Shown here piece by piece: positions 1 through 35,875 of a DNA stretch of 35,875 nt. The position numbers and the translations under genes are program-made. Location: positions 1 through 35,875 of the IMG/VR virus record IMGVR_UViG_3300036770_004416; one strand, written 5' to 3'. The first letter of the stretch is position 1. Every line of letters begins with the position of its first letter. Source of the DNA: a virus. Under the pieces are notes generated by a model. That model saw only the letters and a list, made by a program, of their open reading frames with translations. It ran no database searches and had not been told where the DNA came from.

Positions 1-2
1 GC

Positions 3-74
3 ACCTATGGCGATGCCCTGCGCCGCCGCGCAAGCATTTGGGCATCCTGCGATCCCTGTCGCCAATCCGCCTGA
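3..74 (+). CDS. C-terminal end of an upstream gene (partial, unknown)
   Basis: An open frame enters from the left edge and ends at a TGA at 72-74. Its last 23 residues read TYGDALRRRASIWASCDPCR then QSA, rich in Arg and with two Cys. The main support is position: this TGA lies inside a conserved unit (CC TGA T...TGCTA) at the same place as the TGA that ends the next gene at 346-348. That suggests both genes end in the same repeated boundary element. Frames 1 and 2 are also open here, because the DNA is GC-rich, so the frame choice rests only on this parallel. No function can be given. Confidence 0.35.
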   Translation, partial: TYGDALRRRASIWASCDPCRQSA

Positions 75-78
75 TCCG

Positions 79-87
79 TGCTAAGAT
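79..87 (+). promoter_or_regulatory. Extended -10 promoter candidate TGCTAAGAT
   Basis: TG, one base, then TAAGAT matches the extended -10 form of sigma-70 promoters. No -35 is obvious. The predicted start of transcription (about 93-95) would put the following hairpin at the 5' end of the message for the 71-aa gene. The matching element at 353-361 in the second copy supports it. Confidence 0.45.
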
Positions 88-91
88 TCTG

Positions 92-116
92 GGGAACCCG
101 CAAGGGTTCCCTTTTC
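92..116 (+). terminator. GCAA-loop hairpin with T tail, copy 1
   Basis: GGGAACCC (92-99), loop GCAA (100-103), GGGTTCCC (104-111) and then TTTTC. This is a perfect 8-bp GC-rich stem with a short U run, so it could end transcription from the gene stopping at 74. Because a promoter lies just upstream, it could also act as a 5' stem-loop on the new transcript. Confidence 0.6.
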
Positions 117-132
117 ACACCGCTGAAAGACA

Positions 133-348
133 ATGCTCACCATTGACAATTGCTTTGACGCCCAAGACTTCTGCACCTTCTGGGATGCTGCCTACGGCAT
201 GATCTGTGAGGATGACTACATCGAGCGGATCATGGGATGCGCCGATCATGGTTGGGCGCTGGATGCCCTTCTGGATCGCTTCCTAGAGGGTATGACACCA
301 ACCGCTGCCGTTATTGAGATCATCGACGGATACGATCCAACTCCCTGA
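133..348 (+). CDS. Small acidic protein of unknown function, 71 aa
   Basis: I do not recognise this protein. It is 71 residues, clearly acidic, and probably helical, with segments such as FWDAAYGMICEDDYIERIMG and ALDALLDRFLEGMTPTAAVI. There is no signal peptide or membrane segment. It has three Cys (residues 7, 13, 24) and one later in MGCADHG. The ATG at 133 follows a weak purine-rich stretch (GAAAGA, 125-130). The gene sits between two copies of the same promoter-hairpin unit, so it looks like an independently transcribed cassette. Codon use and GC content are much higher than in the structural genes downstream. A small early host-interaction protein would fit the setting, but nothing in the sequence shows this. 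Confidence 0.6.
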   Translation: MLTIDNCFDAQDFCTFWDAAYGMICEDDYIERIMGCADHGWALDALLDRFLEGMTPTAAVIEIIDGYDPTP

Positions 349-352
349 TACC

Positions 353-361
353 TGCTACAAT
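353..361 (+). promoter_or_regulatory. Extended -10 promoter candidate TGCTACAAT
   Basis: TG, one base, then TACAAT, a good extended -10. It lies exactly the same distance (4 bases) upstream of the hairpin stem as the element at 79-87. No -35 is clear. It would drive the DUF6011-like gene. Confidence 0.5.
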
Positions 362-365
362 TATG

Positions 366-390
366 GGGTGCCCGCAAGGGTGCCCTTTTC
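366..390 (+). terminator. GCAA-loop hairpin with T tail, copy 2
   Basis: GGGTGCCC (366-373), loop GCAA (374-377), GGGTGCCC (378-385) and then TTTTC. As RNA the stem closes over 8 pairs with two central G-U wobbles (U369-G382, G370-U381), where copy 1 has A-U pairs. Pairing is therefore kept despite base changes, which points to a function in RNA. Confidence 0.6.
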
Positions 391-411
391 AACCACACCT
401 AAGGTAAGCAA

Positions 412-831
412 GTGCGCCATCCCATCATCCGCCACAATGCCACCCCTGCCTATTCTTTCGCAGGCATCGTTAATGCTATTGAAGAAGCGCAGAATCGCGG
501 ACTAAAGAGAATCACAATGCGTTTCGCAGACTTTATTGTGAAACCCTCCAAGTATCAGGGCAAGATGTATGTTTTCTCTCACGATAAAGAGGTTAATCAG
601 TGGGGCACACTTTCTAACATTTATCTGGGTTGGATCACATCCAATGAGACTAACTTGAGTGAGGTTGCATTCATTCAGAAGGTGCAATCCGTTGCCGCTG
701 ATCCTTATGCTGCCGCTAAACTCTACGGGCAGAATACTGGTTCCTGTTCATGTTGCGGTCGTGAGTTGACCAACTCCCTCTCAATCGAGTTGGGAATCGG
801 TCCTATCTGTCGGGAGAAGTTCGGACTCTAA
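412..831 (+). CDS. DUF6011-like zinc-finger protein, 139 aa
   Basis: The C terminus (about residues 107-139) has the pattern G-x-C-x-C-CGRELT...S...GIGPICREKFG. This matches the short Cys motif of DUF6011 domains seen in many phage and bacterial proteins and probably binds one zinc ion. Residues 14-95 look like the region that usually precedes it, with a helix (FAGIVNAIEEAQNRGLKR) and a beta-rich stretch (MYVFSHD, SNIYLGWIT). The reading starts at GTG 412, preceded by AAGG (401-404) at a suitable distance, and just after the promoter-hairpin unit. The role of the domain is not established; nucleic-acid binding is a guess from the zinc-ribbon character. GC content is about 45%, between the segment before and the AT-rich genes after. 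Confidence 0.75.
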   Translation: MRHPIIRHNATPAYSFAGIVNAIEEAQNRGLKRITMRFADFIVKPSKYQGKMYVFSHDKEVNQWGTLSNIYLGWITSNETNLSEVAFIQKVQSVAADPYAAAKLYGQNTGSCSCCGRELTNSLSIELGIGPICREKFGL

Positions 832-845
832 GTTATACGTTCGTG

Positions 846-880
846 GGCGGCAGTTGTTTATACTCTGCCGCCTTATCTTT
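846..880 (+). terminator. Rho-independent terminator after the DUF6011-like gene
   Basis: GGCGGCAG (846-853), an 11-base loop, CTGCCGCC (865-872), then TTATCTTT. This is a perfect 8-bp GC-rich stem 14 bases past the stop codon at 831. It differs in sequence and loop from the GCAA hairpins upstream, so the repeated unit ends here. Confidence 0.7.
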
Positions 881-1006
881 GAGTGATTAGAGGACTTTAT
901 GCGTTCGTGTTTGACAGTTAAGCGATCCTTATGGGCGGATCGGGGGGATGCGATATAAAAACCGATGACTCCCCTAATCTATAACTGACCCAGATCGAGA
1001 GAGAAA

Positions 1007-1013
1007 TATAAAT
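1007..1013 (+). promoter_or_regulatory. Possible late promoter TATAAAT(C)
   Basis: Seven of eight bases match the T4-type late box TATAAATA; the last base is C. It lies 111 bases before the chosen start of the AbrB-like gene, further away than the other late boxes in the window, so it is less certain. Confidence 0.3.
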
Positions 1014-1015
1014 CT

Positions 1016-1053
1016 CAAAACAAAAAATTTTTCCCAAAAAAATTTGCTATAAT
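1016..1053 (+). promoter_or_regulatory. Extended -10 promoter TGCTATAAT with upstream A-tracts
   Basis: TGC then a perfect TATAAT (1048-1053) makes a strong extended -10. In place of a -35 there are A/T tracts at about 1017-1020, 1022-1033 and 1036-1045, spaced roughly one helical turn, as in curved or UP-element DNA. Transcription would start near 1060, which excludes the ATG at 1064 as a normal start and favours the one at 1124. Confidence 0.6.
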
Positions 1054-1123
1054 ACCTTTGTGAATGGATTTATTCTTAAAAGGTAGAATCTCATATATAA
1101 AATCGAAACTTAAATTTATAGCA

Positions 1124-1294
1124 ATGGAAAAAAATCGCGGGGAAATTTTTGAGTCCATAGAGGTCGATCCAATCAGTGGTGAGTATTACATTACAATTCC
1201 TGAGCAAATCATGAATGAACTCTCATGGTATGAGGATACAAAAATCAAGTTTACAATCGATGGGGGTGAAGTAATTTTAACTGAGGCGGATTGA
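1124..1294 (+). CDS. AbrB/SpoVT-like small DNA-binding protein candidate, 56 aa
   Basis: The core reads YYITIPEQIMNELSWYEDTK followed by IKFTIDGGEVIL. This fits the swapped-hairpin AbrB/SpoVT pattern (I-x-IP-x-x-I-x-x-EL-x-W-x-x-x-x-x-I-x-F-x-I-x-x-G-x-V-I-L). Members of this fold bind DNA as dimers and serve as transcription regulators or antitoxins. Cyanomyoviruses often carry small proteins of this look. The frame opens further upstream at ATG 1064, but the promoter at 1045-1053 would start transcription about 4 bases before that codon, and the added N terminus looks random, so I choose ATG 1124. No clear ribosome site precedes either start. No toxin partner is adjacent; the next gene is an HNH nuclease, which is more likely a mobile insertion. 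The protein may bind DNA, but its targets are unknown. Confidence 0.6.
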   Translation: MEKNRGEIFESIEVDPISGEYYITIPEQIMNELSWYEDTKIKFTIDGGEVILTEAD

Positions 1295-1323
1295 CTTCTT
1301 ATAGATAATATTGTATGATATGA

Positions 1324-1818
1324 GTGTACATTCACCTTTTTATGGATTTAATAGATAGATTTTACAAATATCTGCCAGATGATCTCAATGAAAATAATTG
1401 TTGGGAATGGAAAGGATCTTTTGACGCTTATGGTTACGGTTGCATTCACAGTAACAAAAAAACTTTAAAGGCACATAGAGTATCATATGAGATTTACTAT
1501 AAAAAATCTTTAGGGAATCTCCATTGTCTCCACAAATGTGACAATCCATCATGTGTAAATCCATTACACTTATTTTCTGGAACAAATTTAGATAATGTGA
1601 GAGATAAAATTAAAAAAGGAAGATGTTATACAGGAAATCAAAAGGGTGAAAGTAACGGAGCATCTAAATTAACAGATACTGATGTAATTAAAATTAGACA
1701 ACTGCATCAGTCCGGTAAATTTACCACCATTAAACTTGGAAAGATGTATAATGTAAATCGTTCTACAATTTCTTATATTGTAAATAATAAAACTTATAAA
1801 CACTTATTGGAGTATTGA
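1324..1818 (+). CDS. HNH endonuclease (HNH_3 type, free-standing homing nuclease)
   Basis: Residues about 20-105 form an HNH_3-type domain: CWEWKGSFDAYGYG, AHRVSYEIY, then the core CLHKCDNPSCVNPLHLFSGT and NLDNVRDKIKKGR, with metal-binding His, Asn and His and paired Cys. The C terminus (about 120-160) has a helix-turn-helix-like segment, LTDTDVIKIRQLHQSGKF followed by KLGKMYNVNRSTISYIV, as expected for target recognition. Such free-standing genes in T4-like phages cut related genomes and spread themselves. The annotated start is GTG 1324; ATG 1342 is an equally possible start (158 aa), and neither has a good ribosome site. The gene ends 3 bases before the glycosyltransferase, and the ribosome site of that gene lies inside the HNH end, so the two are probably co-translated. 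Confidence 0.85.
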   Translation: MYIHLFMDLIDRFYKYLPDDLNENNCWEWKGSFDAYGYGCIHSNKKTLKAHRVSYEIYYKKSLGNLHCLHKCDNPSCVNPLHLFSGTNLDNVRDKIKKGRCYTGNQKGESNGASKLTDTDVIKIRQLHQSGKFTTIKLGKMYNVNRSTISYIVNNKTYKHLLEY

Positions 1819-1821
1819 AAA

Positions 1822-2580
1822 ATGGCCAAGGGTTTTACCGTAAAAGCAAAGGCACCAGTTGCCTCACAGACTACACAAGAATGGGACTATAATTTAGCAA
1901 AAGAAATGGTGAGAGGAAAATCCATTGTCTTTTGTTTACCTGGAAGAGGAGTCTCATATACCTATCTAAAAAACTTTGTACAACTTTGTTTTGACATTGT
2001 ACAATCTGGAGCAAGCATCCAGATCTCGCAAGACTATTCATCAATGGTAAACTTTGCAAGATGCAAATGTTTAGGTGCGAATGTACTGCGTGGACCTGAT
2101 CAGATTCCATGGGACGGCAAACTGAATTATGATTGGCAACTTTGGATTGATTCTGACATCGTTTTCAACACTGAAAAGTTCTGGCAACTTATTCTCATGG
2201 ATAAGGACATTGCTTCTGGTTGGTACGCTACAGAAGACGGTCATACTACCTCAGTGGCACACTGGTTGGATGAAGATGATTTTAGAGGTAATGGTGGTGT
2301 AATGAATCACGAAACAGTCGATAGCATCTCAAAGCGCCTCAAACCATTTACTGTTGATTATGCAGGATTTGGTTGGCTTCTCATTAAGAATGGAGTCTTT
2401 GAGCACTCAGAGATGAAGTATCCATGGTTTGCTCCAAAAATGCAAGTCTTCGAATCTGGACAAGTTCAAGACATGTGTGGAGAAGATGTATCATTCTGCC
2501 TTGATGCAAAAGAAGCAGGATTTGAAATTTGGTGTGATCCACGTATCCGAGTCGGTCACGAAAAAACAAGAATCATTTGA
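1822..2580 (+). CDS. GT-A-fold glycosyltransferase-like protein, 252 aa
   Basis: After a short N-terminal extension the protein shows a GT-A layout. SIVFCLPGRGVSYTYLKNFV begins the first beta-alpha unit. SSMVNFARCKCLGANVL occupies the usual position of an N-R-N/D-like helix. WIDSDIVF (D110 and D112) is a DxD motif for metal and nucleotide-sugar binding, and GEDVSFCLDAKEAGFEIWCD resembles the acceptor-side ED motif of family-2-like transferases. H246 in RVGHE would be the usual late metal ligand. The enzyme would move a sugar onto an unknown acceptor, such as a virion protein, DNA or a host glycan. GGAG at 1809-1812 supports the ATG at 1822. Such genes are frequent in cyanomyoviruses; the acceptor cannot be read from the sequence. 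Confidence 0.8.
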   Translation: MAKGFTVKAKAPVASQTTQEWDYNLAKEMVRGKSIVFCLPGRGVSYTYLKNFVQLCFDIVQSGASIQISQDYSSMVNFARCKCLGANVLRGPDQIPWDGKLNYDWQLWIDSDIVFNTEKFWQLILMDKDIASGWYATEDGHTTSVAHWLDEDDFRGNGGVMNHETVDSISKRLKPFTVDYAGFGWLLIKNGVFEHSEMKYPWFAPKMQVFESGQVQDMCGEDVSFCLDAKEAGFEIWCDPRIRVGHEKTRII

Positions 2581-2584
2581 TACA

Positions 2585-2776
2585 ATGGCAGAAACTTACA
2601 ATATTCTTTGTAAAGGGCGTAGAATTTATACTTCACTCACAGAAGAAGAATATTTCAATATAATGGAAGACCTGTCGATACAATTCTATCAGACAGGTTC
2701 TCCAAGACCTGAAGATCTTGAAACTGAAATTTTAACGGAGAATCAATTATGGCAACAAAAGCAAAAGGTGGATTAA
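2585..2776 (+). CDS. Small conserved-type cyanophage protein, 63 aa
   Basis: MAETYNILCKGRRIYTSLTE continues to EEYFNIMEDLSIQFYQTGSP and then an acidic tail (EDLETEIL). The pattern (C-KG-x-x-IY, LTEEEYF-x-IM-x-DL, FY-x-TG-x-P-x-PE-x-L-x-TEI) looks like a small protein I associate with T4-like cyanophages; no role is known to me. The frame extends upstream to an ATG inside the glycosyltransferase gene (2429), but that extension is an out-of-frame shadow. The ATG at 2585, four bases after the glycosyltransferase stop, gives the sensible product. Its last 28 bases overlap the next gene, which suggests translational coupling. Confidence 0.7.
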   Translation: MAETYNILCKGRRIYTSLTEEEYFNIMEDLSIQFYQTGSPRPEDLETEILTENQLWQQKQKVD

Positions 2777-2904
2777 GTAAGAATAGTTCTTATAATCCTG
2801 GTCCACCTAAGAAGTCTCGTCAAGGAGATGGATATGGTACTAAGTACGCTGCGTCTTCTCGTAATAAAGCACGTAAGAAGTATAGAGGGCAAGGTAAGGG
2901 ATGA
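2749..2904 (+). CDS. Tiny basic Gly/Lys-rich protein, 51 aa
   Basis: Hand translation from ATG 2749 gives MATKAKGGLSKNSSYNPGPP, then KKSRQGDGYGTKYAASSRN, then KARKKYRGQGKG and a TGA at 2902-2904. It is strongly basic, rich in Gly, Ser, Lys and Arg, with almost no hydrophobic residues, so it is probably disordered and could bind nucleic acid or coat another protein. ACGGAG (2735-2740) is a good ribosome site, 8 bases before the ATG. It overlaps the gene before by 28 bases and the gene after by 4 (ATGA), a compact coupled trio. I recall similar short basic proteins in cyanomyoviruses; function unknown. Confidence 0.7.
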   Translation: MATKAKGGLSKNSSYNPGPPKKSRQGDGYGTKYAASSRNKARKKYRGQGKG

Positions 2905-3404
2905 AATCTTTGCTTTTTATTTCGGAAGATAAAGAAAAAGCATTAATTCAAGAGATGACTTATTATATTCAAGTATCGGGGATTGAAATTCATCCCTCCG
3001 ATACTTGTTTTTTAATGATTTCTCCCGATTATTCTGCGATAGTAACACAGCATCTCTCACATTCTTTGAGTATGGATCAAGAAATATTCCATATTGAAGC
3101 AGTTAATGTCCCATTTCCAGATGAAAATGTGGAAGAGTATCGAAAAGATTTTATTGAAAACTATTCGAAGTGGTTAAAACGATGGAAAAAGTTCGTTTTA
3201 ATTGAAGCGGGAGTCATTCGTGGTGGTAACTATCGTTGGATTACTGACCTGATGCATGATAATTATTATACAATTGCACTGTGTGAGAACGTTCATAGTA
3301 AATTCAAGAGTGATTTTGTCGCATTATACTATAATGATATGAAAGAAGACCTTCATTTTTGGTGGGAACGACCAAATAATCATTGGAAATTTGAGAATAA
3401 ATAA
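2901..3404 (+). CDS. Protein of unknown function, 167 aa (PRTase-like hint)
   Basis: This is a soluble alpha/beta-looking protein without signal or membrane segments. The segment WKKFVLIEAGVIRGGNYRWI has a hydrophobic strand followed by an acidic residue and a glycine-rich turn, at a place and in a style that recall the PRPP loop of phosphoribosyltransferases (hydrophobic-DD-x-x-TGGT). The second acidic residue and the TGGT are not kept, so activity is doubtful and the similarity may be chance. The C terminus is aromatic (LHFWWERPNNHWKF). It starts at the ATGA shared with the 51-aa gene and is likely made from the same message. Confidence 0.6.
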   Translation: MKSLLFISEDKEKALIQEMTYYIQVSGIEIHPSDTCFLMISPDYSAIVTQHLSHSLSMDQEIFHIEAVNVPFPDENVEEYRKDFIENYSKWLKRWKKFVLIEAGVIRGGNYRWITDLMHDNYYTIALCENVHSKFKSDFVALYYNDMKEDLHFWWERPNNHWKFENK

Positions 3405-3424
3405 ATTTTTCTACAAAAACTGAA

Positions 3425-3766
3425 TTGAAACAGTATTCGATGGGTAAACACCTTCTGTTAGAGGTGTATGATGTTGATTTTGAAGCGATTAATAATGTAG
3501 AATCGCTTCAAAATGTAATGATCAATGGCATTAAACGTGCTAAAATGTCCATTTTGAATGTTTTTTCACATTGTTTTATACCTCAAGGGTGTACAATTGT
3601 GATTGCTCTTGCAGAAAGTCATGTTTCTTGTCATACATGGCCAGAAAATGGATGTTTAGCGATCGATGTTTACACTTGTGGTGAAGGAAATCCTCGATTA
3701 ATCGCTTTAGAGATACTAAAATATCTAAATTCTGACAGTTATTCACTTCGTGAAATAGACCGTTAA
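3425..3766 (+). CDS. speD: S-adenosylmethionine decarboxylase proenzyme
   Basis: This enzyme removes CO2 from S-adenosylmethionine to give the aminopropyl donor for spermidine. It is made as a proenzyme that cuts itself at a Glu-Ser bond, turning Ser into the pyruvoyl cofactor. The motif LAESHVSCHTWPENGCLAID shows the cleavage pair E64-S65, H70, and then C85 in VYTCGEGNP. These equal the S63/H68/C83 set of the Thermotoga-type short enzymes. GKHLLLEVYD at the N terminus is also typical. At 113 aa it is near the usual length (120 to 130) for this class, with a short C terminus. The TTG at 3425 is used here; the ATG at 3440 (MGKHLLLE, 108 aa) is at least as likely. speD is a known auxiliary gene of cyanomyoviruses, presumably tuning host polyamines during infection. 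No speE lies nearby. Confidence 0.92.
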   Translation: MKQYSMGKHLLLEVYDVDFEAINNVESLQNVMINGIKRAKMSILNVFSHCFIPQGCTIVIALAESHVSCHTWPENGCLAIDVYTCGEGNPRLIALEILKYLNSDSYSLREIDR

Positions 3767-3774
3767 ATAGAAAT

Positions 3775-3828
3775 AAGGAGATAGCAACCTCCTTTATAAA
3801 AGTTCTGTTTTATTGATTAAAACAGGAG
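3775..3828 (+). promoter_or_regulatory. Leader with two AGGAG elements and an anti-Shine-Dalgarno
   Basis: AAGGAG (3775-3780) pairs with CTCCTT (3789-3794). CTGTTTTA (3805-3812) pairs perfectly with TAAAACAG (3818-3825) around a 5-base loop, reaching into the real ribosome site AGGAG (3824-3828). The same CTCCT could pair with either AGGAG, so two exclusive folds are possible. This suggests translational control of the 80-aa gene; it is seen only by eye. Confidence 0.4.
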
Positions 3829-3833
3829 CTAAA

Positions 3834-4076
3834 ATGTCTAATTTACCAGTCGATAGAGATTCAAATTACATGTATAGGATGTGGGGAACCACTCATCTTA
3901 TCACTGATTATGATAATATGCCACCAAAAAGGGTGATTCAAGAGGTTATGCACGATACTGCACCAAGGCATGACTTAAAAAAGCAAGTTGAATTGCATGA
4001 AAAAATTAGAAATGATGATGATTATGATGATTGGGAATATGGAACTGATGCAATTTATGGTTCTTCGTGGAAGTGA
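3834..4076 (+). CDS. Conserved-type cyanophage protein of unknown function, 80 aa
   Basis: MSNLPVDRDSNYMYRMWGTT leads into HLITDYDNMPPKRVIQEVMH and a charged helix (DLKKQVELHEKIRNDDDYDD), ending WEYGTDAIYG. It is hydrophilic and acidic at the C terminus with no membrane segment. An in-frame ATG lies further upstream at 3813 region, but AGGAG (3824-3828) sits 5 bases before ATG 3834, so I choose that start. It lies between speD and the late baseplate block, just before a late promoter. I associate this type with T4-like cyanophages but know no function. Confidence 0.7.
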   Translation: MSNLPVDRDSNYMYRMWGTTHLITDYDNMPPKRVIQEVMHDTAPRHDLKKQVELHEKIRNDDDYDDWEYGTDAIYGSSWK

Positions 4077-4077
4077 A

Positions 4078-4085
4078 CATAAATA
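4078..4085 (+). promoter_or_regulatory. Late promoter candidate CATAAATA
   Basis: Seven of eight bases match the T4 late box TATAAATA. Taking T4 spacing, transcription would begin near 4091, about 16 bases before the gp25 ATG. The same distance is seen at the two other boxes before gp8 and the 27492 gene. Confidence 0.6.
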
Positions 4086-4106
4086 ATCCAAGAAATTTCT
4101 TATCCA

Positions 4107-4508
4107 ATGACAGTAACACGAATATCTAGATCATTCAAAGATATTAGTCTGTCTTTTGAACCACATCCTGTAACCAAAGATTTGCCCGTGTTAATTAACG
4201 GACGGGCAATTATCCGATCTGTTCGTAATTTAGTTGAAACTATACCTACAGAAAGATTTTTTAATCCTACTATAGGATCAAATGTTAGAAGTAGTTTATT
4301 TGAATTTGTTGATTATGCAACTGCTGATGTAATTAAAGATCAAATTATTGAAGTTATTAATAATTATGAACAAAGAGTTACTAATGTAATTGTTCAAGTT
4401 GATCCAATACCAGATCTTAATGAATTTGAAATCACTATTACATTTGAAATTATCGGACAAGAAATTCCAGTACAACAATTTTCATTCATATTAGAGGCAA
4501 CAAGATAA
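4107..4508 (+). CDS. 25: Baseplate wedge subunit gp25 (GPW/gp25 family)
   Basis: gp25 is a small wedge protein that binds gp6 and gp53 in the T4 baseplate and helps link it to the sheath. The 133-residue length fits T4 (132). Typical features are a strand-rich N terminus (DISLSFEPHPVTKDLPVLIN), the helix-bearing segment RSVRNLVETIPTERFFNPTI followed by GSNVRSSLFE, and the beta-rich end (VDPIPDLNEFEITITFEI). The EIPVQQFSFIL end is characteristic. It is the first gene of a late unit with gp6 one base after, and has no clear ribosome site but a short A/T-rich leader. In T4 gene 25 lies elsewhere; placing it directly before gene 6 seems typical of this cyanophage lineage, from memory. Confidence 0.92.
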   Translation: MTVTRISRSFKDISLSFEPHPVTKDLPVLINGRAIIRSVRNLVETIPTERFFNPTIGSNVRSSLFEFVDYATADVIKDQIIEVINNYEQRVTNVIVQVDPIPDLNEFEITITFEIIGQEIPVQQFSFILEATR

Positions 4509-4509
4509 A

Positions 4510-6465
4510 ATGCCTTTCACCAAATTTACAAATCTAGATTTTGACCAAATAAAAACTTCAATCAAAGATTATCTCCGTGCTAACTCTACATTTACGGACT
4601 TTGATTTTGAAGGATCTAATTTTTCTGTCTTAATTGATACTCTAGCGTATAACACATATATTACAGCATTTAACTCAAATATGGTGATAAATGAATCCTT
4701 TTTGGATTCAGCAACTGTGAGAGAAAATGTAGTTTCTCTTGCAAGAAATATTGGATATGTTCCAAGTTCTAGAGCCTCTGCAAGTGCTAATGTATCATTT
4801 ACTGTAACTGTACCACCAAATAGTTACCTCAGCGATGGTACTCCAGTTTATACTCAAACAGTTACTCTGCAATCAGGACTTGTCTGCACAGGTTCAGTAA
4901 AAGGAACTTCCTATGTATTTTCTACTCCAGAAAATATCACAGTTCCAGTTGTAAATGGTGTAGCAACATTTAGTAATATTGTAATCAAAGAAGGAACTTT
5001 TCTTACCAAAAAGTTCACTGTCAACGCATCTTTAGATCAAAAATTTATACTTGATAACTCTTTTATTGATACTTCTACAATTAGAGTCTATGTAAAAGGT
5101 TCTAGTGACAGTGGATTGGGAATAAAATACTCTTTGGTAGATAATATCTTTGGAATAAATTCAAATTCTCAAATCTTTTTAATTCAAGAAGTACAAAATG
5201 AAAAATATCAACTTCTTTTTGGTGATGGAATATTTGGACAAAAACCTGAAAACGGAGCAATAATCACTAGTAATTATATTATAACAAGTGGAAAAGATGG
5301 TAATGGTATAGAGACATTTTCTTTTGCAGGATCTTTAAGAGATGTTGATGATAAAAATGTAATACCACAAAATACCATCAATGTGATTACAAATCAAAGA
5401 TCTCAAAATGGATCTAATATTGAAACACTAGACTCAATTCGATACTTTGCTCCAAGATTATATGCATCTCAGTATAGAGCAGTAACTGCAAGTGATTATG
5501 AAACCATTATTAAATCTAAAATATATGAAAACGCAGAGTCAATTTCTGTGATTGGTGGAGAAGAATTAACACCACCACAATTTGGAACTGTATTAGTCAG
5601 CATAAAACCAAAAAATGGTACATTTGTTTCAGATTTTGATAAGGAAAATATACTCGCAAAGTTAAAGCAATATAGTGTTTCTGGAATTAATGTAAAAATA
5701 ATAGACCTTAAGATTCTTTATGTAGAAATTGAGTCTTATATTTACTATAATGAAAGTCAGGTTTCAAGTTCTTCCGACTTAAAGACTAGAGTAAACAATT
5801 CACTTATAAAGTATTCTGAGTCTGTAGATTTGAATAAGTTTGGCGGAAGATTTAAATATAGTAAACTTTTGCAAGTTATAGACAATACTGATACTGCTAT
5901 TACTTCAAATATAACAAGAGTTAGAGTAAGAAGAGATTTAAAGGCACTTATAAATCAACAGGCACAGTATGAAATATGTTTTGGAAATCAATTCCATGTA
6001 AATCAGTATGGATATAATATTAAATCAACTGGTTTTAAAATTTTAAATGAACTCGATACTGTTTATTTCAGTGATGTTCCTAATTCTGATGGTAAAACTG
6101 GTGTAATTGCTATCGTAAAACCAACAAAAGAATCTAATACAGAAGACCCGACAAATACTTCTCTACAACCATATGTTATTGTACAGTCTGCGGGAGTTGT
6201 TAATTATGAAACTGGTGAAATAACTATTAATACTATTACAATAACATCAACTGTAAAAGATAGTGATATTATTGAGATACAAGCATATCCTGAGTCAAAT
6301 GATGTTGTTGGTTTAAAAGATCTTTATGTGTCTTTTGACATTTCAAAAAGTCAAATAAATATGGTAAAAGATACTATTGCATCTGGTGAGGATATTTCTG
6401 GTGTTGTCTTCACAAAAAATTCTTATCGCTCAAGTTATTCAAACGGGAGTTTAACGAGGTCATAA
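4510..6465 (+). CDS. 6: Baseplate wedge subunit gp6
   Basis: gp6 forms the continuous ring of the T4 baseplate that holds the wedges together. The 651-aa length is close to T4 gp6 (660). The N-terminal half has the conserved segment AFNSNMVINESFLDSATVRE and NVVSLARNIGYVPSSRASA (residues about 56-95), a hallmark of gp6/J-like proteins. The middle has YQLLFGDGIFGQKPENGAII, and the region from DSIRYFAPRLYASQYRAVTA on (about 312) is the gpJ-like core. The C terminus is lineage-specific. It starts 1 base after gp25 and is followed 1 base later by gp7, so the three are surely one transcript. Confidence 0.93.
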   Translation: MPFTKFTNLDFDQIKTSIKDYLRANSTFTDFDFEGSNFSVLIDTLAYNTYITAFNSNMVINESFLDSATVRENVVSLARNIGYVPSSRASASANVSFTVTVPPNSYLSDGTPVYTQTVTLQSGLVCTGSVKGTSYVFSTPENITVPVVNGVATFSNIVIKEGTFLTKKFTVNASLDQKFILDNSFIDTSTIRVYVKGSSDSGLGIKYSLVDNIFGINSNSQIFLIQEVQNEKYQLLFGDGIFGQKPENGAIITSNYIITSGKDGNGIETFSFAGSLRDVDDKNVIPQNTINVITNQRSQNGSNIETLDSIRYFAPRLYASQYRAVTASDYETIIKSKIYENAESISVIGGEELTPPQFGTVLVSIKPKNGTFVSDFDKENILAKLKQYSVSGINVKIIDLKILYVEIESYIYYNESQVSSSSDLKTRVNNSLIKYSESVDLNKFGGRFKYSKLLQVIDNTDTAITSNITRVRVRRDLKALINQQAQYEICFGNQFHVNQYGYNIKSTGFKILNELDTVYFSDVPNSDGKTGVIAIVKPTKESNTEDPTNTSLQPYVIVQSAGVVNYETGEITINTITITSTVKDSDIIEIQAYPESNDVVGLKDLYVSFDISKSQINMVKDTIASGEDISGVVFTKNSYRSSYSNGSLTRS

Positions 6466-6466
6466 T

Positions 6467-9400
6467 ATGGTACAGAATGGTTTCGAATCAAGGGTAAAAG
6501 TACAGCAAATAATTGATAGTCAATTACCAGAATTTATTTTAGATGAAAGTCCAAAAGCATCTGAATTTTTAAAGCAATATTATGTCTCCCAAGAATATCA
6601 AGGTGGTCCAACAGACATTGTTGAAAATTTAGATCAATACATAAACCTCGATAGTCTCATTCCAGAAGTTATCGTAGGTAATGTTCTTTTAGAAAACAGT
6701 ATTACTGCAACTAGCACTACAATAAATGTAGAAAGTACAAAAGGTTTTCCTTCACAGTATGGTTTATTGAAAATTGATGATGAAATTATAACTTACACCG
6801 GATCCACTGAAACATCTTTCACAGGTTGTATTCGTGGTTTTAGTGGCATTACTAATTATCATAAAGATCTTCAATATGAAGAGTTAGTCTTTAGTGAGTC
6901 TTCGGCAGTAGCACATGCATCTAACAGCACAATTCAAAATTTAAGTTCTTTATTTCTACAAGAATTTTATAAAAAAATTAAGTTTAGTTTAACTCCTGGT
7001 TTAGAATCTACGGATTTTGTAGAAAATTTAAACGTTGGTAATTTTATAAAAGAGGCAAGATCTCTTTATGAATCTAAAGGAACAGAGGAATCATTCAGAA
7101 TTTTATTCAATGTTTTATTTGGAGAAACCCCAAGTGTAATAAATTTAGAAAAATTTCTAATTAAAACCTCAGACTCTAGTTTTATAAGAAGAAATGTAGC
7201 AGTAATTGATGTAATATCTGGAGACCCAACTAAACTAAACGGTCAAACGATTAAAAAATCTACTGATGAAAATACTAGTGGATCTGTATCTGAAGTAGAG
7301 ACAATAACTAGGAAGGGAAAAACTTATTATAAACTTAACTTTTTTGTAGGATATGATGATACTTACCCAAACATTACAGGAACATTTTCAATAACACCAA
7401 ATACTAAGGTCGTTGAAAATGTAACTGTAGATTCTACTGATCATAATGTAATTACAGTAGACTCTACAGTAGGATTTGCAGAGTCTGGATTCCTTCTTTA
7501 TGGTGGAAATCAGATATTTTACACAAGCAAAACTATTAATCAATTTTTAGGATGCTATGTAGATTCTTCAGAATCTATTACAATTAATAAAACATCATCT
7601 TTGACATCTAATGAAACTTATTATGGATATGAAGATGGTGATACATCAAGAAAGGTTGAGTTTAAAATAACTGGAGTTTTATCGGATATTGTAATCGATT
7701 CTGATTTTTATAATATTTCAGAAGGTGAAGAAATATATCCAAAAAATCTTGGACAGATTATAGAAAAGGGAAATAGTCCTAGGCAAATATTTGCAAATAG
7801 TTGGGTATATAACACTAGTTGCAGATATCAAATAGATTCATTTTCTGCAAATACAATCACAACAAAATCTACAATCGATAATACTACTCTAACTGTTGGA
7901 GATAAGATTGAAGTTTTAAGAAGAAATACCGAAACTTTAGTTCCCACTTTTGAAGATCTAACTATATCAGCAATATTTGAAAATGAAATTACTGTTGATG
8001 TAGATACTAGTTCACTATCAATTTTAGATAAGTATGATATTAGGAGAAAGATTAAGAAGGCATCTTCTTCACTGTTGCCCATTGAATTTGGAAATGATAA
8101 GATAACATCAGATGTTCAAAATGTTTATTCAGAAAATTCTAACAGTCTTTATGTAGCTTCTAATTCACTTCCTTCTTATTCTCTACAAACAAATGTTTTT
8201 GAATATACTGTAGTTGGTTTAGAAATTGAAAGTGAAAATCAGGATTATAGTGTTATTAACTTTGGATTTTCTCAAGTAGTTTCTTTTATAACTGGTGATA
8301 AAGTATATTATTATCCAGATGAAAGTGGAGCAATACAAGGTCTAGAGGAAGGAGCATATTATGTTGAAGTCTTGAAAAATAATGATATTGAGATTAATAA
8401 TCGTAGAATTAGACTTTATTTAAGTAATTCTACGGTTGGGTCAGATGATTATGTTTCTTTTGGAAAATTGTCTAATGGCGTTGTCTCAGGAACTCATAAA
8501 TTTATACTATATTCGCAAAGGTCTAAGTTAATTTCTCCACAGAAACTTCTTAAGAAATTTAAAATAGAACAGGAAATTGGAGATAGTAAAAAATATGAAA
8601 CTGTTCCTGGATCTATTGGTCTTTTAAAAAATGGAGTTGAAATATACAACTATAAAACAAATGATAAAATTTATTACGGCCCATTAGATGAAGTTAATGT
8701 TCTAAGTGGTGGAAGTGGGTATGATGTTGTAAACCTACCACTTCTTACCTTATCAAGTGGCAGTGCTCTAGTACAACCCGTAGTAAGTGGATCTGTTGAA
8801 AAAATATTTGTAGATCCTCAAGATTTTGACATTGATGTTGTTGTTTCTATATCATTAACTGGTGGAAATAGTTCTGAAGCAAGTTTTAGTCCAGTTATAG
8901 AAAAATTTGCTAGGGAAATTGAATTTGACGCCAGACCAATTTCTAGTGGTGGTGGACTAGATTTTGAAAATGAAAAAATTGTCTTTACAAAAGCACATAA
9001 TTTGATTGATGGTCAACCAATTATTTACAATCGTAACAATTCTAGTGCCATAGGAATTGGATCTTTTGGTGGATCAAACTTAGACCAGTCCAGAACTTTA
9101 GTAAATGGTGCAACATACTATTCAAAAGTAATTAATGATAAAACTATAGAAATATATGAAAAATTATCTGACTATATTTCTGGAATCAATACAGTAGGAT
9201 TTACTACCATTGGCAATTCTGGAGTTCAAAAATTTAAAACAGAGCAAAAAAATAGACTGACTGGAATTAAAGTTATTAATGGTGGCAAATATACAAATAG
9301 AAAACTTAGAGTAAAACCTACTGGTATATCAACATTTACACATACTATAGAATTTAAAAATCACGGATTTTCTGATGGTGAGATTGTAACTTATAATTAT

Positions 9401-12400
9401 GAAACTTCTGGTATAATTGGATTATCAACTTCAAATAGATATCAAGTATTGAAGTTGGACTCTGATACATTTAGACTATGTAATTCTGGTATTGGTGGGA
9501 CAAATACGATAGACTATGAAGTAAAAAATTATGTAAAATTTTCTACTACTGGAACTGGATATCAAATTTTTAGTTATCCTGATATTGCTTTGTCTGTCGA
9601 TTATACAACTGTTGGATTAGGTAGTACTCAAGTTAGAGGGTCTATTGTTGCAACCCCAGTAATTAGAGGTGAAATAGAGCAAGTTTATGTCTATGAAAAT
9701 GGATCTGATTATGGTTCTTTAGTCTTAAATAAACATCAAAGACCACAAATTATTATTAAGAATGGAAAAGAATCTCAACTTAAACCAATAATTGAAAATG
9801 GCAGAATCATCGATGTAACTATCTTATATGGTGGACAAGATTACTACTCTATTCCCGATTTAATTGTATCTGGTAGTGGAGTTGGTGCAAATCTCAGACC
9901 TGTAGTATCTGGCAATAAAATTGTAGATGTAATTGTCATTAATTCTGGTGCTGGATATAGTGAAACAGATACCGCAATTAATGTCATCCCTGCCGGAAGA
10001 AATGCAATTCTTGAATCTAATGTAAGATCTCTAACTGTTAACAATTCATATAAGTATGGTACTCAATATAGAGATTATAGAGATCCAGCGTCAGAAATAT
10101 TAGTTGAGACTGAAAATAATTTAGAGTATGCAGTTGTTGGTTACTCTGAAAATTTGAAGAGTGGATTAAAAGATACTGGAAATGCTACTACACACTCGGA
10201 TATTATTGGTTGGGCATATGATGGAAATCCAATTTATGGTTCTTATGGGTATTCTAATCCAAATAATTCTGGAAGTGTTAAAAAACTAGAGTCGGGATAT
10301 TCTTTATCTAGTGTTGAAAATCGTCCATCAACTTCAATTTTTCCTGAAGGTTATTTTATTGAAGATTATGAGTTTACGAATAGTGGAGACTTAGACCAAT
10401 ATAATGGCAGATTTGGAAAAACTAAAGATTTTCCAGAAGGTGTATATGCATACTTTGCTACTATTAAAACAAATAATCAACAACAAGTAGTTGGTCAATT
10501 TCCATATTTCATCGGAAATGAGTATAGATCTCCATATATTGAGGAAAATCTTTCATTAAATCAATCATTTGACTTTAATAATTCTTCTCTAATTAGAAAC
10601 ACTTTTCCATATAAAGTAAATGATAAGTATGCTGATAATGACTTTATTGTAGAATCAAATGAAATTATAGAGCAAAAAACTCTAATCGAGTCTGTCTCTT
10701 CTGGTAGTGTCTCTTCATTGCAAGTAGTTAACTCTGGATCTAACTACAAAGTCGGTGATGAAATCTTGTTTGATGAGAGTTCTACAGAGGGCAGTGGAAT
10801 TTATGCAAAAGTATCTAGGGTATTGGGTAAACAAATTAATGAAATTGACACGACCATTGCATCATATAATAATTCTGTAATAACTTGGGAAAATGGAAAT
10901 AAAATCAAGGTATATGTATCTCCATATCACGAATTCCTGAGCGGAGATAACATCAACATATCTGGTCTATCAACCCAAGTTTCTAACTTAAATGGATCTT
11001 ATAGAATAGGACTTACTACTTATTCAACAGTATTAGATAAGCAAATTCCAGCATATGCCTCTACGGGTATAGTTACTGACATTTATCTTTCTTCAATACC
11101 CGAAAATGTTTCTGTTGGAAGTAGTTTTAAAATAGATAGTGAGACTTTCTCTGTTCTCAATGTTTATAATAACTTTGGTGTTGTAAAGGCGGTTAGAAAT
11201 TCTGCTGGAGGAATACATACTCAAACATCGCCAGTATACTTCCTTTCAAATTCATTTACGGTTAATAAGTCTACTGATTATTTTGAGTCTAAAGTAAATG
11301 ATAAAGTTTATTATAATCCCACAAAATCTGTGGGGATTGGCACTACAGTTGGAACTGGAATAAATGTTAATTACAGTATTGGTATAACAACATATAATAC
11401 CTTTATTCCAACTCAAAGTATTTTCATACCAAATCATCCTTTTACAACTGGACAGCAAGTAATTTTTAGAAAACCATCTGGAGCTGATCCAATAGCAGTA
11501 TCTGATACTCCTACAAATTCTCCATTTAATATTTTAAGTTCTAGTAGTCAAACTTTATATGCAATTAACAAATCTAAAGATTTTATTGGTATTGTAACTA
11601 ATGTCGGACTTACTACAAGTACAAATGGTCTATTCTTTAGAAATACTAGTTGGACAGCGGCAAATGATAACTACCAATATTCTATAGAGTCTAATTTTAA
11701 TCAAGTTAAAGCAGATGTTAATAAAATAAATGCAATTGTTTCTGTATCAACTTCCCATAATTTAAAAGTCGGAGACAATGTTTCTCTAGTTGTCAAACCT
11801 AATCTGTCAGTTGGTGTAGGTACTTCAACTTCAGTAAGGATTAAACGCAGTAGTTTGACTGATAGTATTATTGTAAATCCGATTAAATTTAGTTATCTGG
11901 GAATTAACACTACAACTAATCAGATCACAATAAATTCTCACGGTCTTAAAACTGGAGATAAAATTATATATCAGTCTGCTTCTATTCCTTCTGGCATACA
12001 AACTGGCAGTTACTATGTTTATAGAGTAGATGACAATACTATAAAACTGTCAGAGACTTATTTACAATCAATTGATAAGTCACCAACATTTGTAAGTTTT
12101 ATAAGTACTGGGTCTGGAGACCAAGAAATTAGTCTTGTAAATCCAAGAATTGAATCTATAAAAAATAATAATTTAGTATTTGATTTATCTGATTCATCAC
12201 TTTCTGGATATAATTTTAAAATCTACTATGATAGAGAATTTAAAAAAGAATTTGTTTCAGTTGCAACTACCGAGTCTTTATCACTTTCTGGTGTTGGAAC
12301 TGTAGGAGTATCTACAAACGCTTCATTAACTCTAAATTATACAAATTCTGTACCAGAAAAACTGTATTACAATTTAGAAAAATCTGGATATATTAGCACT

Positions 12401-15400
12401 GCAGATACTGATGTTGTTAATTATTCTGAGTTATCATTCTTTGATAGTGCTTATAATGGAAATTATAGTATAGTGAGTGTAGGAAACACAACATTTACAG
12501 TTTCTTTGAGAAAAACTCCAGAAAATACAAACTATCAAAGAAGTGAATGTGATGTATTGGAGTATAATACCAATTCTACTTCAGCAACTGGAGGAATTAG
12601 TCAAACAAATCTTATTTCTGGTGGATATGGATATAAATCTCTCCCTCGCTTTACAGGTTCTAATTCTGTAAGCGGTGAAGGAGCATTTATTATTCCATCT
12701 TCCGATACCATTGGTAAAATAGTTCAAAGTAGAATTATAAATGAAGGTTTTGAATATGCTTCAGATAAAACTTTGAGACCAACGGCCTCTATTCCCCAAT
12801 CACTTTATATTTCTTCATCAAATACCATTGACACTATTTCTATTAAAAACGGTGGACAAAATTATACATCTGCTCCAGATTTAATTTTAGTTAATTCTAA
12901 TACTGGAGAACTTATTGACTCTGGTTTCTTAAAAGCATCTTTAACAGGATCTTCTATTGGTAAAGTAAACATTGAAGTAGAACCAAAAGGTTTACCAATT
13001 AAACCAGTTACAATCAGATCAATTAACAATTCTAACTCAATATCAATAGAGAAAGTAGAATCTTCGTCTTCTGGAATAGTTACATGTATTTTAACTACCC
13101 CAATTGCAGGATTTTCAACTGCTCCTTTTGCAGTTGGAGATAGAATATTTGTTGAAGGAATTGAAAAGACAGATTCTTCTGGGGATGGATTTAACTCTAA
13201 AGATTATGGATATCAATTTTTTACAATAACAAATTATCTTGAGTTAAGTAAGCATAAATTAGAGTTTAATATTTCTGGTTTAACAACTAATCCTGGAGTA
13301 GCAAAAACAATTCAAGAATCTTATGCATCTATTACAAATTATAAAAATTATCCAGAGTTTGAAGTTGTACAAAAATTCTTACCATTTACCATTGGAGAAA
13401 CTTTAGAATCTGATAGTGGACTTGGGTTTGTACCTAGAGACTTGATTGTTACTGCATGTGATGAAAATATTTTAAAGGTAAATGGAAATTATAAAGTTTC
13501 TCCAAATGAGAGAATAAGAGGTTCAGAGTCTTTTACTGAAGCAACAGTCGATTTAGTTAATACCATTGATGGAATTTATAATATTAATTACTTCAATCTT
13601 CAAAATTTTGGATGGAATGAAGAATCTGGCAAACTTAACAACGATACACAAGTAATTCCAGATAGTGACTACTATCAAAACCTTTCATATAGTGTAAAGA
13701 GTAGTAAAACTTGGGATGAAATAGTAACTCCCGTCAATAATTTATTACATACCAGTGGCACTAAGAATTTTGCGGACACTCAATTAATTGAGAATTCTCA
13801 ATCTGGAATAGGGACTACAGAGTCTACATCTGTAGTGTCTGTTATTAATATGTTTGTTGATGATAATAGAGTTGATACTATTAATAATTTTGATCTTTCT
13901 AGTGATGTAGATACTATAGGAGATAGATCAAAATTTGTAAGATTTAAGAATATTAGACTTTCAGACTACATTCTATGTAAAACTAATAGAGTTTTAAAAA
14001 TTGATGATATCAGTTCAGAGTTTTCTAGTTCTGACGACGAAAGGGAAGTAGTATCAAATATACTTCCCCTGAATTTATCTAATGGATATAATAAATTTTT
14101 AATCCAGGTAAAAAATGTATTTAATAATGAAACTCAATTTAGTGAAATAGTTTCTATTAATGACTCTCAGGACATTCTCACATTTTATAAGGGAGAATTT
14201 ACTACAGGCACTACTGGATATGGGTCAACTATATTTGATTCAGATTTATTATTGGCAAATATTAGGGGATATGTTGATGAGGAAGGCACATTTTATCTAA
14301 GATTTGAACCAGAAGATCCATTTGATTCGGATTTTGATATTAAGATATTACAGGATACCTTTACTGATAGGACGGGAATTGGGTCTACTCAAAGTTTAAA
14401 CTGTATTGACTTAATATCTCAAAATAAAGTTGTTAATACTGGAATAACTACATCTATCATTGAATTAGATTCTGCAAAATATTCTTCTGTTTATGCTAAC
14501 ATACATGTTTTAAATAATGATAGTTCTAATATGAATTATGTTGAAATTTATTTAACTCATGATGGTTCAGATACTTACATTACTGAATATTATTTTGACA
14601 ATGAAGATGGAGAAAGTTATGGTCATATAGGATCATTTGGTGCTTCATTGAGTGGAGGAATATTATCTTTAAATTATACAAATACAGAATCTGAAACAAT
14701 AACAGTCAGATCTAAAAATGTTGGATTTGGCACCACAGCACTAGGTGGAGATTTCTATAGATTTAAACTTGCAGGTCAAATAGATGGAAATGAAAGAACT
14801 GTTGTTTTTGAGTCAAACTATAACAATGTCTCTTCTGGATCTACAAGTGTAATTACTTTAGATAAATCTCTGTTTACATCAATAAAGTCTGTGGTTCGTA
14901 TTGGACTGGGAGAAACTAGTGCTTTGCATCAAGTAATGACAGTTTATGATGGATCAAACGTTTCTACCTTACAGTATCCATTTTTATCTATTGGAAGCAC
15001 TAGTGGAATAGGAACTTTTGGTGCAGAGATTGATTCTACAAACATCACACTTAATTTTTACCCAGATCCTTCTATTTCTGGTAATATTGAAATAATATCA
15101 TTTAATGAATGTTTCTACACTGATTTAGATGTCGTAAATATTCCCCCAGATTTAACTTATTCTCCAGTAAGACAATCTGTAAATATTGCAAAATACTTTG
15201 GTGTTAACTCTCCATTTATTAATAAATTAGATTTTGAAGCAAACTATGAAGGTGATTCAATATTCATGAAAACTTTCAATCCCTCAATTTCTGTAGGATC
15301 TACGACGGGAATAATAACAGCTTCAAATCACTTCTTTAACACTGGAGAAGAGTTAATTTATAGACCGAAATCTACCTTTATTGGTATCGGAGCTTCTGCT

Positions 15401-18226
15401 TTAGGTATAGGTGCAACAGAAAATTATGTTGGAGTAGTCACTACCATACTCCCAGAAGTTGTCTATGCAATTAGAGAAACTTCCAATACATTAAGACTAG
15501 CAACTAAAAAAGAGTATGCCGAGCAAGGAATTGGAGTAACTTTCACTTCTTTAGGTATTGGTAATGCTCATGAATTAGAAATGTTTAAAAAGAATGAGAA
15601 GTCTTTAATAACAATTAATAATCTAGCACAATATCCAATTTCATATTCTTATATAACACATACCTTATCAAACAATGGTGGTCAAATCGGAACTGCATCA
15701 ACAATTTTTGCTTTAAGTGGAATTAGTTCTATTAAACCCACTGACTTGTTAAAAATTGATGATGAATTTGTAAGAATTGAAAATGTTGGATTAGGTACTA
15801 CAAGTATAGGGCCAATATCATTTACAGGAAATATTCCTTTGGTTGAAGTTACTAGAGGGTTCGTAGGGTCTATTGCTGGATTGCATACAGATACTTCAAT
15901 TGCTAGAGTCTATAGAGGATCATATAATATTTCCGGAAATAAAATCTACTTTACTCAACCACCAAGAGGAAATCAACTTGATTTAATTGGACAAGATGAA
16001 AATGCTCTTCCAAGAGAAAGGGCAACATTTAGTGGTAGAGTATTTCTAAGACAAGACTATACTTCAAATCAATTATATGATGATATATCAGACCAGTTTA
16101 CTGGTATTGGACAAACTTTCGTATTGACCAGTCAAGGAATTAATACAGTTGGATTAGGAACTAGTGGAGGAAATGGTATTGTATTCATCAATAGTATTTT
16201 CCAGTCTCCAACCACATTTAACAATTCTGGAAATAATTACATAATTGGAGAAAATTTAGTATCCGGAATAACAAGTATTACATTTACTGGAATTAGATCC
16301 GATAGTGATTTATACACTTCAGATTATGACATCAATATGAATCAATTGCCTCGTGGTGGAATTATTGTTTCTTTAGGATCTACTTCAGGTCTTGGATATG
16401 CACCTCTTGTAGGAGCTTCTGTGACCGCAGTAATGGGCGGTGGAGGGTCTATTGTCTCAGTTGGACTTGGTACTCAGGACATACTTGGATCTGGTTATAG
16501 AGGAAGCGTTTCTGTAGCGATTACAGAGTCTGGACATACAGGTTCTGTTGCAACTATTAATGCTTCTGTTGGTGCTGGAGGAACTCTATCATTCAATGTA
16601 GTTAATGGTGGAAGTGGATATTCTAATCCCACAATTAATATTTCTTCACCATCATATGAGAATTTGCCAGTTATAGGTGTTTCTCGTCTTGGTGTTGGAG
16701 CAACTACAGAAACTGGAGTTGGATTGTTGTTAAATGTTGAAGTAGGTGCAAGTTCGACTACAGGAATAGGGTCAACGTATTTTGAAGTAACCAATTTTAA
16801 AATCACAAGAAATGGATATGGATTTAGAAGAGGTGATGTATTTAAACCTGTGGGATTGGTGACTGATGCGAGTTTGGCATCTCCAATAAGTGAATTTGAA
16901 TTAACTGTGCTTGATACTTTTAGTGATTCATTTGCTGCTTGGCAGTTTGGTGAATTGGACTATATTGATTCTATCAAAAATTATCAAAATGGTACAAGAA
17001 CTAGATTCCCACTATTTTATCAGTCTGAGTTGTTGAGTTTTGAGGTTGATGAAGAAACAATTGACTCTCAATTGATAAACTTAGATTCGGTTCTTTTAAT
17101 ATTTGTAAATGGAATATTGCAAGAACCCGGAAGTTCCTATCAGTTTAGTGGTGGAACTTCATTTACCTTCACTGTTGCACCAAAACCTGAAGATGACATA
17201 GCAGTATTCTTCTATAGGGGAACTAAAGGGCAAGATAGTGTGGATGAAAGTGTCACAGAAACAATCAAGGTTGGCGACACCATACAAATATTCAGTAATA
17301 ATAGTATTTCAAATACAATTACTCAAAATAAGAGAACTGTATATGATATTGCAGGATCTGATAGGGTAGAAACTAACTTATACAATGCACAAGGTATTGA
17401 TGAGATTAACGATAAACCACTTTATTGGACTAAACAAAAAGTTGATTTATCAATCAATGGCGATATCGTCTCTAAATCTAGAGATTCTATAGAACCTCAA
17501 GTTTACCCAACTGCTAATATTATAGGTAGTTTAGATTCTACTGATACTGAAATATTTGTGGACGATTCTTCACTATTCAACTATGAAAATGAGTCTCCAA
17601 TCAATTTTGGTGCGATTCTCTTTACAAATACAAATGTTGGAATAGCAACTACAGACTTCTCAACACAGTTTGAAGTTGTCTCTGGAATTTCTGATGTCGA
17701 AGGATTTAATGCTTCAGTTGTGGGAATTGCAACTACTACTGGAATTGGTCATCCTTTAGCAATTAAATTTACTTTGAGTAGACAGTCTGGAACTTTCCCA
17801 GATCTTCAGGTTGGATATCCTGTTTATATCTCAAACACTACCGTAGGAAGTGGAGTGACCTCAGTTGATACTTCTGATTCTAATGTTGTTGCTATTAGCA
17901 CATCAAATTTAAATAATGTTTATAAGATTCATGCATTTAATGCAGCGACAGGAATTATGACCTGTAATGTTTCTTCAAACACTTCTATCGTTGGAATTGC
18001 AACTACAGGAACTCTTAACTATCCAGTAGGTAAAATGAGTTGGGGTAGATTGTCTGGATTTAGCAGGTCTTCATCGCCAATTTCAATCGCAGTTACTGGG
18101 TATGTATCAAGTGCAGGTATAAGTAGTGAAAGTTATAGTGCAGGATTATCAACTTACCCAATTATTCAAAGAAGAGGGTTTGGATTGAGAAGCAATGGTT
18201 CATTAATAAAAGATAAGTTATCATGA
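6467..18226 (+). CDS. 7: Giant gp7-type baseplate wedge protein, 3919 aa, with YHYH-like domain
   Basis: Position between gp6 and gp8 and the N terminus (QIIDSQLPEFILDESPKASE..., about 1-260) identify it as the cyanophage counterpart of T4 gp7, the wedge initiator, which is only 1032 aa. Visible modules: a surface module at about 85-130 (INVESTKGFPSQYG, DDEIITYTG, CIRGFSG); repeated strand-turn units such as VLSGGSGYDV (about 745) and VVNGGSGYSNPTINIS (about 3380); a YHYH-like domain at about 1240-1335 (IIGWAYDGNPIYGSYGY, LDQYNGRFGKTKDFPEGVYA); many GIGTT/GLGTS turns; and a C-terminal module with FVNGILQEPGSSYQF (about 3546). No coiled coil or membrane segment is seen. The protein probably forms an elongated beta-rich arm of the baseplate. 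Base use is uniform with its neighbours and the frame is unbroken over 11.8 kb. The identity of the N terminus is firm; the functions of the inner modules are inferred. Confidence 0.88.
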   Translation: MVQNGFESRVKVQQIIDSQLPEFILDESPKASEFLKQYYVSQEYQGGPTDIVENLDQYINLDSLIPEVIVGNVLLENSITATSTTINVESTKGFPSQYGLLKIDDEIITYTGSTETSFTGCIRGFSGITNYHKDLQYEELVFSESSAVAHASNSTIQNLSSLFLQEFYKKIKFSLTPGLESTDFVENLNVGNFIKEARSLYESKGTEESFRILFNVLFGETPSVINLEKFLIKTSDSSFIRRNVAVIDVISGDPTKLNGQTIKKSTDENTSGSVSEVETITRKGKTYYKLNFFVGYDDTYPNITGTFSITPNTKVVENVTVDSTDHNVITVDSTVGFAESGFLLYGGNQIFYTSKTINQFLGCYVDSSESITINKTSSLTSNETYYGYEDGDTSRKVEFKITGVLSDIVIDSDFYNISEGEEIYPKNLGQIIEKGNSPRQIFANSWVYNTSCRYQIDSFSANTITTKSTIDNTTLTVGDKIEVLRRNTETLVPTFEDLTISAIFENEITVDVDTSSLSILDKYDIRRKIKKASSSLLPIEFGNDKITSDVQNVYSENSNSLYVASNSLPSYSLQTNVFEYTVVGLEIESENQDYSVINFGFSQVVSFITGDKVYYYPDESGAIQGLEEGAYYVEVLKNNDIEINNRRIRLYLSNSTVGSDDYVSFGKLSNGVVSGTHKFILYSQRSKLISPQKLLKKFKIEQEIGDSKKYETVPGSIGLLKNGVEIYNYKTNDKIYYGPLDEVNVLSGGSGYDVVNLPLLTLSSGSALVQPVVSGSVEKIFVDPQDFDIDVVVSISLTGGNSSEASFSPVIEKFAREIEFDARPISSGGGLDFENEKIVFTKAHNLIDGQPIIYNRNNSSAIGIGSFGGSNLDQSRTLVNGATYYSKVINDKTIEIYEKLSDYISGINTVGFTTIGNSGVQKFKTEQKNRLTGIKVINGGKYTNRKLRVKPTGISTFTHTIEFKNHGFSDGEIVTYNYETSGIIGLSTSNRYQVLKLDSDTFRLCNSGIGGTNTIDYEVKNYVKFSTTGTGYQIFSYPDIALSVDYTTVGLGSTQVRGSIVATPVIRGEIEQVYVYENGSDYGSLVLNKHQRPQIIIKNGKESQLKPIIENGRIIDVTILYGGQDYYSIPDLIVSGSGVGANLRPVVSGNKIVDVIVINSGAGYSETDTAINVIPAGRNAILESNVRSLTVNNSYKYGTQYRDYRDPASEILVETENNLEYAVVGYSENLKSGLKDTGNATTHSDIIGWAYDGNPIYGSYGYSNPNNSGSVKKLESGYSLSSVENRPSTSIFPEGYFIEDYEFTNSGDLDQYNGRFGKTKDFPEGVYAYFATIKTNNQQQVVGQFPYFIGNEYRSPYIEENLSLNQSFDFNNSSLIRNTFPYKVNDKYADNDFIVESNEIIEQKTLIESVSSGSVSSLQVVNSGSNYKVGDEILFDESSTEGSGIYAKVSRVLGKQINEIDTTIASYNNSVITWENGNKIKVYVSPYHEFLSGDNINISGLSTQVSNLNGSYRIGLTTYSTVLDKQIPAYASTGIVTDIYLSSIPENVSVGSSFKIDSETFSVLNVYNNFGVVKAVRNSAGGIHTQTSPVYFLSNSFTVNKSTDYFESKVNDKVYYNPTKSVGIGTTVGTGINVNYSIGITTYNTFIPTQSIFIPNHPFTTGQQVIFRKPSGADPIAVSDTPTNSPFNILSSSSQTLYAINKSKDFIGIVTNVGLTTSTNGLFFRNTSWTAANDNYQYSIESNFNQVKADVNKINAIVSVSTSHNLKVGDNVSLVVKPNLSVGVGTSTSVRIKRSSLTDSIIVNPIKFSYLGINTTTNQITINSHGLKTGDKIIYQSASIPSGIQTGSYYVYRVDDNTIKLSETYLQSIDKSPTFVSFISTGSGDQEISLVNPRIESIKNNNLVFDLSDSSLSGYNFKIYYDREFKKEFVSVATTESLSLSGVGTVGVSTNASLTLNYTNSVPEKLYYNLEKSGYISTADTDVVNYSELSFFDSAYNGNYSIVSVGNTTFTVSLRKTPENTNYQRSECDVLEYNTNSTSATGGISQTNLISGGYGYKSLPRFTGSNSVSGEGAFIIPSSDTIGKIVQSRIINEGFEYASDKTLRPTASIPQSLYISSSNTIDTISIKNGGQNYTSAPDLILVNSNTGELIDSGFLKASLTGSSIGKVNIEVEPKGLPIKPVTIRSINNSNSISIEKVESSSSGIVTCILTTPIAGFSTAPFAVGDRIFVEGIEKTDSSGDGFNSKDYGYQFFTITNYLELSKHKLEFNISGLTTNPGVAKTIQESYASITNYKNYPEFEVVQKFLPFTIGETLESDSGLGFVPRDLIVTACDENILKVNGNYKVSPNERIRGSESFTEATVDLVNTIDGIYNINYFNLQNFGWNEESGKLNNDTQVIPDSDYYQNLSYSVKSSKTWDEIVTPVNNLLHTSGTKNFADTQLIENSQSGIGTTESTSVVSVINMFVDDNRVDTINNFDLSSDVDTIGDRSKFVRFKNIRLSDYILCKTNRVLKIDDISSEFSSSDDEREVVSNILPLNLSNGYNKFLIQVKNVFNNETQFSEIVSINDSQDILTFYKGEFTTGTTGYGSTIFDSDLLLANIRGYVDEEGTFYLRFEPEDPFDSDFDIKILQDTFTDRTGIGSTQSLNCIDLISQNKVVNTGITTSIIELDSAKYSSVYANIHVLNNDSSNMNYVEIYLTHDGSDTYITEYYFDNEDGESYGHIGSFGASLSGGILSLNYTNTESETITVRSKNVGFGTTALGGDFYRFKLAGQIDGNERTVVFESNYNNVSSGSTSVITLDKSLFTSIKSVVRIGLGETSALHQVMTVYDGSNVSTLQYPFLSIGSTSGIGTFGAEIDSTNITLNFYPDPSISGNIEIISFNECFYTDLDVVNIPPDLTYSPVRQSVNIAKYFGVNSPFINKLDFEANYEGDSIFMKTFNPSISVGSTTGIITASNHFFNTGEELIYRPKSTFIGIGASALGIGATENYVGVVTTILPEVVYAIRETSNTLRLATKKEYAEQGIGVTFTSLGIGNAHELEMFKKNEKSLITINNLAQYPISYSYITHTLSNNGGQIGTASTIFALSGISSIKPTDLLKIDDEFVRIENVGLGTTSIGPISFTGNIPLVEVTRGFVGSIAGLHTDTSIARVYRGSYNISGNKIYFTQPPRGNQLDLIGQDENALPRERATFSGRVFLRQDYTSNQLYDDISDQFTGIGQTFVLTSQGINTVGLGTSGGNGIVFINSIFQSPTTFNNSGNNYIIGENLVSGITSITFTGIRSDSDLYTSDYDINMNQLPRGGIIVSLGSTSGLGYAPLVGASVTAVMGGGGSIVSVGLGTQDILGSGYRGSVSVAITESGHTGSVATINASVGAGGTLSFNVVNGGSGYSNPTINISSPSYENLPVIGVSRLGVGATTETGVGLLLNVEVGASSTTGIGSTYFEVTNFKITRNGYGFRRGDVFKPVGLVTDASLASPISEFELTVLDTFSDSFAAWQFGELDYIDSIKNYQNGTRTRFPLFYQSELLSFEVDEETIDSQLINLDSVLLIFVNGILQEPGSSYQFSGGTSFTFTVAPKPEDDIAVFFYRGTKGQDSVDESVTETIKVGDTIQIFSNNSISNTITQNKRTVYDIAGSDRVETNLYNAQGIDEINDKPLYWTKQKVDLSINGDIVSKSRDSIEPQVYPTANIIGSLDSTDTEIFVDDSSLFNYENESPINFGAILFTNTNVGIATTDFSTQFEVVSGISDVEGFNASVVGIATTTGIGHPLAIKFTLSRQSGTFPDLQVGYPVYISNTTVGSGVTSVDTSDSNVVAISTSNLNNVYKIHAFNAATGIMTCNVSSNTSIVGIATTGTLNYPVGKMSWGRLSGFSRSSSPISIAVTGYVSSAGISSESYSAGLSTYPIIQRRGFGLRSNGSLIKDKLS

Positions 18227-18231
18227 CCTCA

Positions 18232-18239
18232 TATAAATA
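18232..18239 (+). promoter_or_regulatory. Late promoter TATAAATA before gp8
   Basis: This is an exact match to the T4 late box, located 5 bases after the gp7 stop. With T4 spacing transcription begins near 18245, about 15 bases before the gp8 ATG, which has no ribosome site and an A-rich leader. Confidence 0.7.
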
Positions 18240-18259
18240 TAAAAAAAACATCAATATAA

Positions 18260-19828
18260 ATGTCTGCACTTGTAACAGATCAATTTAGAATTCTAAATGC
18301 TACAAACTTTATAGAGTCGGTAGATAATAATGCTGATTCTTACTATGTTTGGGTTGGATTGACAAACCCTAATGCATCTGGATTTGGTAGAAATGCAAAC
18401 TGGGATGGTGGAACTGGAGTAACAAATGGAGTTGTCCCTAATCCTGTAGATAATACAGATTATCTAACACATTATGAGGATACTCTTCTTTTTGGAAAAA
18501 AAATTACATCATCAAACATAAGAAGAGTCGTAAGAAGAGTTGATTGGGTAAGAGGAAAAAGATATGATATGTATAGACATGACTACAGTATCACTAATCT
18601 TAGTCCTATAGCAAAGAGAGCAAGATTATATGATTCTGAATATTATGTAATAAACAGTGATTATAAAGTCTATATTTGCATTCAAAATGGATCTAGTGGT
18701 ATCAATACTACTGGAAACCAGTCATTATATGAACCAACTCATACAGACTTAGAGCCTGCAGTAGCAGGTGCTGGTGATGATGGATATCGTTGGAAGTATC
18801 TATTTACGATCCCTCCAAGTGATATTATAAAATTTGATTCTACTGAGTATATCACATTACCTAGCAACTGGAGTACTTCCACAGACTCTCAGATTGTTTC
18901 TGTGAGAGAAAATGGAGACTCTACATTAAACGATAATCAAATTAAAACAGTTTATATTGATAATCCTGGACTCAATTACCAATCTTCTGCAGATATTGAA
19001 GTTGATATTTTAGGAAATGGAACTGGAGGTAGAGTTCGTATAGTTACTGATCCTAATGGAAAAATAATTAATACTACAGTTACTTTTGGTGGTAAGGGTT
19101 ACACCTATGGAATAGTTGACTTAGGACCACTACAACCAGATGGAAATATTTCAAATCCAGCAAAATTAATTCCCATCATTCCCCCATCAAGGGGTCATGG
19201 TTTTGACCTATACAAAGAACTCGGTGCAGATCGAGTAATGATTTATAGTAGATTTGATGATTCTTCTAGGGATTTTCCCACTAATACAAAATTCTGCCAG
19301 ATAGGAATATTAAAAAATCCAACAAATTTTGTAGGTACTAGCACTTTTACAGATCCTCAATTTTCCGGTCTTTATGCAATTAATTTTTCTTCAGTGAATG
19401 CTACTCCACCAACTATTGGTGAGAAGATTACACAATCTAATACTGGAGCAGTAGGATATATTGCATCATATGATTCGGATACTAAAGTTTTAAAATATTT
19501 TAAAGATAGGTCTTTGTATTATGGAACAACAGGAGACCAGACTGATTATGATAATGTTTCTACATTATCCAATGCTAATGTAGATTTTACTAATGGTGGA
19601 GGAAATGTAACTGCTCCTAGCGGATTTTCAGGACAAATTTCATCTTTTAGTGGTATAACAACAACAGTAAATAACTCAATCATAAATTTGGGAGTTACAT
19701 TTACGAATGGACTTGCAAATCCCGAGATAAATAAAAAGACGGGAGATATAATTTATATTGACAATAGACCTCTCGTTTCACGCAATATTAGGCAAAAAGA
19801 AGACATTAAAATTATCCTGGAATTTTAA
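18260..19828 (+). CDS. 8: Baseplate wedge subunit gp8
   Basis: gp8 is a wedge component of the T4 baseplate (334 aa in T4, 522 here). The N terminus MSALVTDQFRILNATNFIES and YYVWVGLTNP is the family signature. GYRWKYLFTIPPSDIIKFDS (about 174-193) is the second conserved segment. The extra length lies partly in an inserted repeat-type segment (about 228-290; VYIDNPGLNYQSSADIEVDI and TTVTFGGKGYTYGIVDLG) that resembles units in gp7 and gp14. The end (FTNGLANPEINKKTGDIIYI, DNRPLVSRNIRQKEDIKIIL) also fits gp8. It is the first gene after an exact late promoter and is followed 3 bases later by the next gene. Confidence 0.9.
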   Translation: MSALVTDQFRILNATNFIESVDNNADSYYVWVGLTNPNASGFGRNANWDGGTGVTNGVVPNPVDNTDYLTHYEDTLLFGKKITSSNIRRVVRRVDWVRGKRYDMYRHDYSITNLSPIAKRARLYDSEYYVINSDYKVYICIQNGSSGINTTGNQSLYEPTHTDLEPAVAGAGDDGYRWKYLFTIPPSDIIKFDSTEYITLPSNWSTSTDSQIVSVRENGDSTLNDNQIKTVYIDNPGLNYQSSADIEVDILGNGTGGRVRIVTDPNGKIINTTVTFGGKGYTYGIVDLGPLQPDGNISNPAKLIPIIPPSRGHGFDLYKELGADRVMIYSRFDDSSRDFPTNTKFCQIGILKNPTNFVGTSTFTDPQFSGLYAINFSSVNATPPTIGEKITQSNTGAVGYIASYDSDTKVLKYFKDRSLYYGTTGDQTDYDNVSTLSNANVDFTNGGGNVTAPSGFSGQISSFSGITTTVNNSIINLGVTFTNGLANPEINKKTGDIIYIDNRPLVSRNIRQKEDIKIILEF

Positions 19829-19831
19829 GAG

Positions 19832-22800
19832 ATGGCACAAAAGACAAACCTAAATGTAAGTCCTTATTTTGATGACTTTGATGCTCAAAAGGAATTTTAT
19901 AAAGTTCTTTTTAATCCAGGAAAACCAATACAAGCAAGAGAATTAAATAATATTCAATCAATATTACAAAATCAGATTGAATCTTTTGGAAGTCATATAT
20001 TTAAAGAAGGATCTGTAGTAATTCCAGGAAATACTACTTATGATTCCAATTTTTATTCGGTAAAATTAAATCCAACTTCCTTTGGTGTTAATATATCTGC
20101 ATATATTAATCAGTATGTTGGCAAACTAATAGAAGGGCAGATATCAGGAGTTACTGCCACAGTACAGAAAGTTGAAATTCCAGATTCAATTAATGGACTA
20201 GATTATGTTACACTCTATGTAAAATATATTGACTCTGATAATGATTTTAATTTCAATCCATTTCAAAATGGCGAATCTTTAGTTTCAAGCGAAAGTATTG
20301 TTTATGGAAATACTACAATCGCATCTGGCACACCCTTTGCATCTTTAATTCCTGAGGATGCAACTTCAACAGGTTCTGCAGTTTCTATTGATGATGGAAT
20401 TTATTTTGTAAGAGGAACTTTTGCGAACGTATCTAAGCAAACTATTATTCTTGACTATTATTCCAATACCCCATCATATAGAGTAGGTCTAAAAGTAACG
20501 GAAGAGATAGTAACTGCCAAAGACGATGCTTCATTATATGATAATGCTAAAGGGTTTACTAATTATGCTGCACCTGGAGCAGATAGATTTAAGATAAATT
20601 TATCTCTCAGTAAAAAAACAATTGATAGTGTAGGTACTGACACCGATTTTATAGAAATTCTTAGAATTGAAAATGGCGAGATTAAGAAAGTTAATACTAA
20701 AACACAATATTCGGTAATAAGAGACTACTTAGCACAAAGGACTTTTGATGAGTCTGGAAATTATTCCGTAGAACCATTTAAAATTTCTTTACATAATTCT
20801 CTTAATGATAGACTTGGAAATGACGGTTTATTTTTTGATGGTCAAAAAACAGAATCTGGAGGCACACCGTCTGATGATTTGATGTGTATCAAATTGTCCC
20901 CAGGAAAGGCATATGTAAAAGGTTACGATATTGAAAAATCTACAACTACTATCTTAGATGTAAGTAAACCAAGAGAAACTCAGAGTGTAGAAAATGTAAA
21001 TGTTCCCTTTGAAATGGGAAATCTGATCAGAATTAATAATATAACAGGATCTCCAAAACAAAATAATTCTGTAGAACTTCATTCCGTCAGAAGAAGTTCT
21101 TCCGGAAATCCTAATTCAAGCACTAAGATTGGAGATGCTAAAGTTTATAATTTCAGATTGACTGATGCTGCATATTCTGGAGCATCTACCAATTGGGATC
21201 TATATCTTTATGATATACAAACTTATACCACTTTAGTATTAAATCAATCTTTATCTGCAAGTCAGTTACCATTATCATCATATGTGAAAGGAAAAAGTAG
21301 TGGTGCAAGTGGTTATACCTCTGCCGCTGGAAATGACACTACAACAATTAAAGTAAGACAAACTTCTGGCACTTTTATTGTAGGTGAGCAAATAATTATC
21401 AATGGTCTGGAATTATATCCCAGATCTATCGCACAAATTACGGTCTATGACAGCACAGATATTAAGCAAGTTTATCAACCAGATATTACTACATCATTTA
21501 TTGGAGATTCTATATTAGACAGACAACTTCCAATAGGATTCAATGCTTCTGATACAATTAATATTTCTGCCGGCGGTGTAGTAACTTCTCCAGGTAAGGT
21601 TTTTGATACTATTAAACCAGGATCAATAATAAGATATCAATCACCTAGTAGTAATGACGAAACTTTTAATGTAGTTTCGAGTGTAAGTTCGACTGGCACT
21701 TCAATGACTGTTAGTGCAGTTACTACGGTCAATGGTGTCTGTAATGGCACTGTAGGAGTTGCAACAAATGTATCATTTAGTCTAGGAATTCCCAAAATTA
21801 GAAATTCTGATAAAGGATACTTATATGCAGAATTGCCAAATACAAATGTATCTCAGGTAAATTTAAATAGTTCTGTTATTACTTTTAGTGCCCAATCAAC
21901 CTCATCAAAAACTGTTTCTTCTGGAAAAATAACATTATCCGTTTCTGACTTTTCGCTTCCTTCAGGTTTAACAACCGCATTATTTGCACCTTTTGACGAA
22001 GAGCGTTATTCTGTGCATTACAAAGATGGAACTACACAATCTTTAACCTCAGATCAATTTTCTTTATCATCTAATCAAGTAGTTTTATCAAATCTTACAA
22101 ATGGAAAATCAACATTATTAATTAATGCAACTTTTGTTAAAAATGGCGTACAGAGTAAACAAAAGCAATTTAATCGTAGTGGAACTATAAATGTAGTTTA
22201 TTCTAAGTTTCCAGAGTCGGGAACAGGAATCAGCACTTCTATCAATGATGGTTTAGTATACAATCAGTATTATGGTCTTAGAGTCCAGGATGATGAAATT
22301 TCACTTAATTATCCTGATGTATCGACAGTAGTGGCAGTTTATGAATCACTAGATACATCAAATCCAACGTTGGACACTTTATCATTCGATTCTATTCTTA
22401 ACATTGGCAATAATGCAATTATAGGTGAAAATATTTTAGGCAATGATAGTGGTTGTGTTGCTAGAGTAGTAACTAGATCTACAAATAGTGTTGGAATTGT
22501 CTATTTAAATTCTAATAGATTTAACAATAATGAAGTTGCAACTTTCCAAGAGTCAAATATTGTTGGAGACATAAACTTCATAACCCCCGGAAATTATAGT
22601 GATATTACTAATAGATTTAGTTTAGATAAAGGGCAGAAAGAGCAATACTACGATTATTCTAAACTTATCCGTAAAGAAGGAGAAACAGCACCTTCAAAGA
22701 GACTTTTAGTTGTATTTGATTACTATAGTGTCCCTTCGACTGATAATGGTGATGTATTTACTTCTGGAAGTTATAACAAGGAACAATTTACTTCTAATAT

Positions 22801-25800
22801 TCCTTTGATTGGAAATAATATTAGAGCGACAGATACTTTAGATTTTAGACCTAGAGTTTCAGTTTTTTCTGGAAATACGTCTTCACCATTCGATTTTCCT
22901 AACAGAGATTTTAGTTCTTCAATTAAATTAAACTTAACCCCAAATGAGAGTACTATTATTGGATATGACTACTATGTAGGTAGAGTTGATAAAATTTATC
23001 TGAGTAAGACTGGGGAATTTGTTTACTTAAAGGGCACCTCATCAATTAACCCTCAGTCACCATCAAAGACTGATGATTTAATGGAATTGGGAACAATTAC
23101 CCTTCCACCTTACCTATACAGTGTCAAGGATGCTGTATTGTCACTCGTAGATAATAGAAGATATACTATGAGAGACATTGGATTAATTGAAAACAGGGTT
23201 AAAAATCTTGAAAGAGTAACTTCACTATCTCTCTTAGAGTTAAGTACACAAACACTCCAAATACAAGATTCTGATGGTTTTAACAGATTTAAAACAGGAT
23301 TTTTTGTAGATGATTTTAAAGATTCTTCAAGAATAAACGGACTTTTCTCTTCTGTTGAGATTGATTCTGATTCTCAAGAGATGAGACCTGTTATCTCCAG
23401 AAATAGTTTAAAAAATTATCTTGCACCAGCGCAAAATATAACAAACGAGACTGTAGATTTATCTACTAACTATGAGTTATTAGATTCTAATGTCCAAAAA
23501 ACTGGTACTACAGTAACACTTAAGTATGAATCTGAAAAGTGGATATCACAACCACTGGCAACTCAAGTTGAAAATGTAAATCCATTTCATGTTGTATCTT
23601 ATACTGGCACAATAAAACTTTCGCCTGAGAGAGATAATTGGGTTAGAACTGTACAATTACCAGATAAGACTATTTCTGTTACTGATTATGTCTTAATTGA
23701 AAGAGATGAAATTGAGTTGAGAAATAGAAGACGTAGGGTGAGAAATGATGATAGAGTGGGGCAAAGAAGGACAAGAGTTAGAGGAGTAAATCAGAGAGTA
23801 AATGATAGTGTAGAATCAACAACTGAAACTTCAGTTGACAATATTCTAGTAGAGTCTAGTAATGAAGAGTATATGAGATCTAGAAACACTGAGTTTTCTA
23901 TTTCAAATTTAAAGCCACACACTAGATATTATCAATTCTTAGATGGAAATGGTTCTGTAGATTTTATTCCAAAACTTATTGAAATTTCAAATAGTGTAAG
24001 TTTACAAAACTATGGAGCATCTTCAGCATTTACTGTTGGCGAAACTGTTTTTGGATATGATTCTCAAAATAATAAAATTATTTCGTTTAGAGTTGCAAAA
24101 TCTAACCACAAATTTGGAACATACAATTCCCCAACAACAACCTTTAATGTAAATCCATATATTAAAGATGAGTCTCTGCCTAGTGAATATAGTGCGTCAT
24201 CAAAAGTGTTAAATGTAGACACTTTCTCTTTGTCAGAGGAAGCACAAGGTCTTTATTCTGGTTACCTAGTAAAGGGTGCAAAACTTATTGGACAATCTAG
24301 CGGTTCTATTGCATATGTTAAAGATTTGAGATTAATATCTGATAGTCTTGGCGATTTAATAGGTTCTTTCTTTATTAGAGATCCAAATACTTCACCAGCA
24401 CCAGATGTAAGGATTAATACTGGAACTAAAACTTATAAAGTTACATCAAGTCCTACAAATGAAACTGCTGTTTCTGGAAGTACTTCTGTTTCTACAGCAG
24501 AAACTAACTATGCATCTGAAGGAATTTTAGAGTTGTATGAAAGAACTATTACAAATAGAACTACGGAAACAACAACTAGAACAACTACTACTAGAATACG
24601 TACAGTAACAACTAGGTTTATTAGGGAGCGTAGACGAGAAGACCCTCTTGCACAGACTTTTACAATCGATGAAAATGAACCAGGAGCATTTTTAACTAGT
24701 ATAGATCTTTTCTTCTATAAAAAAGATACTAATAATAATCCACTAACCGTAGAGATAAGAAATGTAGAACTTGGTACTCCAGCATCACTGATACTTGGAA
24801 ATCCAGTTACTCTTAGACCTGACGAAATAAACATATCTGATGATGCATCCGCAGTAACAAAAGTAACATTTGACTATCCAATTTATCTTGCTCCAGGATT
24901 GGAATATGCAATCGTACTTCTTGCCCCTGAAAGTATAGAATACGAAGTTTTTATTGCAGAAATGGGTAAGAAAACCATCCAATCTGCAAATTTACCTGAT
25001 GCAAGTGCAAGCACATATAGTCAACAATTTGCTATGGGAAGTCTATTCAAATCCCAAAATGGATCTATATGGACTGCAAATCAATATCAAGATATGAAGT
25101 TTACTTTATATCGCGCAAACTTTGTTACAGACACTCCATCTACAGCATATTTTTACAATCCAACATTGAATGAAAGCAATGGATACATTAAAAATCTTCA
25201 AAATAATCCTATAACAGCATTGCCCAAGTTGTTAAGTGTTGGTATTACAACCACTACTGATTCAAGCACTATTGGAATTCTAACTACTGGAAGAAAAATA
25301 AGTGAGAGTTTAAAAACTTATAATTATGGATATATTGTTGGCACTGGATGCTCAGCATCTTCTGTAGGAGTAACAACAAGTGGGTTTAATTATGTTACAG
25401 ATACTAATGTATCAACATTTAATGTTATTGGTAACGGATCTGGTCTCACTTTAAATATTACTGATACTGACGGCAAAATTACCAATGCAACAATTGTAAA
25501 TCCAGGAAATGGTTATGCGATTGGAGATGTTGTTGGTATTGTAACTTCTTCAGTTTCCAGTAACAGTGGAAGAGGTGCTACTATAACAATTACTGGAAAT
25601 AATAACGGTGTTGATACTTTATATCTAACTAATGTGCAGGGAGAATCATTTACAGACACTGGAAATGAAAATCTGATTTATTACAATGATTCTAATGCTG
25701 CGGTAACTCTGGGGTCAATTTATATTAGAAGCTCCACTCCAGTTGGATCTGTTAACAGTGGAAACTTTATCAAAGTCAACCATTTTAATCATGGAATGTA

Positions 25801-27103
25801 TGCTGCTAATAACAAAGTTTCTATTTCTGGCGTTTTACCAACCGTTATCCCAACCACACTATCTCAATCTATAACTGCATCTTCTACATCAATTTCTGTC
25901 GCAAGCACTGCAAATTTTGTAACTTTTGAAGGTAAAGCAGTTAGTGGAAGTAATCCCGGATATGCCATTGTAGAGAATGAAATTATCAGGTATGAAAGTA
26001 TTGGGTCTGGAACATTAGAAACAATAACAAGAGCACAATCATCTACACTTGCAGTGCCTCATGACACTAATGCACAAGTCTATAAGTATGAATTTAACGG
26101 AGTTTCCTTAAGAAGAATCAATACAACTCATGATATTAGTGATGTTGGTTTAGACATTGATAGTTACTATATTGAAATTGATAGAGAATTAAATGGAGTA
26201 GATAGAAGTGTTGATGGGACTCCTGTAGGATATCCCCAACTTTCATTTGCAACAGAATTAAATTCTGGAGGAAATAAAGTTTTTGCAACAGAAAACATTC
26301 AATATGACTCTATTATACCATTTTATAATATTGTATCACCTACAGATGCTGTTTCAGTTTCTGCTAAAATCAGAAGTGTAAGTGGAACTAGTGTATCTGG
26401 AAATGAAGTATCATTTACTGATTTAGGTTATGAAGATATACAGTTGAATTCCCTAAACCAACTGTCCTCTACAAGAATCGTTTGCTCTAAAGCAAATGAA
26501 GATACTTATCTAACTGCTCTTCCAAGAAATAAATCATTTACAACTACAGTTACTTTACAAACAACAAATAAGTATGTTTCCCCCCAAATATTCTTAGACA
26601 GTTGTTTTACTGATTTCCATAGCAATAGAATTAATTCTCCAATATCTAATTATTCAACAGATAGTAGAGTTAATTCGCTTATTGATGACCCACATTCTTC
26701 TGTTTATGTTTCCAATACAGTCAGATTAGCTCAACCTGCAACTTCTCTAAAGGTTATACTATCTGCATATAGACATTCTTCAGCAGATTTTAGATTACTC
26801 TACAGTTTGATTAGACCAGACTCTAGTGAAGTTGATCAAGCATTTGAATTATTCCCAGGATATGATAATTTAACCGTGGATAATAATAATGATGGATATC
26901 TTGATGTTGTAGATCCTGCGAATAATAGTGGATTACCAGATGTGTTTGTTCGTTCCAGCAAAGAAAATGAATTTTTAGAATATGAATTTTCTGTTAACAA
27001 CGTTGGGGAATTTGTTGGCTATGCGATTAAGATTGTAATGTCATCTACTAATCAAGCATATCCACCAAGATTTGCAGATTTAAGGAGTATTGCAATCAGA
27101 TGA
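19832..27103 (+). CDS. DUF4815-type virion structural protein, 2423 aa
   Basis: The N terminus NVSPYFDDFDAQKEFYKVLF then NPGKPIQARELNNIQSILQN and GSHIFKEGSVVIPG is the hallmark of DUF4815, found in large tail or baseplate proteins of cyanophages. A second recognisable block starts near residue 1603 (DPLAQTFTIDENEPGAFLTS, PLTVEIRNVELG, EYAIVLLAPESIEYEVFIAE) and is a common tail-protein module. Between them are two unusual charged stretches: an Arg-rich one (about 1290-1327, RNRRRRVRNDDRVGQRRTR) and a Thr/Arg-rich one (about 1572-1605, RTTETTTRTTTTRIR). Near 2020 is a SISVASTANFVTF...VENEIIRYESIGSG module like that at the N terminus of gp7. It takes the place that T4 gives to gp9 to gp12, so it may serve as the outer baseplate or fibre-attachment protein; that is inference. 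The next gene overlaps by 4 bases. Confidence 0.85.
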   Translation: MAQKTNLNVSPYFDDFDAQKEFYKVLFNPGKPIQARELNNIQSILQNQIESFGSHIFKEGSVVIPGNTTYDSNFYSVKLNPTSFGVNISAYINQYVGKLIEGQISGVTATVQKVEIPDSINGLDYVTLYVKYIDSDNDFNFNPFQNGESLVSSESIVYGNTTIASGTPFASLIPEDATSTGSAVSIDDGIYFVRGTFANVSKQTIILDYYSNTPSYRVGLKVTEEIVTAKDDASLYDNAKGFTNYAAPGADRFKINLSLSKKTIDSVGTDTDFIEILRIENGEIKKVNTKTQYSVIRDYLAQRTFDESGNYSVEPFKISLHNSLNDRLGNDGLFFDGQKTESGGTPSDDLMCIKLSPGKAYVKGYDIEKSTTTILDVSKPRETQSVENVNVPFEMGNLIRINNITGSPKQNNSVELHSVRRSSSGNPNSSTKIGDAKVYNFRLTDAAYSGASTNWDLYLYDIQTYTTLVLNQSLSASQLPLSSYVKGKSSGASGYTSAAGNDTTTIKVRQTSGTFIVGEQIIINGLELYPRSIAQITVYDSTDIKQVYQPDITTSFIGDSILDRQLPIGFNASDTINISAGGVVTSPGKVFDTIKPGSIIRYQSPSSNDETFNVVSSVSSTGTSMTVSAVTTVNGVCNGTVGVATNVSFSLGIPKIRNSDKGYLYAELPNTNVSQVNLNSSVITFSAQSTSSKTVSSGKITLSVSDFSLPSGLTTALFAPFDEERYSVHYKDGTTQSLTSDQFSLSSNQVVLSNLTNGKSTLLINATFVKNGVQSKQKQFNRSGTINVVYSKFPESGTGISTSINDGLVYNQYYGLRVQDDEISLNYPDVSTVVAVYESLDTSNPTLDTLSFDSILNIGNNAIIGENILGNDSGCVARVVTRSTNSVGIVYLNSNRFNNNEVATFQESNIVGDINFITPGNYSDITNRFSLDKGQKEQYYDYSKLIRKEGETAPSKRLLVVFDYYSVPSTDNGDVFTSGSYNKEQFTSNIPLIGNNIRATDTLDFRPRVSVFSGNTSSPFDFPNRDFSSSIKLNLTPNESTIIGYDYYVGRVDKIYLSKTGEFVYLKGTSSINPQSPSKTDDLMELGTITLPPYLYSVKDAVLSLVDNRRYTMRDIGLIENRVKNLERVTSLSLLELSTQTLQIQDSDGFNRFKTGFFVDDFKDSSRINGLFSSVEIDSDSQEMRPVISRNSLKNYLAPAQNITNETVDLSTNYELLDSNVQKTGTTVTLKYESEKWISQPLATQVENVNPFHVVSYTGTIKLSPERDNWVRTVQLPDKTISVTDYVLIERDEIELRNRRRRVRNDDRVGQRRTRVRGVNQRVNDSVESTTETSVDNILVESSNEEYMRSRNTEFSISNLKPHTRYYQFLDGNGSVDFIPKLIEISNSVSLQNYGASSAFTVGETVFGYDSQNNKIISFRVAKSNHKFGTYNSPTTTFNVNPYIKDESLPSEYSASSKVLNVDTFSLSEEAQGLYSGYLVKGAKLIGQSSGSIAYVKDLRLISDSLGDLIGSFFIRDPNTSPAPDVRINTGTKTYKVTSSPTNETAVSGSTSVSTAETNYASEGILELYERTITNRTTETTTRTTTTRIRTVTTRFIRERRREDPLAQTFTIDENEPGAFLTSIDLFFYKKDTNNNPLTVEIRNVELGTPASLILGNPVTLRPDEINISDDASAVTKVTFDYPIYLAPGLEYAIVLLAPESIEYEVFIAEMGKKTIQSANLPDASASTYSQQFAMGSLFKSQNGSIWTANQYQDMKFTLYRANFVTDTPSTAYFYNPTLNESNGYIKNLQNNPITALPKLLSVGITTTTDSSTIGILTTGRKISESLKTYNYGYIVGTGCSASSVGVTTSGFNYVTDTNVSTFNVIGNGSGLTLNITDTDGKITNATIVNPGNGYAIGDVVGIVTSSVSSNSGRGATITITGNNNGVDTLYLTNVQGESFTDTGNENLIYYNDSNAAVTLGSIYIRSSTPVGSVNSGNFIKVNHFNHGMYAANNKVSISGVLPTVIPTTLSQSITASSTSISVASTANFVTFEGKAVSGSNPGYAIVENEIIRYESIGSGTLETITRAQSSTLAVPHDTNAQVYKYEFNGVSLRRINTTHDISDVGLDIDSYYIEIDRELNGVDRSVDGTPVGYPQLSFATELNSGGNKVFATENIQYDSIIPFYNIVSPTDAVSVSAKIRSVSGTSVSGNEVSFTDLGYEDIQLNSLNQLSSTRIVCSKANEDTYLTALPRNKSFTTTVTLQTTNKYVSPQIFLDSCFTDFHSNRINSPISNYSTDSRVNSLIDDPHSSVYVSNTVRLAQPATSLKVILSAYRHSSADFRLLYSLIRPDSSEVDQAFELFPGYDNLTVDNNNDGYLDVVDPANNSGLPDVFVRSSKENEFLEYEFSVNNVGEFVGYAIKIVMSSTNQAYPPRFADLRSIAIR

Positions 27104-27300
27104 TACCAGTTAAAGGACATCCAAATTTATATAGAGACGAAGAATCGGGTGCTATTGTCAATTTTGACAATACATCTTATAATCAGTATGTCAATAGTTT
27201 GAATAATAGAAAGACTCAGAGACAAGAATTAGATGAAATGAAGAAGGATATTGAAGAAATTAAATCTTTATTGAGGGAGATTGTTAATGGATCCAAGTGA
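27100..27300 (+). CDS. Small cyanophage protein, 66 aa
   Basis: MIPVKGHPNLYRDEESGAIV begins a short globular part, followed by a highly charged C-terminal helix (QRQELDEMKKDIEEIKSLLR) with a heptad-like pattern suited to a coiled coil. The start overlaps the end of the DUF4815 gene (ATGA), so it is translationally coupled to a virion protein. I associate MIPVKGH-x-x-LYRD proteins with T4-like cyanophages; a small baseplate or fibre accessory is possible but not shown. Confidence 0.75.
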   Translation: MIPVKGHPNLYRDEESGAIVNFDNTSYNQYVNSLNNRKTQRQELDEMKKDIEEIKSLLREIVNGSK

Positions 27301-27457
27301 AATAAAGTTAGAATCTATGAATAAATTATTTGAATATGAAAAACATGCTAGAGTAATTGATAATTTAACTGAGGATGAATTGAGAGTTTTTGCTAAACTT
27401 TACTTTAGATTATATTTAAAACAGCAAGAAACTGTTTCACAACTAATGAATCTTTAG
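27287..27457 (+). CDS. Small helical protein, 56 aa
   Basis: Hand translation from ATG 27287 gives MDPSEIKLESMNKLFEYEKH, ARVIDNLTEDELRVFAKLYF and RLYLKQQETVSQLMNL, ending at TAG 27455-27457. It is predicted all-helical and has amphipathic periodicity. A good ribosome site GGGAG (27275-27279) stands 7 bases before the ATG. It overlaps the preceding gene by 14 bases in another frame. It fills the gap before the late promoter at 27460, which begins only 3 bases past the stop. I know similar short proteins in cyanophages but no role. Confidence 0.7.
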   Translation: MDPSEIKLESMNKLFEYEKHARVIDNLTEDELRVFAKLYFRLYLKQQETVSQLMNL

Positions 27458-27459
27458 AA

Positions 27460-27467
27460 TATAAATA
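27460..27467 (+). promoter_or_regulatory. Late promoter TATAAATA before the 27492 gene
   Basis: This is an exact match to the T4 late box. The expected start near 27473 leaves a 19-base leader. No ribosome site is seen before ATG 27492, as for the other two promoter-proximal late genes. Confidence 0.7.
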
Positions 27468-27491
27468 CCTAAAAGTATACCAGTTTGAATA

Positions 27492-27827
27492 ATGGCAGTT
27501 TATGTATCCAATATAGTCATAGAGCAAGGATACTCTTTTGAAACCTCTATAGAGTTAGAGGATACTAGAACTAATGAACCTTTAATATTAACTAATGTAT
27601 CAATTGAAGCTACCCTGAAGAAAACATATACCAGTTCATCCTCAGTTTCATTTGCATCATCGATTACTAATCCTGCACAGGGAATTATCTCAATATCACT
27701 AACATCCGCACAGACTGCAGAATTAAAGCCGGGAAGACATGTTTATGATATTAAAATTATTGATGATGGTAAAGATTATAAGGCTGTAGAAGGTTCTGCG
27801 TTAGTGCGTCCCGGAGTAACCACATAA
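27492..27827 (+). CDS. Virion-associated beta-sandwich-like protein, 111 aa
   Basis: The sequence reads like a small phage Ig-like or BppU-N-like domain: IVIEQGYSFETSIELEDTRT, LTNVSIEATLKKTYTSSSSV, then AQGIISISLTSAQTAELKPG, RHVYDIKIIDDGKDYKAVEG and a short VRPGVTT end. The pattern G-x-F...L-T-x-x-x-x-x-A-x-L...G-x-I-x-x-x-L-T...L-x-x-G-x-x-x-Y-D is typical of adaptor domains in tail and fibre proteins. It is the first gene after a late promoter and overlaps the fibre-like gene by one base, so the two products may act together. Exact role unknown. Confidence 0.65.
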   Translation: MAVYVSNIVIEQGYSFETSIELEDTRTNEPLILTNVSIEATLKKTYTSSSSVSFASSITNPAQGIISISLTSAQTAELKPGRHVYDIKIIDDGKDYKAVEGSALVRPGVTT

Positions 27828-28576
27828 TGGCAAACATAAAAGCTAAAGTTGGTGCTGGACCTACAATAAAATCTAGAGTTGGTTCTCAGAATGTAATTCA
27901 AGTTTTATCTAATGCAACAGCACAAACAACAAAGTTAATCAACTTATCTGATGTAGAATCTACACTTAAAACTGTAGATGGAATGATTTTAGTTTGGGAT
28001 CTTCCTACAGAAAAATTTATTATGACCAGTGTGATCGATTCGTCGAGCACAACTGTTAAAGGTATTGCATATTTTGACAATACTACTAACTCCACACTAC
28101 CTACAAATGGAGCATTAATTGTCTCAGGTGGAGTTGGAATTGGTGAAAATTTAAATGTTGCTGGTGATATTACAATTACTGGAATTTCAACATTTTCATC
28201 AGATTTAGACATTAATGCCGCCGTTAACATCCTAAATGGATTAACTGTAGGTGGAGACTTTAATTCTACTGGTATAACAACTTTAGGAACTTTAGGTGTA
28301 ACAGGTCTTACTACAACAAAAAATTTATTAGTTACTGGTATATCGACATTTCAAAATAATGTAAATGTTAGTGGGGCTATGACAGTAACTAATGGAATTT
28401 ATTATGATTTACCACATTACGATGGTCCAAATGGAGTGGCATATTTTAATGATGTGGGAAGATTAATAGGGGCTTCTAGTACAGAACTTGATTTATTAGT
28501 AAGTAATTATATTTTTACAACAGATAGTGATGGAATTCCTGTCTGGTCTTCAATTATAGACGGAGGAGAATTTTAA
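27827..28576 (+). CDS. Fibre-like repeat protein, 249 aa
   Basis: The N-terminal part (about 1-85) has the motif LINLSDVESTLKTVDGMILV then WDLPTEKFIMT, common at the start of cyanophage fibre proteins. The middle (about 95-195) consists of short repeats with the pattern G-[IL]-[ST]-T...L-x-V-x-G: GVGIGENLNVAGDITITGIS, GLTVGGDFNSTGITTLGTLG, VTGLTTTKNLLVTGISTF. These suggest a trimeric beta-solenoid shaft. The C terminus (IYYDLPHYDGPNGVAYFNDV...) is a small end domain. It lies where T4 has fibre and whisker genes before gene 13, so it may be a short fibre or whisker-like part. No receptor-binding domain can be named. Confidence 0.7.
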   Translation: MANIKAKVGAGPTIKSRVGSQNVIQVLSNATAQTTKLINLSDVESTLKTVDGMILVWDLPTEKFIMTSVIDSSSTTVKGIAYFDNTTNSTLPTNGALIVSGGVGIGENLNVAGDITITGISTFSSDLDINAAVNILNGLTVGGDFNSTGITTLGTLGVTGLTTTKNLLVTGISTFQNNVNVSGAMTVTNGIYYDLPHYDGPNGVAYFNDVGRLIGASSTELDLLVSNYIFTTDSDGIPVWSSIIDGGEF

Positions 28577-29421
28577 TGGCAAAACCAGCAAGTAGACAAC
28601 AACTAATAGACTATTGCTTAAGGAGACTAGGTGCTCCAGTGTTAGAAATTAACGTGGATGATGACCAGATTGATGATTTAGTCGATGATGCCCTTCAATA
28701 CTTTCAAGAGAGACATTTTGACGGTGTTGAACGAATGTTTTTGAAATATAAAATTAGTCAAAATGATTTAGATAGAGGAAGAGCTAAAAATACTAATGGT
28801 GTTGGAATTGTTACTACTACAGCAACATCTACAAATATTAGTGGATATGGGGAAGTGACATCATCTTTTTATGAAACTTCTAACTTTATTCAAGTTCCAG
28901 ACTCTGTTATTGGTATAGAAAAAATATTTAAATTTGACACTAGTTCGATATCTGGTGGAATGTTCAGTATAAAGTATCAACTTTTTCTAAATGATTTATA
29001 TTATTTCAACTCAGTTGAATTATTACAATACGCTATGGTTAAAACATATCTAGAAGATATTGATTTTCTCCTTACTCCAGATAAGCAAATAAGATATAAC
29101 AAAAGACAAGATAGATTATATCTTGATATTGATTGGAGTGCAATTTCTTTAAATACTTATTTTGTAATTGATTGCTATAGGATTTTAGATCCAAATACAT
29201 ACACTAATGTATACAATGACAGTTTTCTCAAGCAATATTTGACATCTTTAATTAAAAGGCAATGGGGACAAAATCTCATCAAATTCCAAGGAGTAAAACT
29301 TCCTGGCGGTATTGAATTAAATGGAAGACAACTTTATGACGATGCAGAGAAAGAACTTGAAAGTATTAAGCAGAGAATGACTACTGATTATGAATTACCA
29401 CCATACGATTTCATAGGATAA
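28576..29421 (+). CDS. 13: Neck protein gp13
   Basis: gp13 and gp14 join the filled head to the tail in T4. The N terminus (ASRQQLIDYCLRRLGAPVLE, INVDDDQIDDLVDDALQYFQ, ERHFDG) is the clear gp13 signature, and the end (QRMTTDYELPPYDFIG) fits too. The 281-aa length is close to T4 gp13 (309). There is a strong ribosome site GGAGGAG (28562-28568), 7 bases before an ATG that overlaps the previous stop by one base. gp14 follows after 2 bases. Confidence 0.92.
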   Translation: MAKPASRQQLIDYCLRRLGAPVLEINVDDDQIDDLVDDALQYFQERHFDGVERMFLKYKISQNDLDRGRAKNTNGVGIVTTTATSTNISGYGEVTSSFYETSNFIQVPDSVIGIEKIFKFDTSSISGGMFSIKYQLFLNDLYYFNSVELLQYAMVKTYLEDIDFLLTPDKQIRYNKRQDRLYLDIDWSAISLNTYFVIDCYRILDPNTYTNVYNDSFLKQYLTSLIKRQWGQNLIKFQGVKLPGGIELNGRQLYDDAEKELESIKQRMTTDYELPPYDFIG

Positions 29422-29423
29422 TT

Positions 29424-30845
29424 ATGACATTAAATCCTTTTTTTCTTCAAGGATCCAATAATGAGCAATTTTTGATTCAAGATTTAATCAATGAACAGTT
29501 GCGAATTTATGGAATTGAAGTGTATTATTTACCAAGAAAATTTTTCAAAAGTGATAATATTATTAGAGAAGTTCAGTCATCAAAGTTTGATGACAGTTTT
29601 TTATTAGAAGCATATCTAAACAATTATGATGGATATGCTCCAGGTGTTGATATTATGTCAAAATTTGGAATAAATTTAAAAAATGAAATAAATTTAACAA
29701 TCTCTAGAGAAAGATTTGAGGAATTTATTGTTCCATTTTTAGAAGGTTTGTCTCCAGGTGATGGTATAGTCAAAGACTATACATTTGGAAATTTAATTAG
29801 TAGACCAAAGGAAGGTGATTTAATTTATTTTCCATTAGGGCAAAGATTATTTGAAATAAAACATGTTGAGTTTGAGAGACCTTTTTATCAATTGGGGAAA
29901 AATTATATTTACGAATTAAGTTGTGAATTATATGAATATGAAAATGAACTCATAGATACTTCAGTGGAAGAAGTGGATAAAACAGTCGATAATGAGGGAT
30001 ATATTACCACGATCAATTTAGTTGGTCTTGCTATAACTGCTACTGCTACTGCCGGTATAAGTAGTGGATATGTTAAAGAGATATTTTTAAATAATGATGG
30101 AAGTGGATATTCAAGTACACCTACTGTAACTATTTCTCCCCCAGAATCCGGTACTAGAGCTACTGCAGTTGCAATAACAACTAGTGTTTCTGGAGTGAAA
30201 TCTGTTGAAAAAATAGTTTTGATAAACGCCGGAAGTGGTTATGTGTCTCCACCAACCATATCAATAACTGGCGGTGGTGGAACAGGAGCTGCTGCTACTT
30301 GCTCTATAGGAGCAACAACTTTTGGAGTTTCTTCTATTACAATAAGTGATAGTGGTAGTGGTTACTCTACCATACCTCAAGTTATAATTTCTCCCCCAAC
30401 TGGAGTAGGTGAAACTGCAACTGCTATAGCACTAATAGATACTGATTATAGAGTATCTGAAATTAGAATAGTTAATGCTGGTTATGGTTACACCGAAGCA
30501 CCTACCATAGGATTTTCCACAGTTTCAACTACGGGAATTGGAACTTATCTATACAATGAACTTGTTGTTGGTGATACTTCCGACACTGAAGCAAGGGTTA
30601 AAAAGTTTGTTAAGAGATTCGATATTAGTGAAAACAATCCTCCAATAGAATTACAAGTATCAATAAATAATGGAAAATTTTATCCCGGTGAAGTTTTAGT
30701 TGGAACAATATCTTCATCAAGATATATAATACAATCATATGATACAAATAGTTACAATAATTCATATGATTCGAATGAAGAAATTCAAATAGCGGCAGAT
30801 TCTATAATTGATTTTTCAGAATCTAATCCATTCGGAGATTACTAA
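29424..30845 (+). CDS. 14: Neck protein gp14 with inserted repeat domain
   Basis: The first ~200 residues match gp14: NPFFLQGSNNEQFLIQDLIN, EQLRIYGIEVYYLPRKFF, LLEAYLNNYDGYAPGVDIMS and LTISRERFEEFIVPFL. The C terminus DFSESNPFGDY is also typical. In between (about 213-366) lie four repeats of about 43 residues with cores DGSGYSSTPTVTIS, AGSGYVSPPTISIT, SGSGYSTIPQVIIS and AGYGYTEAPTIGFS. T4 gp14 is 256 aa; removing the array leaves about 320. The array may sit on the neck surface as a decoration. It shares its start and stop regions with gp13 (2-base gap) and gp15 (1-base overlap). Confidence 0.88.
   Translation: MTLNPFFLQGSNNEQFLIQDLINEQLRIYGIEVYYLPRKFFKSDNIIREVQSSKFDDSFLLEAYLNNYDGYAPGVDIMSKFGINLKNEINLTISRERFEEFIVPFLEGLSPGDGIVKDYTFGNLISRPKEGDLIYFPLGQRLFEIKHVEFERPFYQLGKNYIYELSCELYEYENELIDTSVEEVDKTVDNEGYITTINLVGLAITATATAGISSGYVKEIFLNNDGSGYSSTPTVTISPPESGTRATAVAITTSVSGVKSVEKIVLINAGSGYVSPPTISITGGGGTGAAATCSIGATTFGVSSITISDSGSGYSTIPQVIISPPTGVGETATAIALIDTDYRVSEIRIVNAGYGYTEAPTIGFSTVSTTGIGTYLYNELVVGDTSDTEARVKKFVKRFDISENNPPIELQVSINNGKFYPGEVLVGTISSSRYIIQSYDTNSYNNSYDSNEEIQIAADSIIDFSESNPFGDY
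30062..30520 (+). repeat. Coding repeat array in gp14 (four ~43-residue units)
   Basis: Four tandem units, each about 125 to 140 bases, encode a strand, a GSGY-x-x-x-P turn, a second strand and a Gly/Ala-rich linker. DNA identity between units is low, so the array is old or selected at protein level. Confidence 0.7.
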
Positions 30846-31642
30846 TGTTAGGCACCTACTTTTATCACGAAATTATAAGAAAGACAATTATTGCTTTTGG
30901 CACACTATTCAATAATATTTACATTAGGCATGAGAATAGTAGTGGAGATATTGTCGATGAAACAAAGGTGGGTATTGCCTATGGTCCTATGCAAAAATTC
31001 TTGGCAAAAATTGAGCAACAAGCACAATTGAATAAACCTATCGCCATAACAATGCCAAGAATGTCTTTTGAAATGACATCAATTCAATATGATTCTACAA
31101 GAAAAGCAGGAGTTACTCAGACATTTAAAACATCTGATGGCACTAATTTGAAAAAAGTTTTTATGCCAGTGCCTTACAATATTGGATTTCAATTAAGTAT
31201 TTTTTCTAAGTTAAATGATGATGTTTTACAAATTATTGAGCAAATACTACCATATTTTCAACCATCATTTAATTTAACAATTGACTTAATAAGTTCTATT
31301 GGAGAAAAAAAAGATATTCCTATTGTATTAGACAGTATTTCATTCAAAGATGATTATGAGGGAGATTTTACTACTAGAAGAGCACTAATTTATACTCTCA
31401 ATTTTACAGCAAAAACATATCTATTTGGTCCTATTGCAGAGACTACAGATGGGCTTATTCGTAAAGTTCAAGTTGATTACTATAATTCGACTGATGTTGC
31501 GACTGCTAAGAGAGAAATGAGATATACAGTAACTCCAGATCCTATTGATGCTGATCCAGATGATGATTTTGGATTTAATGAATCTTGGGAAACTTTCAAT
31601 GATTCTAAATCTTACAGTCCAACTCAACAAAGGGATATTTGA
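30845..31642 (+). CDS. 15: Tail sheath stabiliser / completion protein gp15
   Basis: gp15 caps the T4 tail at its head-proximal end and stabilises the sheath. The 265-aa length is near T4 gp15 (272). Characteristic segments are the N terminus LGTYFYHEIIRKTIIAFGTL and FNNIYIRH, then PMQKFLAKIEQQ, AITMPRMSFEMTSIQYDSTR, PVPYNIGFQLSIFSKLNDDV, QIIEQILPYFQPSF and ALIYTLNFTAKTYLFGPI. The C terminus is acidic (DADPDDDFGFNESWE). Its ATG overlaps the gp14 stop by one base, and gp16 follows 6 bases later, as in the T4 order 13-14-15-16. Confidence 0.92.
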   Translation: MLGTYFYHEIIRKTIIAFGTLFNNIYIRHENSSGDIVDETKVGIAYGPMQKFLAKIEQQAQLNKPIAITMPRMSFEMTSIQYDSTRKAGVTQTFKTSDGTNLKKVFMPVPYNIGFQLSIFSKLNDDVLQIIEQILPYFQPSFNLTIDLISSIGEKKDIPIVLDSISFKDDYEGDFTTRRALIYTLNFTAKTYLFGPIAETTDGLIRKVQVDYYNSTDVATAKREMRYTVTPDPIDADPDDDFGFNESWETFNDSKSYSPTQQRDI

Positions 31643-31648
31643 TAAATT

Positions 31649-32071
31649 ATGACAAATAATTATGAAAATTTAGATTCTGCCCTCAATATTGAAAGTAATA
31701 TTGTTGAAGTGGAGAAAATAAAGGAAAATTTGAATATTCAACCACTAAAAAGTGAGGATATTCAAAAAGACTATGAATATACAAGAGCAAATTTATATTC
31801 ACTGATTGAAAAAGGTCAAGAAGCAATCAATGGAATAATGGAACTTGCTGGTGAAGGTGGAAGTCCTAGAGCATATGAAGTTGCAGGGCAATTAATTAAA
31901 AGTGTCGGTGATGTAACAGATAAACTCATTGACTTGCAGAAAAAATTAAAGGATGTTGAGGATGATGCTGTTAAAACAACTAATAATGTAACAAACAATG
32001 CTGTTTTTGTTGGATCTACTTCAGAATTATCTAAGTTACTCAAGCAAGGTTTTCTAAATAATAAAGAATAG
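31649..32071 (+). CDS. 16: Small terminase subunit gp16
   Basis: gp16 recognises phage DNA for packaging and stimulates the large terminase gp17. The conserved centre is DYEYTRANLYSLIEKGQEAI, NGIMELAGEGGSPRAYEVAG and QLIKSVGDVTDKLIDLQKKL (about 40-105), the T4-type helical core. The 140-aa length is slightly under T4 (164). The N-terminal region is acidic. gp17 normally follows directly, but here it starts 3.5 kb downstream. After the stop there is a run of nine T (32072-32080) without a hairpin. Confidence 0.88.
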   Translation: MTNNYENLDSALNIESNIVEVEKIKENLNIQPLKSEDIQKDYEYTRANLYSLIEKGQEAINGIMELAGEGGSPRAYEVAGQLIKSVGDVTDKLIDLQKKLKDVEDDAVKTTNNVTNNAVFVGSTSELSKLLKQGFLNNKE

Positions 32072-32085
32072 TTTTTTTTTCTAAA

Positions 32086-33738
32086 ATGAGTTGGTCTGAG
32101 AAATATAAAAAATCTATTGATTGTGATAATCCGAAAGGATTTTCTCAGAAAGCACATTGTCAAGGTCGTAAAAAAAGATTGAAAGAGCAACTTAAACCAT
32201 TTAAAACTGTTGAAGAAATTGCAAAGAAGCATCGTTTGGAAGTTTCTTTTATTGAAAAGCAATTAAAAATGGGAGAACCAATTGAACATGAACACACTAA
32301 TAACCATGAACTTGCCAGAGAAATTGCTATTCAGCACCTGGACGAAATTCCAGATTATTATACTCGTTTGAAAAAAATGGAAGCATCTGCCAAAAAAGAA
32401 CATAAAAAGTTTAGAGATGTGAAAGAAGCAACTGATGGAATTAAAGCAAAGGATTATAAAGGCAGGTTAGATAAGTGGTTTGATGATGGTGGTTGGGTTC
32501 AAACTGGCGGAAAGTATGATGGTAAGCCATGTGCAAAACAACCAGGACAAACAACTAAACCATACTGCAGAGATCCAGATGATCGTTCTGCATTAAGTAA
32601 AGATGAAAGAAATAAAAGAGCTGCTAAAAAACGTAGAGAAGATCCAAATCCAGATAGATCAGGAGCTGCAAAAATTGTGACACAAGAGGAATACATTCAA
32701 GAAAAAAAAGGTGAAAAAGATGCTTGTTATCATAAAGTAAAAAGTAGATACAAAATTTGGCCAAGTGCATATGCTTCTGGAGCACTAGTAAAGTGTCGTA
32801 AAGTTGGTGCAGACAGTTGGGGAACAAAATCAGAAGAGATTTCAATTGATGAAGGACAAAAATGTTGGCCTGGTTACGAAAAGAAAGGTACTAAAAAGAT
32901 GTTTGGTAAGACATATAATAATTGTGTAAAAGCAAATGAAGAAGCAGAAATGGTTAGATATTGCCCAAAATGTAAAAAAGATGAAACTCCTAGTGAATGT
33001 AGATATGGCGCAAAATATTGGGAAATGTTTTCAATTCCTTCACAATTAACAACTAATCAATTAAAATATAATATTGCAACAGTTCATCCAGGTAACATGC
33101 CAGAGTCAAAAGATCATGAATACTCAATGGCACGTTCTGAACTTTCTACGATCATTAGTGCAGCAAAAAGATTAAGAAATAAAATGAAAAAGGGTGAGGG
33201 AAATATAGAAGCATGGGTTCAATCAAAGATTACTAAAGCAGCAGACTATATTGATTCCGCAGCAGATTATATTGATAGTGGAGAGATGAAGGAACAAGTT
33301 AAACCTGCAGACTATGAATCTTTTTCAAGAAGAGTTAATTCTGCAATGGCAACTAAAAACCCACAACTTAAAATTAAAGTTTTAAAATCTGCTTCAAAAT
33401 TATATCCAAAATCTAAAGATCTTCCCTTAGCAGATTCTTATGAATATTCAAACTGGAGAGCAGATTTTGGTTTATCTGAAGATTGGCAGAAAGTCAACCG
33501 TCAAGACAAAACTGATGGATTAAGTCAAAAAGCAGTTAATGCTTATCGGCGTGAGAATCCTGGTTCAAAATTACAAACTGCAGTAACTGAAAAGAAACCA
33601 AAAGGTAAAAGAGCAAAACGTCGTGCTTCATTCTGTCGTCGTATGTCCGGAATGAAATCAAAACTGACTTCCACAAAAACTGCAAGAGATCCAGATTCAA
33701 GAATTAACAAAGCACTTCGTCGTTGGAACTGTAACTAA
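32086..33738 (+). CDS. Multi-module Cys/Lys-rich protein, 550 aa, likely virion-associated
   Basis: This looks like a chain of short modules that recur in proteins of many marine phages. In order: 1-35 with SIDCDNPKGFSQKAHCQGRK; about 36-101, DUF5661-like (ELAREIAIQHLDEIPDYYTR, LKKMEA); about 124-202, DUF5872-like (RLDKWFDDGGWVQTG, GKPCAKQPGQTTKPYCRDP); about 213-246 (ACYHKVKSRYKIWPSAYASG, ALVKCRKVG); about 255-305 (KCWPGYEKKGTKKMFGKTYN then a CPKCKK Cys pair); about 348-400 (MARSELSTIISAAKRLRNKM, NIEAWVQSKITKAADYIDSA); and about 450-550 (DKTDGLSQKAVNAYRRENPG, ASFCRRMSGMKSKLTSTKTA, DPDSRINKALRRWNC). It is very basic overall and has many Cys, suggesting metal or nucleic-acid binding. It sits between the terminase genes. 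A capsid-internal or head-maturation role is plausible but unproven. Domain names are by memory. Confidence 0.75.
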   Translation: MSWSEKYKKSIDCDNPKGFSQKAHCQGRKKRLKEQLKPFKTVEEIAKKHRLEVSFIEKQLKMGEPIEHEHTNNHELAREIAIQHLDEIPDYYTRLKKMEASAKKEHKKFRDVKEATDGIKAKDYKGRLDKWFDDGGWVQTGGKYDGKPCAKQPGQTTKPYCRDPDDRSALSKDERNKRAAKKRREDPNPDRSGAAKIVTQEEYIQEKKGEKDACYHKVKSRYKIWPSAYASGALVKCRKVGADSWGTKSEEISIDEGQKCWPGYEKKGTKKMFGKTYNNCVKANEEAEMVRYCPKCKKDETPSECRYGAKYWEMFSIPSQLTTNQLKYNIATVHPGNMPESKDHEYSMARSELSTIISAAKRLRNKMKKGEGNIEAWVQSKITKAADYIDSAADYIDSGEMKEQVKPADYESFSRRVNSAMATKNPQLKIKVLKSASKLYPKSKDLPLADSYEYSNWRADFGLSEDWQKVNRQDKTDGLSQKAVNAYRRENPGSKLQTAVTEKKPKGKRAKRRASFCRRMSGMKSKLTSTKTARDPDSRINKALRRWNCN

Positions 33739-33739
33739 A

Positions 33740-34048
33740 ATGAAATCCTTTCAACAGTTTATTTCCGAAAGCATCAATATTGCAGGAGATTTCAACGGAA
33801 ATCTTTATATGAATGCATCCCAACCAGAGACAGCAACAGAATCTTTTCTTGCAGATGTAGTCTGGCAAGGAAGATTATATCGTATGGAACTTGAAGGGAA
33901 AATGATGAGCAAAAATGAACTTGCTGAACAACTACAAGGAGAGTATCCTGGTGCAATTGTTCATAATATTTACCCTTCAACATCAAATTCTTTAAAAGTT
34001 AAAAACGCAGAAAGATACAGACCAGAAAGATTATCTTGGAGTGATTGA
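33740..34048 (+). CDS. Small protein with capsid-targeting-like N terminus, 102 aa
   Basis: The N terminus MKSFQQFISESINIAG resembles the capsid-targeting peptides of T4 internal head proteins (MKTYQEFIAEA type). It contains ISE at residues 8-10, fitting the (L/I)-x-E cleavage rule of the T4 prohead protease gp21. The rest has a segment FLADVVWQGRLYRMELEGKM, a helix (SKNELAEQLQGEYPG) and a basic C terminus (LKVKNAERYRPERLSWSD). If the resemblance is real, the mature protein would be packed in the head and might be injected with DNA. It starts one base after the 550-aa gene and ends 3 bases before the 516-aa gene. Similar MKSF-x-x-F-x-x-E starts occur on varied T4-like cyanophage proteins, to my knowledge. 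Confidence 0.65.
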   Translation: MKSFQQFISESINIAGDFNGNLYMNASQPETATESFLADVVWQGRLYRMELEGKMMSKNELAEQLQGEYPGAIVHNIYPSTSNSLKVKNAERYRPERLSWSD

Positions 34049-34051
34049 TTA

Positions 34052-35602
34052 ATGGCACAATGGAATAAAACTACACAAGATTATCTAAACCAAGAAAGAA
34101 GTCTGCACGAGGTTTATCTCCGTGCTGACCAGTATGGAAATATACTGAATGATGGCGCATCATCCAGAAGTGCATTTGGAGAACTGCTCACAGTCACTCC
34201 AACACCAGTGGTTCAATTGGATGCACTCTATGGATTTGATCCAAATAAATTTGAAAGATATGAATTTTCTACTGGTATTACAACATCTAACACCTTGATG
34301 GTTACATCAACAGGAACAGGTGCTTATGGTTATGGAGTTATTCGTTCTAAGAAAACTGTAAGATATCGTCCAGGACAAGGTGCTCTTGCAAGATTTACTG
34401 CAAAGTTTGATGTTGGAAGAACGGGTTATACACAAAGAGCAGGATTCTTTACACAAGAACAAGCACTTCAGATTGGTTTCAACACTGATGGCAAGTTTGG
34501 TATTGTTCGTGCAAATGGAGGTAAAGCACATCTCCACAGATTTACTATTAATACTAAAGCATCAGGAACAGAAAATATCACAGTTACTCTTGCAGGAACT
34601 GCAACGACTGTAAGTATTGGTGCTGGAACAACTACTTTTGATAATGCTGCGGGAATAGGAACACAAACATTTCCAGGATGGACAGTTGATTACAGAAGTA
34701 ATGAAGTAATGTTCCTGTCAAATAGTCTTGGACCCAAGAGTGGGACATTTTCTATGACGAGTAATGGAACACTCGTAGCAACATCAACTACAGCACAAAC
34801 AGGTGTAAATCAAACTGAGAACTGGATTTATCAGGAAGACTGGAATCTTGATAATCTCACTGGAGTTGGAGGAACAACTAATCCTTCTTTGGTAACTCTA
34901 AATCCACAAACTCTCAATGTATTCCAAATCAACTTCCGTTGGTTGGGTGCGGGTGAGATGCGTTATGCAATGGAAAATCCAACTAACGGTGATATGATTT
35001 TTATTCATCATGAACATTTTAGTAATCAAAATACTAATGTTCATTTGGATAATCCATCACTAAAGATTGGATATGTTGCTGCAGAACTTTCTGGTAATAC
35101 TGGATTAGGTGTAACAGTTTCTGGTGCATCTATGTTGGGTGCGATTGAGGGTCTTATTTCTCCAACAGATTACCCAGTCGCAGCATCTGTTTCAAGGTCT
35201 ACTTCAATTGCATCAGATACACTTACTCATTTACTTTCAATTAAAGGTAATATTACATCAAATAATAAAATTAATGCTAGAGAAATCATAGTTAAAAAAC
35301 TAACTTGTGGTGCTACTGTGACCGGTGGTGCTCCAAGTTTGGTATATTTGTATCTTGAACCAACTTATACATCAACTCCAACTTTTATAAAAATTGGTAA
35401 TGCTTCGGCATATTCGACAACTGAAACAACAGTATCTGGAACTCCACTTGCAGTCTTTGCTATTGCATCTGGTGCTCCACAGACTATTGATATTTCAGAC
35501 TTAAGAATTGCACTACCACCAAAAACAAGACTTGCACTAGCAATCAGTTCTTCTGGACAGATAAACAGAGTTGATGCTGGTATTATATTTGTTGAAGATT
35601 AA
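34052..35602 (+). CDS. Virion structural protein, 516 aa (unknown type)
   Basis: A long Thr/Ser/Gly-rich, beta-dominated protein. Its N terminus (WNKTTQDYLNQERSLHEVYL, RADQYGNILNDGASSRSAFG, ELLTVTPTPVVQLDALYGFD) resembles structural proteins I have seen in large marine phages. The middle has YRPGQGALARFTAKFD, AGFFTQEQALQIGFNTDGKF then GIVRANGG, and EVMFLSNSLGPKSGTF; the later part has FQINFRWLGAGEMRYAMENP and HHEHFSNQNTNVHLDNPSL. The C-terminal third (IVKKLTCGATVTGGAPSLVY...RLALAISSSGQINRVDAGII) looks like a separate beta-sandwich. A capsid decoration or fibre role fits. No enzymatic motif is evident. A dominant beta fold and location next to gp17 are the only evidence. Confidence 0.7.
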   Translation: MAQWNKTTQDYLNQERSLHEVYLRADQYGNILNDGASSRSAFGELLTVTPTPVVQLDALYGFDPNKFERYEFSTGITTSNTLMVTSTGTGAYGYGVIRSKKTVRYRPGQGALARFTAKFDVGRTGYTQRAGFFTQEQALQIGFNTDGKFGIVRANGGKAHLHRFTINTKASGTENITVTLAGTATTVSIGAGTTTFDNAAGIGTQTFPGWTVDYRSNEVMFLSNSLGPKSGTFSMTSNGTLVATSTTAQTGVNQTENWIYQEDWNLDNLTGVGGTTNPSLVTLNPQTLNVFQINFRWLGAGEMRYAMENPTNGDMIFIHHEHFSNQNTNVHLDNPSLKIGYVAAELSGNTGLGVTVSGASMLGAIEGLISPTDYPVAASVSRSTSIASDTLTHLLSIKGNITSNNKINAREIIVKKLTCGATVTGGAPSLVYLYLEPTYTSTPTFIKIGNASAYSTTETTVSGTPLAVFAIASGAPQTIDISDLRIALPPKTRLALAISSSGQINRVDAGIIFVED

Positions 35603-35607
35603 AGGAG
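35601..35607 (+). promoter_or_regulatory. Strong ribosome binding site for gp17 (AAAGGAG)
   Basis: AAAGGAG lies 7 bases before ATG 35615 and overlaps the stop codon of the 516-aa gene by two bases. It fixes the start of gp17, which otherwise has only a partial frame. Confidence 0.8.
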
Positions 35608-35614
35608 ATATATT

Positions 35615-35875
35615 ATGTCTGATAATATCTATTTGGGTAATCCTCTACTCAAAAAAGCAAATACCCCTATTGAGTTTACAGAAAAGCAAGTTATTGAGTT
35701 TTTAAAATGTAAAGAAGATCCAGTATATTTTGCTAGAAACTACATCAAAATTGTTTCTCTCGATCATGGTCTTGTTCCATTTGAAATGTATCCATTTCAA
35801 GAAAAACTGATTGAAAATTTTCATAATAATCGTTTTAACATTTGTAAGATGCCTCGTCAGACGGGGAAAAGTACT
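35615..35875 (+). CDS. 17: Large terminase subunit gp17 (partial, 5' end)
   Basis: gp17 is the ATPase and nuclease motor that packages DNA into the head. The first 87 residues are present: MSDNIYLGNPLLKKANTPIE, then FTEKQVIEFLKCKEDPVYFA, RNYIKIVSLDHGLVPFEMYP, FQEKLIENFHNNRFNICKMP and RQTGKST. The adenine-binding region (YP-FQ) and the Walker A motif PRQTGKST (compare SRQLGKTT in T4) are both in the expected place. The rest lies beyond the window. It is preceded by the 516-aa gene, not by gp16 as in T4. Confidence 0.95.
   Translation, partial: MSDNIYLGNPLLKKANTPIEFTEKQVIEFLKCKEDPVYFARNYIKIVSLDHGLVPFEMYPFQEKLIENFHNNRFNICKMPRQTGKST

Follow-up and report, generated by a model that had tools for sequence, protein, structure and literature searches.

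The 5' end of the window, as we call the whole 35,875-base virus fragment from IMG/VR that was analysed, carries two copies of a unit of about 45–50 bases, which probably serves, as read from its sequence, as a ready-made connector that ends one gene and starts the next. We put the probability at about 70% that this unit is a cassette boundary resembling the promoter-early stem-loops (PeSLs) of T4-type phages, in which a stop codon, a hairpin acting as terminator or cap, a host-type extended -10 and the start of a leader are combined, and at which recombination swaps genes. The elements of the unit, its copies, the covariation of its stem, the strand-specific placement of its -10 box and the exchange junctions were all obtained by computation. 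Small accessory genes come and go rapidly in phages, which raises the question of how a new one arrives with its expression signals in place; if the reading is correct, a repeated boundary bearing all four signals (stop, terminator, promoter, leader) would allow any gene to be exchanged whole. Among sequenced phages, one of them the isolate S-SRM01, islands of such boundaries offer numerous natural replicates, which makes the idea testable.

The window comes from a T4-like freshwater cyanophage near the Kyanoviridae member S-SRM01, judging by gene content and synteny: its downstream part carries genes for SpeD (S-adenosylmethionine decarboxylase), gp25 and a gp6-like baseplate wedge protein, and the isolate closest to it at the DNA level, the freshwater Synechococcus phage S-SRM01, has a matching gene order around SpeD, gp25 and gp6. 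G+C content falls from 0.57 to 0.44 within the first ~850 bases and is about 0.28–0.41 over the next 5 kb; the two units are the final two joints of this G+C-rich island of small genes, directly 5' of the SpeD/gp25/gp6 genes. An Rfam search of the window gave 0 matches, and a tRNA search of it found none. The nearest relative, L002, has an almost identical version of the long intergenic stretch at 832–1063, of which S-SRM01 conserves parts (76% in pieces). An ORF at 1324–1818 has a weak HNH endonuclease match, below the Pfam cut-off; at its counterpart in L002 an A run is one A shorter, which would shift the frame. Two very long ORFs, at 6467–18226 and 19832–27103, encode 3919 and 2423 aa, and the S-SRM01 gene at the position matching the former is annotated as baseplate wedge initiator.

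The features of the two units and their surroundings are listed below, with the evidence in brackets.

71–121, + strand: unit copy 1 (A type), with stop codon, extended -10, hairpin, T tract and ACACC (pattern, covariance model, 12-unit alignment).
72–74, + strand: TGA stop of the preceding ORF (sequence).
79–87, + strand: TGCTAAGAT, extended -10-like box, predicted +1 near G94 (sequence; box enrichment before island hairpins).
91–115, + strand: hairpin GGGGAACCC-GCAA-GGGTTCCCT with TTTT tail, terminator-like, the stem base overlapping the predicted start (covariation, folding, likeness to phAPEC8).
92–99/104–111, + strand: stem of copy 1, plus a G91–U112 wobble; loop GCAA at 100–103 (sequence).
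112–121, + strand: TTTT tail at 112–115, C116, then ACACC at 117–121 (sequence).
117–132, + strand: leader beginning ACACC, 5' of the start codon of gene 133–348 (sequence).
133–348, + strand: P0002, a 71-aa ORF enclosed by the two units (ORF; DNA match in L054).
345–399, + strand: unit copy 2 (B type) (pattern, covariance model, 12-unit alignment).
346–348, + strand: TGA stop of the preceding ORF (sequence).
353–361, + strand: TGCTACAAT, extended -10-like box, predicted +1 near G368 (sequence; box enrichment before island hairpins).
365–389, + strand: hairpin GGGGTGCCC-GCAA-GGGTGCCCT with TTTT tail and two mid-stem G-U pairs (covariation, folding).
366–373/378–385, + strand: stem of copy 2, plus G365–U386; loop GCAA at 374–377 (sequence).
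386–399, + strand: TTTT tail at 386–389, C390, then ACACC at 395–399 (sequence).
412–831, + strand: conserved downstream gene, 139 aa, with a DUF6011 domain, the fixed anchor for comparing relatives (ORF, homologues).

In both copies a TGA stop is followed by four bases, the box TGCTANNAT, a short spacer, a G-rich hairpin with a GCAA loop, TTTT, a C and a leader with ACACC, and the copies are 83% identical over 48 nt. The first-pass annotation had described this shared design at 71–121 and 345–399, and it was borne out: the unit pattern, with up to 3 mismatches, matched at these two places and no others in the window, with 0 matches expected in shuffles, and a covariance model returned the two units alone (E 1e-17 and 1e-15), the next best match, at E 0.05, being this hairpin read from the opposite strand. 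All elements are as it had described them, including a distance of 4 bases from the -10 to the 8-bp stem in both copies; the distance from stem to ACACC, however, is not the same, as copy 2 has 4 extra bases, AACC. The RNA folding energy is -17.1 kcal/mol for copy 1 and -16.3 kcal/mol for copy 2, with z-scores of -4.2 and only -2.0, respectively, the latter with a U-G/G-U pair in mid-stem. The B-type hairpin of copy 2 forms in + strand RNA, as its two G-U pairs would turn into A-C mismatches in RNA from the opposite strand. A simple terminator scan of the window listed neither unit, since the T tract is just TTTT followed by C.

The anchor gene has 51 relatives in IMG/VR, and further copies, which the first-pass annotation proposed to look for with a covariance model, do exist: units of the window family lie before or near its homologue in L002, L003 and L005 (two each) and in L010, L011, L022 and L026. 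Strong matches are confined to few records, with 1–2 copies each, and thus form a narrow sequence family. When 12 units were aligned, the 9-bp stem was paired in 108/108 cells, with 6 cells of double-sided (compensatory) change against 1.0 in column shuffles, and pairing dropped to 38–74% when the partner arm was slid. One stem position is A-U, G-C or U-G and another is G-C or A-U, such that pairing is kept in + strand RNA; the -10 box is invariant at most positions across the same alignment. A near-identical hairpin occurs in phage phAPEC8, where it is annotated as a putative terminator (ARNold). Among the matches listed for isolated phages, there was no cyanophage match to the window unit; nearly all were coliphages, and the matches span the hairpin only. 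At L010 34–55, a B-type promoter is joined to an A-type stem with the loop TTGC, the reverse complement of GCAA, indicating a hybrid or a flipped hairpin. A host origin of the unit was considered and dropped: a relaxed pattern gave 8 matches in 84,980 prokaryote genomes, 0 of them cyanobacterial, and these were judged to be chance. A wider unit pattern also matched unrelated viral contigs, and those inspected (L059, L064, L066, L069) were without a cassette array.

The view that each gene is a self-contained cassette is well supported, as gene content changes exactly at the units. L002 is 91.5% identical to the window over 345–2900, and colinear homology stops at 345, the edge of unit 2. Copy 2 of the window (344–391) is identical to unit 1 of L002 (48/48, 100%), and copy 1 matches unit 2 of L002 at 98%, so that the order is reversed, B first and A second in L002, and the genes between the paired units are unrelated. 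Homology to the window starts at 344–345, the 5' edge of the unit, for L002, L003, L005 and L011, and at its 3' edge for L004 (391) and L006 (385). Where L003 has unit, gene and unit, L005 has a single unit, a difference of one gene plus one unit. The gene at 133–348 was also found in another phage, L054, cut at the same two edges: region 114–348, from leader to stop codon, matches L054 2483–2713 with 87% DNA identity and sits there between units of the opposite architecture, hairpin then -10. We further compared junctions upstream of the DUF6011 anchor among 21 loci, which give 210 non-independent pairs and include two or three loci cut by a contig end. Colinear homology ended no more than 35 nt from the start codon in 148/210 pairs, at 36–80 nt in 54 and beyond in 8; its end point thus falls within the leader or at the unit for 202/210 pairs. 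Neighbour genes of the islands vary among relatives, as in a non-core region. Junctions at units may also result from selection for clean joints and not from recombination at the units.

Among relatives, a G-rich hairpin is present in most gene gaps of the stretch upstream of SpeD/gp25, and whole-record scans showed the hairpins clustered in one island with a G+C content of 0.44–0.57, within genomes of 0.34–0.36. For counts of -10 boxes we used 147 G-rich, de-duplicated hairpins from the islands of related loci; the counts overstate independent events, because related loci are not independent, and they use the hexamer alone with no -35 box required, an extended -10 by itself being weak promoter evidence. 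A -10 hexamer lay 0–4 nt upstream of the stem, in the window order, at 40/147 hairpins (shuffled flanks, mean 9.3, maximum 18; opposite strand, 2), and 3–11 nt downstream of it at 74/147 (shuffled flanks, mean 19.1; opposite strand, 21). Because both positions exceed the shuffles, we distinguish two architectures, -10 then hairpin and hairpin then -10 (Type I), the latter dense in L054/L055; S-SRM01 has hairpins of either kind. Hexamer positions peak at 1–3 nt before and 8–10 nt after the stem, and 17 hairpins have hexamers on both sides. ACACC or ACCAC is found 3' of 83/147 hairpins, and many have T-rich tails.

Other patterns were observed in these islands. A conserved GTGAC(A/G)GTCTGACAACTGGCACAA-like stretch precedes many hairpin-first units (L003, L005, L006, L008, L011, L021–L023, L028, L053); an extra upstream stem in this Type I motif, GTGAC...GGCAC, was discarded, as no consistent pairing was seen by eye. 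In marine phage S-SM2, AGTGGCACAG stands before a terminator-like hairpin (L138, about 690–730). A recurrent hairpin, AAGGGGGGC-loop-GCCCCCTTT, has TATACTT-like boxes on both sides (L003 875, L005 3734, L011 3737, L024 2891, L053 3021) and is followed by a shared GGCAGG(T/G)... stretch; it may be a small RNA or a terminator that works in both directions.

From these sequences we infer promoter activity, termination, start sites and the recombination pathway. Within about 50 bp, the small gene upstream would receive its stop codon and, in a hairpin plus short T tract, an element that terminates or caps its transcript, and the next gene would receive a host-type extended -10 to start it and the beginning of its CA-rich leader. 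As the -10 precedes the hairpin, the new transcript would start within the 5' arm, near 94 and 368, if +1 is taken as seven bases after the -10 (G94, G368). Read-through RNA would form the full 9-bp hairpin (-17.1 and -16.3 kcal/mol), and newly started RNA would retain no more than about 6 bp, right at its 5' terminus (-9.6 and -8.8 kcal/mol). For all -10-first hairpins, the mean folding energy changes from -15.6 kcal/mol for the full hairpin to -5.7 kcal/mol from the predicted start. One hairpin could thus stop upstream transcripts yet spare its own, a step that is conditional on the assumed start position. Since unit sequence is common to joints and phages, homologous recombination at the units could swap, insert or delete single genes and leave the expression signals undisturbed.

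The claim of the first-pass annotation that one element ends a transcript and starts the next is thus upheld in part. Stem covariation, strand-specific -10 boxes and the phAPEC8 hairpin favour it, but the T tract, just TTTT then C, is the main weakness of reading the hairpin as a terminator, and the putative terminator and promoter overlap because the predicted start falls inside the stem. Another explanation, which we regard as unlikely, is that the hairpin belongs to the downstream mRNA as a 5'-terminal stem that protects it from 5'-end-dependent RNases or attenuates it, upstream termination being incidental. With +1 seven nt after a -10 at a fixed distance 5' of the hairpin, the window RNAs would open with the 6-bp stem and have no unpaired 5' end, and a CA-rich leader follows 3' of the hairpin. 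However, many relatives with the same order keep just 1–4 bp after the predicted start, which leaves no 5' stem, and in other relatives the hairpin precedes the -10 and cannot be in the new mRNA.

The units might also be terminators only, with TGCTANNAT a chance or compositional box and the genes transcribed from elsewhere. The likeness to annotated terminators (phAPEC8) and the T-rich tails behind many island hairpins agree with this, but pre-stem -10 hexamers are about four times as frequent as in shuffles and about twenty times as frequent as on the other strand, and most positions of the box do not vary among the 12 aligned units, so that we consider it improbable, even more so than an mRNA stem. 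It is more doubtful still, and in our view very improbable, that the repeat has no transcriptional role and is kept purely as a recombination site or is selfish. Swapped units at 98–100% identity and junctions at unit edges would be expected of such a repeat, but compensatory stem changes and strand-specific -10 placement point to a function in RNA and transcription, and differing stem sequences serve the same joints. We thus favour a cassette boundary with both signals. A bolder version of it, offered tentatively and doubtful on present evidence, would have a promoter nested in a terminator whose hairpin acts on read-through RNA only and which, together with homology at unit edges, gives freshwater cyanophages of the T4-like kind a gene-cassette array that needs no integrase.

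The closest known systems are the PeSLs of T4-type phages RB49, phi1 and others (Arbiol 2010; Comeau 2014; both through passages of PMC4503421), and few PeSL-type elements are reported from marine cyanophage S-PM2 (PMC4503421). The S-SRM01 genome paper makes no mention of promoters or terminators (PMC8557907). Intergenic repeats of halovirus HF2 are likewise repeated promoter-bearing elements in a tailed virus, but their promoters are archaeal, and passages of PMC8707807 on them do not describe promoter-terminator hairpins. Within the same cyanophage islands, Type I units share with the window units the gene joints, a G-rich hairpin, a CACACC leader and, in L054/L055, a stop codon at the unit start, and differ in the reverse order, hairpin before -10. 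When RB49 and phi1 units were read with the same code as the window units, RB49 PeSLs opened with the terminator, which was followed by TTGACA and, starting about 35–43 nt after the stem, a TATAAT-type -10. The PeSL stem-loop is reportedly an effective terminator with a promoter active early, and recombination between units is said to yield small DNA circles. In contrast to the RB49 stem-loop upstream of a full -35/-10 promoter, the window units have a lone extended -10 before and overlapping the hairpin, a short T tract and a G+C-rich island. They share with PeSLs a T4-like phage, a short composite of stem-loop and (here predicted) sigma70-type promoter, enriched by position and strand, in gaps between small non-core genes, a hyperplastic location, with hairpins in one island whose neighbours vary, and gene shuffling between related phages with junctions at the units. 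Because the predicted role is PeSL-like and the order differs from that of RB49, we class the window unit as a PeSL variant.
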